Part shown: positions 1-64,000 of the stretch, piece after piece
Layout: each line of letters opens with the position of its first letter
How positions within the stretch are numbered: the stretch's first letter is position 1
Assembly (NCBI RefSeq): GCF_000010985.1
Contig: NC_013939.1
Location: forward strand, 587,501-651,500
Length of the DNA: 64,000 nucleotides
Direction of reading: 5' to 3'
DNA from: Deferribacter desulfuricans SSM1
GTDB taxonomy: Bacteria; Chrysiogenota; Deferribacteres; Deferribacterales; Deferribacteraceae
Translations under genes and position numbers: made by a program
The notes under the pieces: generated by a model
The model's database searches: none
Told to the model about the DNA's origin: nothing
Seen by the model: the letters and a program-made list of their open reading frames with translations, nothing else

Positions 1-1228
1 TTATGCTTTAACACTTGATGATGCAGTTAAGAATGCATTACAGAATAATTTGGGTCTTCAATATGAGTCTAAAGTAATTGAGAGTAAAAAATTTGAATAT
101 GAATCAGTTAAAGCAAATAGATTTCCTACATTTATTTTAGATGGTAAATATACAATTTTAGATGAAAAGAAGACTGAGCCTTTTTCGACCCCTTTTGGTA
201 CTAATGATGTTACAATCTTAGAAAAAGATTATTACGAGCTTTTCGCAGGGTTAAGATTTAATATATATACAGGTGGTCTGATTAGTTCATCAATAAAAGC
301 AAAATTACATGAGAAAAAAATAGAAGATTATAAATTTGAGGAAGAAAAAAATGGTTTAATCTATAAAGCGAAGAGTGCTTATATAAACATCTTAAAATTG
401 ATTGCTAATAAGAAAGTTGTAGAAGAGTATATTAGGAGTCTTAATAAGCATTTAAACGATGTGAAAGTTATGTATGAGCAAGGTGTTGTTCCTTATATTG
501 ATATTTTGCAGACTGAAGTGAAGGTAGAGGATGCAAAACAAAAACTTATTGATATAGAGAATAAAATAGAAATTGCGAAATTTAATCTAGCCACTTTGAT
601 GGGGAAAAGTAAAAGCACATTTGATGTGGAAGATATAGATATTAATGTTTCTTTAGAAAGAAAACTTGATGAACTTTTAACTTTAGCCACTAAAAATAGA
701 TCTATACTAAAAACTTTTGATGAAAATATAAAAGTAATAGATTTATTAAAAAGTGTTTCAAAATCGAATCTCTTGCCAAAACTGTATGTGCAAGGTGGTT
801 ATCAGTATTCAAATAGCGTTGATGAGGTAGAGCCTAAAGGGAATTTTATGGTTCAATTTGGTATAAGCTACAATTTGACTTGGGATAAACCAATTAAAGA
901 GGTTAAAGCTAAAGATTCTATGAAATATGCACTTATAAAATATAAAAATGATATGAAACTGAAAATTATGTTGGAAGTTCAAAATGCTTATAAGTCGTAT
1001 GAAACAGCTAAAAAAAATTTAGAAGTTGCAAAGGTTCAGGAAGAAAAAGCTGCTGAGTATTTTAGGATAGTTGATCTTAAATATAAAGAAGGGTTAGCAA
1101 GTAACACTGATTTGTTGGACGCCAACGCTATGCTGGTTGAGGCTAAGATGAATGTAAAAAATGCATATTATGAAATGATAGATAAGTATTTTGCATTGGA
1201 AAAATCTATTGGTAAAGAGTTGAGGTGA
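1..1228 (+). CDS. TolC-family outer membrane efflux protein (5' end outside window)
   Basis: Outer-membrane channel of a tripartite efflux system. The reading frame is open from base 2, so the gene begins upstream of the window. The TTG at 50 is an internal Leu codon, because typical TolC N-terminal sequence (LTLDDAVKNALQNN) precedes it in frame. The protein is largely alpha-helical and coiled-coil, with the two-fold OEP pattern: a first half ending near the MGK motif, and a second half with YxYSNSV strand residues followed by long helices to the C-terminus. Four bases separate it from the EmrA-like gene, so it is the first known cistron of a TolC-EmrA-EmrB operon. The substrate cannot be told from sequence. 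Confidence 0.88.
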   Translation, partial: YALTLDDAVKNALQNNLGLQYESKVIESKKFEYESVKANRFPTFILDGKYTILDEKKTEPFSTPFGTNDVTILEKDYYELFAGLRFNIYTGGLISSSIKAKLHEKKIEDYKFEEEKNGLIYKAKSAYINILKLIANKKVVEEYIRSLNKHLNDVKVMYEQGVVPYIDILQTEVKVEDAKQKLIDIENKIEIAKFNLATLMGKSKSTFDVEDIDINVSLERKLDELLTLATKNRSILKTFDENIKVIDLLKSVSKSNLLPKLYVQGGYQYSNSVDEVEPKGNFMVQFGISYNLTWDKPIKEVKAKDSMKYALIKYKNDMKLKIMLEVQNAYKSYETAKKNLEVAKVQEEKAAEYFRIVDLKYKEGLASNTDLLDANAMLVEAKMNVKNAYYEMIDKYFALEKSIGKELR

Positions 1229-1232
1229 GGAT

Positions 1233-2366
1233 ATGGGAAATAAGAAAAAGATTGCATTAATTTTACTTGTTATTGGCTTAATGGTTTTCGTTTATTTCGC
1301 TTATAATTATTTAGTCTTTATTAAAGAGTATGCCACATCTGATGCAGTTTTTATTAGAAGTGATAAAATAACAAATGTGAGCTTCAAAAGAGTTGGTGGT
1401 AAAATAATAAAAATGTATAAAAAAGAAGGGGATATAGTTAAAAAAGGTGAAGTTATAGCTGAAATTGATCCTATTGATTATAAAATAAAATATGATCAAG
1501 TGGCCAAAAAAATTGAATCTTTGAATAAGAAAAGAGAACAGCTAAATATACAAATAATAAAGGTTAAAGATGAACTTGATTTAAAGAAGAATATAGGAGA
1601 GAAAAAGATAACTTACTTAGACGATGAGATAAAATCCCTAAAATATTCTATTGCTGAATTAAATCAAAATATTAAACAGTTAAAAAGAGATTATAAAAGA
1701 TTTAAAAGTCTCTATGAAGCAAAAGCAGTATCGAAAAGGAAATTTGAAGATATTGAGACAAATCTTTTAGCACTTCAGAAAAAGAAGAAGTCTTTATTAA
1801 GCAAATTGGAAGGGCTTAAAAAACAAAAAAGTGTAGCAGAAGATGAGTTGAAAATGGTGTATGTGGAATATAAAAATGTTGATGAACTTAAAAAAAGTTT
1901 AGAATCGTTGGATAGTGAAATTGCTGCCACTAAAAAACAACTTCAAGATTTAGAAAATTTAATCGAATATTGTAAACTTAAAGCTCCTTTTGATGGGAAA
2001 ATAGGTAAAAAGTTTGTTGAAGAAGGTGCGATTATCAATTCTGGCTTCCCTGTATATTCTGTAGTGGATACTGATAGTCTTTATGTAGAAGTATTGTTGG
2101 AGGAAACAAAATTAAAAGGTGTAAAGCCTGGGTGTGAAGCTGAATTTTCTGTGGATTCATATCCTGACATAACATTTAAAGGGGAAGTAAAGGAAATATA
2201 TCCTGCATCAGCAGCTACTTATGCCTTGGTGCCAAGAGATATTTCTGCGGGTGAATTTACAAAAGTTGCGCAGCGTATCCCAGTTAGAGTATCTATTGAT
2301 GAGGGCGATAAATCAATTTTGAAGGTAGGTATGGGAGGAGAGATTAAAATTAAAAGAGCAAACTGA
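1233..2366 (+). CDS. HlyD/EmrA-family membrane fusion protein
   Basis: Periplasmic adaptor linking the inner-membrane MFS pump to the TolC-like channel. It has an N-terminal membrane anchor (about residues 6-27), a first half-lipoyl segment with GGKIIKMYKKEGDIVKKGE, and a long Lys/Glu-rich coiled coil (about 85-240). The second half-lipoyl segment (KAPFDGKIGKKFVEEGA) and a beta-barrel domain follow. 377 aa is normal for the EmrA family. The start ATG has GAGG about 6 bases upstream. Its stop overlaps the start of the next gene by one base, which indicates translational coupling. Assignment to EmrA rather than another HlyD adaptor rests on the DHA2-type pump next door. Confidence 0.88.
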   Translation: MGNKKKIALILLVIGLMVFVYFAYNYLVFIKEYATSDAVFIRSDKITNVSFKRVGGKIIKMYKKEGDIVKKGEVIAEIDPIDYKIKYDQVAKKIESLNKKREQLNIQIIKVKDELDLKKNIGEKKITYLDDEIKSLKYSIAELNQNIKQLKRDYKRFKSLYEAKAVSKRKFEDIETNLLALQKKKKSLLSKLEGLKKQKSVAEDELKMVYVEYKNVDELKKSLESLDSEIAATKKQLQDLENLIEYCKLKAPFDGKIGKKFVEEGAIINSGFPVYSVVDTDSLYVEVLLEETKLKGVKPGCEAEFSVDSYPDITFKGEVKEIYPASAATYALVPRDISAGEFTKVAQRIPVRVSIDEGDKSILKVGMGGEIKIKRAN

Positions 2367-3919
2367 TGATGGTGGGAAAAGAACCTTTATATAAAAAAAT
2401 AGATAATACATCAAGATTTTTGATTACATTTATTGTAATGACAGGTACCTTTATGGCGATACTTGACACTACAATTGTAGACGTAGTTGTGCCTAAAATG
2501 ATGTCGCCATTGAAAACTGACTTGTATGGTGTACAGTGGGTTATTACTTCTTACATGGCTGCTGCAGCAACAGGGTTGTTGTTAATAGAATCCCTTGTAA
2601 AGGTGTTTGGACTAAGAAATTTATTTCTAATTGGTGTTGGTTTGTTTACTACTGCAAGTGCTACTTGTGGTTCTGCTACTGATTTACCTCAAATGATTGT
2701 ATCAAGGTCTTTTCAAGGGTTAGGTGAAGCTTTCATTGTTGCGACTGCTCAAACCATAATGTTTTCAATATTCCCACCAGAAAAAAAAGGGATTGCTATG
2801 GGGATATTTGGTACTGGGGTAAGTTTTGCACCGGCTCTTGGACCAACAGCTGGAGGCTATTTAACAGAACATTTTAATTGGAGATATGTTTTTTATGTAA
2901 ATCTTCCAGTTGGATTAATGGTTGTAGTTCTGGGATTGTTTATTTTACCTAAAATTTTGGAGAAGAAAGAGAAGCTTCACTTTAATTTTATAAGTTACGG
3001 TTTTTTTGCCATGTTCACAATACCGTTACTTATTATGCTTTCAAAAGGGCAGCAAAAAGGGTGGTTTCAATCCCCTTTTATTACTAAACTGCTATTTTTG
3101 TCTATATTAGGTTTGTTTTTATTTGCGATATCAGAAATTGTAAGTAAAAAAAAGCTGATAGATTATGAGATATTTAAGATAAAAGAGTATAGAGTTGCAA
3201 TACTTATATACGCTTTAACACTTGGTTTGTCCATCTATCAACTGTTTTATCTTTTGCCTCTGTATTACGAAAATTTAAAGGGTTATACTACTTTGCAGAC
3301 CGGTTTACATATGTTAGGTTTTGCTATTTTTATAGGTTTTACATCCTTTTTTGCTGGAGCACTTTCTGACAAATATGGTGAGAAAAACATTTTAGTAATA
3401 AATGCCGTTTTGTATATTACCACATCGATATTTTTAATGCCTAAATTAAATTATTATACTCCGTCTGTGAAAACAATACTTTTAACAATTCCTCTTGGCT
3501 TTTCACTTGGAACATTTTTTGCACCTATATCTACTTTAGCTATGAGAAAACTTGGTCCTAAGACTCAGATGGGGGTGAGTTTTTTACATTACATTCGTTT
3601 TATGGGAGGTTCTTTTGGGACTGCAATTGCGACAAATACGTTGCAGTCTAAAATTAGTTTTCATTATGATGAGATTTCAGCGATACAAAATTATGGCTAT
3701 GTAAACAATTATCTCAATACAGCAAAATTATTTTTATCTCAGACTATGAATGAACAGTTGGCTGCGATTAAATCCTATGCCCTTTTGGGTAAAGTTCAAT
3801 ATTTGATGAGTGCTTCTCATGCTTTTCAAGATACTTTTAGACATGCTGGTTATTTTGGTATTGTTGGACTTTCTTTTCTCATATTTCTCTTTATAAACAA
3901 GAAAAAAGAGAATCAATAA
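2366..3919 (+). CDS. DHA2-family MFS drug efflux permease (EmrB/QacA type)
   Basis: Proton-driven inner-membrane exporter, expected to have 14 membrane segments. The first helix carries the DHA2 signature LDTTIVDVVVPKM. Helix 5 has the antiporter motif APALGPTAGGYL followed by WRYVFYVNLPVG. 517 aa is the usual length. Start codons ATG 2366 and ATG 2369 are both possible; GGAG at 2338-2341 lies rather far upstream. Together with the adaptor and the TolC-like protein it forms a complete three-part pump. The substrate is unknown, and no regulator gene lies within the window on this side. Confidence 0.9.
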   Translation: MMVGKEPLYKKIDNTSRFLITFIVMTGTFMAILDTTIVDVVVPKMMSPLKTDLYGVQWVITSYMAAAATGLLLIESLVKVFGLRNLFLIGVGLFTTASATCGSATDLPQMIVSRSFQGLGEAFIVATAQTIMFSIFPPEKKGIAMGIFGTGVSFAPALGPTAGGYLTEHFNWRYVFYVNLPVGLMVVVLGLFILPKILEKKEKLHFNFISYGFFAMFTIPLLIMLSKGQQKGWFQSPFITKLLFLSILGLFLFAISEIVSKKKLIDYEIFKIKEYRVAILIYALTLGLSIYQLFYLLPLYYENLKGYTTLQTGLHMLGFAIFIGFTSFFAGALSDKYGEKNILVINAVLYITTSIFLMPKLNYYTPSVKTILLTIPLGFSLGTFFAPISTLAMRKLGPKTQMGVSFLHYIRFMGGSFGTAIATNTLQSKISFHYDEISAIQNYGYVNNYLNTAKLFLSQTMNEQLAAIKSYALLGKVQYLMSASHAFQDTFRHAGYFGIVGLSFLIFLFINKKKENQ

Positions 3920-3960
3920 ATGAGGTTGAGGTTGTTGCACGAAAAAAAGTAATACTTTTT

Positions 3961-4032
3961 GAGATTGCTTCGCTACGCTCGCAATGACCAATTTCCCAGT
4001 CATTGCGAGGAGCAAATGCGACGAAGCAATCT
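3961..4032. repeat. REP/MITE-like palindromic repeat, copy 1
   Basis: Inverted arms GATTGCTTCGC...GCAATGAC (3963-3988) and GTCATTGCGAG...GAAGCAATC (3999-4031) form a long imperfect hairpin. A TTGTTGCAC sequence at 3932-3940 matches the outer terminal motif seen at other copies. It sits between convergent genes and encodes nothing. The same element recurs at about nine other places in this window. Confidence 0.85.
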
Positions 4033-4069
4033 TATGATTATGATAATTATCAAATTGTATTGTATTTTT

Positions 4070-4933
4070 TTATTTTTTTGTAGTTATGTTTAGTAAAATT
4101 CCTGAGAAGACTAATACTATTGCAATTATATGATAGGTATAAAAGTGCTCACCAAGTAAAAAGACAGACATAATAGTGCCAAAAACTGGCATTAGGTGAA
4201 CAAAGTTTCCACCTTTATTTGCTCCAACTTCTCTGATGCCTCTATTCCAACATATAAAAGCTAAAACTGATGCAAATAAGCCTACATATAATATAACAAT
4301 TATATTTTTATAATTTAATTCGAAATATTTATTTGAAGCTAAATAAATAGGTAGTAAAAAGATAAGTCCGATAAAAATAATAGTTTCTAAAAAAACGAGA
4401 GGATTTAATCTATTATCTAAATTTTTAAGTAAAACAGAATATAATGCCCAGCTTAGAGCAGCAAGTAACACAAGAAGATCACCAGGGTTTATTTTTAATT
4501 TAAGTATAGATGTAAGATCTCCATGTGTAATTATAATAGCTACACCAATAAGTGATATTATAGCACCTAAAATCTGGAGTTTTTTAGCTTTTAATTTATG
4601 GAGGAAAAATGAAATAATAAAAATTAGTATTGGTACAAAGGAATTGATTAGTAATGCATTTATCGCTGTGGTATAGTGCATTGCTTTATAAATCAATGTA
4701 TTAAATAAAGTTACACCTAAAAATCCAAAGACAGTCAATAGCTTTAAATTATCTTTAATTATATCTTTTTGATGAATTAATTTTTTTAAAGTGAAAGGAA
4801 GTAGTATTAAAAAGGCTACTACCCACCTCCAGAATACAAGAGCAACAGGGGGTATAGAGGTGGATACCCATTTACCGATAACAAAGTTTCCAGCCCAAAA
4901 AAGGGCACTTAGACTTAATAAAATATAAGCCAT
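4070..4933 (-). CDS. EamA/DMT-family transporter
   Basis: Ten-helix inner-membrane exporter of the drug/metabolite transporter superfamily, made of two five-helix EamA repeats. Visible signs are the N-terminal AxFWAGNFVIGKW motif, the first-repeat PVALVFWRW segment, and the second-repeat start with GDLLVLLAALSWALYSVLLK. 287 aa is normal. It begins directly after the stop of the aminotransferase with no gap, so the two are co-transcribed. That suggests export of an amino acid or related metabolite, which is inference. The exact substrate cannot be read from sequence. Confidence 0.88.
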   Translation of the reverse strand: MAYILLSLSALFWAGNFVIGKWVSTSIPPVALVFWRWVVAFLILLPFTLKKLIHQKDIIKDNLKLLTVFGFLGVTLFNTLIYKAMHYTTAINALLINSFVPILIFIISFFLHKLKAKKLQILGAIISLIGVAIIITHGDLTSILKLKINPGDLLVLLAALSWALYSVLLKNLDNRLNPLVFLETIIFIGLIFLLPIYLASNKYFELNYKNIIVILYVGLFASVLAFICWNRGIREVGANKGGNFVHLMPVFGTIMSVFLLGEHFYTYHIIAIVLVFSGILLNITTKK

Positions 4934-6238
4934 TTATTTGGAAGATTCTACATATTCAACAATTTTTTCTGCTAATGTTTTTACTGTGTGTTCAAATTTG
5001 TCTACGTCTTTTTCAAGTAATGTCATCCTGAATCCTGGCAAAGGTGTAAAAAAAGATGTTAATGGAACAACACAGATTCCAGTGGATGCAAGAAGGTAAT
5101 AAACGAATCTTTTATCGTTTTCTATTGGCTCATTGGTTATTTTTTCCACATAATCCTTAACAGAAGGGTTTGATATGGGAAGAGTTTGTTTATTATTTAA
5201 TACCGCCTCTATAAATACCACAGACATATAAAATGCACCATTGGTTCTGTTTACAACAATATATGGAACATCTTTTAAAATGTTGTATGCAATATTTGAA
5301 AGTTTTTCATAATGTCTCAATCTTTCGTTTAAATATTCTTGATACTTAGGATTGCTTAAAATTTTTGGTATAGCCATTTGAGGAAATGTGGTAGAACAAA
5401 CTTCAGCCATTTTTTGCTGCAAAATAGCGTTTATATACCTTTCAAATGCTTCATCATTTTTAATATTATAAACTTCAATCCATCCACATCTAGCTCCAGG
5501 CCAAGGAACTTCTTTGGAAATCCCTTTCATACTCATACCAGGCACATCACCAATGATTTCAGCCAATGAAACAGTTTCTTTACCATTGTAAACCATATTG
5601 TTGTATATTTCATCAAAAACCAAAAACAGGTCGTATTTTTTAGCTATTTCAACAATTTTTAAAAGGGTTTCTTTATCATAGACATAACCTGTGGGGTTGT
5701 CAGGATTTATTACCAATATTCCAACTATCGATCTATGGCTTTTTACCTTTCTTTCAAGTTCGTTGAGGTCTGGTGCCCAATTGTTGTAAGGATTCATTCT
5801 GTATGTATTTGGAGGAAATGATGCATGCAAAACTTCTGCTAAAAGGTGAGTAGAGTAAGTTGGTTCTGGCATAATAATTCTAGCATCTACACGGATTGCA
5901 CTGTAACTTCTTGCTATTGCGTCACCTAATCCATTGAAAAATATTATATCTTCTTTAGTGATTTGAGCTCCTTCCTTTTGGTTATTTAGTTCAGCTAAAA
6001 ACTCTCTTGTTTCATCGACCCCTTTTGTAGGACTGTATCCGAAAGTAGCATCATCTTCTATTATCTCTTTTAGTGTTTCTTTTATCCAATCTGGCAATTT
6101 CTCCCCTTTTAAAATTGGATCTCCTATATTTTCCCAATAAATTTCCATGCCGCTTTCTTGTAGTTTATTAGCAATATTTACTATATTTCTGATTTCGTAA
6201 GTTAGTCCATTACCACTTTTTGCGATATCAAATCTCAT
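4934..6238 (-). CDS. PLP-dependent class I/II aminotransferase
   Basis: Cytosolic fold-type I aminotransferase of 434 aa. Visible motifs are the substrate/PLP segment YSPTKGVDETREFL, the cofactor Asp/Tyr region NPDNPTGYVYDKE ... FDEIYNNMVY, and the Schiff-base Lys in SMKGISKEVPWPGARCGW. The C-terminal Arg in PLPGFRMTLLEKD would bind the substrate carboxylate. It is closest in style to the aspartate/alanine aminotransferase group, but substrate specificity is not decidable here. The start ATG is preceded by AGGGG. The gene is followed without a gap by an EamA exporter. Confidence 0.88.
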   Translation of the reverse strand: MRFDIAKSGNGLTYEIRNIVNIANKLQESGMEIYWENIGDPILKGEKLPDWIKETLKEIIEDDATFGYSPTKGVDETREFLAELNNQKEGAQITKEDIIFFNGLGDAIARSYSAIRVDARIIMPEPTYSTHLLAEVLHASFPPNTYRMNPYNNWAPDLNELERKVKSHRSIVGILVINPDNPTGYVYDKETLLKIVEIAKKYDLFLVFDEIYNNMVYNGKETVSLAEIIGDVPGMSMKGISKEVPWPGARCGWIEVYNIKNDEAFERYINAILQQKMAEVCSTTFPQMAIPKILSNPKYQEYLNERLRHYEKLSNIAYNILKDVPYIVVNRTNGAFYMSVVFIEAVLNNKQTLPISNPSVKDYVEKITNEPIENDKRFVYYLLASTGICVVPLTSFFTPLPGFRMTLLEKDVDKFEHTVKTLAEKIVEYVESSK

Positions 6239-6275
6239 GTTAACCCCTCAGCTGTTTATTTAAATTTTAAAATAT

Positions 6276-6653
6276 TTAATCATTTTTAAAAATTTTACAA
6301 GAATAAATTTTTTCTTTGTATTCATAATAAGCTAACGAGCGCCCCCTTTTTTCCATTAAAATGTTAAATCTTAAACTTTTTTCTGTTAATTTCTTTGTAA
6401 GTCGCTGTTTTTCCTCATCATCAAAGCAGTGCTCTAAAAGATCTTCAATGGTTTTTATTTCTCTTTGTAGATGTAGCTCTTCTGGTAAGACATTTGCATT
6501 TTTTAAAACTTTGTATGCGGCTCTGAGTTCTTCAGGTATCATACTTAAGTCTTCGATTTCTAGTTTTTTACCTTTACAGTTCAAATTATCCAATTCCCCT
6601 TTTTCTATGGCTTCTTTTATTTTTAGTTCTGCCAAAAAAGTTATTGCATCCAA
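6276..6653 (-). CDS. DUF1992 (DnaJ C28-like) protein
   Basis: Small soluble protein of 125 aa. The first 70 residues match the conserved DUF1992 pattern: an Ala/Ile-rich start, IKEAIEKGELDNLNCKGKKLEIED, then PEELRAAYKVLKNANVLPEEL. The family's function is unknown; it is named after a domain of a DnaJ-like protein. The start is a TTG directly after the stop of the upstream membrane-protein gene. The only nearby ATG (6649) runs into a stop after two codons, and GGGAG lies about 10 bases upstream of the TTG. Confidence 0.8.
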   Translation of the reverse strand: MDAITFLAELKIKEAIEKGELDNLNCKGKKLEIEDLSMIPEELRAAYKVLKNANVLPEELHLQREIKTIEDLLEHCFDDEEKQRLTKKLTEKSLRFNILMEKRGRSLAYYEYKEKIYSCKIFKND

Positions 6654-7625
6654 TTAATTTAACTCCCTAATTTCTTTTATTATAAAACTTTTTTTACCGT
6701 ATTTTAATGAAATCTCTTTTGTATTAACTTTTATAATATAAGGTTTATTTTGCATATCAAACAATTTTTTTAAAATGAAGTATAAGAATCTTTTATTATC
6801 ATATCTTAAATAATTGTTTGCCACTTTTAAGAAATTTTCAGTTATATAAAAGTAATTTAATATAAAGAGTAATATATTAAATACAAACCATAAGTACATT
6901 ATTGATAAAATGATTGTTGAGAGTGAGCCATATAAAAGATTATAAACCGATTTATTAACTACTATAAAATAGATTTTGCTTATTAGGTATATGAGCACTA
7001 ATGAAAAAAAAGAAGCATGTATTAAATTTTTTAATTTAATGTTTTTCCCCAATATAGAATAATAGGTTAAGGCCAAGATAAGCCAGCTGAAAAGAAAATA
7101 TATAATTTTAAAATAGAAATAAGCAATTTTATTGAAATAGAAATTTGTCCCAAAGTAATCAAAAATTAATATAGATACTCCTTTTATAAGGATTAAAATG
7201 ATTAATAATAAAACTGTGATTGATGATGAAAAAATGGGCAATAATAATCTTGTTTTAGATTTTTTGGGATTGATATTAAAAATAAAATTTACTGAATCAA
7301 ATAAACCTTTTATGAAAATACTTGAAAATAGCAGTACTATCAAAAAACTTATACTACCATAACTAATAGCTATTGTTTTAAAGTTAGATAGGGTTAATCC
7401 TAAAAGTTCTATTATTTTATTGTTGTTTATTAAGTTGTTCAATTCATTAATTATTATTGTGTAATATTTTGATTTTATAAATAGTGCATTTAATATTAAT
7501 AAAGTTATCATAATAGTTGGGAATATTGAAAGTATAAAATATAAAGCTAAAGATGATGAATGTATTGATAGCTTTTTCTGTTTAAATCTCTGAAAGGCAA
7601 AGGCTAAGGCAAACAAGTATTTCAA
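6654..7625 (-). CDS. YihY/BrkB-family membrane protein
   Basis: Integral inner-membrane protein with about six hydrophobic segments. It has the family features: an N-terminal cytoplasmic helix, ALYFILSIFPTIMITLLIL, a central GSISFLIVLLFSSIFIKGLFDSVNFIFN region, and a late YGSLSTIILSIMYLWFVFNILLF segment. 323 aa fits the family, whose role is unproven despite the old RNase BN label. The TTG start is supported by GAGAGG 5 bases upstream, and no in-frame ATG lies near. It is followed immediately by the DUF1992 gene. Confidence 0.85.
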   Translation of the reverse strand: MKYLFALAFAFQRFKQKKLSIHSSSLALYFILSIFPTIMITLLILNALFIKSKYYTIIINELNNLINNNKIIELLGLTLSNFKTIAISYGSISFLIVLLFSSIFIKGLFDSVNFIFNINPKKSKTRLLLPIFSSSITVLLLIILILIKGVSILIFDYFGTNFYFNKIAYFYFKIIYFLFSWLILALTYYSILGKNIKLKNLIHASFFSLVLIYLISKIYFIVVNKSVYNLLYGSLSTIILSIMYLWFVFNILLFILNYFYITENFLKVANNYLRYDNKRFLYFILKKLFDMQNKPYIIKVNTKEISLKYGKKSFIIKEIRELN

Positions 7626-7707
7626 TTTAACCTCTCACTTAATTAGCACATCGTTTTAATTGATTTTTAGCACAAATCAATATAAAATAAAAGTCAACAG
7701 GTGGGGG

Positions 7708-8403
7708 ATGATAAAAAAATTTTTTAAAAGTTTCAAATATAATAAAAAAAGTTCAAAAACAGATCCTTTATCTTCATATATTAAGAGTCTTATTGATAGT
7801 GTTAACAATGATAAAATATTCAATCAAAAAATAGAACATGCAAAGTTTTGCGTTATTGATACCGAAACTACAGGTCTTGATTTTGAAACAGCTAAGCTTA
7901 TCAATATTGCAGCTGTAAAGGTTGTTAATTTTAAGATTTTAGATATTTATGATGTTTTTATCAATCCAGAAATTCCTATCCCAGAAGAATCAATAAAATG
8001 GCATGGTATCACTGATGATATGGTCAAAGATAAGCCAACTGTAGCCGAAATTTTGCCTGATTTTTTAAAGTTTATTAGAGATTCTGTGATTGTAGGTCAT
8101 CATGTTAATTTTGATTTAAAAATGATAAACAAAGATTTGAAATTATATTATGGCTCTGAGATTAAGAATATATGGATAGATACTATGTTTTTATATTCAA
8201 AGAATATTTTGTGTAGAGATGATCATATAAGTTTGGATTTTTTGCTTGAAAAATTCAATGTGAAATGTATCGGTAGGCATACAGCTCTTGGCGATGCTTT
8301 AGCTACTGCTGAGGTTTTTAATAAAATTGTCGTTAAAATGAAGAACGGTTTTAAAACAGTAAGTGATTTATATAGATCTCAGTTTAAAGAGTTTCATTCT
8401 TAG
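7708..8403 (+). CDS. DnaQ-like (DEDDh) 3'-5' exonuclease
   Basis: Exonuclease related to the epsilon proofreading subunit. All motifs of the DEDDh class are visible: ExoI VIDTETTGLD, ExoII GHHVNFDLKMIN, and ExoIII HTALGDALATAEVF. The protein is 231 aa from ATG 7708, which has GGTGGGGG directly upstream. An in-frame TTG at 7660 would add 16 residues but lacks a ribosome site, so I prefer 7708. It stands alone rather than with a polymerase, so it may be an accessory nuclease and not the replicative DnaQ. Its 3' end overlaps the convergent RqcH gene by 20 bases. Confidence 0.87.
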   Translation: MIKKFFKSFKYNKKSSKTDPLSSYIKSLIDSVNNDKIFNQKIEHAKFCVIDTETTGLDFETAKLINIAAVKVVNFKILDIYDVFINPEIPIPEESIKWHGITDDMVKDKPTVAEILPDFLKFIRDSVIVGHHVNFDLKMINKDLKLYYGSEIKNIWIDTMFLYSKNILCRDDHISLDFLLEKFNVKCIGRHTALGDALATAEVFNKIVVKMKNGFKTVSDLYRSQFKEFHS

Positions 8404-9958
8404 TTTTTAATTTTTCTAACTCTTTTTCGGTAAAAGGTGAAACAGTAATAGTTTTATAGTTGTTGTATATTACAAAACCTTCTGGCGTGTTCTTAGGTTT
8501 TTTTACATATTTTCTTTTTGTATAGTCAACCGGTACTTTATTTTCATCTTTATATTTTGAGAAATGAGCTACAATCCTTGCAGCAGTAATAATCTCGTTT
8601 TCGGTAAGCTCACCGTTTTTCTTTGCTATGAGATGAGCTGATGGTATTTCGTGGGCATGAAACCAGTAATCTTCTGGGTTTGCTATTTTGGTTATGATAT
8701 ATTGATTTGATTTGCTATTTCTACCTACATAATATTGTGTGTCATCAAGTTGAAAAAGCAAATAAGATGGTGTACTTTTTTTTGATATTTTATTTTTACT
8801 TTTTGTGTAGATTTGCTGGTATAATTCTTCTATTTCGTTTTTATCTAAATACTCAATACTATATAAAGTGTCTTGATAATAGAGTATCATATTTTTAATC
8901 TCTTGTATTCTATTTTCCAGTTTTGGTATCGATCTTTTTAGCTTTTCACTTTTTTCAAAAAGTTTGTTAATTTTTTCTGGTATGTTTTCATTTTCATCAA
9001 GATAGTATGAAACTTGTTCGATTCCATTTTCTGTATATTTATTTAATGTAACAAGCCCTCTATTATTTTTTATGATGTGCAGATTATTTTTTAAGAGCTC
9101 AGCTTCCTCCTGATATTTTATAAAATTTTTTGCTTCAGATAGTTCTTCCTTAAGCTTTTCTAATAGTTTAATGTTCTTATCAATTAATTTTGAAAAATAT
9201 TTTTTTAAACGATTTATTTTTATACTTTGATTTTCGTTTTTTTCAGTTTTTGAATTTAAAGAGTTTAGCTGATCTATATTGATTTTATCTAAAAAGTCTG
9301 GGATATGAAAAGGGATGATTTTCTTATTTAAATCAATATAGAAAGTATCAGTTTTTAGTGAGTTCAATATCATTTCTTTTGTTTTTTCGCAGTCATAATT
9401 ATTTTGTTCTAAAATTTTATATGCATGTTTTGATGTTACGTTGTAAAAACCCTCAAATTCCTCAAACTTGCAGTTTTGAGAAGATAATAGATTATATCTT
9501 TTATTACTTTTAAATGGTACATAATATTTTCCGGTTTTTAATTCTCTGTCCATATCTATGTTGTTGTTATTCCAACAAAAGATTATTTTTTCTGTTTCAT
9601 CTACAATTATTACATTTGATAATTTTCCCACAAGCTCGAAGATTATTTTGTATTTTATCAATTTACCGCTCGGTTTGCGTTTTGCAATCATGATGTAAAA
9701 AGCTCTATCAAACCCCTTTTGTTTTATATCTTCTATCAATGAGTTCGAAAGATAGGGAATTTTATTAGATAAACTGATTTTTTCATCGCTAAATTGTAAA
9801 GGGAATTTATTATTTAAGTTAACAACTAAATTTTTATGTGCTCTATTGAAAATACTCAAAACAAATATTTCATTATTATATTCACAGTAGTTTATACGTG
9901 CTTTTAGGAGGAAATCTTTATAATTGTATAAGATTTTAAAAAGAGAGAGACCATCCAT
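8384..9958 (-). CDS. rqcH: NFACT family protein, RqcH/Rqc2 homologue
   Basis: Ribosome-associated quality-control factor. RqcH proteins bind peptidyl-tRNA-blocked large subunits and recruit tRNA-Ala to add C-terminal Ala tails. The order is an NFACT-N domain with the conserved Asp-Arg pair in KGFDRAFY, HhH-like and coiled-coil segments (about residues 250-370), then the NFACT-R domain (YYVGRNSKSNQYIITK ... DYWFHAHEIPSAHLI ... RKYVKKPKNTPEGFVIY). 524 aa is slightly shorter than the Firmicute proteins (about 570). It is the last gene of the pilT operon, starting 2 bases after pilT ends. That company is probably not functional. Confidence 0.85.
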   Translation of the reverse strand: MDGLSLFKILYNYKDFLLKARINYCEYNNEIFVLSIFNRAHKNLVVNLNNKFPLQFSDEKISLSNKIPYLSNSLIEDIKQKGFDRAFYIMIAKRKPSGKLIKYKIIFELVGKLSNVIIVDETEKIIFCWNNNNIDMDRELKTGKYYVPFKSNKRYNLLSSQNCKFEEFEGFYNVTSKHAYKILEQNNYDCEKTKEMILNSLKTDTFYIDLNKKIIPFHIPDFLDKINIDQLNSLNSKTEKNENQSIKINRLKKYFSKLIDKNIKLLEKLKEELSEAKNFIKYQEEAELLKNNLHIIKNNRGLVTLNKYTENGIEQVSYYLDENENIPEKINKLFEKSEKLKRSIPKLENRIQEIKNMILYYQDTLYSIEYLDKNEIEELYQQIYTKSKNKISKKSTPSYLLFQLDDTQYYVGRNSKSNQYIITKIANPEDYWFHAHEIPSAHLIAKKNGELTENEIITAARIVAHFSKYKDENKVPVDYTKRKYVKKPKNTPEGFVIYNNYKTITVSPFTEKELEKLKTKNETL

Positions 9959-9960
9959 AT

Positions 9961-11019
9961 TTATTTATTCAAAAAACGCTCAAAAGTTTTTTTATCGTTT
10001 GCTTTTATATAAGCTTCCTCTGGTGAAACAATTTTTTGCATAAGTAAATCCATTATAGCTTGATCCATGAGTTGCATCCCTTCATTTTTTCCTGTTTGAA
10101 TTACAGAAGGGATCTGAAACGTTTTACCTTCTCTAATTAAATTAGCTACAGCACTATTGACAAAAAGTATTTCTAATGCAGCTACTCTACCAGGCTTATC
10201 ACATCTTTTTAAAAGCTGTTGTGCAACGACACCCTTTAAAGATTCTGAAAGCATCGTTCTAATTTGAGCTTGTTGCCCTGCTGGGAAGGCGTCTATAATC
10301 CTATCTATAGTTTTTGCTGCAGAGTTTGTGTGAAGCGTACCAAAAACAAGATGACCTGTTTCCGCTGCTGTGATAGCCAGTTCTATTGTTTCAAGATCTC
10401 TCATCTCACCAACTAATATTACATCTGGGTCTTCTCTTAACGCAGCCCTTAGGGCTGAGGCAAAGGATGCAGTATGATTTCCAACTTCTCTTTGATTAAC
10501 TAAACACCCCTTATTTACATGTACAAACTCTATTGGATCTTCAATTGTTAAAATGTGGTCATGTCTTTTTCTGTTTATATAATCAATGATTGCAGCTAGT
10601 GTAGTTGATTTACCACTTCCTGTGGGACCAGTGACCAGTACTAAACCCCTTGATAAGTCTGCAAATTTCAAAATCTGAGGAGGCAACCCTAACTCTTCTA
10701 CAGATAAAATCTTAGCCGGTATTTGTCTAAAAACGGCTCCTATCCCTCTCTTTTGAAAAAAGTAGTTTGCCCTAAATCTAGCTAACCCTTTTATCTCATA
10801 TGCAAAATCTAAATCTCTTTTTTCTAAAAACTCTTTTTTTGATTTTTCGTCTATTATTTCAAAGAGAAGAGTTCGTAAAAGCTCATCAGTCAAAGTTTGA
10901 TACTTTATTTCTACAAGCTCGCCGTGAACTCTCATTAGAGGTTTGCAACCAGCGCTTAAATGAAGGTCGCTTCCACCTTGTTCAATTAAAAATTTGAAAA
11001 AAGCATCAATCTTTGCCAT
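9961..11019 (-). CDS. pilT: Type IV pilus retraction ATPase PilT
   Basis: Hexameric AAA-like ATPase that depolymerises type IV pili for twitching motility. Visible features are Walker A GPTGSGKSTT, the Asp box TIEDPIEFVH, and Walker B DPDVILVGEMRDLETI. The His box GHLVFGTLHTNSAAKTIDRIID and the PilT-specific C-terminal NLIREGKTFQIPSVIQTG are also present; the latter matches the AIRNLIRE retraction motif. 352 aa is typical. It overlaps the end of the MshEN-domain gene by 14 bases, which implies co-translation. No pilus structural or assembly genes are in the window. Confidence 0.95.
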   Translation of the reverse strand: MAKIDAFFKFLIEQGGSDLHLSAGCKPLMRVHGELVEIKYQTLTDELLRTLLFEIIDEKSKKEFLEKRDLDFAYEIKGLARFRANYFFQKRGIGAVFRQIPAKILSVEELGLPPQILKFADLSRGLVLVTGPTGSGKSTTLAAIIDYINRKRHDHILTIEDPIEFVHVNKGCLVNQREVGNHTASFASALRAALREDPDVILVGEMRDLETIELAITAAETGHLVFGTLHTNSAAKTIDRIIDAFPAGQQAQIRTMLSESLKGVVAQQLLKRCDKPGRVAALEILFVNSAVANLIREGKTFQIPSVIQTGKNEGMQLMDQAIMDLLMQKIVSPEEAYIKANDKKTFERFLNK

Positions 11020-12085
11020 ATGTTTCTTCCATAATCTTTTTTAACTCGTTTTTATTCGTTTCTTTTATAAGTTCTTTTGATAAATAACCAAGATTATTGC
11101 ATAAATTACAGCCTGTTCCTTTGCATTCACATTCAATCGGTATGTATCCTTCAAAGTAAAAGTTTTTACTTTCTGGTAAAAAATCTGGAGTAGTGATTAT
11201 ATTTATATTGTTTAAATAATCTGTCTGTTCAAATATGTAATGAGTGTAACCAGGAATAACAGTATTAGTATGGAGTATATCTGAATTTTCACTGTATACA
11301 TTTGTTTTAAAGGAGAATGAGTTAGTTTGAAATACTAAGCCGAATTTAGAAGTAACAAAAACATTATTTTTAAAATTTTTGTAAAAACTACTCTTTTTTA
11401 CAGGATAAATCGAGATGAATAAATCCTCTTTTTCGGTTGTTTTAAGATAAAAAAAGTCAAAATCCAGTTTAGATAAAACTTTAGTTAGCTCATTAAAAAA
11501 ATCACTATTATATTCTATTTCAGAGTATTTTTTCAATATCCCACAACCATATATGTTGGTGATTAAAAGATTAGAATTTTTTATAAAGTCAACTCTATAG
11601 AAAAATGAGTTGTCTAATTTTTCAAACAAATCACTTATATAGGTTAAAAGATCCATAGAGTAGTTGAATATTTCATTTAGAAATTTTTCAATTTTTTTCC
11701 CACTTGTTACAGAAAGTGAAACTTTTTTACCTGTCAGCTTAGTAAGATCTTTGATTAAATCTTCTCTAAAAGGGTCATCTGTTACAATTTTAATTTCGCT
11801 TTCAGTTTCATATAAAGGCAAGAAGTTATATTTTTTTAGGAGATGAGATGGGAAAGATTTTATGTAGTTAATATCTAAATCTTTTTCATTGAGGATAACA
11901 AAAGGGATATCAAGTTGCTTACTTAAAACATATTCTATATCATCATTTGATATTTTCCCAAGCTCAATTAAGGCTTCTCCTAATCTTAACCCTCGTTTTT
12001 TTTGATACTCCAAACCTTCTTGCAAATCTTTTTCAGTAATCATTTTGTATTCTAACAAAAGTTCGCCAATATTTTTTCTACTCAT
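11006..12085 (-). CDS. MshEN-domain protein with degenerate GspE/PilB-like C-terminus
   Basis: The first 150 residues are a type II secretion/pilus ATPase N-terminal (MshEN/T2SSE_N) domain: IGELLLEYKMITEKDLQEGLEYQ, GEALIELGKISNDDIEYVLSKQLDIPF, FLPLYETESEIKIVTDDP. No Walker A, Asp box or Walker B follows. The C-terminus has a Cys cluster ECECKGTGCNLCNNLGY that resembles the zinc motif of GspE/PilB. It therefore looks like a PilB relative that lost its motor core, perhaps a c-di-GMP-responsive partner for PilT, though this is inference. ATG 12085 overlaps the upstream TPR gene's stop; the longer frame to 12124 lies inside that gene. 359 aa. Confidence 0.7.
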   Translation of the reverse strand: MSRKNIGELLLEYKMITEKDLQEGLEYQKKRGLRLGEALIELGKISNDDIEYVLSKQLDIPFVILNEKDLDINYIKSFPSHLLKKYNFLPLYETESEIKIVTDDPFREDLIKDLTKLTGKKVSLSVTSGKKIEKFLNEIFNYSMDLLTYISDLFEKLDNSFFYRVDFIKNSNLLITNIYGCGILKKYSEIEYNSDFFNELTKVLSKLDFDFFYLKTTEKEDLFISIYPVKKSSFYKNFKNNVFVTSKFGLVFQTNSFSFKTNVYSENSDILHTNTVIPGYTHYIFEQTDYLNNINIITTPDFLPESKNFYFEGYIPIECECKGTGCNLCNNLGYLSKELIKETNKNELKKIMEETYGKD

Positions 12086-13085
12086 CAAAACCATCCAACT
12101 CTTCTGAAATTTTATCCAGCTCAATATTGTAAAAAAGATTTAGCTCAGATAGGAAAGTTTCTACTGTTTCTGAGAACTCTGTTTCGATGTTTAAAACATG
12201 TTTTTTTAGTCTTGACTTATTAAGGTTATAAAAATTTGCAATTGTATTTAATGTAAATTCTGCATCTGAAATACTCAAAGTAGTGAAATATTCGCATATT
12301 GCAGCAAGCAATACACTATCTTTTATATTTAAATTGTTATCATGGAATATTTTTATTAAATCTAAACCTTTTTCGATTTCAAAATTGAAGTAACCTCTTA
12401 TACACATATTTTCTGTAAGCAAAGTAGCAGCTTTTACAAAAACTAGTTTGTTTAGGTTTTTTAGAAAGGGGATAAGTACCTCTTTTTTTATATTTTTCAT
12501 ATTTACTTCAATTTCAGTAAATTCTTCATATGCATCAAAAAGGATAAAGCTATCAGGATATTTGCTTAACCCTGTAAGTAATATTTTTTTTGCTTCTTCA
12601 AAATTTTTATTTAAAACGTAACCGTAGGAATAATCTACGTATGTTTGCTCATCCACGTTATCTTTTGTGGTAATTTTATCAAAAATGATTTTTGAGTGTG
12701 TGATATCACCTATAAAAGAATAGCATGAAACTAAAGTTTTAAGAATCTCTTTCCTCCCTTTTAAAAAGGGGATGTATTTTTTTAGCAAGTTTATTGCATC
12801 ATAAAATTTATTTTCAATAATTAAGATATTACTGAGATTTAGAAGGGAATTTATATTTTGTATGTTATACTTTAGGGAAAGGTTGTAATATTTTTTTGCT
12901 AAAGAGTAGTTTCCTGTTTGAAATTTTAAAACTCCCAAAAGTTCATACACTTTAGATTTTTCTTTGTGTGGAAGGTATTCATCTTTTAAATGATTTTTTA
13001 AAATTTTTTCTGCTACTTGATAATTTTCTTCTTGTAAAAGGTTGTTAAATTTTTGAGTATAAAAATACTTAACTTTTGTGTTCAT
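12078..13085 (-). CDS. TPR-repeat protein
   Basis: Soluble 335-residue helical protein with at least three tetratricopeptide-like units in the first 130 residues (KVYELLGVLKFQTGNYSLAKKYYNLSLKYN, NSLLNLSNILIIENKFYDAINLLKKYI, and a third). The rest is degenerate helices. There is no signal peptide. It is the first gene of the operon that continues with the MshEN protein, PilT and RqcH, and its stop overlaps the next start. A scaffold role in pilus regulation is plausible from context only. Confidence 0.7.
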   Translation of the reverse strand: MNTKVKYFYTQKFNNLLQEENYQVAEKILKNHLKDEYLPHKEKSKVYELLGVLKFQTGNYSLAKKYYNLSLKYNIQNINSLLNLSNILIIENKFYDAINLLKKYIPFLKGRKEILKTLVSCYSFIGDITHSKIIFDKITTKDNVDEQTYVDYSYGYVLNKNFEEAKKILLTGLSKYPDSFILFDAYEEFTEIEVNMKNIKKEVLIPFLKNLNKLVFVKAATLLTENMCIRGYFNFEIEKGLDLIKIFHDNNLNIKDSVLLAAICEYFTTLSISDAEFTLNTIANFYNLNKSRLKKHVLNIETEFSETVETFLSELNLFYNIELDKISEELDGFDE

Positions 13086-13170
13086 TTTCTTCCTTTAAAT
13101 ATTTTTAAATTAGATTTTATTATAAACTAACTTGTAATAAAGTCCACATTTTCTTTTATCGATATAATCT

Positions 13171-13386
13171 GAGGTTTTTGCACAATGGATCAATTTTTTG
13201 ATATCAACATAGTTTTGAAATTGCTTTACACGCCCTTGCGAACGCAATGAAGCAATCTCCTACTTCAAAGTGTTATTTGAGATTACTTCATCAGCTTGCG
13301 CTTCCTAGCGATAACTGATTAGCTGTCATAGCAGGTGTCTACTAATCAATCTGAGGTGCTTAAGCAATTATTTATTGTGCAACACC
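13171..13386. repeat. REP/MITE-like repeat, copy 2 (bounded by terminal motifs)
   Basis: GAGGTTTTTGCACAAT at 13171-13186 faces ATTGTGCAACACC at 13374-13386, giving imperfect terminal inverted repeats. Inside are diverged copies of the GATTGCTTCG/GCAATGAC hairpin arms (13218-13255 and 13279-13345). It lies in the 590-base gap between the divergent TPR and holin-4 genes. No gene is seen in it. Confidence 0.75.
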
Positions 13387-13522
13387 ATTTATGAAATAGA
13401 AGTTATCGATACTGATGTTATAATAAGAGTGATTGCTTATTCAATATGAATCAAATGTTTGTTAATATTTATCTAAATAAAATAGAGCTTAATTATCATT
13501 ATGTTGTAAGATTAATTTTTTC

Positions 13523-13550
13523 TTGACAGAGTCTGTTTTTTATATATATT
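13523..13550 (+). promoter_or_regulatory. Sigma-70-type promoter for candidate small RNA
   Basis: TTGACA at 13523-13528 and TATATT at 13545-13550, with a 16-base spacer. It is followed a few bases later by two hairpins and a T-run, and no start codon with a ribosome site lies in between. That points to a short non-coding transcript. Confidence 0.6.
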
Positions 13551-13556
13551 GAATAT

Positions 13557-13627
13557 TGATATTTTAAGGACCCTCCTCCCCCCTCCTTAAAATATATAAT
13601 TTGCCAGCCTCAAAGGCTGGCTTTTTT
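13557..13627 (+). ncRNA. Candidate ~70-nt small RNA with CCTCCTCCC loop
   Basis: The predicted transcript starts about 7 bases after a sigma-70-like -10 and ends at a strong intrinsic terminator. The first hairpin has a perfect 12-bp stem (ATATTTTAAGGA 13559-13570 with TCCTTAAAATAT 13584-13595). Its 13-base loop CCCTCCTCCCCCC exposes an anti-Shine-Dalgarno sequence. The CCUCCUCCC motif in a loop is the hallmark of the alphaproteobacterial cuckoo/CcsR and alpha-r14 RNAs, which pair with ribosome-binding sites or sequester regulators. No open reading frame of note lies within it. Orientation is set by promoter and terminator on the plus strand. Expression and relatedness to those families are unproven. 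Confidence 0.55.
13603..13627 (+). terminator. Intrinsic terminator of the candidate small RNA
   Basis: An 8-bp perfect GC-rich stem (GCCAGCCT / AGGCTGGC) with a 3-base loop, followed by six T residues at 13622-13627. Confidence 0.85.
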
Positions 13628-13674
13628 AATATCTTTTATTTGCTATTTATAAAAATTTATTTATATTATATTGC

Positions 13675-14052
13675 ATGTACAAAAGTAATTTTTTTATTTA
13701 TAGGATATGTGTGAATACTATAGCTTTAGGTTTTGCTGCTTTATTGTTTAAACATATCGTTGTAAATTCATTTTTGTCTTTATTTTTGGGAGCGATTTTA
13801 CTCACATTGTTGAACTTTGTTTTGAAGCCAATTTTACTTATTTTAACATTGCCTATACAGATTTTATCTTTGGGATTTTTTTATATAATTACAAATGCTT
13901 TTATTTTAAAACTTACTTCAGTTATAACAGATGGTTTCTATATTGATGGATTTTGGGCAGCAGTTGGAGGAAGTATTGTTATAGGTATAGTAAATTTTAT
14001 TTTTGATTTATTTGCTACAAATGCAGAAATAAGGTTTTTCGAATGGAAATAA
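13675..14052 (+). CDS. Phage holin family 4 superfamily (YvlD-like) membrane protein
   Basis: Small inner-membrane protein of 125 aa with four hydrophobic segments. The conserved family core is ALLFKHIVVNSFLSLFLGAILLTLLNFVLKPILLILTLPIQILSLGFFYIITNAFIL...GFWAAVGGSIVIGIVNF. Such proteins are widespread in bacterial chromosomes. The holin label is a fold similarity and not evidence of a prophage. No clear ribosome site precedes ATG 13675. A GTG at 13711 with AGGA upstream is an alternative start. The next gene overlaps its end by 10 bases. Confidence 0.8.
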   Translation: MYKSNFFIYRICVNTIALGFAALLFKHIVVNSFLSLFLGAILLTLLNFVLKPILLILTLPIQILSLGFFYIITNAFILKLTSVITDGFYIDGFWAAVGGSIVIGIVNFIFDLFATNAEIRFFEWK

Positions 14053-14552
14053 GGGAGATTCAAGAAGATTTAGAAAAGTTTGAAAATTTGATTAAAATGT
14101 ATAATTTTGAGTTTAACAACTATTTTCTTGGTAATATGAAGTTCCCTCCTGTAGTTAGAGAAAGAGAAATTAATAAGATAATAAAAAAATACAATATTAA
14201 TCAAATTACCAATCCAACTTTAAGGTTTAAGTTTAACAATTTAGTGGCAAGGTTTTTAACATATAGAGAGCGTTGGAATAAAAAAATGATGGAGTTGGAG
14301 GGGGTCAAAAAATCTCCAGTAAAAACCTTGGGTTATCTGAATATTGAATCAGATAATGGTTATAATGTTGATATTGATAATAGAATTGAAAAAGAGCTTG
14401 AAAAACTTCCAGATTCTTATAATAAAGAAGGGATTCGTAAGATGATTATGAAAAAAATAGAGACGATGAAAAAGAACGGTGTGAAAGATATAGATTTAAA
14501 GATTGAACATGTAAATGGTAAACCAAAATTATTAATAAGGCAGAAGAAATGA
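14043..14552 (+). CDS. Conserved protein resembling MXAN_5187 C-terminal domain
   Basis: Soluble charged helical protein of 169 aa. The first 95 residues (YNFEFNNYFLGNMKFPPVVREREINKIIKKY, then RFKFNNLVARFLTYRERWNKKMME) recall the MXAN_5187 C-terminal domain known from Myxococcus-type bacteria. I base this on pattern memory only. The last 60 residues are a Lys-rich helix and strand without a recognised domain. It sits in a tight overlapping string (holin-4, this, DUF1820, LptF, LptG). The function is unknown; co-transcription with LPS transport genes is the only hint. Confidence 0.6.
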   Translation: MEIREIQEDLEKFENLIKMYNFEFNNYFLGNMKFPPVVREREINKIIKKYNINQITNPTLRFKFNNLVARFLTYRERWNKKMMELEGVKKSPVKTLGYLNIESDNGYNVDIDNRIEKELEKLPDSYNKEGIRKMIMKKIETMKKNGVKDIDLKIEHVNGKPKLLIRQKK

Positions 14553-14836
14553 AAAAAAAATTATATAGGATTATGTTTTTAAATGAAAAGAAAGAGCTAC
14601 TTACAATACATGCAAGTAGTGTAAACACATCTTCTTTTTTAGGGTTAATAGAAATCTCTGATATCGTGTTTTTAGATACTTCTGAGATACTTTTTACACC
14701 AAATGATGATAAAATAAAGAGTGAATTTAAGGATGTAGAAAGAACATTTATTCCCATAAATTATATTGTTAGAATTGATGAAGTTATATTAGAAAAAGAA
14801 ACTCCCGTTATTAGACTTTATAAAAATAATTCATGA
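14549..14836 (+). CDS. DUF1820 family protein
   Basis: 95-residue soluble protein matching DUF1820 along its length: YRIMFLNEKKELLTIHASSVNTSSFLGLIEISDIVF at the front, then FKDVERTFIPINYIVRIDEVILE. Family function is unknown. It overlaps the previous gene's stop by 4 bases (ATGA) and the LptF gene by 4 bases, so it is translated as part of the same operon. Confidence 0.75.
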   Translation: MKKKLYRIMFLNEKKELLTIHASSVNTSSFLGLIEISDIVFLDTSEILFTPNDDKIKSEFKDVERTFIPINYIVRIDEVILEKETPVIRLYKNNS

Positions 14837-15867
14837 GAATAACTGAAAAGTATGTATTAAAAGAACTGGTTCCAGTTTTTTTAGTCGGTAATCTTTTTTT
14901 TATTTTTATTTTATTGATAGATAAAATTGTTGATTTATCTGAACTTATCTTAGCTAAAAATGTTCCCTTCTTTTTCGTGGCTGAACTCATTATAGCTTAC
15001 ATCCCTTCTTTTTTGGTAATTACAATTCCAACATCTACCTTATTATCAGCTTTGATAGTTTATGGAAGGTTGTCTGATGATTCAGAGCTGGTTGCTATGA
15101 AATCACTTGGTGCTGATAAGTATAATATTTTTAAACCTTCTATATTATTGGGTTTTATCTCTTTGGTATTAGCTCTACTAATGAGTTTATATCTGATGCC
15201 AAAAGGAAACGATTTTGCTATAGAAAGATTAATGCAAATATCTAAATATGTTTCCATAAACGATTTTAAAGAGAATGAGTTGTATACCGAAATACCGGGG
15301 TTTGTTTTATATACGGATAAAAGGGTTGATAAAAATAAATTTCTTGGACTGATAATAATAAATAAAAAGGATCATATTGTTATTCAGGCTAAAAAAGGGG
15401 AGATAGTTAATACTACTGAAGGCAGCCTTGTGTTTAATTTAGATAATGGAGTGTTGATTGATACAAAAGGTGAAATTCCATCCAAGCTTGAATTTAAAAG
15501 TTTTGTAGTAAATGTTCCTATTATTACAGAGAAAAAGTTTGATGTAAGAAATGAAAGATTGATGAGTATAAGAAACTTAATAAACCATTTAAATAAAAGC
15601 AATATTATTAAATTTGAGCTTTCAAAGAGATTTGCTTTACCATTTGCTTCTATAATTATGGCCATCTTCGGAGCGGTGGTAGGCTCATTTTTTCATAGAG
15701 GAGGCAAAGCTTTTGGTTTATCAGTATCAATCATTATTGTACTAATTTATAATACACTTTTGTTACTTTCTCAAAATTTAATAAATATGTTAAACCCTTA
15801 TTTAGCTGCTTGGGTTGCTAATATTATCTTTATAATATTGTTAGTTTATCTGTTAAGAAGGGCTTAA
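14833..15867 (+). CDS. lptF: LPS export permease LptF (YjgP/YjgQ family)
   Basis: Inner-membrane subunit of the LptB2FG machine that extracts lipopolysaccharide and passes it to the periplasmic bridge. It shows three N-terminal membrane segments, the conserved coupling stretch YGRLSDDSELVAMKSLGADKYNIFKPSI, a periplasmic beta-jellyroll (about residues 135-240), and three C-terminal membrane segments (FALPFASIIMAIFGAVVGSFFHRGG). 344 aa is typical. SELVAMK favours LptF over LptG. It is followed after one base by its partner; lptB and lptC are not in the window. Confidence 0.88.
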   Translation: MRITEKYVLKELVPVFLVGNLFFIFILLIDKIVDLSELILAKNVPFFFVAELIIAYIPSFLVITIPTSTLLSALIVYGRLSDDSELVAMKSLGADKYNIFKPSILLGFISLVLALLMSLYLMPKGNDFAIERLMQISKYVSINDFKENELYTEIPGFVLYTDKRVDKNKFLGLIIINKKDHIVIQAKKGEIVNTTEGSLVFNLDNGVLIDTKGEIPSKLEFKSFVVNVPIITEKKFDVRNERLMSIRNLINHLNKSNIIKFELSKRFALPFASIIMAIFGAVVGSFFHRGGKAFGLSVSIIIVLIYNTLLLLSQNLINMLNPYLAAWVANIIFIILLVYLLRRA

Positions 15868-15868
15868 G

Positions 15869-16951
15869 ATGAAAAAATTCAACAAATATTTAATAAAATC
15901 TTATTTAAATAGTTTAGTTGCTATTTTGATTTTTATATTAATTATTTATACATTTTTTCAAGTAGTACAACATACAAAATATATTAGTAGATATAATACA
16001 CCATTTTTGAATATTTTAATTTATGATTTAATGAAAATCCCTTATTCAATATATCAAGTTTTTCCGGTTGCTACTTCAGCTGCCATTGTTGTGACAATGC
16101 TCAAATTGATAAAAAATAATGAATTGATAGCTTATCTAAGTTTTGGTGGTAGATTAAGACAGATTGCTGTACTTTTTTTGTCTGTAAATTTTTTATTTTT
16201 TTTAATTTTATTATATTATTCTGATGCAATTAATCCTAAGATTGAAAAGATTAGAGCCAAATACAAAGATGAAAAAATATTTTTTCAAAAACATACAGAA
16301 AAATTAACTGTTACAGATTTTTATTTTAAAGATAAGGAGAGTATAATTTCAATAGATCTGATTAATTTTGATAAAAAAGAGTTTGATGGTGTAACAATTT
16401 ATGAAAAAGATAAAGATACAATCAGTATTGTAAAGAGAGCTAAAAAAGCAAAATATTTGGGTAACAACATATGGGAATTTCAAGATTTTAAGATTTTTGA
16501 TGTTAAAAAAATTCCAACGCTTTTAAAAATTTATGATAAATATAAGCTAAAAAGTAAAATATTAACAAAATTTATCAAAATCAAACCTGATGAGCCAAAG
16601 AAATTGAGTTTTAAAGAGTTGAGCCGAGTTATCAAAGTGTATGAGTCGAAAGGGTTATCAGCTGAAAGTTTTAGATTGATTTATTACAATAAGATAGCTG
16701 TTCCTCTTATTTTGATAGTATTGACGATATTATTGCTTCCTTTGACTATCACTATTTCTAGAAGTTATCAATATATTAAAGTTGCAGCCAAATCTCTTAG
16801 TGTTACTATAATTTTTTGGGTCAGTTATTCTGTATTTTATTCATTGGGTAAAAATGGTGTTATAAACCCGTTTTTAGCTAATTTTAGTCTGCATATTTTA
16901 TTTTTTATATTTGGTATGATAATCTTGCTTTCTAAAGAGAGAGGGTTTTAG
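15869..16951 (+). CDS. lptG: LPS export permease LptG (YjgP/YjgQ family)
   Basis: Second permease of the LPS transporter, 360 aa, with the same layout: N-terminal membrane helices, FPVATSAAIVVTMLKLIKNNELIAYLSFGGRLRQIAVLF, a periplasmic jellyroll domain, and C-terminal helices (YNKIAVPLILIVLTILLLPLTITISRS). It lies one base downstream of lptF and is the last gene of the run from 13675. Which of the pair is F and which is G rests on order and the NELIAY/SELVAM difference. Confidence 0.85.
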   Translation: MKKFNKYLIKSYLNSLVAILIFILIIYTFFQVVQHTKYISRYNTPFLNILIYDLMKIPYSIYQVFPVATSAAIVVTMLKLIKNNELIAYLSFGGRLRQIAVLFLSVNFLFFLILLYYSDAINPKIEKIRAKYKDEKIFFQKHTEKLTVTDFYFKDKESIISIDLINFDKKEFDGVTIYEKDKDTISIVKRAKKAKYLGNNIWEFQDFKIFDVKKIPTLLKIYDKYKLKSKILTKFIKIKPDEPKKLSFKELSRVIKVYESKGLSAESFRLIYYNKIAVPLILIVLTILLLPLTITISRSYQYIKVAAKSLSVTIIFWVSYSVFYSLGKNGVINPFLANFSLHILFFIFGMIILLSKERGF

Positions 16952-16993
16952 TTAAGTAAAATTAAACAGTGTTTCGATTAGATGTAAAAAATA

Positions 16994-17020
16994 TTTGATT
17001 TTTTATCAAAATAACATAAT
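16994..17020 (+). promoter_or_regulatory. Palindrome and -10-like box upstream of the 2-oxoacid oxidoreductase operon
   Basis: A perfect inverted repeat TTTGAT-TTTTT-ATCAAA (16994-17010) is followed by CATAAT at 17015-17020, 32 bases before the ferredoxin start. The arms equal the Crp/Fnr half-site TTGAT/ATCAA, but the spacer is 5 rather than the usual 4 bases, so the regulator is uncertain. Confidence 0.35.
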
Positions 17021-17051
17021 AATTAACTGCTAAAAAATATTGGAGGTTTTA

Positions 17052-17273
17052 ATGCCACGTGTAATTATTGATACCGAAAGATGCAAAGGTTGTGGCCTTT
17101 GTATAACTGTTTGTCCAAAGGAGATTTTAAAATATTCAGGGAAATTTAACAAGTCTGGATACAATTTTGTAGAGTGTATTGATGAGTCTAAATGTATTTG
17201 TTGTAAAAGCTGTGCACTGATTTGTCCGGATGTTTGTTTTACTTTAATAAAAGAAGAAAAAGTTAAGGGGTAA
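17052..17273 (+). CDS. 4Fe-4S ferredoxin subunit of 2-oxoacid:ferredoxin oxidoreductase (delta)
   Basis: 73-residue dicluster ferredoxin with two CxxCxxCxxxC(P) motifs: CKGCGLCITVCP and CICCKSCALICP. Each would ligate a 4Fe-4S cluster and pass electrons from the TPP subunits to a soluble ferredoxin. The start is ATG 17052 with GGAGG 6-10 bases upstream; the in-frame TTG at 17040 lies before that site. It is the first gene of an operon with the alpha, beta and gamma subunits. Confidence 0.9.
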   Translation: MPRVIIDTERCKGCGLCITVCPKEILKYSGKFNKSGYNFVECIDESKCICCKSCALICPDVCFTLIKEEKVKG

Positions 17274-17278
17274 TAAAT

Positions 17279-18331
17279 ATGAGTGATAAGGTTTTGATGA
17301 AAGGGAATGAAGCTATAGCTGAAGCTGCTGTTAGAGCTGGCTTAGTTGGATATTTTGGATATCCTATTACACCACAAAATGAAGTTACAGCTTATATGTC
17401 ATGGAGAATGCCAGAATTAGGCAGAGCATTTGTGCAAGCTGAAAGTGAATTGGCAGCAATTAATATGGTTTATGGTGCTGGTGCAACAGGGGTTCGTGTT
17501 ATGACAACTTCTTCTAGCCCAGGTATTGCTTTGATGCAAGAAGGGATTTCATATATGTGTGGAGCTGAAGTCCCAGCTGTTATTGTCAATATTACTAGAG
17601 GTGGTCCCGGCCTTGGAAATATAGGACCAAGCCAATGTGATTATAATCAAGCGACAAGGGGTGGTGGTAATGGAGATTATAAGTTGTTAGTGTATGCACC
17701 ACATACTATTCAAGAAGCAATAGATTTAGTGTATAAATCATTTGATAAGGCAGAAAAGTATAGAAATCCTGTTATGATTTTGGGTGATGGTGCTTTGGGG
17801 CAGATGGCTGAAGCTGTTGTTTTACCTGAAATGAGAGAAATTGTAGATGAAGATAAAGGGTGGGAATTAAATGGTGCAAAAGGTAGAGCACCTAGATCGG
17901 TTAAATCATTAAGATTAGCTGAAGGGAAGTTAAAAGAGCATAATTGGCATCTAAAAAGAAAATATGATGAGATGGAAGCAAATGAAGTAGAATATGAATA
18001 CCTAGAAAATGATTATGAAATATTAATTGTGGCTTTTGGAACTGCTGCTAGGGTTGCAAAATCAGCCATAAAAACTTTAAACGAAGATGGGTTAAAAGTT
18101 GGTTTGTTTAGACCAATAACAATTTCCCCTTATCCATATGATGCTTTAAGAGATGCTTCTAAAAATGCTAAAAAGATTTTAGTTGCTGAAATGAATACTG
18201 GACAGATGTTGTTTGATGTTAAACTTGCTGTTTGTGATGACTCTAAAATAGAATTTATAGGTAAACCAGGAGGGGAAGTATTTGCTCCTGATGAAATTAT
18301 AGAAAAAGTAAAAAATATGGTGGGTGGTTAA
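17279..18331 (+). CDS. 2-oxoacid:ferredoxin oxidoreductase alpha subunit (KorA/VorB type)
   Basis: Cytosolic subunit of 350 aa. It carries the pyrimidine-binding transketolase domain ([63 protein letters not shown]) and the C-terminal transketolase domain ([14 protein letters not shown] ... [16 protein letters not shown]). The enzyme oxidatively decarboxylates a 2-oxoacid to an acyl-CoA with ferredoxin as acceptor. The reaction is reversible, so it could serve an oxidative or reductive TCA cycle. The sequence does not settle whether the substrate is 2-oxoglutarate or branched-chain 2-oxoacids. Overlap and order place it as the second gene of a four-gene operon. Confidence 0.87.
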
Positions 18332-18332
18332 T

Positions 18333-19085
18333 ATGAAAGTAGTATTTGAAAGACCTGAGAGTTTGCTGGGTAATAAAACAATTTATTGTCCAGGGTGTAA
18401 TCATGGGATCATTCATAGATTGGTTGCAGAAGCTATTGATGAATTGGGATTAAGGGAAAGTACTGTTGGGGTAGCTCCTGTTGGATGTGCCGTATTGTTA
18501 TACGATTATTTTAATTTTGATATAGTTGAAGCTCCTCATGGTAGAGCACCAGCAATGGCAACTGCAATGAAGAGGGTAAGACCAAATTTGACTATTTTTA
18601 CTTATCAAGGGGATGGTGATCTTGCATCTATTGGGATGGCAGAAATAATGCATGCTGCTAATCGCGGAGATAGTTTAACTGTGGTATTTGTTAATAATGC
18701 TAATTACGGTATGACCGGTGGGCAGATGGCACCTACTACTTTGCCAGGCCAAAAGACTACAACTACCCCAATGGGTCGTGTTGAAAAACAACATGGATTC
18801 CCTTTTAGAATGGCAGAAATCATTGGTGGTCTTCCAGCTGTAGCATATTCAAGTAGAGTTTCTGTAACTAATCCAAAAAATATTATGAAAGCTAAAAAGG
18901 CTATCAAAAAAGCTTTTGAGAATCAGGTAAATGATAAAGGGTTTTCTTTTGTGGAAGTATTGTCAACCTGTCCTACAAACTGGGGTATGAGTCCAGTTGA
19001 TGCTATAAAATGGATAGACGATGTTATGTCTGTTTATTATCCACTAGGTGTTTTCAAAGATATAGATGAAGAGGTGCAAAAATGA
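18333..19085 (+). CDS. 2-oxoacid:ferredoxin oxidoreductase beta subunit (TPP-binding)
   Basis: TPP- and 4Fe-4S-binding subunit, 250 aa. It shows the Cys pair [12 protein letters not shown], the TPP motif [44 protein letters not shown] and the family [11 protein letters not shown] region. ATG 18333 has GGGTGG just upstream. An in-frame GTG at 18324 would give three more residues, inside the end of the alpha gene. It ends in an ATGA overlap with the gamma gene. Confidence 0.9.
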
Positions 19086-19627
19086 TGTTTGATTGTGTTA
19101 TGGCTGGGTTTGGAGGCCAGGGGATTTTAAGTGCTGGTATGATATTAGCACAGATGGCCGTAAGAAAAGACTTAAATGTAACTTGGTGGCCATCTTATGG
19201 GGCTGAGCAGAGAGGCGGTACTGCAAATTGTACTGTTGTTATCTCTGACGAAGAGATCGGATCTCCAATTGTATCTAAACCTAATTATGGATTTATAATG
19301 AATAGACCATCTTTAGATAAATTTCAGCCCAGGTTTAATACTGGTGCGAATGTAATAGTGGATACATCATTGGTAGAAAGAGAGTTTCTAACAAGAGATG
19401 ATATAAATTTTTATGGTATTAATGCCACTGAAATAGCAAATGAATTGGGTAATACTAAAGTTGCAAATATGGTAATGATTGGTGCTTTGTTATCTGTATC
19501 CAAACTGTTCAATTTAAATGAAGCAGAAGAAGCTCTCAAATATGCTATACCTGAAAAATATCATTCTTTACTCCCTATTAATAGAGATGCTTTAAAGACT
19601 GGGTATAACGAAGTAAAAAAGTTGTAA
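19082..19627 (+). CDS. 2-oxoacid:ferredoxin oxidoreductase gamma subunit
   Basis: 181-residue catalytic-domain subunit of the pyruvate/ketoisovalerate ferredoxin oxidoreductase gamma family. It has the conserved N-terminal [19 protein letters not shown] and the [21 protein letters not shown] signature. It begins within the beta stop (ATGA), is 9 bases upstream of the acylphosphatase gene, and completes the four-subunit enzyme delta-alpha-beta-gamma. Confidence 0.92.
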
Positions 19628-19636
19628 AAGGAAAAT

Positions 19637-19909
19637 ATGAAAAGATTGCATGCAATAGTATCAGGTAGAGTTCAAGGTGTTGGGTTTAGAGCCTTTGTTT
19701 ACGATAAGGCTCTAAACCTTAATTTAAAAGGTTATGTAAAAAATCTGCCAGATGGAACTGTTGAGGTTGATGCAGAAGGGGATGAAAAAAGTTTGATAGA
19801 GCTTTTGAGTCATTTGAGAGTTGGGCCTTCATTGTCAAATGTTACAAATATTGATTTTGAAATAACCGATAAACTGGTAAATTATTCAGATTTTAGAATT
19901 AGATACTAA
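19637..19909 (+). CDS. acyP: Acylphosphatase
   Basis: 90-residue enzyme that hydrolyses acyl phosphates. The catalytic Arg lies in VSGRVQGVGFRAFVYDKA and the catalytic Asn in GYVKNLPDGTVEVDAEG. Both are intact and the length is standard. It has AGGA before the start and lies 9 bases after the gamma subunit gene, so it is probably read from the same transcript. Confidence 0.93.
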   Translation: MKRLHAIVSGRVQGVGFRAFVYDKALNLNLKGYVKNLPDGTVEVDAEGDEKSLIELLSHLRVGPSLSNVTNIDFEITDKLVNYSDFRIRY

Positions 19910-19968
19910 ATCTCATAACTAATTCTATATTTTAATGATGTTTTATACTTATAGATGCTCAAGTTACC

Positions 19969-20040
19969 CAGATTGCTTCGCTGACGCTCGCAATGACGAA
20001 AATATATTTGTTATTGTGATGAGCGATAGTGATGAAGCAT
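19969..20040. repeat. REP/MITE-like repeat, copy 3
   Basis: Arms GATTGCTTCGCTGACGCTCGC-AATGAC and a diverged partner ending GATGAAGCAT form an imperfect hairpin. It fills the gap between the acylphosphatase and tex genes and so marks the end of the 2-oxoacid oxidoreductase operon. Confidence 0.8.
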
Positions 20041-20072
20041 ATAACTATTAAGTAATAAAATAGGAGGATGTG

Positions 20073-22196
20073 GTGATAGAAACTATATATTCTGAATATA
20101 ATTATGCGAAAAAACATATAGATAACCTTATTGCCCTTTATAAAGAAGGTAATACGGTCCCTTTTATTGCAAGATACCGCAAAGAGAAAACGGGCGGAAT
20201 GGATGAAAATGTTATAAGAGAGATTATCGAAAGATATGAATACTTAGTTAAATTAGAAGAGAGAAAGTCTGAAGTTATAAAGCTTATTGCAGAAAAAAAT
20301 AAATTAACAGATGTACTTAAACAGAAAATTTTAAATTCAACTACATTAAAAGAGGTAGAGGATCTTTATGCACCATATAAATCTAAAAGAAAAACAAAGG
20401 CAGATATTGCAAAAGAGTTAGGATTAGAACCTTTAGCAATCTATATAAAAAAGGAATCTGATGAAACTAAAATTGTTGAAAAAGCTAAAGATTTTCTAAG
20501 TGAGCAAGTTAAAACGGTTGATGAAGCTTTAGAGAAGGCCTTAGATATAATTATCGAAGAGTTTGGTCACGATGTAACGATAAAGAGCAGATTACGAGAT
20601 TATTTGTGGGATAATGCAAAGATTCTTAGCGAAGTAAAAAAAGAATACAGGGATGAGCGAACAAATTATGAAGATTATTACAATTATTCTGAAGCTATAA
20701 AATCGATACCGCCTCACAGAATTTTTGCCATATTTAGAGGAGAAAAAGAGGGGGTTTTAAAGGTTAAGCTTGATGCTGACTTTGAATTTTGTGAATCGAT
20801 TATAAAGAACGAGCTTATTAATATTGGTATAGTTCAGAACAGTTATGTAAATGAAGCTATTAAAAAAGCGTTAAAAAGAGTTTTGTTTCCATCTTTAGAG
20901 TTAGAAATTAGAAAAGATTTGAAAGAGAAAGCGGAAGAGCAGGCTATAAAAGTTTTTGCTGAAAATTTAAGAAAACTTCTTTTGACACCTCCTGTAAAAG
21001 GGAAAAGGATTATGGGGATTGATCCAGCATTTAGAACAGGTTGTAAATATGCCTGTGTTGATGAAACGGGTAAGCTTTTAAGCTATGGAGTTATATATCC
21101 TGTGGAGCCTCAAAATGATTATGAAAATAGCAAAAAAGTAGTTTTAGATGAGATTTCAAAAAATAACATTGATATTATTGCAATAGGTAATGGTACAGCA
21201 AGTAGAGAAACGGAGGAGTTTGTATCAAAAGTTATTGAAGATGAGAAGTTAGATATTGTTTACACTATTGTAAACGAAGCTGGAGCAAGTGTTTATTCTG
21301 CAAGTAAAGTAGCAAATCAAGAGTTTCCTGAGTTAGATTTGACGATTCGTGGAGCTATTTCTATTGCTAGAAGAGTTTTAGACCCTTTATCAGAGCTCGT
21401 TAAAATTGATCCGAAATCAATAGGTGTTGGGATGTATCAGCACGATGTTAATGAAAAACGTTTATCTGAAAAGCTTTATGATGTTGTGGAGGATGTGGTT
21501 AATAATGTGGGTGTAAATCTTAATACTGCTAGTGTGTCTTTGCTAAAATATGTGTCTGGGATAAATGAGAAAATTGCTGAAAATATTGTTAGTTATAGGG
21601 ATGTAAACGGTAAGTTTAAAGAAAGAAAAGAACTATTAAATGTTGATGGAATTGGGGAGAAAGTGTTTGAGCAATGTGCTGGATTTCTTAAGATTTATGA
21701 TGGCAAAGAACCTTTAGATGCTTTATTTATTCACCCTGAAAATTATGAGAAAGTATATAACCTGCTAAATGAGTTGAATATTTCTTTAGACAATAGACAT
21801 TTGATAAAGCTTGCTCTTAAAGGGAAAGATTTGGATGAGTTGAGTAAAAAATGTAGTATAGGTTTACTCACTTTACAGGATATAATTGATAATTTTGAAA
21901 AGCCGGACAGAGATATTAGAGATGATGTGGATCCTCTTATATTTAAACAATCAGCTTTAAATATTGAAAATTTGAAAGAGGGGATGAAGGTTAGAGGTAA
22001 AGTGACAAATGTAACAGATTTTGGTGCTTTTGTTGATATAGGGCTTAAAAATGATGCACTTGTACATATTTCTGAGTTAGCAGATAAGTTTGTTAAGCAT
22101 CCGTTAGATGTTGTAAGTGTGGGTGATAATGTTTTGGCAACAGTAATAAAAGTGGATAAGGATAGAAACAGAGTATCGTTGTCGCTTAGAAGATAA
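20073..22196 (+). CDS. tex: Tex-family RNA-binding transcriptional accessory protein
   Basis: Conserved nucleic-acid-binding protein of 707 aa. The order is an N-terminal helical domain with the family signature GNTVPFIARYRKEKTGGMDE, a YqgF-like nuclease-fold domain (MGIDPAFRTGCKYACVDETG), and helix-hairpin-helix repeats (LNTASVSLLKYVSGINEKIAENIVSYRDVNG, LLNVDGIGEKVFEQCAGFL). A C-terminal S1 domain follows (GMKVRGKVTNVTDFGAFVDIGLKNDALVHISEL). GTG 20073 is preferred because AGGAGG ends 5 bases earlier; GTG 20070 would be too close. It is flanked on both sides by repeats, so it is probably a single-gene unit. Confidence 0.95.
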   Translation: MIETIYSEYNYAKKHIDNLIALYKEGNTVPFIARYRKEKTGGMDENVIREIIERYEYLVKLEERKSEVIKLIAEKNKLTDVLKQKILNSTTLKEVEDLYAPYKSKRKTKADIAKELGLEPLAIYIKKESDETKIVEKAKDFLSEQVKTVDEALEKALDIIIEEFGHDVTIKSRLRDYLWDNAKILSEVKKEYRDERTNYEDYYNYSEAIKSIPPHRIFAIFRGEKEGVLKVKLDADFEFCESIIKNELINIGIVQNSYVNEAIKKALKRVLFPSLELEIRKDLKEKAEEQAIKVFAENLRKLLLTPPVKGKRIMGIDPAFRTGCKYACVDETGKLLSYGVIYPVEPQNDYENSKKVVLDEISKNNIDIIAIGNGTASRETEEFVSKVIEDEKLDIVYTIVNEAGASVYSASKVANQEFPELDLTIRGAISIARRVLDPLSELVKIDPKSIGVGMYQHDVNEKRLSEKLYDVVEDVVNNVGVNLNTASVSLLKYVSGINEKIAENIVSYRDVNGKFKERKELLNVDGIGEKVFEQCAGFLKIYDGKEPLDALFIHPENYEKVYNLLNELNISLDNRHLIKLALKGKDLDELSKKCSIGLLTLQDIIDNFEKPDRDIRDDVDPLIFKQSALNIENLKEGMKVRGKVTNVTDFGAFVDIGLKNDALVHISELADKFVKHPLDVVSVGDNVLATVIKVDKDRNRVSLSLRR

Positions 22197-22240
22197 TTAG
22201 GTTGATTTTTGCTTGTTTTTTTTGTAGTGAATTGGTTTAG

Positions 22241-22386
22241 GGTGTTGCACGATAAAAATAATATTTTAAGATTGCTTCGCTAACGCTCGCAATGACAAAG
22301 GCAGTCATAGCGAGCAAGTGTAAACTGACGAAGCGATCTCATTATTTTGCTAATTTTTAGCAAGTTAGCTTATTGTGCATCATCTT
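22241..22386. repeat. REP/MITE-like repeat, copy 4 (complete, with terminal inverted repeats)
   Basis: GGTGTTGCACGAT at 22241-22253 faces ATTGTGCATCATC at its right end, giving about 13-bp imperfect terminal repeats. Between them is the hairpin core GATTGCTTCGCTAACGCTCGC ... GACGAAGCGATC (22270-22338). This is the clearest example of the full-length element, about 145 bases and non-coding. Confidence 0.85.
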
Positions 22387-22418
22387 ATTAGTTGTTTAAA
22401 ATTTTTTTAGGAGGCATT

Positions 22419-23291
22419 ATGTACTTTCAGGATGTAATTTTAAAACTGCAGCAATTTTGGGCTGATCATGGATGTATAATTTATCAACCTTATGATATAG
22501 AAGTTGGTGCTGGAACTTTTAACCCTGCAACCTTTTTAAGGTGCCTTGGACCTGAGCCATGGAATGTGGCTTATGTGGAACCAAGTAGACGACCTACTGA
22601 TGGTAGATATGGTGAAAATCCAAACAGATTACAACATTACTATCAGTTTCAAGTTATATTAAAACCATCTCCTGATAATATTCAAGAGTTGTATTTAGAT
22701 AGTTTGAAATATTTAGGGATTGATCCTTTAGAACATGATATAAGATTTGTAGAAGATGACTGGGAGTCTCCTACTCTTGGTGCATGGGGGCTAGGTTGGG
22801 AAGTTTGGCTAGATGGTATGGAGATTACACAGTTTACATATTTTCAGCAAGCAGGGGGAATAGATTTATCACCTGTTTCTGGAGAGATTACTTATGGTTT
22901 AGAGAGAATAGCAATGTACCTGCAAAAGGTTGATTCTGTTTTCGACTTAAAATGGAACAAAGATGTTACATATGGTGATGTTTATCATAGAAATGAAGTA
23001 GAGTTTTCAAAATATAATTTTGAAGAAGCTGATACGGAAATGCTTTTTACTCTGTTTAATATGTATGAAAAAGAGTGTGTTAGATTAGTAGAAAAAGGGT
23101 TATCTTTACCAGCTTATGATTACTGCTTGAAATGTAGCCATACATTTAATCTTTTAGATGCAAGAAATGCAATATCTGTTACTGAGAGAACAGGTTATAT
23201 TGCAAGAGTAAGACATCTTGCTAAGCTTTGTGCAGAAAACTATTTAAAAACAAGGGAAGAGCTTGGATTCCCGCTACTAAAAAAAGCGTAG
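22419..23291 (+). CDS. glyQ: Glycine--tRNA ligase alpha subunit
   Basis: Catalytic alpha subunit of the bacterial alpha2beta2 glycyl-tRNA synthetase, 290 aa. Conserved class II sequence is present: [66 protein letters not shown], and later [13 protein letters not shown] 22419 has AGGAGG 5 bases upstream; the in-frame TTG at 22392 precedes that site. The beta subunit gene glyS, usually immediately downstream, is not here. The gene is followed by a repeat and a chemoreceptor, so glyS must be elsewhere. Confidence 0.97.
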
Positions 23292-23308
23292 TTTTTTAAA
23301 GAATTTGA

Positions 23309-23397
23309 GGATGTTGAAAGACTATTTGAGATTGCTTCGCTTCGCTCGCAATGACAAAAACAGTGGTTCATTGAGAGGTAAAATAAGTTGCCTAAGC
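23309..23397. repeat. REP/MITE-like repeat, copy 5 (one-armed)
   Basis: Contains ATGTTGAAAG and one good arm GATTGCTTCGCTTCGCTCGC-AATGAC (23329-23355). The partner arm is largely lost. Non-coding, between glyQ and the chemoreceptor gene. Confidence 0.7.
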
Positions 23398-23468
23398 AAT
23401 TACAAAGTTGTTAAGTTAAGGTAATTTTTTACGATAATAAATATATACAATTAATAGGGAGTGTGATT

Positions 23469-25499
23469 ATGAAAAGTACAAATTCAAAAAGAAATTTTTG
23501 GAAAGATATGAATGTGTCAACAAAAATTTTCATCTTTTTGGTTATTATTCTTGTATTAGGCTATGCAATATCTGGTTATTTTATAATTAAGTCTACTAAG
23601 AAACATGTGTCAAAAGAGATTGCTAAGGAATTAACAGCAGAGGTGGAAACATTAAAATCTTTTTTAGACTCTACTGATAAAACAACTGAAGAGATTAGAG
23701 AACAAATAGAAGAAGACGCCTTGTATGATTTAACTGAGAGAGCCCAGAATCTAAAAAGTACTCTTACGAAACTTTATTCAACTTATACATCTGTTGGGAT
23801 GACACCAACTGTTATTAAGTTTCAACTGAGTACGGAAATTTTACAAACAAAGATTGGGGAGAGTGGTTATGCATATGCTCTTGATTCAAACGGGACTCTT
23901 GTAGTGCACCCTACCAAACAGGGCAAAAATTTAAAAGGTGTAAAGCATATAGACCAGATGTTAGAAGAGAAAAATGGTGTGATTGTATATGAAAGAACTA
24001 CAGATGAGAATCATCCTAAAGTTTATGCAGCTTTTAGGTATCTTCCACAACTAGACTGGATTATTGTATTAACTATACCTGAAAAAGAGTTGATGAAAGT
24101 TGCTGATAGGGTGCAGAATGAGATTTTAAACGATATAAAAATGACAATTAAAAAGCTAAAAATAGGTGAAACTGGTTATTATTATGTGATGAATTCTAAA
24201 GGTGTACTTGTTGTTCACCCATCAAAGAAATTTGAGGGGAAGAATGTTTATAAATACGATTTTGCAAAAGAGATGACCAAAAAGAAAAATGGTGTTGTCA
24301 GGTATAAATGGCAGGGTAAATATAAGATTGTTGCATATACATATTATCCTAAGAGGGATTGGATAATTGCTGGTGGTAGCTATGAAGATGAGTTCCTTGG
24401 ACATGCAGTTAAAGCTACTATTAAAACTTTTGTTTTAACCAGTGTTATCACTTTTATTATTTTATTAGTTGTTCTACGTTTAGTTTTTCAAATAAATGTT
24501 TTGAAGCCTGTTGAAGAGTTAGAAAAGCTTTTTGAAAAAATTGCTCGAGGTGATCTTACCCAAACACTCAAAGTGGATAGAAGAAATGAAATTGGTAGGA
24601 TTATTGAGAATGTAAATAAAATGGTAATTCAGATGAATAATGCCTTGTGTGAAGTTACCCATTCAACAAAAACTGTGGCAAGCTCTGCAGAAGCGTTGTC
24701 TGCATCAAGTAACCAGATGACAGCAGGTGCAGAATCTCAGGCTGAAAGGGTCTCATCTGTTGAGGTTGCAGTGCAGGAGATGACTGCGACGATAACTGAG
24801 ATAAGTAGAAATTTAGAAGAGATAAATAGTGAGATAAATACCATTAGAAATTCTGCAGAAACTGGTAGAGAAGTTATAGATGAAACTGTTGAGGGGATTG
24901 GTAATCTTTCTAACAATGTTATTAATTCTGCAGATAAGATAAAAGAGCTTGGTAAAGCATCTGAACAGATAGGAGAGATTTTGCAGGTAATCTCTGATAT
25001 TGCAGATCAAACAAACTTATTGGCTTTAAATGCTGCAATTGAGGCTGCAAGAGCAGGTGAACATGGTAGAGGTTTTGCTGTTGTTGCAGATGAGGTAAGA
25101 AAACTTGCTGAGAGAACAGCCAAAGCAACTGGTGAAATTGATGAAATGATAAGATCAATACAAAGTGAAGTTCAATCTTCTGTTGTTCAAATGGATAAAG
25201 GAGCAAAACTTGCCGAAGAAGGGTCAATGCTTGTAGGTAATTTGAAAATGAGCTTAGAAGAGATTATAAATGGAGTTTTGGATGTTGCAGACAAGATAAA
25301 TGCTGTTGCTTCAGCTGTTGATCAGCAGTCAGCTACAAGCCAGGAAATTTCAAGTAACATGGCTGAAATTGCAACAATTTCGCAAGAGAATGCATCCATT
25401 GCTCAAGAAAATCATAATCAGGCTGAGATGCTTAAAGAATTAGCTGTTAAACTACAGCAGATTGTTGATGCATTTAAGCTACTTGAATGTAATAAATAA
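23469..25499 (+). CDS. Methyl-accepting chemotaxis protein with Cache sensor
   Basis: Transmembrane chemoreceptor of 676 aa. It has a first membrane helix (about residues 18-40) and a periplasmic region with two Cache-type modules ([23 protein letters not shown] and [25 protein letters not shown]). A second helix ([21 protein letters not shown]), HAMP ([25 protein letters not shown]) and a signalling coil with the invariant hairpin tip [50 protein letters not shown] follow. There is no C-terminal CheR pentapeptide. The preferred start ATG 23469 has GGGAG 7 bases upstream; GTG 23463 is also in frame. The ligand is unknown. It is a single-gene unit with its own terminator. Confidence 0.94.
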
Positions 25500-25503
25500 T
25501 AAT

Positions 25504-25533
25504 AAAAGAGGGGTGATTTTCTCCCCTTTTTTT
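25504..25533 (+). terminator. Intrinsic terminator after the chemoreceptor gene
   Basis: AAAAGAGGGG pairs with CCCCTTTTTT (one G-T wobble) around a short loop and ends in a run of seven T residues. Confidence 0.8.
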
Positions 25534-25576
25534 ATTAAAATAATTGTAAAACGATATAGATAAACTAGATTTTTAT

Positions 25577-25692
25577 AAGATTGCATCCCCCTCCGTTAAC
25601 TTCTACACCTTGATATTTATACATCTATAACATAATATATTCAAAAAATTATAATTATAACATATCCCATAATGGCGGAGTCGCAATGACCC
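25577..25692. repeat. Type-B MITE-like element, copy 1
   Basis: About 115 bases. The left end GATTGCATCCCCCTCCG and the right end GGCGGAGTCGCAATGAC are imperfect inverted repeats around an AT-rich interior. It aligns along its length with 44062-44174 and shares internal blocks such as TTATACAT, CATAATATA and AAAAAATTATAA. It shares only the ATTGC / GCAATGAC tips with the other repeat family. Confidence 0.7.
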
Positions 25693-25699
25693 AAAAATA

Positions 25700-25856
25700 C
25701 CGTCATTGCGAGCTTTAGCGAAGCAATTTTCTGCTTTAATGTCTTATTTGAGATTGCTTCGTCGCATTTGCTCCTCGCAATGACAGGGAAATTGGTCATT
25801 GCGAACGTTAGTGAAGCAATCTGATGTGTTTAAGCAATTATTAACGTGCAACATAA
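25700..25856. repeat. REP/MITE-like repeats, copy 6 (compound)
   Basis: An arm CGTCATTGCGAGC...GAAGCAATTTT (25700-25729) is followed by a full hairpin, GATTGCTTCGTCGC ... GTGAAGCAATC (25752-25822). The outer motif AACGTGCAACAT follows at 25843-25854. It abuts the type-B element, so 25577-25856 is a nest of repeats. Non-coding. Confidence 0.8.
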
Positions 25857-25934
25857 ACTTACAAAAAAATCTTTGAACTAATCAATTGTTAAAATATCAA
25901 TTTGGTATGAAATAAGAGAAAGGAGGCTTTTGTC

Positions 25935-26063
25935 ATGAAAAATGATTTATTATTTATTGTTTTGTTGATTATGACAGTTTTAACTCAATATATGTTATAT
26001 AAAAAAGATAAAAAGGAAGCAAAAATCAAAAGAAGAGCTAAAAATAGATTAATTCATAATTAA
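25935..26063 (+). CDS. Small single-span membrane protein, 42 aa
   Basis: Short gene with a strong ribosome site (AAAGGAGG ending 8 bases before ATG 25935). The product has an N-terminal hydrophobic span (LLFIVLLIMTVLTQYMLY) followed by a very basic tail (KKDKKEAKIKRRAKNRLIHN). There is no known family. The topology suggests a membrane-anchored peptide with its basic end in the cytoplasm. It stands alone between the repeat cluster and the convergent acyl-CoA ligase gene. Good codon structure and the ribosome site argue that it is real, but its function is unknown. Confidence 0.6.
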   Translation: MKNDLLFIVLLIMTVLTQYMLYKKDKKEAKIKRRAKNRLIHN

Positions 26064-26071
26064 AGAATGAA

Positions 26072-26099
26072 GAGAGGCGTCACAGAACCAATGCCTCTC
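26072..26099. terminator. Hairpin between convergent genes
   Basis: Inverted repeat GAGAGGC / GCCTCTC with a 14-base loop, between the 42-aa gene and the acyl-CoA ligase gene. There is no T-run on either strand, so it is a weak terminator candidate at best. Confidence 0.3.
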
Positions 26100-26111
26100 C
26101 CCATTAAAAAT

Positions 26112-27653
26112 TTATTCTGTTGATTGTAAAACTTGCTCTTTAAGTTTTCTTTTTAAAACTTTGCCTGTTGCAGTCATTGGTAATTCGTCAACAATATGTA
26201 TTTTCTTTGGAACTTTGAAATTAGCCAGATGAGATTTTAGATAATTTTTTATATCTTTTTCATTTAAAGATTCATTCTCTTTAGGCATTACATAAGCAAC
26301 GGGCACTTCGCCACTTGCCTCATCAGGAACCCCTATGACAGCAGCCGCTTCAACTCCAGGATATTGATAGAGCAGCTCCTCTATTTCTCTTGGATAAACA
26401 TTTATCCCTTTTACAATTATAAGATCTTTTTTCCTATCTACGATGTAGATAAAACCATCTTCATCAATTTTTGCCATGTCACCAGTAAAAAGCCATCCAT
26501 TTCTAATTGCCTGTTCAGTAGCTTCTGGCAGATTCCAATACCCTTTCATAACATTCGGACCTTTTACTATCAACTCACCTATTTCTCCAACTGGCAATTC
26601 CTCTTCATCATCATTAACAATTTTTACTTCGACATCAGGAAGAGGTAAACCAACAGAATATGGTTTTTGCCATTCTAGTCTATTTACAGCAACTACAGGT
26701 GAGGCTTCGGATAAGCCATAGCCTTCTATGATTGGTCTTTTAAATTTTTCTTTGAATACATTTAAAATCTCTTCTGGTAATGGAGCTCCACCACTGACAT
26801 GAATTCTTACTGGATATAAAAACTTTATAAACCATTTAGGTAGTTTAGCTTTTGAAAGTGCCGAATAAACCTGTGGCACACCCAAAAAGAATGTAGGCCT
26901 TTTAAATAAAAGAACATTTTTAAATTTTTTGCTTCTTAACTCCATGACGGAGCGTAAAATTATTATTGAGCAACCTAAGAACGTTGGTAATAAAACACAA
27001 GTTGTGAATGCGTAAGAATGGAACATGGGTAAGAAAAGTAAAAATCGGTCAGATTTTTTTACTTTAAACGCCTTATTACATGCATCACAGTTTGAAAGCA
27101 AATTTTTATGTGTAAGCATCGCCCCTTTTGGATGACCTGTAGTGCCGGACGTATATATCAAAACAGCTAAATCATCCATCTCAAAATCGCAAGGTGGGTC
27201 GTTATCAGGCTCATTATTTATCAGTTCGCTAAAATTAACGGAATGTGGAGATAAAAAGTTATATGTCAAAGTTGCATTTAACGATGAAACATTTTCTTTT
27301 AAATATGGGAAAAAATCTTGATAATTTTCTGAGGTAATAAGGTATTTTACCTGACAATCGTTTAGAATATATCCAATTTCTTCCTGTTTCAAAAAGTTGT
27401 TTATTGGAACTGCTACTGCTCCACATTTTGTTATTCCAAAAAATGAAAAGAGAAATTCAGGCGAATTATCAAGAAGTATTGCAACTCTATCCCCTTTTTT
27501 AAGCCCTAAATTTGTCAGAGCATGTGCAACTTTATTTGTAATTTTATTGACTTCTGCATAGGTATATTTTTTATCTTCAAAGAAAATATATTTTTTTGAT
27601 TTTAATTTTTTTGCGTTTTGTATCAGCATATCACCTAAGTTTTTAAAATTCAT
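26112..27653 (-). CDS. AMP-dependent acyl-CoA synthetase (long-chain fatty acid--CoA ligase type)
   Basis: Adenylate-forming enzyme of 513 aa that activates a carboxylic acid as acyl-AMP and then acyl-CoA. Visible motifs are the P-loop LIYTSGTTGHPKGAMLTH, the acid-binding region IIEGYGLSEASPVVAVN, the hinge GWLFTGDMAKIDEDGFIYIVDRKKDLIIVKGINVYPREIEE and the C-terminal Lys in PMTATGKVLKRKLKE. It is closest to FadD-like fatty-acyl-CoA ligases, but chain length is not decidable. It overlaps the maf stop by one base and is the last gene of the minus-strand operon from 31969. Confidence 0.88.
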   Translation of the reverse strand: MNFKNLGDMLIQNAKKLKSKKYIFFEDKKYTYAEVNKITNKVAHALTNLGLKKGDRVAILLDNSPEFLFSFFGITKCGAVAVPINNFLKQEEIGYILNDCQVKYLITSENYQDFFPYLKENVSSLNATLTYNFLSPHSVNFSELINNEPDNDPPCDFEMDDLAVLIYTSGTTGHPKGAMLTHKNLLSNCDACNKAFKVKKSDRFLLFLPMFHSYAFTTCVLLPTFLGCSIIILRSVMELRSKKFKNVLLFKRPTFFLGVPQVYSALSKAKLPKWFIKFLYPVRIHVSGGAPLPEEILNVFKEKFKRPIIEGYGLSEASPVVAVNRLEWQKPYSVGLPLPDVEVKIVNDDEEELPVGEIGELIVKGPNVMKGYWNLPEATEQAIRNGWLFTGDMAKIDEDGFIYIVDRKKDLIIVKGINVYPREIEELLYQYPGVEAAAVIGVPDEASGEVPVAYVMPKENESLNEKDIKNYLKSHLANFKVPKKIHIVDELPMTATGKVLKRKLKEQVLQSTE

Positions 27654-28240
27654 TATAACCCCCTGTATGGACTTATACCAATCTCTTTAAAAACTTCAAA
27701 AAGTTTTGATACTGGTAACCCCACAACGTTTTCATAGCTGCCATTTATTTTTTCCACCAAAAGGCAGCCCATCCCTTGTATGCCGTAAGCTCCAGCTTTA
27801 TCATATGGCTCATCATTTTCTATATACCATTTGATGAGTTCATCACTTAAATTTTTAAAAGTGACTTCGGTTTTATCATAAAATTGTTTTATAAATTTTT
27901 TGTTTTTATTGATTACTGCTACTCCAGTAATTACTTCGTGGGTTTTTCCGCTCAAAAATTTTAACATTTCAAAAGCTTTTTCATAAGTGATAGGTTTGCC
28001 CAATACTTTATTTTCACATATAACAATAGTATCTGCACCTATGATAAATGCTTCATCATATATTCTTGCCACATCGTATGCTTTCATTGTGGCTAACCTT
28101 ATAACTTCTTCAGTGTAGTCGTTATTTTCATTAAAATCTTCACTGATACTTGATGTAACATATTGAAAATTTATCCCTAGTCTAGAGAGTAAAGCTCTCC
28201 TTCTGGGTGAACCGCTTGCTAAAATAAGTTTTTGATACAT
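27653..28240 (-). CDS. maf: Maf-family nucleotide pyrophosphatase
   Basis: 195-residue house-cleaning enzyme that hydrolyses (modified) nucleoside triphosphates such as dTTP/UTP. The signature LASGSPRRRALLSRLGI is at the N-terminus. The active-site IGADTIVICENKVLGKP, the SGKTHEVITGVAVI stretch and the YDKAGAYGIQG motif are all intact. The DKAGAYGIQG form fits the YhdE (dTTP/UTP) subgroup. Confidence 0.93.
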   Translation of the reverse strand: MYQKLILASGSPRRRALLSRLGINFQYVTSSISEDFNENNDYTEEVIRLATMKAYDVARIYDEAFIIGADTIVICENKVLGKPITYEKAFEMLKFLSGKTHEVITGVAVINKNKKFIKQFYDKTEVTFKNLSDELIKWYIENDEPYDKAGAYGIQGMGCLLVEKINGSYENVVGLPVSKLFEVFKEIGISPYRGL

Positions 28241-28243
28241 TCT

Positions 28244-28765
28244 CTACCTCAAATCATTAATTGTTTTTATAACTTTGTATGTAATTAATCCTGTTAAAAT
28301 ACCTGTAAAAATTGATATTATTGAGAAATAAGGGAAAATTTTAAAAAATGCAAGATTTTTTATAAAAAGATGTTTAATAATAATAAATTGAGTGGATATA
28401 TGTATAAAGGCTCCCAGTGCACCAGTGGAAATGGGGGATGATAAATGCTTTGTTAATTTAAAATAAACAAACATACCTAAAAACGCAAATAATGTGGCAG
28501 GTAGTCCAATGGTTATTTTAACAATTAAATTGCCTGTAATAATAGGTATCAGGATCGATTTTAAAAGGGCTATTAAAAGTGTATACTTAAAATTTAATAA
28601 ATATAGTGATATCATAATACCAAGATTGCTTAATCCCAGCTTAACGCCTGGTATTGGAATGGGGAAAAAGTTTTCAAAAAAACCTAATACAATAGAAATG
28701 GCAGTTAATATAGCAATAAGAGGTAATTTTTTATTTTGATATTGCGTCATATTTTGGCTTTTCAC
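28244..28765 (-). CDS. Gx transporter family membrane protein
   Basis: Small inner-membrane protein of 173 aa with five or six hydrophobic segments, of the family annotated as Gx transporter or heptaprenyl diphosphate synthase component I. It shows the typical start AILTAISIVLGFFENFFPIPIPGVKLGLSNLGIMISLYLLNFKYTLLIALLKSILIPIITG. It overlaps the NusG-II gene by 35 bases and lies three genes from a polyprenyl synthase, a common arrangement for the family. The transport substrate is unproven. Confidence 0.8.
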   Translation of the reverse strand: MKSQNMTQYQNKKLPLIAILTAISIVLGFFENFFPIPIPGVKLGLSNLGIMISLYLLNFKYTLLIALLKSILIPIITGNLIVKITIGLPATLFAFLGMFVYFKLTKHLSSPISTGALGAFIHISTQFIIIKHLFIKNLAFFKIFPYFSIISIFTGILTGLITYKVIKTINDLR

Positions 28766-29084
28766 ATTCTATTATTATTGCAACTTTGTTTGGTATGCAT
28801 ACTGCTGCATCATTACACTCAGATATCCAGCCCGTTCGGACACATATTTGCAAAGGGCAATCAGATTCTAAAATTCTTGCTTTGTGATCTTTTATTTCGA
28901 TAACCATATTTTTATTAAAGCTTTCTTTTAAACTAATTTTATCATCTTTAAAAGATATTTGAATTTTTCTATCCTCTACTAGTAGATATAGCTTTTTCTT
29001 CCCATTTTGTTTATTTATCAAAGGGTAAAAAGATATTAAAATTAAAATTGAAATTACTATTATGTCTAAAGGTTTAATTTTCAT
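28731..29084 (-). CDS. NusG domain II-containing small membrane-anchored protein
   Basis: 117 aa with one N-terminal membrane helix (DIIVISILILISFYPLI) and a small extracytoplasmic beta-domain of the NusG domain II type (LESDCPLQICVRTGWISECNDAAVCIPNKVAIIIE). It contains four Cys residues (SDCPLQIC ... SECNDAAVCIPN). Proteins of this type sit beside Gx transporters and ApbE genes in many anaerobes. Here it overlaps both, by 35 and 11 bases. The role is unknown. Confidence 0.82.
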   Translation of the reverse strand: MKIKPLDIIVISILILISFYPLINKQNGKKKLYLLVEDRKIQISFKDDKISLKESFNKNMVIEIKDHKARILESDCPLQICVRTGWISECNDAAVCIPNKVAIIIECEKPKYDAISK

Positions 29085-30030
29085 AAGATTCCCAGGAGCA
29101 GAGCTTGATAAGTTTGTTGTCTAATGTGTAAACTAAAACAGGTGTATTGAGTTTTTCACATAATTTTTTTATTTTTTCGATTGGTAAAAGAAAATATACT
29201 GTACTTAGTGCGTCAGCTATTTCTGTATTGTCAGCAATGACGGAAATACTTTTATAGTTGTTCGCTGTTTTACCAGTTGTCGCATCGAAGATATGAATTA
29301 TCCGTTTCCCATCTTTTGTAATAAAAAATCTTTCGTAATTACCACTTGTGACCACCGCTTTATTTGCTATTGATACTATGCTTAAAAAACTATCTGGTTT
29401 ATCAGGGTGTTTGATTGCAATCTTCCATTTTTTACCATTTTTATCACCCAATGCGAAAAGATCACCCCCTGCATCTACAATTGCGTTTTTTACTCCATTA
29501 TTTTTTAGTAGTTCCACTGCTTTGTCTACAATATAACCTTTTGCATATGCTCCCATATCTATTAATATGTCGTTATCTTTAAAAATTGTCTCATTTTCCA
29601 TATGAATATGTGATATGCCAATTTTTGTTAATGCGTCTCTTATTTTTTCATATGCAGGTTGTTTAAATGGGCCTTCTGGAAAACCGTAAAGTGAAGTAAT
29701 TGTATAAATTGTTATATCAAACTTACCGTTTGAAATGTTTGAAAAATAAATTGAGTCTTTTAACAAAGATTTTATTTCACTATTAATTTTTATTTTTTGA
29801 AAAGGTTTTGCACTGTTTATGTTTTCGTAGAATGACTTAATTTCAGATTCTTTATTTTGGATTAATTTATAAGTTTTTTCGATTAAATTTTCATTTTTAG
29901 CAGGGACAGTTATATTAACTATAGTTCCCAATGCGTAAAAGCTTTTTGAGATATATTTATTGTCGTTACTGCAGGATATTAAAATGAAAGTTATAAAACA
30001 AAATATAATGGATTTTGGCAATTTGGACAT
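29074..30030 (-). CDS. apbE: FAD:protein FMN transferase ApbE (lipoprotein)
   Basis: Periplasmic, lipid-anchored flavin transferase that attaches FMN through a phosphoester bond to Thr/Ser of target proteins. It has an N-terminal lipoprotein signal with lipobox LISC (residues 17-20). The family motifs are YALGTIVNITVPA, ILIDMGAYAKGYIVDKAVELLKNNGVKNAIVDAGGDLFALG, and the metal-binding SGNYERFF ... HIFDATTG ... DNTEIADALSTVYFLLP. 318 aa is normal. No FMN-accepting protein with a flavinylation motif is evident in the window. It overlaps amrS by 40 bases and the NusG-II gene by 11. Confidence 0.92.
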   Translation of the reverse strand: MSKLPKSIIFCFITFILISCSNDNKYISKSFYALGTIVNITVPAKNENLIEKTYKLIQNKESEIKSFYENINSAKPFQKIKINSEIKSLLKDSIYFSNISNGKFDITIYTITSLYGFPEGPFKQPAYEKIRDALTKIGISHIHMENETIFKDNDILIDMGAYAKGYIVDKAVELLKNNGVKNAIVDAGGDLFALGDKNGKKWKIAIKHPDKPDSFLSIVSIANKAVVTSGNYERFFITKDGKRIIHIFDATTGKTANNYKSISVIADNTEIADALSTVYFLLPIEKIKKLCEKLNTPVLVYTLDNKLIKLCSWESYEN

Positions 30031-30974
30031 TTTGGCTCTTTTATATTAGATTTAATGCTATAAAAAGTCCTTTCAACTAATAAATAGTTACAATGTGGGC
30101 AGTAACTGTTTGTTGTATTATCTATTATAGCGTTACCAACATATAAAAAATTTAAATATTTTTTAGCTATCTTGTAACAGTTTTTAAGTGTGTTTAAATC
30201 GGTTGGTAGCTCATTTAATTTGTAATTAGGGAAATATCTAGAAATGTGTAATGGTATATCAGGGCTTAAAGAAGATATCCATTTGCACATTTCTTCAAAT
30301 ATAACAAAATCATCGTTTTTATTAGGGATTACAAGATTTGTAATTTCAGTATGAACATTATTATTAAAATAAATTTCAATACTTCTTTTTACTGTATCAA
30401 GATTACCTTTGACCCATTTGTAGAATTCCTGAGTAAACCCTTTTAAATCAACGTTTACGGCATCTATGTATGGAAGTAAATGCGTTAAAGGTTCTTCATT
30501 TATATACCCATTTGTTACTAGAATATTTTTTAACCCTTTTGAATGAAAATATTTAGAGCAGTCTAATACAAATTCATACCATATTGTAGGTTCGTTATAG
30601 GTATAAGCAATCCCAATGGAACCCCTTTCTATTGCAATTTGATAAAGCTGTTCAATAGATATTTCCTCTCTGTAAGTTATCTGTGTAGATATTTGCCAGT
30701 TTTGACAGAATGGACACTGCAGATTACATCCATTAGTTCCAATAGATAAAATTGAGCTTCCTGGATAAAAGTGATAAAGAGGTTTTTTTTCTATTGGGTC
30801 TAGAGCTATTGATGTAACCTCATTGTATGATGTCAGATAAAGTTTTCCATCAATATTTTCTCTGATTTTACAAATACCTTTTCCACCTGGTTTTAATAAA
30901 CAGTTATTTGGACAGATATTACATTTGACAGTTAAATCATCTTTTTTTTCATAAAAAAGGGCTTCTTTAATCAT
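29991..30974 (-). CDS. amrS: AmmeMemoRadiSam system radical SAM enzyme
   Basis: Radical SAM protein of 327 aa. The cluster motif is in STGNGCNLQCPFCQNW-type sequence, seen here as IGTNGCNLQCPFCQNWQIS. The N-terminal Cys-rich segment CNICPNNCLLKPGGKGICKIRE and ALDPIEKKPLYHF are typical of AmrS. The C-terminus has another Cys set (YCPHCNYLLVERTF ... EPKCPNCQNPLYFVL), consistent with a metal-binding tail. The reaction of AmrS is not well defined. The AmmeMemoRadiSam partner proteins (Memo-like and AMMECR1) are not adjacent, so the usual trio is split. Confidence 0.88.
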   Translation of the reverse strand: MIKEALFYEKKDDLTVKCNICPNNCLLKPGGKGICKIRENIDGKLYLTSYNEVTSIALDPIEKKPLYHFYPGSSILSIGTNGCNLQCPFCQNWQISTQITYREEISIEQLYQIAIERGSIGIAYTYNEPTIWYEFVLDCSKYFHSKGLKNILVTNGYINEEPLTHLLPYIDAVNVDLKGFTQEFYKWVKGNLDTVKRSIEIYFNNNVHTEITNLVIPNKNDDFVIFEEMCKWISSLSPDIPLHISRYFPNYKLNELPTDLNTLKNCYKIAKKYLNFLYVGNAIIDNTTNSYCPHCNYLLVERTFYSIKSNIKEPKCPNCQNPLYFVL

Positions 30975-31954
30975 CTGTCCCTTTTTATGACATATTCACT
31001 AAGATATATTAATGCTTCTTTATAAGTTGAGTTTGGAAAGATTTGAAGTTTTTCTTTTGCTTTTTCGATATATGAATCCACAAACTGTTCAGCTTTCTCT
31101 TTTATATTATGTTTTTTCATCAAACCAATAATGTATATTAAATCATCTTCAGATGGATCTTCTTTCAAAATAATCTCTTTTAAATTTTTCTTCTCTTTAT
31201 CATCAATAAGATCTCTTAATAGAAGCAATGGTAAAGTCATTTTCCCTTCTTTTAAATCAGTACCCGGTTTTTTACCTGTTTTGTTTTCATCACCTAAATA
31301 ATCTAAGATATCATCACTCATCTGGAAAGCTAAACCGATAAGTCGTCCGTACTCCCTTAAATTTTCTCTTTTATCTTTGTCTGATTTTGACAATACAGCA
31401 CCAATTTCGCAGCAACTTGAAAAAAGTATAGCAGTTTTACTGAATATAATTTTAAGGTAATCTTCCATAGTAAGATCAAAATTTGCTGTTTTTACAAGTT
31501 GAAAGACTTCCCCTTCACTCATAGTTTTTGCAGCGTTTGCCAATATCATCTGGACTTCTGGATCACCATCTTTGACAAGGTTTACAAAAGCTCTAGAATA
31601 AAGAAAGTCCCCACACAATACAGTGATATCGTTTCCAAAAACTCTATTAGCGGCTTTTTTGCCTCTCCTATACATAGCTCCATCTATAACATCATCATGA
31701 AGTAATGTGGCCGTATGTATATATTCTACAACACCACTTATTACAATAGAGCGGTTACCTTCATAACCTGATAGTTTTGAAGATAGTATTAAGAATACAG
31801 GTCTAAGCCTTTTCCCACCACTTTTAAAAACGTAAGATGCCACTTCGTTTACCATTTGAACTTCAGAATCTAAGTTTTTAAGAAGTTCATCTTCTACTGA
31901 TTTTATGTCATCTTTCAAAAGTTCAAAAACTTCATTTATGCTGGTTATACCCAA
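30971..31954 (-). CDS. Polyprenyl diphosphate synthase (trans-isoprenyl)
   Basis: Cytosolic enzyme that builds the side chain of respiratory quinones from IPP. Both Asp-rich motifs are present: LLHDDVIDGAMYRRG (first) and FQMSDDILDYLGDENKTGKKPGTDLKEGKMTLP (second), with SGGKRLRPVFLIL upstream. About 327 aa, normal. I prefer TTG 31954 because GAGGTG lies 6 bases upstream. ATG 31969 is in frame but has no ribosome site. It is the first gene of the minus-strand operon amrS-apbE-NusGII-Gx-maf-ligase. Chain length (hepta-, octaprenyl) cannot be read directly. Confidence 0.9.
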   Translation of the reverse strand: MGITSINEVFELLKDDIKSVEDELLKNLDSEVQMVNEVASYVFKSGGKRLRPVFLILSSKLSGYEGNRSIVISGVVEYIHTATLLHDDVIDGAMYRRGKKAANRVFGNDITVLCGDFLYSRAFVNLVKDGDPEVQMILANAAKTMSEGEVFQLVKTANFDLTMEDYLKIIFSKTAILFSSCCEIGAVLSKSDKDKRENLREYGRLIGLAFQMSDDILDYLGDENKTGKKPGTDLKEGKMTLPLLLLRDLIDDKEKKNLKEIILKEDPSEDDLIYIIGLMKKHNIKEKAEQFVDSYIEKAKEKLQIFPNSTYKEALIYLSEYVIKRDR

Positions 31955-32051
31955 TTTGTAACACCTCATAATTTTATTGTATTGAAAATTATAGTCGTTT
32001 TATATATCTTAAAAAAACGATAGAGTAAATACAAAATTAAAGGGTGTTTTT

Positions 32052-32735
32052 ATGAATTTTACACAAGTAGAAGAGAAATATCTTACTTTTTTAAAACTTT
32101 TTGATGGTTTAGATTTAGAAAACGGAGTGGGTTTAACAGTTTGTGATATATCATTTAATGATTATGTGACAGCTAAGTATTTGGTTGATAAAAAAGAATT
32201 TAAGAGAATTTATGTTATCAATAAAGATAAAGTTTTAAGTTATAAAAATACTATCCCTGTTAAATACGAGGTTAATCTTGCATATTCATTGTCAAAAGTA
32301 AAAGTTGATTATTTGACATCATTTTGCGGAACATTTAATTTTCAACCCCTATACGATGTAATATATGCAATAAATATGAGTTTAAATGTGGGTGGGAAAT
32401 TCATTTTTGTTGTTTACCCCCAAGTTTATGGGAAGAGTGGTAAAAATGTGCTGGAAATTTTGAGTGCAGGTAGTGAGATACCTGTCTATGAAAAACTTAA
32501 GAGATGGTATGTTTCACTTAAGAATGGATTGAGTAATATTTTTATAAATGTTAAAGAAGAAGAATTGATTCAAGATGTTAGTACCGATGAGATTACAACC
32601 TTTTTTAGTTTAAAGAATTTTAAACCATTTTTGTTTAAAAATGATGGTGAGTTAAAAAAGTTTTTTAAGCTAATTGATAGAGTTGACAATGAATTTTATT
32701 TTGTATGGAAAATAATTTCTGGTATGAAAATTTAA
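32052..32735 (+). CDS. Hypothetical protein, degenerate methyltransferase-like fold
   Basis: 227 aa, soluble, divergent from the polyprenyl synthase gene. The middle stretch (PLYDVIYAINMSLNVGGKFIFVVYPQVYG) resembles the strand-4/5 region of class I SAM methyltransferases. The glycine-rich SAM loop is not recognisable (ENGVGLTVCDISFNDYVTAKYL). It may be a methyltransferase-like protein without activity, but I do not recognise a family. AGGGTG precedes the start. The RidA gene follows after 15 bases, so they may be co-transcribed. Confidence 0.6.
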   Translation: MNFTQVEEKYLTFLKLFDGLDLENGVGLTVCDISFNDYVTAKYLVDKKEFKRIYVINKDKVLSYKNTIPVKYEVNLAYSLSKVKVDYLTSFCGTFNFQPLYDVIYAINMSLNVGGKFIFVVYPQVYGKSGKNVLEILSAGSEIPVYEKLKRWYVSLKNGLSNIFINVKEEELIQDVSTDEITTFFSLKNFKPFLFKNDGELKKFFKLIDRVDNEFYFVWKIISGMKI

Positions 32736-32750
32736 TTTTAAGGGGGTTGT

Positions 32751-33134
32751 ATGAAGTTTATTAATACTACTAAAGCACCAAAAGCTATTGGCCCTTATTC
32801 GCAAGCAGTTTTAGTTGGTAATATGTTATTTATTTCTGGACAGATACCAATTGATCCTGAGACTAATGAATTGTTTGAAGGTAACATAGAAGATAAAACT
32901 GATTTGGTATTAAACAATTTAAAAAATATTATAGAAGAGGCAGGCTTTACCATTAGTGATGTGGCTAAGGTTACAATATACTTAAAAGATATGATTAATT
33001 TTACTAAAGTAAATGAAGTATACTCAGGGTTTTTCGGTGAGCATAGGCCAGCCAGAGCTGTTGTCGAGGTTTCAAATTTACCTAAAAATGTTGATATAGA
33101 AATTGATGCAATTTGTGTTAAAGAGGGTGATTAA
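32751..33134 (+). CDS. ridA: RidA family reactive intermediate/imine deaminase
   Basis: 127-residue trimeric enzyme that hydrolyses reactive enamine/imine intermediates made by PLP enzymes. Signature sequence is complete: KAPKAIGPYSQAVLVGNMLFISGQIPIDPET, then LKNIIEEAGFTISDVAKVTIYLKD and HRPARAVVEVSNLPKNVDIEIDAICV, which contains the active-site Arg. It is followed with no gap by a dehydrogenase gene. Confidence 0.94.
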   Translation: MKFINTTKAPKAIGPYSQAVLVGNMLFISGQIPIDPETNELFEGNIEDKTDLVLNNLKNIIEEAGFTISDVAKVTIYLKDMINFTKVNEVYSGFFGEHRPARAVVEVSNLPKNVDIEIDAICVKEGD

Positions 33135-33989
33135 ATGAAACTTGGCTTTATTGGTTTTGGAAAATTAGGTTCTGCGATGGTAGAAAACTTGTTAAAACAT
33201 GATATAAAGGTTGTTGGGTGGAACAGAACTAAAGAAAAAATGGATACTTTTGAACAGGTCATTAAGAAAGATCTACCTTTTAAGATTTGGGAAGAAGGGG
33301 TTGATGTTGTTGTATTAAATCTGTTTGATAGCAAATCAGTAAAAGAGGTTCTTTTTGGTGAAAATGGCCTAATCAATGACCAAGTAAAAAATAAAATTAT
33401 AATTGATACAACAACTAATCATTATGAAGAGGTATTGGAAATATCTGACAGAGTGATTGAGAGTGGGAATGAATATATTGAAGCCCCTGTAATAGGGAGT
33501 GTAGTGCCAGCAAAAAATGGTTCCTTAGTTGTATTAGCAGGATGTAAAAAGGTTTTGTTTGATAAATATGAGCATATCCTTTCCCTTTTTGGCAATAAGA
33601 TTTTTCATTTTGAAGAATATGGGGTAGCGACAAAGTTTAAATTGATTAACAATATGGTGCTTGGTAGTTTTATGGCTGTTCTAAAAGAAGCTATAAATAT
33701 GGCTGAGGCAATAGGTTTGGATAGAAATACTGCTATTAATCTCCTTGAGAATGGGGCAGGGGATAGTCTTGTTTTAAGGGGTAAAAAGAGTAAAGTGCTG
33801 AATAGAGATTATACAGCTCATTTTGATGTGAAAACATTACTTAAAGATCTTGACTATTATTATGAAATGGCAAAGGAAAATAATTATCCTACAATAATTT
33901 CATCTATGATAAAGGAAATTTATAGAGCTTTAGAAAAAAATAATTTAGGTGATAAAGATTTTTCTTCGATTGTTGATGAACTATATTGA
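33135..33989 (+). CDS. NAD(P)-dependent beta-hydroxyacid dehydrogenase (3-hydroxyisobutyrate dehydrogenase family)
   Basis: 284 aa. It has an N-terminal Rossmann motif (GFIGFGKLGSAMVENLLKHDIKVVGWNRTKEK) and the substrate-binding motif APVIGSVVPAKNGSLVVLAG. The catalytic-Lys region FKLINNMVLGSFMAVLKEAINMAEAIGLD and an all-helical C-terminal domain follow. The NRT after the glycine motif suggests NADPH preference, as in the glyoxylate/succinic semialdehyde reductase branch. The substrate is unknown. Its stop codon is embedded in the TTGACA box of the tRNA-Gly promoter. Confidence 0.88.
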   Translation: MKLGFIGFGKLGSAMVENLLKHDIKVVGWNRTKEKMDTFEQVIKKDLPFKIWEEGVDVVVLNLFDSKSVKEVLFGENGLINDQVKNKIIIDTTTNHYEEVLEISDRVIESGNEYIEAPVIGSVVPAKNGSLVVLAGCKKVLFDKYEHILSLFGNKIFHFEEYGVATKFKLINNMVLGSFMAVLKEAINMAEAIGLDRNTAINLLENGAGDSLVLRGKKSKVLNRDYTAHFDVKTLLKDLDYYYEMAKENNYPTIISSMIKEIYRALEKNNLGDKDFSSIVDELY

Positions 33990-34013
33990 CATTTATAAAA
34001 AAATTGTTAAATT
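33986..34013 (+). promoter_or_regulatory. Promoter of tRNA-Gly
   Basis: TTGACA (33986-33991), 16-base spacer, TAAATT (34008-34013), ending 12 bases before the tRNA 5' end. It overlaps the stop codon of the preceding dehydrogenase gene. Confidence 0.5.
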
Positions 34014-34025
34014 CGTTAGTCTGAT

Positions 34026-34098
34026 GCGGGCGTAGCTCACCTGGTAGAGCGCAAGCTTCCCAAGCTTGAGGTAGCGGGTTCGAGCCCCGTCGCCCGCT
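34026..34098 (+). tRNA. tRNA-Gly (anticodon CCC)
   Basis: Complete cloverleaf: acceptor GCGGGCG / CGCCCGC, D-arm GCTC...GAGC, anticodon stem CAAGC / GCTTG with loop TTCCCAA (anticodon CCC, codon GGG), and T-arm GCGGG-TTCGAGC-CCCGT with discriminator T. The CCA end is not encoded. Confidence 0.95.
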
Positions 34099-34119
34099 TA
34101 GTAGTTGATCAAGCAATCC

Positions 34120-34190
34120 AGATTGTTTCGTTGACGCTCGAAATGACGAAAAGCTTTCATTGCGAGGAGCGGAAGCGACGAAGCAATCTC
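34120..34190. repeat. REP/MITE-like repeat, copy 7
   Basis: Arms GATTGTTTCGTTGACGCTCG-AAATGAC and TCATTGCGAGGAGC...GACGAAGCAATC make an imperfect hairpin starting about 20 bases after the tRNA-Gly gene. Non-coding. Confidence 0.8.
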
Positions 34191-34831
34191 AAAATTATTA
34201 TTTTTCAATATTTGTAATGATTGTAAAAAAGTATACCGTTAACATCAATATCTATAAAATTATATATTTAGGTAGAAATCATAGAAATTTAGATCCTAGC
34301 TTTCTGGCACGCGAGTATCGCAAAGAATTTACAAAGTATTAAGATGTGTTATTTCTGACATTTGTCAAACAATTTCAAAAAAAGTGCACTTGAGGTAATA
34401 TTTTTAACATTATATAAGAATATTTGCGTTGCAAGAAATGTTTTTAATCCATTCTACAATTTTTTCAATTTATTTTTTAAGCATAATTTGAATGTGAATT
34501 ATTAATAACATCATGTAAATATTGAAAATTGTTTATTTTAGTATTCAATAATGTTGTGACATCATAAATAATAACTTGAATTTACTGAAAAAAAATCTAT
34601 TTTATTAATATAATCTATCTTTAAGGCTCCATGCTTTAATATATATACACAAACAATTTGTTATCTCTAAGATGATCTAAAATTATCAATTATAGGTATT
34701 TTTAGATTATTTGATAAGCAACTATAAATGTATTTTTATGTGCAAAATAGAAACAAGTACCACAGTTTGTAACATCTATTAATGATTGTGGTAAATCTTT
34801 ATAGAAAGTTCCATGTTCTTAACAAATATTA
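34191..34831. other. Gene-free AT-rich stretch upstream of the LVIVD lipoprotein
   Basis: About 640 very AT-rich bases without a credible gene. The 60-codon frame at 34160-34342 starts inside the repeat and has no ribosome site. A TATAAT at 34609-34614 has only a poor -35 partner. No clear terminator, tRNA or palindrome was found. It may hold a long regulatory leader. Confidence 0.4.
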
Positions 34832-34849
34832 AAAGGAGGTAAAAGTGAA

Positions 34850-37375
34850 ATGAGAATATTTAAAATTTCTTTAGTTTTACTAGTAATAATATTTTTTATC
34901 TCATGTAGTGGTGGGTCTGGAAGTTCAACTTCTAAATCAAATAAATCTATTTATGGCACTGCACAATTGGGAAATTTAGCAAATGCTAATGTAACAATTT
35001 ATAGAATAGAAGATGATGGCACTTTTACCCTTTTATTTACTGAGAAAACCAGTGATGGTACTGCACTTGATGAAATAGGAAAGTTTAATCTACACGTAGA
35101 ATCTCTTAATGATTCAGATTATTACCTATTTAAAGTTGTAGGTGGTAAAGATTGGGATGCAAATGATGATGGGTTATTAGATGATAACTATACTTTGAAC
35201 AACGGTGTTATAAGACTTATTGCGAAAGGTAGTGATATTAAAGAATCCGCTGATAATCTTAGAGTCACTTATGTGTCTGAAATTGTATATGAAAAGGTTA
35301 TTCGAGAAATAAAATACAATTTTGATAAAAATAAATTTCAAACATTGTTAAATATAGCAGTAGCTAAAGTGCTTCAAAGTGATATAACTGATGATGGAGT
35401 TTTAGATTGTCAGGATATGTTATATTATAATCCAGTATTACATAGGAATAAACTTATGGATAATTATATGATTAGAAGAGATGAGATAATAAATATTATC
35501 CACCAGGGGAAAATACCAGCTTTAATGCTATCTCCAGTGCTCGGTATATATAGTACAAACAGTTATATTAGAGGTATAAAAATATCGAGTGATGAGACTA
35601 AGGCATATGTTACTGACAGGAATTATGGTTTAAAGATATTGGATGTTAGTGATCCTAGTGATCCAAAGTTACTTAGCAGTTTCTCTACACCAGATTCGGC
35701 TCTGGATATTTCTCTATCAAGTGATGGGTCCAAAGCATATGTTGTTGATGAGGATAATGGTTTGGTGATATTAGATGTGAGTGATCCTTATAATCCAACT
35801 AAACTTAGTAGTTTTAATACAACGGGTCAGGCACAAGGTATAACATTGTCTAGTGATGGTACCAAGGCATATGTAGCTGATGGAACCAATGGTTTAGTAA
35901 TAATAGATGTTAGTAATCCTAGTGATCCAAACTTACTTGGCAGTTTTGATACCGGAGGTGATACTAGAGCTGCAATTCCATCGAGTGATGGTTCCAAGAT
36001 ATATATAGCTGATGGAGGTAATGGTTTGACGATACTAGACTTGAGTGATTTAAATCATATAACGTTGCTTGGCAGATATAATACAGTTGGTTATGCTAAC
36101 AGTGTAACTTTATCAGATGATGGAACTAAGGTATATGTAGCTGATGGAAATGGAGGTTTGGTGATAATAGATGTGAGAGATCATAATAATCCAAAAAAAA
36201 TTGGTAGTTACAATACTGAAGGTTACGCTCGAGCAGTAAGTCTATCAAGAGATGAAACCAAAGCATATGTATCTGTTGGAGGTGTTGGATTGGAGATATT
36301 AGATGTGAATGATTTGAGTAATATAAAATTAATTGGCAGTTATTATACAAGTGATACATCATACGGATTAATTCTATCACACGATGAAAATAAAGCGTTT
36401 GTGGCTAATGGAAGTCGTGGAATGATGATACTAGATGTTAGTGATCCCAAAAACTTAGTTTTTCCTAGTAGTTATGATACAGATGAGTACGCTGAAGACG
36501 TAACTCTATCAAATGATGGGACCATAGCATATGTGGCAGATGGAGATGATGGTTTGTTAATAATAGATGTAAGCAATTTTAATAATTTGGTTTTGCTTGG
36601 TAGTTTTGATACAACTGGTTATGCTCAAGATGTAATTTTATCAAAAGATGGAAATAAAGCATATGTGGCAGATGGAGATAATGGTTTGTTGATAATAGAT
36701 GTGAGTGCTCATAGTGCTCCAACCTTGCTTAACAGTTATGTAACAGCTGGCTATGCATATGGTATAATTTTATCGAATGATGGAACGAAAGCATATGTAG
36801 CCGATGGAGTTAATGGTTTATTAATATTTGATGTGGAAGATTCGAGTAATATAACGTTGCTTGGTAGTTATGATACAGCTGGTAATGCTTACAGTGTAAT
36901 CTTATCAAGTGATGGGACAAGAGCATATGTAGCTGATGGAGATGGTGGTTTAGTCATATTAGATGTTAGTGATCCCAGCCGTCCAAATTTGCTTAATATT
37001 TATGATACAATAGGAAGTATAAGAAGTGTAACCCTATCAAACAATGAAAATAAAGCATATGTCTCTGTAAAGAATCATGGAGTAGAAATATTAAATGTGA
37101 GTAATCCCATGGATATAACACTGCTTAGTACATATTCTACTGAGGGTTATATTCATGATTTATCTCTATCAATTGATGATACTATAGCATATTTTGTGGA
37201 TGGGGCTTCTGTTGTAATGTTAGATGTTAGTGATTCTAGTAATCCAACTTTACTTGGTAAATATAATACATCTGGTTATTCTTATTCTTTAATCTTATCA
37301 AATGATGGAACTAAGGCATATGTAGCTGATGGAGCTGATGGTTTAGTGATAATAGATTTAGAACTTTTTAAATAA
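34850..37375 (+). CDS. Large LVIVD-repeat beta-propeller lipoprotein
   Basis: 841 aa. The lipoprotein signal peptide has lipobox FISC at about residues 17-20, so it is exported and lipid-anchored. Residues 30-230 form an N-terminal domain with an EF-hand-like Asp stretch (DWDANDDGLLDDN). The rest has about 14 tandem units of 40-45 residues with the pattern ...SxDGTKAYVADGxxGLVIIDVSDPxxPxLLGSYDTxGYA. This is the LVIVD/YVTN repeat that folds into beta-propeller blades, here probably two seven-bladed propellers. AGGAGGT lies upstream of ATG 34850. It is followed by a hairpin terminator and stands alone. A surface-binding or structural role is likely; the ligand is unknown. Confidence 0.85.
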   Translation: MRIFKISLVLLVIIFFISCSGGSGSSTSKSNKSIYGTAQLGNLANANVTIYRIEDDGTFTLLFTEKTSDGTALDEIGKFNLHVESLNDSDYYLFKVVGGKDWDANDDGLLDDNYTLNNGVIRLIAKGSDIKESADNLRVTYVSEIVYEKVIREIKYNFDKNKFQTLLNIAVAKVLQSDITDDGVLDCQDMLYYNPVLHRNKLMDNYMIRRDEIINIIHQGKIPALMLSPVLGIYSTNSYIRGIKISSDETKAYVTDRNYGLKILDVSDPSDPKLLSSFSTPDSALDISLSSDGSKAYVVDEDNGLVILDVSDPYNPTKLSSFNTTGQAQGITLSSDGTKAYVADGTNGLVIIDVSNPSDPNLLGSFDTGGDTRAAIPSSDGSKIYIADGGNGLTILDLSDLNHITLLGRYNTVGYANSVTLSDDGTKVYVADGNGGLVIIDVRDHNNPKKIGSYNTEGYARAVSLSRDETKAYVSVGGVGLEILDVNDLSNIKLIGSYYTSDTSYGLILSHDENKAFVANGSRGMMILDVSDPKNLVFPSSYDTDEYAEDVTLSNDGTIAYVADGDDGLLIIDVSNFNNLVLLGSFDTTGYAQDVILSKDGNKAYVADGDNGLLIIDVSAHSAPTLLNSYVTAGYAYGIILSNDGTKAYVADGVNGLLIFDVEDSSNITLLGSYDTAGNAYSVILSSDGTRAYVADGDGGLVILDVSDPSRPNLLNIYDTIGSIRSVTLSNNENKAYVSVKNHGVEILNVSNPMDITLLSTYSTEGYIHDLSLSIDDTIAYFVDGASVVMLDVSDSSNPTLLGKYNTSGYSYSLILSNDGTKAYVADGADGLVIIDLELFK

Positions 37376-37384
37376 AAAGAAGTT

Positions 37385-37415
37385 CCCCGGTGCCTTTTGG
37401 TATCGGGGATTATTA
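37385..37415 (+). terminator. Probable terminator after the LVIVD lipoprotein gene
   Basis: CCCCGGTGCC pairs with GGTATCGGGG (two G-T wobbles) around TTTT, followed by a T-rich but interrupted tail. The remaining bases to 37631 are AT-rich with nothing recognisable. Confidence 0.6.
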
Positions 37416-37631
37416 TTTATTCAATTCTTTATTGTGAATTAGTTGTGAAATTTTAATAAGATAATTTTAATTGGTTATTTATATAAAAATCTTAATTGTT
37501 TAATAATTAAGCATTATAGGGATTTTGTTGCAGAGCTGTTTATTTTAAATATTTGTAATATCTTTTTAAAAAAACTAATGTGTTGAAACCAATTGTTAGT
37601 GAAATACTTATTAAATTTCTTTGAAAAATTA

Positions 37632-38975
37632 TCATTTTTTGTTTCTTTTGTTTATTGATTTTAGTATTTCTTCAGCATGATCTGGGTAGAGCTCCCTGAT
37701 ACAGTCTGGGCAAATTCCATGTGTGAAATCCATTTCAAATTTATTTGATAAGTATTCTTCAATAGTATACCATTTATCGTCTTTCCCTCTTATTTTTTTA
37801 CAGGATGAGCATATTGGTACTAATTTTTTCAAAGTTTTGATTTCTATGAGGGCATCTTCTAAATGTTTCTTTTGAGTTAGTAGTTCATTCAGGTGATTAT
37901 TATAGTATTTTGATAAAAGGTTTAATTCCTTTATCGGTTTATCTGGTAAATTTTTATCTTCAACAAACTTGTTTATTTTCATAGCTTTTAGAATTTTAAT
38001 AAAAGGTAATAAGAAATTAGTTTTATAATATTGGATATGTTTCAGATTGAAATAGTAAATGAAAGAAAATAATAGTAACATAATAATAAAAGAAAATAAA
38101 ATGTATTTATAAATTAAAGATTTACTTTGTTTTACGACTAAAACTATAGAAGCATTGATAGGTTTTGACATATCTTTTAAATATTGGAAATCTATAATTT
38201 TAGAAAGATAAGTATATTGACTTAAAGAACTCAAGATGTGGTAATTATTTTTAAAAATATTATTTATAATATTTTTATTTTTAAATTTAATCATTGATCC
38301 TGTTATAGGAAAAAGTGGGGTTTGATCTGCAAAATATATTAAGCTAATGTCTTTATTGTGTGGTTTTATTGTTTTTATGAGAGATAGGAGGTGATTCATT
38401 AAAGAAGTATCTAAACCTAATTGGAGAAAAATATTTTTTTCTTTTATAAATGATAAGGTATAAATTTTGAATGTATTAGCAGCAGGTGTATAAACTGGGT
38501 ATTCAATATTTACGATATTATCATTATTTTTATTAATTAAATAATTAGCTGTGATTTTTGCATCTTCAAATTGACTCAAATCTAAACCGATTTCTTTTTG
38601 TAAGGTAGTGTAACTTATTTTAAGATTTCTATTTATGATGGCAACGGATACTTCAGTTTTTAATTGGTTTTCAACTTCATGTTTAATTTGATGAATTAGT
38701 GAATTTAAATTGGCACTGTCAGAATCTTTTAAAAGTGAAACATATTTTAAATGCAAGTTTTTAAATTTTTCCTCATTATTTCTAATTTCTTGTATAGAAT
38801 CTTCAAAATAATACTTAATGTTTTCAGATAGAATAGAAGATGTTTCAATAAAGGCTTTTTTGAAATGGTAAATTGTTAAAATAATAACTAAAAAAACAGA
38901 GATTAAAAAAGCAACAAGAAGAGTTATGAAATTGTATTTGTTTAACTTAGTTAATAGTTTAGTTAAACTAATCAT
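37632..38975 (-). CDS. Membrane sensor protein with C-terminal Cys4 domain and no kinase
   Basis: 447 aa. A first membrane helix (NFITLLVAFLISVFLVIILTIYHF) is followed by a periplasmic region of about 250 residues (probably Cache-like) and a second helix (YILFSFIIMLLLFSFIYYF). A short cytoplasmic HAMP-like/coiled coil comes next. The C-terminal module of about 55 residues is LVPICSSCKKIRGKDDKWYTIEEYLSNKFEMDFTHGICPDCIRELYP. It has four Cys (CxxC...CxxC) and a His and recurs at the end of many sensor and response-regulator proteins of deltaproteobacteria-type genomes. No histidine kinase, GGDEF or EAL output is present. The signal output is unknown; zinc or haem/Fe-S binding by the Cys set is possible. 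Confidence 0.7.
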   Translation of the reverse strand: MISLTKLLTKLNKYNFITLLVAFLISVFLVIILTIYHFKKAFIETSSILSENIKYYFEDSIQEIRNNEEKFKNLHLKYVSLLKDSDSANLNSLIHQIKHEVENQLKTEVSVAIINRNLKISYTTLQKEIGLDLSQFEDAKITANYLINKNNDNIVNIEYPVYTPAANTFKIYTLSFIKEKNIFLQLGLDTSLMNHLLSLIKTIKPHNKDISLIYFADQTPLFPITGSMIKFKNKNIINNIFKNNYHILSSLSQYTYLSKIIDFQYLKDMSKPINASIVLVVKQSKSLIYKYILFSFIIMLLLFSFIYYFNLKHIQYYKTNFLLPFIKILKAMKINKFVEDKNLPDKPIKELNLLSKYYNNHLNELLTQKKHLEDALIEIKTLKKLVPICSSCKKIRGKDDKWYTIEEYLSNKFEMDFTHGICPDCIRELYPDHAEEILKSINKRNKK

Positions 38976-39074
38976 ATCTTTTTTTTAAAATAAATTAATT
39001 TTAATTTCAAGAGATATAATTTAATTTACATTTAAGTTTTGAGGATGTTACTTATTTATAACTGCTTAGATCCC

Positions 39075-39103
39075 AGATTGCTTCGCTAAAGCTCGAAAAG
39101 ACA
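39075..39103. repeat. REP/MITE-like repeat, copy 8 (remnant)
   Basis: A single decayed arm AGATTGCTTCGCTAAAGCTCG. The rest of the 420-base gap (38976-39393) is AT-rich and holds the promoter at 39321-39349 but no gene. Confidence 0.55.
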
Positions 39104-39320
39104 TTTTAATAATTTAAATATTGGTTTATATTTTTGTATTAATTAAAAGATAAAATATTATGTTAAAGCTATAATTCAGTTATAAAACACAGGTTAATAA
39201 GCTTTGTTCAATATATAGAATAAATTTTAAAATAGTATTTTATCGTAACATACTGATGATAAAAGATAATATTTGAATTATTTTTTTGAATTATTTTTTT
39301 ATGAAATTTGTTCATTATAC

Positions 39321-39349
39321 TTGACAAAAATAAAAATATTTAAGATAAT
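39321..39349 (+). promoter_or_regulatory. Promoter of the Liv transporter operon
   Basis: TTGACA (39321-39326), 17-base spacer, GATAAT (39344-39349), 44 bases upstream of the livK-like start, which has AGGAGG just before it. This is the only consensus promoter in the gap. Confidence 0.65.
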
Positions 39350-39393
39350 AAATTGCTTTTTATAAAACAGAATTTTACTTTTAGGAGGTAGTT

Positions 39394-40518
39394 ATGAAAC
39401 GACTGTTGTTGGCATTGTTTGTTGTATTAGCTATGGTTTCTTTTTCTTTTGCCGCAGGAACAATTAAGATTGGGGTTCAAGCTCCAATTACTGGGAAGTT
39501 TGCAAGTGAAGGGCAGGGGATTGATAATGCAGTAAGACTCTGGGTAGAGCAGGTAAATGCAAAAGGTGGTCTTTTAGGTAAAAAAATTGAAGTTATTACT
39601 TGCGATGACGAAGGTACAGCTGTTAAAGCAGCAATCTGTGCAAGAGAGCTTGTTAATAAAGGTGTTATAGCTGTAATAGGTTCTTACACATCTACTGCAA
39701 CAGAAGCTGCTCAAGCAACATATTTTAGAGCTGGTGTTTTGCAAACTAGTGATGGAACCAGTGATACTCTTGTAAAACATGGATATTGGACATTTTTCAG
39801 AAATTCTTCACCAAACAGTGCAGAAGGTAAATTTACAGCAGAATTCTTTATGAAATTTAAAAAATATAAAAGAATAGCTACAATTTCAGATTATTCTACA
39901 TTTTCTGTAGACCTTGAAAAAGCTGTTTATGAAAACACTAAAAAACTTGGTGGAAATATAGTTTACAGAGGAAAAATTAAATCAGGTGATCAGAACTTTA
40001 CACCTATTTTAACAAAAATTAAATCATACAATCCTGATGTTATCTATTTCAGCGGTTATTATACTGATGGTGGTTTGATAAGAGCACAAATGAAACAGCT
40101 TGGTATTAAAGCAGATTTCGTAGGTGGGGACTCAAATGACAATAGAGAGTTTGTAAAACTTGCTGGATCTGCTGCAGCTGGTGCTTATATCATAAATGTT
40201 CCATTGCCAGAGTACTTGCCATACGATATTGCTAAAAAATTCTTAGCTGATTATAGAGCAAAATATCATGAAGATCCTCCAAGCATTTGGACACTTTTCA
40301 ATGTTGATGGATTAAGAGCAATACTTCATGCTATTGAAGTTTTAAAAACTACTGATACTAAGAAAATTGCTGATTATCTCCATAATGAACTAAAAGATTT
40401 TCCTGGTATTACAGGTCCAATTACTTGGGATAAAAATGGTGAAAGAATAACAAGTGCTTATATGGCTTATGAAATTCAGCCAAATGGTGATTATAAAATA
40501 GTTTATCCTACAAAATAA
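39394..40518 (+). CDS. livK: Branched-chain amino acid ABC transporter, substrate-binding protein
   Basis: Periplasmic binding protein of 374 aa (type I fold, LivK/Leu-Ile-Val family). The signal peptide is MKRLLLALFVVLAMVSFSFA with cleavage before AGTIKIG. Typical ligand-loop sequence is present: GVQAPITGKFASEGQGIDNAVRLWVEQVNAKGGLLGKKIEVITCDDEG and VIGSYTSTATEAA. It has AGGAGG before the start and a sigma-70-like promoter upstream. It is the first gene of a complete livKHMGF operon. The amino acid specificity is not certain. Confidence 0.92.
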   Translation: MKRLLLALFVVLAMVSFSFAAGTIKIGVQAPITGKFASEGQGIDNAVRLWVEQVNAKGGLLGKKIEVITCDDEGTAVKAAICARELVNKGVIAVIGSYTSTATEAAQATYFRAGVLQTSDGTSDTLVKHGYWTFFRNSSPNSAEGKFTAEFFMKFKKYKRIATISDYSTFSVDLEKAVYENTKKLGGNIVYRGKIKSGDQNFTPILTKIKSYNPDVIYFSGYYTDGGLIRAQMKQLGIKADFVGGDSNDNREFVKLAGSAAAGAYIINVPLPEYLPYDIAKKFLADYRAKYHEDPPSIWTLFNVDGLRAILHAIEVLKTTDTKKIADYLHNELKDFPGITGPITWDKNGERITSAYMAYEIQPNGDYKIVYPTK

Positions 40519-40532
40519 TAAAAGGGTTTAAA

Positions 40533-41435
40533 ATGGAAATATTTTTCCAGCAATTGATCAATGGGCTAACAATCGGGAGCATTTATGCTCTCGTAGCCCT
40601 TGGCTATACAATGGTTTATGGGGTAATGAAACTTATTAACTTTGCTCACGGTGATCTTGTTGCTCTTTCTGCTTATATTGGACTTGTTATTATGATGCAA
40701 CTAACAGGTGCTTCTATTCCTAATTACATAGTAATCCCAGCTGTTTTTATAATTACAGCGATTGTTATTGCTATTATAGGTGTGATATTAGAAAGAATTG
40801 CTTATAGACCCCTAAGGCATGCTCCAAGATTGAGTGCTGTAGTTTCTGCATTGGGTGCAGGGATGGTTATTCAAAATGGTATAATGCTTATATGGGGGCC
40901 AAGACCTAAGATATATCCATCAGATGTTGTGCCTGCTGTTTATTGGAATATTGGTGGTGTATCTATTGGTTTAATGCAATTAATTATCTTAGTTTTATCT
41001 TTGATATTGATGGTTGTTCTTTATATTTTCGTAAATAAAACAAAGATTGGTACTGCTATTAGGGCAAGCGCAATTGATCAGCTTGCTGCAAAATTGATGG
41101 GTATAGATGTAAATAAGATTATTGTAATGATATTTGTTATAGGTTCATCTCTTGGTTCAGTTGGGGGACTCTTTATAGGTATGTACTATAAAGGTATCTA
41201 TTTTAATATGGGTTGGATATATGGCTTAAATGCCTTTGTTGCTGCAATAATTGGTGGTATTGGTAATATTCCAGGTGCTATGTTAGGTGGTATGTTACTT
41301 GGATTGTTCAATGCCTTTATTGCAGGTTATGTTTCGACAACATGGGCCGATGCTTTTACATATATTTTGTTAATAATTATACTTATTTTTAGACCTACTG
41401 GTATACTTGGAGAAAGAGTTGCGGAGAAAGTATAA
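40533..41435 (+). CDS. livH: Branched-chain amino acid ABC transporter, permease LivH
   Basis: Inner-membrane permease of 300 aa with about eight helices. It shows the LivH start GLTIGSIYALVALGYTMVYGVMKLINFAHGDLVALSAYIGL and the coupling motif IRASAIDQLAAKLMGIDVNKIIVMIFVIGS. It overlaps livM by one base. Gap to livK is 14 bases. Confidence 0.94.
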   Translation: MEIFFQQLINGLTIGSIYALVALGYTMVYGVMKLINFAHGDLVALSAYIGLVIMMQLTGASIPNYIVIPAVFIITAIVIAIIGVILERIAYRPLRHAPRLSAVVSALGAGMVIQNGIMLIWGPRPKIYPSDVVPAVYWNIGGVSIGLMQLIILVLSLILMVVLYIFVNKTKIGTAIRASAIDQLAAKLMGIDVNKIIVMIFVIGSSLGSVGGLFIGMYYKGIYFNMGWIYGLNAFVAAIIGGIGNIPGAMLGGMLLGLFNAFIAGYVSTTWADAFTYILLIIILIFRPTGILGERVAEKV

Positions 41436-42382
41436 TGGACAATAAAAAGACTTTAATAGGGTTTTTGATATTTATTATTTTTTTAATAGTTTTTCCATTT
41501 ATGGCTAATTCAAGATGGCTTGCTGTAGGTACTACGTTTATCATATATTCAATTGTGGCTCTTAGTCAGGATATTGTTCTCGGTAGAGCAGGAATGTTTG
41601 ATATGGGGCATGCTCTATTTTTTGGGTTGGGTGCTTATTCTACAGCAATTTTAAACACAGTATACAATGTCCCTGTTATGTGGACTATACCGGTTGCAGT
41701 GTTATTACCGATGGTTTTTGGAGTTTTGCTTGCAGCTCCCATAATCCATTTAAGAGGAGACTATCTCTTAGTTACCACTATTGGATTTAATATTGTATTT
41801 GAACAGGTTCTAAAAAACAACTTGTTTGGCATCACTGGTGGCCCAAATGGGATTTTTGGTATTGGCGTACCTTCTATTTTTGGTTTTCAAATTATGACAC
41901 AGCAATCAATATATTATATGTCTTTTGTAGTATTGATGTTAACATTTTTTATAATTAGGAACTTAGAAACTAGTAAAATAGGTAGAGCTTTACATTATTT
42001 AAATGAAGATTCATTGGCTGCTGAGTGTGTAGGGATAAATACAAGATTTTATCGATTGTATGCTTTTGGGCTTGGTGCAGCACTTGCTGGACTTGCCGGG
42101 GTTCTTTTTGCAGTGCAGTATGCAGCGGTTAGCCCCGAAGCGTTTAGCTTTATTCAATCAGTACTGTTTTTTACAATCGTTATAGTGGGTGGACCCTCTT
42201 CTATACCTGGTATTTTAATTGGAACTTTCGTAATGTTTGTTTTACCAGAAATTTTTAGACAATTTGCAACAGCAAGATATTTTGTGTTTGGTATAGCTAT
42301 GATTCTAACGATGATTTTGAGGCCAAGAGGCGTTTGGCCAGCTAAGTTTGGTAGAATACCAAAATATATTATGAAGGATTAA
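41435..42382 (+). CDS. livM: Branched-chain amino acid ABC transporter, permease LivM
   Basis: Second permease, 315 aa. LivM features are SQDIVLGRAGMFDMGHALFFGLGAY, HLRGDYLLVTTIGFNIVFEQVLKNNLFGITGGPNGIFGI, and IGRALHYLNEDSLAAECVGINTRFYRLYAFGLGAALAGLAGVLFA. It begins at the livH stop with a one-base overlap and is followed after 3 bases by livG. Confidence 0.94.
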   Translation: MDNKKTLIGFLIFIIFLIVFPFMANSRWLAVGTTFIIYSIVALSQDIVLGRAGMFDMGHALFFGLGAYSTAILNTVYNVPVMWTIPVAVLLPMVFGVLLAAPIIHLRGDYLLVTTIGFNIVFEQVLKNNLFGITGGPNGIFGIGVPSIFGFQIMTQQSIYYMSFVVLMLTFFIIRNLETSKIGRALHYLNEDSLAAECVGINTRFYRLYAFGLGAALAGLAGVLFAVQYAAVSPEAFSFIQSVLFFTIVIVGGPSSIPGILIGTFVMFVLPEIFRQFATARYFVFGIAMILTMILRPRGVWPAKFGRIPKYIMKD

Positions 42383-42385
42383 GCT

Positions 42386-43159
42386 ATGGCATTATTGGAA
42401 TTGAAAAATGTGACAAAAATATTTGGCGGATTGGTTGCTGTAGATGATGTGACGTTTAATGTAGAAAAAGGGCAGATTTTTGGTCTGATTGGGCCAAATG
42501 GTGCTGGGAAAACAACTGTTTTCAACTGTATTACAGGTGTTTATAAACCTGAAAAAGGTAATATCGTTTTTGATGGAAAAGATATAACAGGATTAAAACC
42601 ATATAAAATTGCAAATTTAGGTATTGTCAGGACATTTCAAACAATTAGGCTTTTTGGTGAAATGAGTGTTGCTGAAAATATAATGTCTGGAAGGCATTAT
42701 AAAAGTAAGCAGAGATGGTATCACGGTATATTGCATACACCTCTTTCAGCAAAAGATGAAAAAGAAAACTGGTTAAAAGTTTATGATTATATGAAATTAT
42801 TTAATCTAACGGAGTTCGCTGCAACCTCTGCTACAAGTTTGCCATATGGAATTCAGCGTAAAGTTGAGATGGCAAGGGCTTTGGCTACTGAGCCTAAGCT
42901 ATTGATATTAGATGAGCCTGCTGCAGGATTAAACGACAAAGAAACTCTGGAGTTGATAGACATTATTTCAAAAATTAGGGATATGGGTGTTACCGTTTTA
43001 CTGATTGAGCATGATATGGATTTAGTTATGAATGTGACTGATAGAATAGCAGTTTTAAATTTTGGTAAAAAGATATGTGAAGGGACTCCAGAAGAGGTTC
43101 AAAATGATCCAAAAGTTATAGAAGCATATTTAGGTAGCGATGAGGATGACGATGAGTAG
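42386..43159 (+). CDS. livG: Branched-chain amino acid ABC transporter, ATPase LivG
   Basis: ABC ATPase of 257 aa. Walker A is GPNGAGKTT, Walker B LLILDEPAAGLNDKE, and the H-loop HDMDLVM. The signature region is shifted to SLPYGIQRKVEMARALA, as usual in LivG. The C-terminal BCA_ABC_TP_C tail is EGTPEEVQNDPKVIEAYLG. It overlaps livF by a few bases. Confidence 0.95.
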   Translation: MALLELKNVTKIFGGLVAVDDVTFNVEKGQIFGLIGPNGAGKTTVFNCITGVYKPEKGNIVFDGKDITGLKPYKIANLGIVRTFQTIRLFGEMSVAENIMSGRHYKSKQRWYHGILHTPLSAKDEKENWLKVYDYMKLFNLTEFAATSATSLPYGIQRKVEMARALATEPKLLILDEPAAGLNDKETLELIDIISKIRDMGVTVLLIEHDMDLVMNVTDRIAVLNFGKKICEGTPEEVQNDPKVIEAYLGSDEDDDE

Positions 43160-43883
43160 TGAAAAATTATTAGAGATAAATGATTTAAAAGTTAATTATG
43201 GGAATATAGAGGCAGTAAAAGGGATCTCCTTGTATGTAAATAAGGGTGAAATTGTTACCATTATTGGTGCAAATGGAGCAGGAAAGACTACTACTTTGAG
43301 GACAATAAGTGGTATTATCAAAGCAGCTTCAGGAAGTATCAAATATAAAGGTGAAGAACTCACTAAACTTGAAGCTCATGATATTGTAAAGTTAGGCATT
43401 ACACAAGCTCCAGAGGGTAGAAGAGTTTTTTCAACGCTTACAGTAGAAGAAAATTTGATTTTAGGCGCCTATTCTAAGGACAATGTTGACTATGATAAAC
43501 TTAAATGGGTTTACGAGCTTTTTCCTCGCCTTGAGGAGAGAAAAAAGCAGCTTGCAGGTACACTATCAGGTGGTGAGCAACAGATGCTTGCCATAGGTAG
43601 AGCCTTGATGTCAGATCCTGAGCTTCTTTTACTTGATGAGCCAAGCTTGGGTCTTGCTCCATTGCTTGTTAAATCTATTTTTAAGACTATTAAAGAAATT
43701 AGTAAAAGTGGAGTTACTGTTTTATTGGTTGAGCAAAATGCAAGAGCTGCATTAAAACTTGCAGATAGAGGTTATGTTTTAGAAGTCGGAAAAATTGTTT
43801 ATTCTGGTTCTTCTGAAGAACTTTTGAATTCTGAGAAAATTCAGGAAGCATACTTAGGTAAGAAAAAACATACAATTTTATAA
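43152..43883 (+). CDS. livF: Branched-chain amino acid ABC transporter, ATPase LivF
   Basis: Second ABC ATPase, 243 aa from ATG 43152. Walker A is GANGAGKTTT, the signature LSGGEQQMLAIGRALM, Walker B LLLLDEPSLGLAPLL, and the switch is EQNARAALKLADRGYVLE. Two further in-frame ATGs (43140, 43146) lie upstream. I choose 43152 because GAGG at 43142-43145 is spaced 6 bases from it. It is the last gene of the operon and a strong terminator follows at once. Confidence 0.94.
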   Translation: MSSEKLLEINDLKVNYGNIEAVKGISLYVNKGEIVTIIGANGAGKTTTLRTISGIIKAASGSIKYKGEELTKLEAHDIVKLGITQAPEGRRVFSTLTVEENLILGAYSKDNVDYDKLKWVYELFPRLEERKKQLAGTLSGGEQQMLAIGRALMSDPELLLLDEPSLGLAPLLVKSIFKTIKEISKSGVTVLLVEQNARAALKLADRGYVLEVGKIVYSGSSEELLNSEKIQEAYLGKKKHTIL

Positions 43884-43909
43884 AGGTTGCCTTTTAGGCA
43901 ACCTTTTTT
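43882..43909 (+). terminator. Intrinsic terminator of the liv operon
   Basis: AAAGGTTGCC / GGCAACCTTT, a 10-bp perfect stem with a 5-base loop, ending in a run of six T residues. Confidence 0.92.
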
Positions 43910-43912
43910 AAA

Positions 43913-43985
43913 AGCTGGTAGCCGGACTTGAACCGGCGACCTACGGATTACGAATCCGTTGCTCTACCTACTGAGCTATACCAGC
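43913..43985 (-). tRNA. tRNA-Thr (anticodon CGT)
   Basis: On the minus strand: acceptor GCTGGTA / TACCAGC, D-arm GCTC...GAGC, anticodon stem ACGGA / TCCGT with loop TTCGTAA (anticodon CGT, codon ACG), and T-arm GCCGG-TTCAAGT-CCGGC. CCA is not encoded. It is convergent with the liv operon terminator. Confidence 0.94.
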
Positions 43986-44014
43986 TTATTTATACTTCCA
44001 GTGTTTTATAAATA

Positions 44015-44246
44015 GGATGTTGCAAAACAGACTAACATATTGATAATTATCATAATCACGAGATTGCTTCCCCCGCCATCAACTTAACATCTTTATAGTT
44101 ATACATCAATATCATAATATACTAAAAAAATTATAAACTCAACATCTGCCAAGAAATGGCGGGGTCGCAATGACCAGAAAATGCCGTCTTTGCAAGCGTT
44201 AGTGAAGCAATCTAGCATATGTAGCATCTATTTCTGTGCAACACCC
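44015..44246. repeat. Nested repeat: type-B MITE-like element inside a REP/MITE frame
   Basis: The outer ends GGATGTTGCA (44015-44024) and TGTGCAACACCCT (44235-44247) are inverted repeats. Inside, 44062-44174 is the second type-B copy: GATTGCTTCCCCCGCCAT facing ATGGCGGGGTCGCAATGA, with an AT-rich interior. It is followed by a REP arm (44184-44213) ending GTGAAGCAATC. The nesting mirrors 25577-25856. Non-coding. Confidence 0.75.
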
Positions 44247-44247
44247 T

Positions 44248-46323
44248 CTATTCTACTAACGTAAAGTCTGCTTCTAAATGGTCAAAATTTACTTTATCAA
44301 GTTTTACTTTGACAATATCACCAATTTTATATTTTCTCCCTGAACCTTTTGCAATCACAGAATTTGATTCTAAATCTACTATATAGAAATCGTTTTCAAG
44401 AGAGGAAAGATGTACAAAACCTGTTAATAACAGTTTTTCTATAAATATGAAGAAACCGTTTGATGAGATTCTATTAATGAATGCATCATAAGTTTTTTCA
44501 CGATTTTCGAGTAAGAATTTAAGTTTTTTGTATTGATGTATTTCTCTTTCTGCGGATTCCGCATTTTGCTCTCTTGCTGAAGAGTGTTCAGCTGCCTTTT
44601 TAAGATACTCTTTGTTTATTTTGTAGTCATATTTAAATAGAAGTGTTTTTAAAATCCTGTGGACTAATAAATCAGGGTATCTTCTTATTGGACTTGTAAA
44701 ATGCGTATACGATTTTGATGCTAAACCGAAATGACCAATATTATCAATTGAATACACAGCTTTTTGCATAGTCCTCACAAGAGTGGATGAAAGAACATAT
44801 CCAAATTTTGAGTTTGCAACCTTATCAGCCAATTCTTGAACTGCTTCAGGAGTAATCTCCTCTGGCTCATAGACATCGATACCAAAATAGTGACACAATT
44901 TAATAAATTCTTTAATTTTTTTCGGATCGGGGTAATCATGTACTCTAAAGACGGAAACTGGGGAATTTTCTTCTAAAAATTCTGCTACAGCTTCATTTGC
45001 TTCTATCATAAAGTTTTCAATAATTTTGTGCGAAAGTTTTCTTTCAAAAGGGACAATATCTATTAAGTTTCCATCATCATCAAATTTAAATACAGCTTCA
45101 GGAAGATCAAAATCTATCATTCCGATTCTTTTACGCTTTGCAATTAATTTCTCGGTTAATTCCTTACTTAGATTAATAAGATTTAATAACTTTTTATCTT
45201 TTGTTGTTTCGTTACCTTCTATTATATCATTTACATAATTATAAGTAAGCCTGTAGTTACTTTTTATAATAGATTGGAAAATCTCAGATTTTATTCTGTT
45301 ACCATTCTTATCATATTCAATTTTTACTGTAAGTGTTAATCTCTTTTTTTCTGGCATGAGAGAGCATAGGTCGTTGGAAAGTTTTTCTGGTAACATAGGG
45401 ATTGCAAATTCTGGAAAATAGACGCTTGTTCCTCTGTTGTATGCTTCTTTGTCTAAATTTGTACCAGCTCTTACAAAGTGAGCCACATCAGCAATATGAA
45501 GATAAAGAATATAGCCTTGCTTAGTTATTTCTATTGAAATTGCATCATCAAAATCTCTTGCATCTTCTCCATCAATGGTAACCGTGAAAAGTTTTGTAAA
45601 ATCGGTTCTCTTACCTGGATTTGAGTAAAGGGTTGTAGCAGTTTCTTTAACCTCTTTTTTGACAGATTTTGGAAAATTTATTTTTAAATCATATTTTGCA
45701 AGAACTATCTTATTTTCTATACCTTTATCATAGATGTTGCCAAGAACCTTTTTTATTCGCCCTTCTGGATTTTTCCCATTTGTGGGGTATTTTATTATTT
45801 CACAAACTACAACATCATCGTCTTTCAACTTTTTTGCATATTTATTGGGGATATAGATATCATAAAAGAATTTTTTTTCGTAAGGGATTACATATGCAAA
45901 ATATTTTGACTTTTCTACACGTCCAACTACCTTTTTAAATCCTCTTTCTACAACCTTAATTACATGTGCTTCTTTTTTACCACGAAATTCAACAATTTTA
46001 GCGGTAACTTTATCTCCGTGTACTGCTCCATTTAATTTTTTTGGTGGAATAAATAGGTCATCTAATTCTTTGTCTTCAGGGACTAAAAATGCATAACCAT
46101 CAGGATGTCCGTCAATTGTCCCTTTTATTATACCCAAATCATCACATGGTGCATATTTACCTGTTTTAAATTTGATAATATCGCCTTGTATAATTAATTT
46201 TCTTAATATTTTTCTTAAAAGTTTTTTTTCTATACTAACATTGTTTAGTATCGCATTGAAGCTTAGTGGTTTTTTTGAATTTTTCAGGAAGTTTAGTATC
46301 TGTTTTTCTATGTTATTATTCAA
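44248..46323 (-). CDS. rnr: Ribonuclease R
   Basis: Processive 3'-5' exoribonuclease of 691 aa that degrades structured RNA. The order is an N-terminal winged helix (residues 1-60), cold-shock domains (GTIDGHPDGYAFLVPEDKELDDLFIPP and GRVEKSKYFAYVIPYEKK), and the RNB catalytic domain with the Asp cluster ITVDGEDARDFDDAISIEI. SLMPEKKRLTLTVKIEY and YTHFTSPIRRYPDLLVHRIL follow, then the C-terminal S1 domain. It starts inside the end of the upstream response-regulator gene (8-base overlap), so it is co-translated with it. Confidence 0.95.
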   Translation of the reverse strand: MNNNIEKQILNFLKNSKKPLSFNAILNNVSIEKKLLRKILRKLIIQGDIIKFKTGKYAPCDDLGIIKGTIDGHPDGYAFLVPEDKELDDLFIPPKKLNGAVHGDKVTAKIVEFRGKKEAHVIKVVERGFKKVVGRVEKSKYFAYVIPYEKKFFYDIYIPNKYAKKLKDDDVVVCEIIKYPTNGKNPEGRIKKVLGNIYDKGIENKIVLAKYDLKINFPKSVKKEVKETATTLYSNPGKRTDFTKLFTVTIDGEDARDFDDAISIEITKQGYILYLHIADVAHFVRAGTNLDKEAYNRGTSVYFPEFAIPMLPEKLSNDLCSLMPEKKRLTLTVKIEYDKNGNRIKSEIFQSIIKSNYRLTYNYVNDIIEGNETTKDKKLLNLINLSKELTEKLIAKRKRIGMIDFDLPEAVFKFDDDGNLIDIVPFERKLSHKIIENFMIEANEAVAEFLEENSPVSVFRVHDYPDPKKIKEFIKLCHYFGIDVYEPEEITPEAVQELADKVANSKFGYVLSSTLVRTMQKAVYSIDNIGHFGLASKSYTHFTSPIRRYPDLLVHRILKTLLFKYDYKINKEYLKKAAEHSSAREQNAESAEREIHQYKKLKFLLENREKTYDAFINRISSNGFFIFIEKLLLTGFVHLSSLENDFYIVDLESNSVIAKGSGRKYKIGDIVKVKLDKVNFDHLEADFTLVE

Positions 46324-47695
46324 GATTATATTCCTTTATTTTTTTTCTTAATGTATTTCTATTTATACCCAAAATCTTAGCTGCAGCTGATTTATTATTA
46401 TTTGTCTTTTCTAAAGCTGCTTGAATTAGAGGTATTTCAACAATTCTTAAGTATTCATCAAATATGGATAGGTCGTTTGATTCGTTATGACAATTAAGCA
46501 GTTTTTCTGCCAGATTAAATAATTCTTTTTTTATTGAATTGCCATTATGATGACCTTTTATTATTTTGTCTGGTAAATCTTTTAATTTTATTGATTCTCC
46601 AGTTGCCTGGACTATCAAATATTGAATTATGTTTTCTAACTCTCTAATATTTCCTGGCCAATTGTATGATACAAGTTTATCCATAGCTTCTTGTGTTACG
46701 GTTAATGTTTTGTTCTTGATATATTTATACTTGTCTAGAAAGTGTTCTATAAGTATAGGTATATCCTCTTTTCTCTCTCTCAAAGGTGGCAATTCTAAAT
46801 TTACAACATTTAGACGGTAATATAGATCTTCTCTAAATTTACCATCTCTAATAAATTGTTCTAAATCTTTGTTTGTTGCTGCGATTACTCTGACATCAAG
46901 TTTTATCGGTTTATTTGAACCCAATCTATAAATTTCTTTTTCTTGCAAAACTCTTAAAAGTTTTACCTGTAAATTGAGATCCATTTCAGATATTTCATCT
47001 AAAAATATAGTGCCACCATTTGCTTCTTCAAATTTGCCAGGTTTATCAGTAGTTGCCCCTGTAAAAGCACCTTTTGTGTGTCCGAAAAGTTCGCTTTCTA
47101 TAAGATCAGCTGGGATTGCACCCATGTTTAAAGCTACAAAAGGTTTATTGGCTCTATTGCTTTTTTTATGTATTAGCCTCGCGATGACTTCTTTCCCAGT
47201 GCCAGTTTCACCCGTAATAAGTATATTTATATTAGAAGTGGCAACTTTACCTATAAGCTTGTAAATCTCTATCATTTTTTTTGATTTGGATTGATAATCA
47301 TATTCAGTTTTGGTTATTTCTGTTTGTGATTTATGTATTGAAATAGCTTCAGCAATTTTGTTTTTAACTTCATCAAGGACAAAAGGTTTTGAAATAAAAT
47401 CTATTGCACCAATTTGCATTGACTCTATGACATTGCTGCTTGTGTCCTGTGCTGTTATTACAATAAACTTTGTGTCATATTTATCTTTCCATGAATTAAT
47501 GAGGTCAAAACCTGTTTCATTTTCTAAAAAAAGGTCAATTATGCAAACATCTATTTTATTGTTATCTAAATGTTTTTCAGCTTCTCTTGAATTTTTTGCT
47601 GTTAAAACCTGAAAACTATCACTCAAAGCTTCTTCGAGTAACCACAAAATCTGCTCTTCATCATCAATTACTAAAACGGTACTGTTATTACTCAT
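46316..47695 (-). CDS. Sigma-54-dependent NtrC-family response regulator
   Basis: 459 aa: an N-terminal receiver (VIDDEEQILWLLEEAL, phospho-acceptor Asp in CIIDLFLENETGFDLI, Lys in FISKPF), then the AAA+ domain. Walker A is GETGTGKEVIARLIH, the sigma-54 contact loop ESELFGHTKGAFTGAT is GAFTGA-intact, and Walker B is GGTIFLDEISEM. A C-terminal Fis-type helix-turn-helix (NKSAAAKILGINRNTLRKKIKEY) completes it. It activates RpoN promoters when phosphorylated. It overlaps the partner kinase gene by 8 bases, and rnr starts within its stop. Target genes are unknown. Confidence 0.93.
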   Translation of the reverse strand: MSNNSTVLVIDDEEQILWLLEEALSDSFQVLTAKNSREAEKHLDNNKIDVCIIDLFLENETGFDLINSWKDKYDTKFIVITAQDTSSNVIESMQIGAIDFISKPFVLDEVKNKIAEAISIHKSQTEITKTEYDYQSKSKKMIEIYKLIGKVATSNINILITGETGTGKEVIARLIHKKSNRANKPFVALNMGAIPADLIESELFGHTKGAFTGATTDKPGKFEEANGGTIFLDEISEMDLNLQVKLLRVLQEKEIYRLGSNKPIKLDVRVIAATNKDLEQFIRDGKFREDLYYRLNVVNLELPPLRERKEDIPILIEHFLDKYKYIKNKTLTVTQEAMDKLVSYNWPGNIRELENIIQYLIVQATGESIKLKDLPDKIIKGHHNGNSIKKELFNLAEKLLNCHNESNDLSIFDEYLRIVEIPLIQAALEKTNNNKSAAAKILGINRNTLRKKIKEYNLE

Positions 47696-48623
47696 TTTCG
47701 CCCTTTAAATATGGTATAAATATATTAAAGGTAGTTCCTTTGTTTTCTTGGCTGTTTACTTCAATTTTCCCTTTATGAGCAGTGATAATTTCTTTTGCTA
47801 TTGCCAATCCAATCCCCATCCCTTTACTTTTTGTAGTAAAAAAAGGTTTAAAAATATTTGTTAAATTAAACTCATCAATCCCTTTACCTCTATCAATTAT
47901 ACTAATTTTTATCATAGGGGACAACTGATTTTTTTCAGAGTTTAAATATTTTATTGTAGGATCAATCTGAATAGATATAGTTATTTCACCCTTTTTTTGT
48001 GCTTCACATGCATTTTTTAATATGTTCATAAGAGCAATGTATAGTTTTTTAGAGTCAAAATAAAAGTTTTGGATTTCTGGGTCAATCTCTATTTTGAAAT
48101 CGATTTCTTTAAAAATAATACTCATTGAGTCTATCAATTGTTCAATTAGTTGTTTTAAACTATTAACTTTTGCATCAATTTTTAATTCGAAAAAGACTTT
48201 AAGATTTTGCACAAATTCAAGGAGTCTTTCAACTTCTCTGCTAATAACTTCAGCACATTTATTGACAAAACTGTCGTTTGATTTGCTAAGCAAAAGTTGA
48301 GTTGTACCACTAATCACTGTTAAAGGATTTTTTAATTCGTGCTGTAACATACTAGTGTCAAAAAAGTTATTTATATCGATGTTATTTATTTGTATGAAAT
48401 AAAAGGTAGTTTTTTCATCCTCTCTTTCGGTATGGAATACAAAAAATTCATCCTTGATCGTTATTAAATTGTTAGAGCCTTTTTCTCTCTCTAATAAAAA
48501 TTGAGGGATATCATTAATACCGCTTGTATAAAATTTATTTAGTAACTTTTCTCCATCTTCGTTAAAATCAACAATACTATTATCTCTGACTGTGATATAG
48601 GGTATGCTATTTTTTACTTTCAT
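47688..48623 (-). CDS. Cytoplasmic NtrB-like sensor histidine kinase
   Basis: 311 aa without membrane helices. A short N-terminal PAS-like region (residues 1-90) is followed by a HisKA dimerisation domain with phospho-acceptor His in LQHELKNPLTVISGTTQLLL. The HATPase domain has N box MNILKNACEAQKK, G1 IIDRGKGIDEF, F box FKPFFTTKSKG and G2 GMGIGLAIAKEI. It is the cognate kinase of the overlapping NtrC-type regulator. The soluble sensor domain suggests an intracellular signal. It lies 4 bases after pbp1A. Confidence 0.9.
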   Translation of the reverse strand: MKVKNSIPYITVRDNSIVDFNEDGEKLLNKFYTSGINDIPQFLLEREKGSNNLITIKDEFFVFHTEREDEKTTFYFIQINNIDINNFFDTSMLQHELKNPLTVISGTTQLLLSKSNDSFVNKCAEVISREVERLLEFVQNLKVFFELKIDAKVNSLKQLIEQLIDSMSIIFKEIDFKIEIDPEIQNFYFDSKKLYIALMNILKNACEAQKKGEITISIQIDPTIKYLNSEKNQLSPMIKISIIDRGKGIDEFNLTNIFKPFFTTKSKGMGIGLAIAKEIITAHKGKIEVNSQENKGTTFNIFIPYLKGENE

Positions 48624-48627
48624 GTTG

Positions 48628-50862
48628 CTATTTGATTTCTATAGACTCTTTAGAGTTTTTGTCATAAAAAGGTTCAAATGTGTATTCAGTGGAATAGCTA
48701 TCAGTTATTTTGTGTGTGTTTTTATCCACTTTATAATAGGTAATATCGTTTGAAACAGGGAATTCTTCAAAAGGTATAAAATCGATGATTTTTTTTGTAT
48801 AACTTACAAATGCAGGTAACGCTGCCCTTGAACCAGTTTCTAATCTTCCAAGTGGTTTAAAGTCATCAAAACCTGTCCATACACCTGTTATTATATTTGG
48901 CATTACACCGATAAACCAGGCATCTCTATATTCATTTGTTGTACCAGTTTTACCACCAATAATTCTGGGGATAGATTTTGCTTTTCTTCCAGTACCGTTT
49001 TCTACAACATTTATGAGTAAATCAGACATGATGTGAGCTGTGGAAGGTTTAATCGTATCAATCAATTCGGGAGGTGTTTCTTCATAAGTGACATTATCAC
49101 TGTTATCATTGATTTTTTTTATAAAATATGGGCTTACTCTTTTGCCTAAATTTGCAAAAGCTGAGTATGCATAAACCATTTCAATAAGTGATATTGAACC
49201 CGAACCAATACTTATAGATAGATCGTTTTCTAGCTCTGTAGTTATTCCAAACTTTTTTGCATAACTTTTTATAGTTTTTACACCAAGACGTTCAGCTAAT
49301 TTAATAGTGACAACGTTTCTTGAATGTGTTAAGGCCTCTTTAAGTGTAGTGAATCCGTAAAATTCCTCTTCAAAGTTTTCCGGTTTCCAATACCCTAGAT
49401 CTTTCCCATTACTTAATATAATTGGGGCATCATAAATTAAAGTATTTATATTATAACCATTTTCAATTGCTGCAGAATAAACTATAGGCTTAAAAAGACT
49501 TCCTACTTGCCTTTTGGATTGAACAGCTCTATTAAACATACTTTTGTTATAAGAGAAACCGCCAACCATGGCATAGATTGAACCATCTTTTGGAGATATT
49601 GATAAAAGAGCACTTTCAGCTTTAGGTATTTGGGATAAATAGTATCTATTATTTTTTAATATTACTAATATTATATCACCCTTTTTAAGGATTTTTCTAA
49701 AATCATCTAAGTATCTGATTCTGGCACCAAAAGGTTTTGCCCATTTATTATATTTTAAATTTAATGTGATATCTTTATTGTCTAAAGTTGCTATTAGTTT
49801 GTTTCTTTCTACATTTTTAACAACTGCAATTTGCATCCCAAAATCTTGTATATAATTGTATCTATTTATTATCTTTTTTAAATCGGTATCATTTATATTA
49901 CCAAGAGGGCCAAAATACCCCTGTCTTTTTGATAGATTAAATAAATTTTCTGCTACTGATTTTTCAGCAGCTATTTGAAAATCTAAGTCTAAGGTTGTAA
50001 AGATCTTATAGCCTTTATCAACTATATCGATATCATATTTATCTTTTATATATTTTTTAACAAAATCAACAAAGTATTCTGCATGTTTAATCATCTTTGG
50101 TGAATCTTTAACAATGTTTATAGGGAGAGATGCATACTCCTTATATTGCTGTTCACTAAGGTACCCCTCTTCAAACATTCTATAAAGAACATGATTTCTT
50201 CTTTTTAGTGCTTTATCTGGGTGTAGATGTGGAGCATATAGACCAGGAGCTTTTGGCAAGCCTGCTATTAATGCTGCTTCATCTACTGTCAATTCATCAA
50301 CATGTTTGCCAAAGTAAACCCTTGCTGCAGCTTCTACTCCATAAGCACCTCTACCAAAATAAACCTGATTTAAATACATTTCCAAAATTTTGTCTTTTGA
50401 TAAATAATTATCAAGTTTGTAGGCAAGTATAGCTTCTTTAACCTTTCTTTTTAGTTTTCTTTCAGGTGTTAGATAGAGTATTTTTACAAGTTGTTGTGTA
50501 AGAGTAGAGCCACCTTCTACTATGCGACCAGCTTTTATATTTTTTATAAATGCTCTGATAATTCCTAATAAATCAACCCCACCATGTTCATAAAATCTAC
50601 TGTCTTCCACGGCAATTACAGCTTTTTTAAGATAATCAGGTATTTTGGAGAGAGGAACAGGGTATCTTCTTTCAGTTCCAATTTCAGCTATAATTCTTTC
50701 TTTTTCATCTAAAATCAGAGTAGGGGTTTTATATTGAAAATTTTTAAGCTCTTTTACTGATGGTAATTCACTGCTAAGTTTAAGAAAATATGCTGTCAAA
50801 CCACCTGTTATTAATATCGTAAAAATCAAAAAGATTATTAAAAAAATTTTAAGAAACTTCAT
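48628..50862 (-). CDS. Penicillin-binding protein 1A (bifunctional)
   Basis: 744-residue peptidoglycan synthase. An N-terminal membrane anchor precedes a GT51 glycosyltransferase domain (AVIAVEDSRFYEHGGVDLLGIIRAF, GGSTLTQQLVKILYLTPERKLKRKVKEAILAYKL). The transpeptidase has the three penicillin-binding motifs: SLFK (in RQVGSLFKPIVYSAA), SRN (LTHSRNVVTIKLAERLG) and KTG (GGKTGTTNEYRDAWFIG). An OB-like insert lies between them. The start overlaps the upstream small HMA-like gene by 14 bases. It belongs to the uvrB-to-rnr string. Confidence 0.95.
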   Translation of the reverse strand: MKFLKIFLIIFLIFTILITGGLTAYFLKLSSELPSVKELKNFQYKTPTLILDEKERIIAEIGTERRYPVPLSKIPDYLKKAVIAVEDSRFYEHGGVDLLGIIRAFIKNIKAGRIVEGGSTLTQQLVKILYLTPERKLKRKVKEAILAYKLDNYLSKDKILEMYLNQVYFGRGAYGVEAAARVYFGKHVDELTVDEAALIAGLPKAPGLYAPHLHPDKALKRRNHVLYRMFEEGYLSEQQYKEYASLPINIVKDSPKMIKHAEYFVDFVKKYIKDKYDIDIVDKGYKIFTTLDLDFQIAAEKSVAENLFNLSKRQGYFGPLGNINDTDLKKIINRYNYIQDFGMQIAVVKNVERNKLIATLDNKDITLNLKYNKWAKPFGARIRYLDDFRKILKKGDIILVILKNNRYYLSQIPKAESALLSISPKDGSIYAMVGGFSYNKSMFNRAVQSKRQVGSLFKPIVYSAAIENGYNINTLIYDAPIILSNGKDLGYWKPENFEEEFYGFTTLKEALTHSRNVVTIKLAERLGVKTIKSYAKKFGITTELENDLSISIGSGSISLIEMVYAYSAFANLGKRVSPYFIKKINDNSDNVTYEETPPELIDTIKPSTAHIMSDLLINVVENGTGRKAKSIPRIIGGKTGTTNEYRDAWFIGVMPNIITGVWTGFDDFKPLGRLETGSRAALPAFVSYTKKIIDFIPFEEFPVSNDITYYKVDKNTHKITDSYSTEYTFEPFYDKNSKESIEIK

Positions 50863-51106
50863 GATAAGTATCTAATGTAAACTCCCTTTTTTCTTGTTTT
50901 GAAACTATTTTTAATTCATTAATTAACTTTTCTTTAGTAAAGTCATTATCAACTGTCATTTCAAAATCTCTACTTTCGATATCAAAAACAATATTTTTTA
51001 CATCCTGCAACCCGGCAAGATGTGCCCTAATGGCATCGGGACATCCCATTCATAAAAAGCCACCTTTTATACCCATTCCATCAACAGTGAATTTAACTTT
51101 TTTCAC
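50849..51106 (-). CDS. Candidate selenoprotein: HMA-like domain with in-frame TGA (U-x-x-C motif)
   Basis: Read from GTG 51106, the frame is [18 protein letters not shown], then TGA at 51052-51050, then [17 protein letters not shown] and on to a stop at 50849. That is 85 residues if TGA is decoded. The part before the TGA is a textbook first HMA strand ([10 protein letters not shown]). The part after has the first helix, strand, strand and helix of the same ferredoxin-like fold. So one fold is split only by the TGA, which replaces the first Cys of a C-x-x-C motif (U-M-G-C). AGGGG precedes the GTG, which lies inside the end of uvrB; the 3' end overlaps pbp1A. A SECIS-like hairpin follows. Alternatives are a pseudogene with one nonsense mutation, or a 66-aa protein from ATG 51049. 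Role inferred: metal or redox handling. Confidence 0.6.
51000..51023 (-). promoter_or_regulatory. Candidate bacterial SECIS hairpin
   Basis: On the minus strand ACATCTTGC pairs with GCAGGATGT (9 continuous bp, one U-G) around loop CGGGTT. The loop begins 36 bases after the TGA (35 bases between) and has G at its second position. Both fit the published pattern for bacterial SECIS elements. A competing hairpin closer to the TGA (GATGTCCC with GGG-C-ACATC) uses part of the same strand. Confidence 0.5.
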
Positions 51107-53078
51107 TCTTTACCCCTTTATATTCAAACAATAAATCTCTCAGTTTTGCCGCTTTTTCAAAATCATAATCTTCAGCTGCTTTATACATTGCTTTTTCTAT
51201 TGTTTCAATGTCTTTTTTCCTATTTCCTGTTAAGTTAAGTCCTAATTCATCATCGATATCAACGGTATAATAATCTTTCTCATAAATTGTTTCTAATATA
51301 TTGTTAATTTTACTTTTTATAGTTTCAGGAGTTATGTTGTGTTTTTTATTGTATTCCTCTTGTATTTTTCTTCTCCTTTCAGTTTCTTCAATTGCTCTTT
51401 TCATTGAGTCGGTCATTTTATCAGCATAAAAGATTGCCCTTCCATTTACATTTCTTGCAGCCCTACCAACTGTTTGAATCAAGGCCTTGTCCGACCTTAA
51501 AAACCCTTCTTTATCAGCATCTAAAATGGCAATAAGACTTACTTCTGGTATATCAAGCCCTTCTCTTAACAAATTTATCCCTACTAATACATCAAATTTC
51601 CCTAGTCTTAGGTCTCTTATAATTTTAATCCTTTCCAAAGTATCTATTTCACTATGCAAATATTCAACTCTGATTCCTAATTCTTTGTAATACGAAGTAA
51701 GATCTTCGGCCATACGTTTTGTTAAAGTAGTTACCATTACCCTTTCATTTCGTTTTGTTGTGTTTAAAATTTCTTTATAGAGATCATCAACTTGAGTTTT
51801 AGCTGGCCTTACTTCAATTTTTGGGTCAATTAACCCTGTCGGTCTAACAATTTGCTCGATAATAACACCATCGCTGTCATTTATTTCGAAATCCCCAGGT
51901 GTTGCACTTACGTATAGTATCCTTTTGGCTTTTTCATAAAATTCTTCAAATGTTAGTGGCCTATTGTCAAGAGCAGCTGGGAGTCTAAATCCATATTCTA
52001 CAAGGTTCATTTTTCTTGATCTATCACCGTGATACATCCCTTTTATTTGAGGTATTGTTATGTGTGATTCGTCGATTATTATTAAAGCATCTTCGGGTAA
52101 GTAGTTTAAAAGAGTAGGGGGAGTTTCTCCAGATTCTCTACCTTCGAAATATCTTGAGTAGTTTTCAATCCCTTTGCAGTGCCCTGTTTCTTTGAGCATT
52201 TCAATATCGTGCATCACCCTTTGTTGCAATCTCTGAGCTTCAATCAGTTTCCCTTCACTTTCAAAATATTCTACTCTTTTTATTAAATCCATTTTTATCT
52301 GTTTTATCGCTTCTTCCATTGGGACATTTGCTGTTACATAATGGGTGTTTGGATAAATTGCTATTTTAGCCCTGTTTCTAATTGTTTTGCCCGTTACTGG
52401 ATCAAATTCAGAAATTGCATCTACCTCATCCCCGAAAAACTCTATGCGATAAGCTACAGAGTCTTCATGAGATGGAAATACCTCTAAAATATCCCCTTTG
52501 AGTCGAAAGGTTCCTCTATGAAAATCATAATCGTTTCGCTCATATTGAATTTCTATTAATTTTGAGAGCACTGATTCTATTTCAACTTCATCTCCTACTT
52601 CAAGACTTACCAATTTGCCGTAATAAGCTTCAGGTGAACCCAATCCATAGATACAGGATACACTTGCAACAATAACAACATCTCTTCTTTCAAGAAGACT
52701 TCTTGTAGCAGAGTGTCTCATTCTATCAATGTGTTCATTGATTGAAGAATCCTTTTCTATATAAACATCTGAAGCTGGTAAATATGCTTCAGGTTGATAG
52801 TAATCGTAATAACTTACAAAGTATTCCACTGCATTATCTGGAAAAAAGTTTTTAAATTCTCCAAAGAGCTGTGCTGCAAGTGTTTTGTTGTGTGAAATAA
52901 TTAATGTGGGCACGTTTAATTCTTTTATAACGTTTGCCATGGTGAATGTTTTACCAGAACCAGTAACTCCTAAAAGGACTTGCTTATTTATCCCTTTTTT
53001 AAAGTTTTCTACTATTTCTTTTATTGCTTTAGGTTGATCCCCTTCCGCTTTATAATCAGACTTTAAAATAAAACTCAT
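51093..53078 (-). CDS. uvrB: UvrABC system protein B
   Basis: Damage-verifying helicase of nucleotide excision repair, 661 aa. Walker A is [15 protein letters not shown], the damage-binding beta-hairpin [21 protein letters not shown], and the DEAD-like box [15 protein letters not shown]. Helicase motifs [31 protein letters not shown] and QTVGRAARN follow, and the C-terminal UVR motif ([17 protein letters not shown]) contacts UvrC. ATG 53078 has GAGG 6 bases upstream; two extra codons from a TTG are possible. It is the first gene of the minus-strand string that continues with the HMA-like gene and pbp1A. Confidence 0.96.
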
Positions 53079-53174
53079 AAACAACCTCTAATTTGTATTT
53101 CCTCATTAAATAGTATGGCAAATTTTATTAATTTCAAGCTTATTAATCAATAGCTAAACAAAAATTGCTTAAAA

Positions 53175-53218
53175 TGGCAAAGAAGAGCAAAAATAATTAT
53201 GCTTGAAATTTTCAAGCT
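53175..53218 (+). promoter_or_regulatory. Promoter and palindromic operator of the ArsR gene
   Basis: A perfect inverted repeat GCTTGAAA-T-TTTCAAGC (53201-53217) ends one base before the ATG. TATGCT at 53198-53203, with a weak -35 (TGGCAA 53175-53180), overlaps it. The arrangement suits autorepression. The half-site TTTCAAGCT also occurs at 53132-53140, in the leader region of the divergent uvrB. Confidence 0.55.
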
Positions 53219-53527
53219 ATGTTTTATAATGAAAATATGGAAACTTTGTTAGAAGAAATCAAAAATAAAAAATTGGTATTGGACGTTTTTAAGGCTTTGT
53301 CTAATGAGTTAAGACTTGATATTGTACAGTCTTTATCAAAATCACCCAAATACGTAAATGATCTGCAAGAGGAATTTAGTAATTACGATCCCACATCAAT
53401 ATCAAAACAATTAGCAGTTCTTAAAAACAGTGGTATAGTAGATTCTGTTAGAGAAGGTAAGAAAATCAAATATTATTTAAAGCTTGATTGTGTTGGCAAA
53501 ATGATTATGTGTATTGATTCTCACTGA
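53219..53527 (+). CDS. ArsR-family winged-helix transcriptional regulator
   Basis: 102 aa. The ArsR winged helix is clear: VLDVFKALSNELRLDIVQSLSKSPKYVNDLQEEFSNYDPTSISKQLAVLKNSGIVDSVREGKKIKYYL. The only Cys residues are near the C-terminus (LDCVGKMIMCIDSH), so the classical metal site ELCVCDL in helix 3 is absent. It may instead sense a thiol, sulfur species or redox state through these two Cys, which is inference. ATG 53219 has no ribosome site; ATG 53237 is the alternative. It lies divergent from uvrB and convergent with the cytochrome operon (7-base overlap). Confidence 0.87.
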   Translation: MFYNENMETLLEEIKNKKLVLDVFKALSNELRLDIVQSLSKSPKYVNDLQEEFSNYDPTSISKQLAVLKNSGIVDSVREGKKIKYYLKLDCVGKMIMCIDSH

Positions 53528-54786
53528 TTTTTATCGATGAGATTCAATACATTATACAGTTCATTTATTTTTTTTAGATAAAGCCTTTTGTATTTTTTTG
53601 TTGAAATTTTGATTTTTTCATTAAATTCTTTTTCTGTTACAAATTTTCCGTTAATAATATTTTGATTTTTGCTGTTGTAAAAATTAGTAAGTTCTAACCC
53701 TTCTTTTTCTGGCAAAAAAATTCTATCTTTATCTTTTTGAAGTACATATTTTTTTGGATTAAAGTGGCAGTTTGCACATAAAACTGTTTCTTTTCTAATA
53801 GTATGTGGAAAAAATGTTTTCCAGTTTGCTGCTAGTAATTTATTCTCTTTTCCCACAGGGACATTATTAACTATTTTTGTAAAAAAATATATAAATTGAG
53901 GTCTTACTGGAGAATATTTATCTTTTTTATTTTTTGCTAATAGCGGCTCACTATTGGTTATAAAATAGGAGCTTTTGACATATTCATCATTTTTTTCTGT
54001 AAGCCAGCGAAAATACTTTTTATTTTTACTGTTAATAAATTGAATGAAAAAAGTGCCAAATTCCATTGGTGCCCAAGATGAGTGACAGGCATAGCATTCC
54101 ATTTTTTCAATATGTGCATTTATTGAATGTTCTATAATATCAGTATTAATTGTGTGGCATTCATTACATCTTTTTGTTGCAATATCCCCTTTTGATAAGC
54201 TTATCATATCATGGCAGTTATTACATTTTAACCCTTTTTCATAATGGATATCTTTTAGCATTGATAAATAATATTTATCATGAAGCTTTTTGCCTATTTG
54301 ATATCTTTCATGATCATCTTTTATCCCCAGTCCAACATAATCAGTGCCTACAAAATAACCGTTGTGGCATTTTAGGCAAGTTTCAGTTTGAGGCAGGTCA
54401 ATATCGTGTTTTTTTGTATTGTATTCGTGACAATCCAAGCAACTATTTATATGGCAACTTTTAGCGCAATTTTTATTAAAAAAGTTTTTATCATATTTAT
54501 AAAAGATTTTTTCAACTTGATACTTTTCTTTAATTCTCGTGTGCATAACGCTGTTTTTAATATTTTCGTATTCTTTATGACAGTTTAAGCAGTTATTGTT
54601 GTTAAAAGTGAAAATGTTTGAGTAGTGTTTTTCTGTTTTTGGATGGCAGGGGATACATCCAATATCTCTATGTTTACCATTTAAGTGTGTGTTTTTGTGG
54701 CATTTAGAGCAATTGTTATTTGCCAGAGCCAAGTAGCTGTTTATGAATAGTATCATTAAGGATACTATAATCGATTTTTTTACCAT
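53521..54786 (-). CDS. Multihaem c-type cytochrome (9 CxxCH plus one CxxxCH)
   Basis: About 421 aa, with a signal peptide (MVKKSIIVSLMILFINSYLALA) and then haem motifs CSKCH, CIPCH, CLNCH, CLDCH, CLKCH, CNNCH, CNECH, CYACH and CANCH. CAKSCH is a tenth possible site with three residues between the Cys. The last 110 residues have no haem. I prefer ATG 54786, which starts the signal peptide; the longer frame to 54810 adds eight residues deeper inside the upstream gene. It is the second gene of a two-cytochrome operon (71-base overlap). A periplasmic or surface electron carrier is likely. The family is not recognised. Confidence 0.82.
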   Translation of the reverse strand: MVKKSIIVSLMILFINSYLALANNNCSKCHKNTHLNGKHRDIGCIPCHPKTEKHYSNIFTFNNNNCLNCHKEYENIKNSVMHTRIKEKYQVEKIFYKYDKNFFNKNCAKSCHINSCLDCHEYNTKKHDIDLPQTETCLKCHNGYFVGTDYVGLGIKDDHERYQIGKKLHDKYYLSMLKDIHYEKGLKCNNCHDMISLSKGDIATKRCNECHTINTDIIEHSINAHIEKMECYACHSSWAPMEFGTFFIQFINSKNKKYFRWLTEKNDEYVKSSYFITNSEPLLAKNKKDKYSPVRPQFIYFFTKIVNNVPVGKENKLLAANWKTFFPHTIRKETVLCANCHFNPKKYVLQKDKDRIFLPEKEGLELTNFYNSKNQNIINGKFVTEKEFNEKIKISTKKYKRLYLKKINELYNVLNLIDKNQ

Positions 54787-56542
54787 AGATTTTTTTATCC
54801 CCTTTATCATGACATATTATACATAGATTTGCTCTTAAATATCTTTTAATTTCTTCTAATTTTAAAGGCCTTGAAGTTTCTCTAACTATTTTTGATGTGG
54901 TTGTTAATTTTCCATTTGCGATTTCATTGATTGCATTTAGAGGTTTTCCTAATTTACTACATCTAATAGTTGTTTTTATACTTTTATCTATCAAGCTTAC
55001 AAGTCCATCTCCAAAACCTACAAAAAACAGAGTATTATGACACTCCATACATGATATTGCTTTATCTCCAACATTGTGCCCAAAAAATGGGGCAAATTTA
55101 TATACTTTTTTATTGTTAAGTCTAATAAGATCATCATTGGTAGTTTTGTGTCCATTTTTATCGATAACTGTCAAAAATGTTTGACAGCCTGGAGTACTTG
55201 GAGAGATTTTCCCTTTTTGATTGACTGCAAGAGGAAATGGATAAAAGCTCCTGTAATCCTCTTTTTCATAAAATAATCCATCCGTTTCTTTCCCTTTTAT
55301 TACATCAAACATTTTTTTTCTTTTATCATAAAAAGTATGACAGCCATAACATTGGATTATGACTTTTGAATGGCAGGTATAGCATTCTAATTTTTCATGG
55401 CCATAGACAGTATGATTGTCATCATTTGTTATCGTTTTGATTTCCAGTTTTTTACCAGTTCTTTTTGTAAAAAGGTAATATTTACCATTTTCCTCAATTA
55501 CATTTGAGTACATTCTACCTTTTGATGTGAGTACGGCATTTTGTCCATAATGTAGTTTTACTTTATAGTGTTTTGATTCAATTATTGGTGGATCACTTTC
55601 CTTGGTAATTTTAGCTGTTTTGGGACGAGAATTTGGAGAACCGTGGCAGTCTTCACATGAAATTTCTATTTGATTATATAAGTTTTCATATAAATAGCCA
55701 TCACCCATAAGCTCTCTTGATGTATGACAATCTATACACTCCATACCATATTTCTTATGGATATCTTCTGGCATATGTCTGATATTTCTTACACCACTTA
55801 TAAGATCTGGACCAGGCAGTCCATATTTAGTGGGGACAAGAGAGTTATTTCCATCGTAGTAGCCCTCGTAGCTTAAGGCTATTCTACCACTTCTGTGATG
55901 GCATCTCAGACAGGTATCATTTCCTGGTAAGATGTTCATTTTGTGTGTTTTTGCATAACCTTTTTTACCTAAAATAGATTTATCTTTTCCTAAATATTTT
56001 CCTGATCTGTCATGCGAAAAGTGGCAAGCTGCACAACCTGAAGAGTGATGTGCTCTATAACCGAGTAATCTATCTACTCCCACATGACACATTGAGCAAA
56101 ACTTTCTGTAAAGTTCTCCTGCCAACGTTTCTCTTTTTGAAACGTTTGTAGTAATTATTTCATGTCCATTTGAGTCAAATGTTTGTGAATTAGAGGTTGA
56201 ATAAATTTTGGAAAAGTTTTCACCCCAAGCGAGAATTGCATTTTTGATAATTCCTGTATTGGTGTACATTATTGTATTTTTTACTCTTTTGAGATTATAT
56301 TCATGACATTTCCCACAACTTTTATCCCAATTTTTTACATTTGATGGATTTCTACCTCCAATCATATTTTTGTGGGCTAAATTTTTATCATCAGTTTTAT
56401 CATTGCCTCCATGACAGATCACACATGCAAAGTTATGAGATGGTGAAGTTTGCTCAATTCCTTTATGGCACTTGATGCAGGAATAGCTGTAAAATGGTAT
56501 AAAAACTATTATAATTATTATCAAAAGTTTTAATGTTTTCAT
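54716..56542 (-). CDS. Multihaem c-type cytochrome with 12 CxxCH motifs
   Basis: 608 aa with a signal peptide (MKTLKLLIIIIIVFIPFYSYS), so periplasmic or exported. Twelve CxxCH sites are spread from residue 22 to the C-terminus: CIKCH, CVICH, CGKCH, CSMCH, CAACH, CLRCH, CIDCH, CEDCH, CYTCH, CYGCH, CMECH and CIICH. There is no lipobox and no catalytic motif I recognise. It is transcribed away from the rhodanese-porin-Psr operon across a shared upstream region. Its partner cytochrome overlaps its 3' end. Electron transfer to or from the outer membrane or an extracellular acceptor is plausible from context. Confidence 0.85.
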   Translation of the reverse strand: MKTLKLLIIIIIVFIPFYSYSCIKCHKGIEQTSPSHNFACVICHGGNDKTDDKNLAHKNMIGGRNPSNVKNWDKSCGKCHEYNLKRVKNTIMYTNTGIIKNAILAWGENFSKIYSTSNSQTFDSNGHEIITTNVSKRETLAGELYRKFCSMCHVGVDRLLGYRAHHSSGCAACHFSHDRSGKYLGKDKSILGKKGYAKTHKMNILPGNDTCLRCHHRSGRIALSYEGYYDGNNSLVPTKYGLPGPDLISGVRNIRHMPEDIHKKYGMECIDCHTSRELMGDGYLYENLYNQIEISCEDCHGSPNSRPKTAKITKESDPPIIESKHYKVKLHYGQNAVLTSKGRMYSNVIEENGKYYLFTKRTGKKLEIKTITNDDNHTVYGHEKLECYTCHSKVIIQCYGCHTFYDKRKKMFDVIKGKETDGLFYEKEDYRSFYPFPLAVNQKGKISPSTPGCQTFLTVIDKNGHKTTNDDLIRLNNKKVYKFAPFFGHNVGDKAISCMECHNTLFFVGFGDGLVSLIDKSIKTTIRCSKLGKPLNAINEIANGKLTTTSKIVRETSRPLKLEEIKRYLRANLCIICHDKGDKKIYGKKIDYSILNDTIHKQLLGSGK

Positions 56543-56565
56543 AATCTTCTAATTTATCTATTACT

Positions 56566-56675
56566 TGAGATTGCTTCGTCAGCTTACGCTTCCTCGCGAA
56601 GAATGTCTAGCTGTCGTTGCAAGCATTAACGAAGCAATCTGGCAACCTGTAAAGCAACTACTGTGCAACGCCCTC
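56566..56675. repeat. REP/MITE-like repeat, copy 9
   Basis: Arms GAGATTGCTTCGTC and AACGAAGCAATC with the inner GTCGTTGCAAGC, followed by the outer motif TACTGTGCAACGCC (56659-56672). It sits in the divergent region between the cytochrome operon and the rhodanese-porin-Psr operon. Confidence 0.78.
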
Positions 56676-56810
56676 TCACTTTATTAATTTTCAGCAAATT
56701 ATAACAATTAAAATTATATATGCAATAATTTTCAATTATTAGAATATTAAAATATTAGCATATTATAATATATGGATAATTTTACATATGAAAAATTTTT
56801 CATTTTTCTA

Positions 56811-56861
56811 TTGACAACGATATTTGTCATTGATATGCTTTTATTAGAGCAAATGCTCTAA
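56811..56861 (+). promoter_or_regulatory. Promoter and two palindromes upstream of the rhodanese-porin-Psr operon
   Basis: TTGACA (56811-56816), 17-base spacer, TATGCT (56834-56839). Within the promoter TGACAA / TTGTCA (56812-56829) form an inverted repeat. Just after it TTAGAGCAAATGCTCTAA (56844-56861) is a perfect 8-bp-arm palindrome that would overlie the transcription start. A repressor site is the simplest reading. AGGAGG-type signal and ATG follow at 56883-56895. Confidence 0.6.
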
Positions 56862-56892
56862 AGTTTATTAATTTTATTTATCGGAGGTGTAT

Positions 56893-58881
56893 ATGTTAAC
56901 CAAGAAACGATTCATTTCATTGGCGTTGTTTGCAACGCTACTATTTTCGCTGTATTTGATTTTTGGATGTGGTGGAGCCACATCAAGCTATGATGATCCC
57001 AATGAAGAGTATTATGCAGGGGAAGAGAATGTATCAGCACTAATTGAACCTGAAACTCTTTATAAGTGGATTAAGAATGGTTACAAAACTGATGAAGGGA
57101 ACCCTGTTCGTATAATTCATATTGAAAACAATCCTGGTGATGAAAAAATATGGTTTGCTGGTGATGTAGCTAAGGTTGCGAATGTTGTTGGTCCAGGAGG
57201 GATGGCAGCTGCACAAGCTCTTGATGATGCAGGATACTTAGGGCACATTCCTGGAGCTGTTTATTCTGTATCACATGAAGGGTATATAGTATCAAATAGA
57301 AGTGATGGACCAATGGATACGGATCATTTGGTAGGATCTGGGGATTTAATTACTCAATGGTTGCAAAAATATGGTATTACAAAAAATACAGTAATTGTTT
57401 TGACTCAAGGTAATCTTACATATCCTGGATTTTGTCCAGCAAGATTTTATTGGACATTAAGATACTGGGGTATTTCTAAAAAATATTTAAAAATATTAGA
57501 TGGTGGAAATGTTGCTTGGGCTGATTATATAAAAACTAATCATCCTGATGAAATTGCTACTATGGGACTACAAAAAGGTCTTACTTGTCCTAAAATAACA
57601 CCATCAAATATCGATGTAGCTGATTTTCCAAGAAGGAATTTAGATATTAAAGTTACAATAGGTGAATTAATTAAATTAGTTGATGAAGGTAAAACTACTG
57701 ATGGCACGGTTGCCGTACTTGATGGTAGACAGCCTCCTGCACCATTTTATTTTGATAACATCTCTGAATATTCACCGGAGAAACATACTCTGAAAGGTTC
57801 TACGAATTTACCTGAATGGTATGATAAAGGTTTTATGCCAATAGATTTCAATGGTAATGATACAAACGCAGATGGTACGGTAAGTGCATATGCTAGTAAA
57901 ATTAAAGCTTTTGTTAAAAATGGTTTCCCTTATCCTTTTAATATTAGTGCAAAGGCTGCTGCTTTTGATGGTGAAATTAAAGGTAGTAAGCTTATTAAAG
58001 GTAAAAATGCCAGTGGTGTTCCATTCAATATAGCTGCACCAGCTTTTATTAATGTTGTTAAAGTTATAGATAATTCGACAGGAATGCCTGCATTTTTAGC
58101 TTTTGGAAAGTATAAAAAACCAACAGATGAAGCATGGGATGGTACTGATTGGGCTGATAATGTAACTGTAGCAGAAATGTTTGCAAGAGTACTTCCTGAT
58201 AAAAATCAGACTATAATTACTTACTGTAACTCCGGTGCAATGGCAGCAACTTACTGGTTTTACTTAACAGAAGTACTTGGATATAAAAATGTAAAACTTT
58301 ATGATGGATCTTGGATTGAATGGGGTTCATTAGTTGCTTTTGAGCCAAATTATGACAATGTGACTCAGGGTTTAAAAGTTGTAAGCTCTGAAGTTTATAA
58401 GTGGTTCCCAAAAACCACTCTAGCTGCTACATTAAATATGCCAAAACTTTTAGTTTTCGGCTCTGGTGATTTTACAACATTCCATATAGAAAATAGAAAT
58501 GGCGAACTTTGGGCAGTTGCTGATAATATCTCAATGACTTCAGTTCCTTATTTTGAATGTAAAGTTACTGATCCTGATTGTCCAGTACAGCTTGGTGGAA
58601 ATCTTTCAGGTAATACAGCATGGGATACAATTAGTAGGTCTGAAAAGGTAGTATTTAGACCTGATAATTTGGTTAATACTGGAACAATGGGTAGTTCTGA
58701 TAATGTTTCTAATACTAAAGAATATGATAGTGTTATAGATTGGCCAACAGTTACCACATATCCAGGTTATGTTGGTGATGGTAGCGAAACTAAGATAGAA
58801 GATGAAGATTACAGTGGCTTTACCGGTGGCGGTGGCGGTTCTGCACCTGAGGCATTTGTACCTCAAGGTGGCGGATGTTAA
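56893..58881 (+). CDS. Rhodanese-like two-domain lipoprotein with C-terminal Cys tail
   Basis: 662 aa. The lipoprotein signal has lipobox IFGC, so the protein is exported and lipid-anchored. It has two rhodanese-type domains. The first (VIVLTQGNLTYPGFCPARFYWTLRYWGISKKYLKILDGGNVAW) lacks Cys at the active loop. The second (TIITYCNSGAMAATYWFYLTEVLGYKNVKLYDGSWIEWG) keeps the Cys near residue 444. The C-terminus is glycine-rich and ends PQGGGC. GGAGG lies 5 bases before ATG 56893. It is the first gene of an operon with a porin, a small secreted protein and a Psr-type enzyme. A sulfur- or selenium-transfer role outside the cytoplasm is likely. The set recalls Geobacter extHI (ExtH rhodanese lipoprotein, ExtI porin). 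Confidence 0.82.
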   Translation: MLTKKRFISLALFATLLFSLYLIFGCGGATSSYDDPNEEYYAGEENVSALIEPETLYKWIKNGYKTDEGNPVRIIHIENNPGDEKIWFAGDVAKVANVVGPGGMAAAQALDDAGYLGHIPGAVYSVSHEGYIVSNRSDGPMDTDHLVGSGDLITQWLQKYGITKNTVIVLTQGNLTYPGFCPARFYWTLRYWGISKKYLKILDGGNVAWADYIKTNHPDEIATMGLQKGLTCPKITPSNIDVADFPRRNLDIKVTIGELIKLVDEGKTTDGTVAVLDGRQPPAPFYFDNISEYSPEKHTLKGSTNLPEWYDKGFMPIDFNGNDTNADGTVSAYASKIKAFVKNGFPYPFNISAKAAAFDGEIKGSKLIKGKNASGVPFNIAAPAFINVVKVIDNSTGMPAFLAFGKYKKPTDEAWDGTDWADNVTVAEMFARVLPDKNQTIITYCNSGAMAATYWFYLTEVLGYKNVKLYDGSWIEWGSLVAFEPNYDNVTQGLKVVSSEVYKWFPKTTLAATLNMPKLLVFGSGDFTTFHIENRNGELWAVADNISMTSVPYFECKVTDPDCPVQLGGNLSGNTAWDTISRSEKVVFRPDNLVNTGTMGSSDNVSNTKEYDSVIDWPTVTTYPGYVGDGSETKIEDEDYSGFTGGGGGSAPEAFVPQGGGC

Positions 58882-58910
58882 TTTGATTGAATTATAATAA
58901 GGAGGAAGTT

Positions 58911-60092
58911 ATGAGAAGAGTTTTAACGATATTGAGTATATTAGTAATGATGGTAGGGATGGCAAATGCCTTCCCTGCATTTAAGATAGCAAAAGGGAAA
59001 TATTTAAAGATTTTTTATGATGCACAATTTGGATATAATTATAGGGATGAAGGTGCAGGTGCAGATGGTACTGAAGATACCAATGAATTTAACTTCAGAA
59101 GAAACAGAATTGGGTTTATAGGGACATATAACAGGATGGTATCATTCTATTTTCAGACAGAGTATATAGAAGATAAGCAGGTAGGTCCTTTAACAACTGA
59201 TTTATCAGATGAAGAGAAAAACTTTTATGTGTTGGACGCACAGGTTAGATTTAAATTTAGCAACGCATTTCATATAAGATTGGGCAAATTTAAACATAAT
59301 CTCACAAGAGAAAACTTGGAAGGATGTTTTGAACCTTTGACAATGGATAGGTCACTATTTGTTTATGCGCCATTTAAGACAAGTAGGGATAAAGGTGTGG
59401 TTTTTTGGGGTAACTTATTTGATAATATATTCCAGTACAGATTTGATGTAATGGAAGGTAAAACATCAGGAGACCCTTCACCTAAATCAAACTTTAGATA
59501 CACAGGTAGAATACACCTTACATTCCTTGATCCAGAAAAAAGCTATGGTTATAAAGGTACATATTTAGGCAAAAAGAAAGTATTAACTATTGGTGCAAGT
59601 TATCAGTATGAGCCTGATGCAGTTTATGATGATGTAGCAAATGCTACAGGTGAAAAAGATTATCAAGCATATTCAGTAGATGGTTTCTTTGAATATCCAT
59701 TTTCTTTTGGAACTGTTACACTTTCAAGTGCATATTTGAAAGTAGACTTTGATGATGCCTACAAAGGCGCTGACCCAGATGATGAAGTTATAGGGTTGCA
59801 TGGTGAAAGAGATGGATATTATGTGAAAGCCGGTTATATGTTTCCAATGAATATTGGTCCCGGTAAATTGCAGTTATTCTACAGATTTGATAATTTTTCT
59901 TTTGGTAAATATGGTAACTTTTATGATCAAGAGATCAAATGGTATGGAGTTGGATTTAATTACTACATTTATGGCCAGAACTTAAAAATAACTGGTCAGT
60001 ACTCTAAAACAGATTTTGATAAAGAGGACAATACTGATCCTGATTATCAAGATTTCAAAACATTTCAGTTATTTTTACAAGTTAGATTATAA
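58911..60092 (+). CDS. Outer-membrane porin-like beta-barrel protein
   Basis: 393 aa with signal peptide MRRVLTILSILVMMVGMANA, then alternating-residue beta-strands to the C-terminus: FNFRRNRIGFIGTYNRMVSFYFQTEYIED, VRFKFSNAFHIRLGKFKHNLTRENLEGC, GKLQLFYRFDNFSFGKYGNFYDQEIKWYGVGFNYYI. It ends in an aromatic/basic FQLFLQVRL strand typical of barrel insertion. It resembles phosphate-selective porin O/P-type barrels. ATG 58911 has AAGGAGG upstream; the reading frame open from 58887 precedes that site. Possible job: uptake of an oxyanion or chalcogen for the respiratory enzyme, or a conduit with the rhodanese lipoprotein. Confidence 0.8.
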   Translation: MRRVLTILSILVMMVGMANAFPAFKIAKGKYLKIFYDAQFGYNYRDEGAGADGTEDTNEFNFRRNRIGFIGTYNRMVSFYFQTEYIEDKQVGPLTTDLSDEEKNFYVLDAQVRFKFSNAFHIRLGKFKHNLTRENLEGCFEPLTMDRSLFVYAPFKTSRDKGVVFWGNLFDNIFQYRFDVMEGKTSGDPSPKSNFRYTGRIHLTFLDPEKSYGYKGTYLGKKKVLTIGASYQYEPDAVYDDVANATGEKDYQAYSVDGFFEYPFSFGTVTLSSAYLKVDFDDAYKGADPDDEVIGLHGERDGYYVKAGYMFPMNIGPGKLQLFYRFDNFSFGKYGNFYDQEIKWYGVGFNYYIYGQNLKITGQYSKTDFDKEDNTDPDYQDFKTFQLFLQVRL

Positions 60093-60107
60093 TAAAGGGA
60101 GGCAGAT

Positions 60108-60335
60108 ATGAAAAAGAAAGTGTTAGCGTTTATTTTAGCTGTTTCATTGGTTTCAGCTGTAGTATCAGCAGCAGTAGTAGTATGCAAAGGGACAGTAATT
60201 GGTATTAAAGGGAATAAGGTATTGATTAAAGTTGAAGATGATGTAACCAAACTGAAAAAAGGTGATGCAGTTACTATTAAAAAAGGTGGTTCAGAAGATT
60301 CAGAAGAATTGACTCCTCAACTTCAGGGTTGTTAA
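60108..60335 (+). CDS. Small secreted protein with C-terminal Gly-Cys
   Basis: 75 aa: a signal peptide (MKKKVLAFILAVSLVSAVVSA), then about 54 mature residues with a small beta-rich domain (GTVIGIKGNKVLIKVEDDVTKLKKGDAVTIKKG). It ends LTPQLQGC. The only Cys residues are one near the mature N-terminus (VVVCKG) and the terminal Cys. GGGAGG precedes the ATG. It lies 15 bases after the porin gene. I do not recognise the family. The C-terminal Cys, matched by the rhodanese gene's tail, suggests a sulfur-carrying or disulfide-linked role. Confidence 0.75.
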   Translation: MKKKVLAFILAVSLVSAVVSAAVVVCKGTVIGIKGNKVLIKVEDDVTKLKKGDAVTIKKGGSEDSEELTPQLQGC

Positions 60336-60370
60336 TTGATTTTGATTTTTTCCCTCCTGTAGGTTGTAAT

Positions 60371-60395
60371 ATGGGCAGGCTTGAAGCCTGCCTAT
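60371..60395 (+). other. Hairpin between the small secreted protein and PsrA genes
   Basis: ATGGGCAGGC pairs with GCCTGCCTAT (10 bp, one G-T) around loop TTGAA, with no T-run. It lies 36 bases before the psrA-like start. It may stabilise the upstream mRNA end or attenuate transcription into the enzyme genes. Confidence 0.45.
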
Positions 60396-60431
60396 ACTGG
60401 TAAAGATTTTATTTATTCAAAGAGGTGGATT

Positions 60432-62645
60432 ATGGGTTTAAAGTTGAATAGGCGGACATTTTTAAAGAGTACTGCTCTAATTTCATCTGCTGTTTTAGCT
60501 AATAGTGGCGTTTTAATGGCTAATAATAGTGAAAAAAGAAACAAATCCCGTGAATACGGTTTAAAAAAAATACATACTTGGTGTGAGATGTGCTTTTGGG
60601 GTTGTGGAGTAACAGCCCTAAAAAGAAATGGAAAAGTTTTCAAATTAGAAGGTCAAGAGAAGTGCCCAAATAATTATGGTAAATTGTGTGCAAAGGGTAA
60701 TGCTGGAGTATATCAGCTTTATGATCCAGATAGATTAAAATCTCCAATGATTAGAACTGGTGAGAGAGGTTCTGGAAAATTTAAGGAGGTTAGCTGGGAA
60801 GAAGCTTATAACTATATTGCAGAAAAGGTAAAAAAGATAAGCGATTATTATGGTTCAAAATCACTTGCTTTGATTGCTCATGGTAGTGGTGAGCATGCAT
60901 TTATTTCTTTATTAGAAGCTTTGGGTTCTCATAATATAGCAATTCCTGCATATAGTCAGTGTATGGGTTCCAGAGAAATAGGTTGGTGGCTTACTTATGG
61001 TATGGGTTTTACAGGCCATGAATATGGTGATGGTGAGCACAGTAAATGTATGATGTTTTTAGGTAGAAATATACTTGAAGCATTGCAAGTAGGAGAAGCT
61101 AAAAAGGTTATAGATGGCTTGAGTAAAGGAGCCAAGTTAATTTATGTGGATCCAAGATATTCTAAAACAGCTGCGAAGGCAGATTATTGGCTTCAGATAA
61201 AACCAGGTACAGATTTAGCTCTTTTGCTTGGAATGATAAACTTTATTATAGAAAACAAGCTTTATAATGAAGATTTTGTAAAAAAATACTGTTATGGGTT
61301 TGATGAATTAAAAAAAGAGGTAAAACAGTATACTCTTGAATGGACATCAAGGGAGACAGAGATACCAGCTAAACAAATAGCAGAAGTGTGCTATGAGCTT
61401 GCAAAAGCTGCACCTCAGTGTTTTATCCATCCTGGTAGAAGATTAACAAGATATGGGAATGATACTCAGACGGTTAGAGCTATAGGTATTTTAAATGCAC
61501 TGTTTGGCAACTGGGGTATGCCAGGAGGATTTTATGTGCCTGTAGCTATGAAAATAAAAACTCCACATATGTATGAGCTCGAAGAGGAACACGGGAAGCA
61601 TAAATTTGAAAGGGTTGATGGTGCTGGAGAAAAATATAAGTTAGCACCTAAAAATCTTGGTAGAGAGAATGGACTTTTTGAAGCAATATTAACAGGTAAA
61701 CCTTATCCGATAAAAGGGTTATTTGTCTATGGTACAAACTTTTTTGAGCACTACCCTGATAATAAAGTTGCTAAAAAGATAGCCAATAGCCTTGATTTGC
61801 TTGTAACTTGCGAAATTTATATGACAGAAACAGCACTTTATTCAGATGTAATACTTCCAGAATCTACATATTTAGAGAGATGGGATCCTATTACTATTCA
61901 GGCAGATAAATACCCATTTATACAGTATAGAGAGCCAGCATCAGTAAAACTTTTTAATACAAAAGGTGCATGGGAGATAGCGAGTGAGCTTGCAAAAACA
62001 ATGAACTTAAAGATTAAATATAAGACAGTCCAGGAATATAATAAAGAATTTCTAAAAACAATTGGTATATCTGAAGATGTTTTGAAACGAGATGGCTGCT
62101 ATGTATTCCCTGTGAAAAAGGGGATGTATCCACAGGCTGAAGGTAAAGAGTTGAAATTTAGAACAATGAGTAGAAAGATAGAGTTGTATAGTAAATTCCT
62201 TGATAGGCTTGGATTTGATCCCATCCCTAAATATACCAAAGCTCCTAATCCTGCACCGGATGAATTTAGACTACTATTTGGTAGAATGAGTTATCATACA
62301 CATGCAAGGACACAAAATAACAGGTGGCTTTTAGCATTGCATAATTTTGATGTGAAATTATGGATACATCCAAAGAGGGCTGCTCAGCTGGGTATTACAG
62401 ATGGAGCAAAAGTAAGAATCAGAAAAGGGGACAAGGTGTCAGATGAGCTTACAGCATATGTAACAGATCTCATCCATCCTGAATGTATATTTATCCCTCA
62501 TGGATTTGGTAGATTTTCAAAGTTTATGAAGTATGCATATGAGATGAAAGGAGCATCTGATGCTGAGTTTTGTTCAAATGGTGTTGATCCTATTAGTGGT
62601 GCGGCTGCATTTCATAATGGCTTTGTAAAAGTGGAAAGAGTGTAG
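60432..62645 (+). CDS. Molybdopterin oxidoreductase catalytic subunit, PsrA/PhsA-type
   Basis: 737-residue Tat-exported enzyme (KLNRRTFLKSTALISSAVLA). An N-terminal 4Fe-4S site (TWCEMCFWGCGVTAL ... GKLCAKGNAG) precedes the molybdo-bis-PGD domains, and the C-terminal molydopterin-binding domain contains LWIHPKRAAQLGITDGAKVRI. SQCMGSREIG (about residues 178-187) offers a Cys as Mo ligand, as in polysulfide/thiosulfate and related reductases. ATG 60432 has AGAGGTGG upstream; the longer frame from 60381 lacks a site. With the 4Fe-4S and NrfD-type subunits next door it forms a quinone-linked Psr-type complex. Substrate could be polysulfide, thiosulfate, selenate-type or arsenate-type compounds. 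Confidence 0.88.
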   Translation: MGLKLNRRTFLKSTALISSAVLANSGVLMANNSEKRNKSREYGLKKIHTWCEMCFWGCGVTALKRNGKVFKLEGQEKCPNNYGKLCAKGNAGVYQLYDPDRLKSPMIRTGERGSGKFKEVSWEEAYNYIAEKVKKISDYYGSKSLALIAHGSGEHAFISLLEALGSHNIAIPAYSQCMGSREIGWWLTYGMGFTGHEYGDGEHSKCMMFLGRNILEALQVGEAKKVIDGLSKGAKLIYVDPRYSKTAAKADYWLQIKPGTDLALLLGMINFIIENKLYNEDFVKKYCYGFDELKKEVKQYTLEWTSRETEIPAKQIAEVCYELAKAAPQCFIHPGRRLTRYGNDTQTVRAIGILNALFGNWGMPGGFYVPVAMKIKTPHMYELEEEHGKHKFERVDGAGEKYKLAPKNLGRENGLFEAILTGKPYPIKGLFVYGTNFFEHYPDNKVAKKIANSLDLLVTCEIYMTETALYSDVILPESTYLERWDPITIQADKYPFIQYREPASVKLFNTKGAWEIASELAKTMNLKIKYKTVQEYNKEFLKTIGISEDVLKRDGCYVFPVKKGMYPQAEGKELKFRTMSRKIELYSKFLDRLGFDPIPKYTKAPNPAPDEFRLLFGRMSYHTHARTQNNRWLLALHNFDVKLWIHPKRAAQLGITDGAKVRIRKGDKVSDELTAYVTDLIHPECIFIPHGFGRFSKFMKYAYEMKGASDAEFCSNGVDPISGAAAFHNGFVKVERV

Positions 62646-62654
62646 GGGTGAATT

Positions 62655-63230
62655 ATGAGTAAAAAAGAAAAATATGTAATGCTTTATTTGATTGATAGAT
62701 GTATTGATTGTAAAGCATGTATGGTTGCATGCAAAGCTCAATGGAGTGTACCAGAGGATCACTTCAGAACGCATGTCGATGAAAAATTTGATATTGTAGA
62801 TGAAATAAATAGAGAATCTAGGATGTATTTTTTACCATCACAATGTAACCATTGTGATGATCCTCCTTGCGTGCACGTATGTCCAACAAAAGCAAGTCAT
62901 AAAAGAGATGATGGCATTGTGTATATTGATAGAGGACGTTGTATAGGCTGTAAGTACTGTATAGTATCTTGCCCCTATGATGCTAGGTTCTTTAATGAGG
63001 AGCTTGGAGTAGCAGAGAAATGTACATTTTGTTTGCCGAGGATAAAAGAAGGTTTTGAGCCGGCATGTGTGCACACCTGTTTAAGTAGAACAAGGATTTT
63101 TGGTGATATAAACGATCCAGAAAGCGAAGTGAGTCAGGTATTGAAGGAAGCGATAAAACGTAAGGATAAGATATGGAAACTGAGAGAAGATTTAGGTACA
63201 GAGCCTAATATTTATTATATAAAATCGTAG
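62655..63230 (+). CDS. Four-cluster ferredoxin-like electron transfer subunit, PsrB-type
   Basis: 191 aa with sixteen Cys in four groups: CIDCKACMVAC, CNHCDDPPCVHVC, CIGCKYCIVSCP, and CTFC ... CVHTC. This is the standard DMSO-reductase-family iron-sulfur subunit that passes electrons from the membrane subunit to the molybdoenzyme. There is no signal peptide; the subunit usually rides with the Tat-exported catalytic subunit. It starts 9 bases after the psrA-like gene and is 9 bases upstream of the psrC-like gene. Confidence 0.93.
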   Translation: MSKKEKYVMLYLIDRCIDCKACMVACKAQWSVPEDHFRTHVDEKFDIVDEINRESRMYFLPSQCNHCDDPPCVHVCPTKASHKRDDGIVYIDRGRCIGCKYCIVSCPYDARFFNEELGVAEKCTFCLPRIKEGFEPACVHTCLSRTRIFGDINDPESEVSQVLKEAIKRKDKIWKLREDLGTEPNIYYIKS

Positions 63231-63239
63231 GAGGAGAGT

Positions 63240-64000
63240 ATGGTACTTCAAGAAGCTTTTGAATGGCAAATTGCGTTGTATCTCTTTTTAGGAGGGGTAG
63301 GTGCAGGGGCTATCCTAAGTGCAGTTATTGTTGATTTTTATGATAGAGAGAAATATTTGGCTTATATCAAGGGTGCATCCCTTGTAGGTATGCCTGCGGT
63401 GTCTATAGGATGTTTATTTTTGCTGATTGATTTGGGGCAAGGTTTAAAAAAACCATGGTTATTGATCTATCTTTTATCTAACCCTACATCTGCAATTACC
63501 TGGGGTACAGCGATACTATCGTTGTTTATTTTTATTTCCTTGATATATGCTGCGTATAATTTTAATTTTATCAAATTTGGTGGCGGTACATTTGTTAAAA
63601 TAGCGTTGATTTTGTTATGTCTTGGGACAGGTGGCTATACAGGGGTATTACTTGGGTTATTAAAAGCGATTCCTTTGTGGCATCAAACAGCTTTGCCAAT
63701 ACTGTTTATAATTTCAGCTGCATCAACAGGGATATCAGCAGCAGTAATTATGAAAGAGTTGTTTATAAAAGATAAAGGCGAACTTCATATGATTGAAACA
63801 ATGCACTACTATCTTTTATTGATTGAATTTGTAATTGTTTTTGGAATGATTCTGATTGGTTTAAACGGTGTACCAGAGATGGTATATTCTATGAAATTGT
63901 TGTTAGTGGGCAAATATGCATTTCAATTTTGGAGTATGTTTCTAATATTGGGTTTGATATTACCAATTATTGTTTACACTTTTGTGGAATCTAAAAAACT
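63240..64000 (+). CDS. NrfD/PsrC-family membrane subunit (3' end outside window)
   Basis: Quinol-binding membrane anchor of the Psr-type complex, cut off by the window edge after about 253 codons. Open frame from ATG 63240, which has GGAGGAG 5 bases upstream. It reads MVLQEAFEWQIALYLFLGGVGAGAIL, with later GTGGYTGVLLGLLKAIPLWH, the GYTGxLL motif typical of NrfD/PsrC. At least six hydrophobic segments are visible. It is the last known gene of the operon with the catalytic and iron-sulfur subunits. Confidence 0.9.
   Translation, partial: MVLQEAFEWQIALYLFLGGVGAGAILSAVIVDFYDREKYLAYIKGASLVGMPAVSIGCLFLLIDLGQGLKKPWLLIYLLSNPTSAITWGTAILSLFIFISLIYAAYNFNFIKFGGGTFVKIALILLCLGTGGYTGVLLGLLKAIPLWHQTALPILFIISAASTGISAAVIMKELFIKDKGELHMIETMHYYLLLIEFVIVFGMILIGLNGVPEMVYSMKLLLVGKYAFQFWSMFLILGLILPIIVYTFVESKK

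Follow-up and report, generated by a model that had tools for sequence, protein, structure and literature searches.

A predicted small RNA with a conserved anti-Shine-Dalgarno-like seed in Deferribacter desulfuricans and its relatives in the Deferribacterales

Deferribacter desulfuricans is a thermophilic, deep-branching bacterium of the phylum Deferribacterota, and its genome is composed of two contigs of 2,234,389 and 308,544 bp (2.54 Mb). The stretch of 64,000 nucleotides that was analysed, hereafter the window, contains a short intergenic locus at positions 13523-13627 that lies between a minus-strand gene for a TPR protein (12078-13085) and a gene for a Phage_holin_4_2 protein (13675-14052, PF04020). 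At base resolution, the locus presents every element that the initial annotation had described, namely a TTGACA-N16-TATATT promoter, a perfect 12-bp stem, a 13-nt loop, and an 8-bp terminator stem followed by T6. The promoter agrees with the consensus at 11 of 12 positions and is the top promoter-like site within 13000-14100, a region in which the terminator is the sole terminator-like site. The features are collected in Table 1, where the RNA of the window is referred to as type I. From the promoter, transcription is predicted to start at about 13557; the 5' boundary of the RNA was inferred in this way and the 3' boundary from the terminator. Just 5' of the promoter, at 13165-13387, there is a dispersed repeat of approximately 220 bp, of which incomplete and diverged copies recur at 25720-25853 and in many of the other genome stretches that were sampled.

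Table 1. Features of the type I locus and of another predicted RNA that shares its seed
Feature	Position	Strand	Basis
-35 box TTGACA	13523..13528	+	consensus scan; exact TTGACA 5' of 18/18 homologues
-10 box TATATT, spacer 16 nt	13545..13550	+	consensus scan, homologue promoters
Predicted small RNA (type I), ~71 nt	13557..13627	+	sequence, fold, homologues
5' arm of 12-bp AU-rich stem, 3' end SD-like AAGGA; own genus only	13559..13570	+	fold, alignments
Conserved core ACCCTCCTCCCCCCTCCTTAAAATATAT	13570..13597	+	two alignments, covariance-model matches
Exposed C-rich loop CCCTCCTCCCCCC, 13 nt, putative anti-Shine-Dalgarno seed	13571..13583	+	fold
3' arm of stem TCCTTAAAATAT; sequence kept though pairing partner is not	13584..13595	+	fold, alignment
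Intrinsic terminator, 8-bp stem GCCAGCCT/AGGCTGGC (13603-13621) and T6 (13622-13627)	13603..13627	+	fold, terminator scan
Type II RNA, terminator hairpin with CCCUCCUCCCC in apical loop	C1:843311-843372 (L094 1501-1562), outside window		

The two arms of the first stem (13559-13570 and 13584-13595) pair without a mismatch, and the predicted fold of type I has an energy of -25.2 kcal/mol against a mean of -11.0 for shuffled sequences (z = -5.8), with none of 200 shuffles being as good. The loop has an unpaired probability of approximately 1 in the fold calculation. When the calculation was performed at 60-65 C, the loop was open and the stem mostly paired. A second CUCC motif is present in the Deferribacter stem, where it is hidden by pairing with the SD-like AAGGA.

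Relatives of type I were sought with a nucleotide search of 60 relatives, followed by a covariance model made from the core and the terminator. The initial annotation had staked its proposal on conservation in relatives, and the loop sequence is indeed kept in homologues from 18 genomes that represent six families of the order Deferribacterales (families and genera are given as f1, g6 and so forth where they must be told apart). The nucleotide matches reach well beyond the genus and, in other families, cover nothing but the RNA (query positions 44-118). With the covariance model, 14 genomes from five families (f1, f2, f3, f5, f8) were identified at E<=4e-5, and four variants from genera g6 and g13 of family f6 at E values of 2e-4 to 7e-4; type I was absent or unrecognised in eight of the 12 f6 genomes and in f4 and f7. 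The core and a promoter are present in all 18 homologues, as is a terminator with a T-run except in f5, and nearly all terminate in a GC-rich terminator. The promoters match the consensus at 9-11 of 12 positions, always with an exact TTGACA and mostly with a TATATT-like box.

Within the homologues, sequence is kept only in the C-rich core, which includes UUAAAAUAUAU, and in the terminator. The 28-nt core is nearly invariant in f1, f2, f3 and f8, and its unpaired sequence ACCCUCCUCCCCCCUCCUUAAAAUAUAU is the conserved part of the RNA. The 5' part differs between families. The 12-bp stem is restricted to the genus of the window (two genomes); elsewhere, the 5' part forms a small hairpin of its own (f8), pairs weakly (f2, f3) or forms a 5-bp AAGGA/TCCTT stem (g6 of f6), and the f5 transcript would begin just 5' of the seed. 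The seed is largely unpaired in all families. Since the seed is conserved and largely unpaired while the 5' part is exchanged, it is the C-rich sequence, rather than the stem, that is under selection. Thus, the stem-loop display that was proposed initially applies to the genus of the window, but it is not conserved in the other families, which have no 12-bp stem; the more general proposal of an exposed anti-Shine-Dalgarno-like seed of the ar14/cuckoo kind, outside the Alphaproteobacteria and in an unrelated phylum, is borne out by a sequence that is both conserved and unpaired in the fold. In the terminator stem, one of the five pairs counted varies, with a change on both sides (G-C to A-U).

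A pattern built from the seed (CCCTCCTCCC-N0-3-CTCCTT-W6) was searched against 84,980 species for homologues outside of the order. Of the 15 matches, only four were family-like (43-83 bits), all of them from the Deferribacterales, and the remainder look like chance matches. Viral homologues were considered and set aside: 12 matches on viral contigs score at most 22 bits, eight of these score alike, and the two that were read are the same coding-like stretch. A small peptide was also rejected, because the C-run differs in length between homologues, by 1 and 3 nt, and no start codon occurs in the core.

With respect to INDEPENDENCE from neighbours, the genes that flank type I are common mainly within families. 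The TPR gene on the 5' side is common to f1 and f3, and a comparison of neighbours did not find the downstream gene of the window beside type I in other families. From its conservation in relatives and its own promoter and terminator, the independent small-RNA gene of the initial annotation is upheld, and it is very probable that the locus is a genuine gene of this kind.

A search of the genome for further copies of the seed, as had been suggested at the outset, was productive. The 10-mer CCCTCCTCCC occurs exactly twice in 2.54 Mb, each time as the loop of a hairpin that is followed by a T-run. The second copy (C1:843336) occupies the apical loop of a T6-terminated hairpin and defines a predicted RNA, type II, whose scaffold is unrelated to that of type I. 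One strong copy of type II per genome was identified in 26 of the order's 46 genomes (f1, f2, f3, f5, f6, f8); none was found in f4, f7 or the phylum's five other genomes. In the outer stem, three pairs vary on both sides and remain paired in nearly all of 16 sequences, with a covariation score of 0.227 that falls to 0.084 or less when the alignment is slid. The loop CCCTCCTCCCC is retained, except that it is degraded in three of four Calditerrivibrio genomes. A promoter-like site is present just 5' of type II in many of the genomes, though not all. In D. desulfuricans, type II lies directly 5' of a gene for a hemerythrin-like protein with the Shine-Dalgarno sequence GGGAG. In both f5 genomes (L034 and L035), the two RNAs converge and lie approximately 100 bp apart; they are not neighbours in the genome of the window.

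The 16S rRNA carries an anti-Shine-Dalgarno sequence with which the seed may be compared. GGGGAGGAGGG, a sequence of the Shine-Dalgarno type, is the complement of the seed. Taken together, the observations are probably best explained by an independently transcribed, trans-acting small RNA of approximately 70 nt whose C-rich stretch pairs with Shine-Dalgarno sequences and blocks ribosome entry. According to this model, a sigma-70-type promoter would drive type I and the intrinsic terminator would end it. The unpaired CCCUCCUCCCC(CC)CUCC would copy the anti-Shine-Dalgarno logic of 16S rRNA and base-pair with G-rich Shine-Dalgarno sequences in a group of mRNAs, and the pairing would stop ribosomes from entering, resulting in repression in trans. 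By analogy with NfeR1 (PMC10746234) and the C-rich small RNAs of Bacillus subtilis (PMC8216469), for which this mode of action was demonstrated, such repression is expected to proceed through blocked ribosome binding. In Deferribacter, the 12-bp AU stem would present the seed in a loop, and other families would display the same sequence without the stem. Type II, with the seed in the loop of its terminator hairpin, probably acts on an overlapping set of targets. Hfq probably assists type I; a canonical Hfq of 83 aa is encoded at C1:1083412. A 174-aa reading frame with two tandem Hfq domains is also found at C1:152371-152802 (L163).

Potential ribosome-binding sites for the seed exist in the genome, as GGGAGG-N3-10-ATG occurs 55 times versus 24 times for the reversed control. 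A genome search with GGGGAGGAGGG returned four matches with a single mismatch, none of which is at a start codon. The best predicted duplexes with Shine-Dalgarno sequences are short stretches, found among others at the starts of genes that, from a reading of their sequences alone, we take to be signal peptidase-like, NuoK-like and pyruvate kinase-like. No functional theme was seen among the best Shine-Dalgarno candidates of the GGGAGG-ATG search.

The same short single-stranded motif on two unrelated scaffolds suits the ligand site of a protein as well as it does a seed, and the C-rich loops of types I and II may be considered as decoys that titrate an RNA-binding protein, either a CcaF1-like factor or Rho, with no pairing to mRNA. 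This explanation is considered unlikely. The CcaF1 domain, DUF1127, is missing from the genome, which also speaks against the protein-sponge option of the initial annotation. Rho does prefer unstructured C-rich RNA; however, a primary Rho site normally spans much more than 13 nt. A decoy would furthermore leave the exact complementarity to Shine-Dalgarno sequences unexplained, as well as the retention in the type I core of UUAAAAUAUAU, which lengthens the antisense past AAGGAGG. To a similar degree, it is improbable that the RNA has a general effect on translation, occupying Shine-Dalgarno sequences in competition with 16S rRNA and thereby tuning strong-SD messages without having specific targets. 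A seed that is nearly pure anti-SD, and a search in which extended matches at start regions were not seen, are what such a competitor would lead one to expect, but extreme abundance would be needed, and NfeR1, which has a similar seed, acts on specific targets such as ntrB (PMC10746234).

Type I ends 48 nt 5' of the 13675 gene on the same strand, and this gene order is retained in the other species of the genus, as would be expected if it acted in cis on the Phage_holin_4_2 gene, as a leader or an attenuator. It is very improbable that type I serves this role: the leader, which the initial annotation had named as the competing explanation, is rejected because the terminator closes the RNA before the gene begins and because synteny is not kept, other families having the RNA with a different gene downstream. 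It is scarcely credible that the locus is no RNA gene but an ordinary intergenic terminator whose C-rich hairpin arose by chance, for even though many intergenic terminators have a similar look, the conservation in relatives makes a chance origin untenable and refutes this reading unless it is the DNA that is constrained, and the core is nearly identical across families, the promoter is present in all 18 genomes, and the fold has the z-score given above.

With a trans-acting small RNA that pairs with Shine-Dalgarno sequences as the preferred reading, a further proposal may be made, although it is tentative and on balance doubtful. Types I and II may form an ancestral two-RNA system, in which unrelated scaffolds, one being just a terminator hairpin, carry an identical anti-SD 11-mer, regulate strong-SD mRNAs in thermophiles jointly by mimicking the ribosome, and can replace each other upon decay. 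The idea of a mutual takeover stems from the degraded type II loop in Calditerrivibrio and from the reduction or loss of type I in much of f6.

No small RNAs described for the Deferribacterota were found in Rfam 15 or in the literature searched. Types I and II are apparently two uncatalogued RNA families of a known kind, the C-rich anti-Shine-Dalgarno small RNA. Among Rfam families, type I is matched best by ar14 (RF02344), one of the two that the initial annotation had named, with loop aligned on loop; however, the score of 24.4 bits is far below the gathering threshold of 58.8. At gathering threshold, a scan of the whole window gave no match, and a homologue from f3 has no match to Rfam at E<=1. 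Membership in ar14, or in any other Rfam family, was rejected on the basis of this low score and these negative searches.

The ar14 family is defined by three hairpins, each exposing CCUCCUCCC, and its member NfeR1 pairs with ntrB and ABC transporter mRNAs where translation initiates and thereby represses them (PMC10746234). Type I resembles ar14/NfeR1 in having the unpaired CCUCCUCCC anti-SD motif, here in the loop at 13571-13583, a sigma-70-like promoter, and a terminator hairpin. In contrast to ar14, it has a single motif loop, and its terminator hairpin is without the motif; NfeR1 is also longer (123 nt versus approximately 71 nt), the stems differ, and the phylum is unrelated. A C-rich loop of the CCUCCUCCC type is likewise shared with cuckoo/CcsR1-4 of Rhodobacter. 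RNase E releases the CcsR RNAs from a transcript that also carries the gene for a DUF1127 protein (PMC10253847), whereas type I has its own predicted promoter in all 18 genomes, and a search of the genome of the window for DUF1127 (PF06568) produced no match, with the E. coli positive control being matched. Since the ar14 score is below threshold and DUF1127 is absent, the resemblance to ar14 and cuckoo is one of analogy and not of membership.

In the Bacillota, RoxS/RsaE, FsrA and CsfG also have C-rich regions that pair with mRNAs, with several such RNAs in a genome; B. subtilis has three small RNAs that share these regions (PMC8216469). They differ from the RNAs described here in scaffold and phylum, and there is no Rfam match to them. 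RepG of Helicobacter pylori pairs through the C/U-rich loop of its terminator hairpin (PMC8295292), an architecture that type II shares in having its seed in the same place. RepG differs in having a second stem-loop and a homopolymeric G-repeat as its target, type II being a lone hairpin with CCCUCCUCCCC, and the C-rich loop of type I sits in the first hairpin and not in the terminator. Judged from its promoter, its terminator and its conserved unpaired C-rich core, the predicted type I RNA fits the kind of small RNA with a C-rich region to which RoxS, FsrA, RsaE and RepG belong. As far as tested, ar14, cuckoo/CcsR and RepG are convergent analogues and not relatives. If this is true, the anti-SD seed has made a further independent appearance after those in the Alphaproteobacteria (ar14/cuckoo), the Bacillota (RoxS/FsrA/RsaE) and H. 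pylori (RepG), and types I and II provide a handle on the repeated bacterial invention of ribosome-mimicking regulators, with exact sequences for testing in a thermophile.
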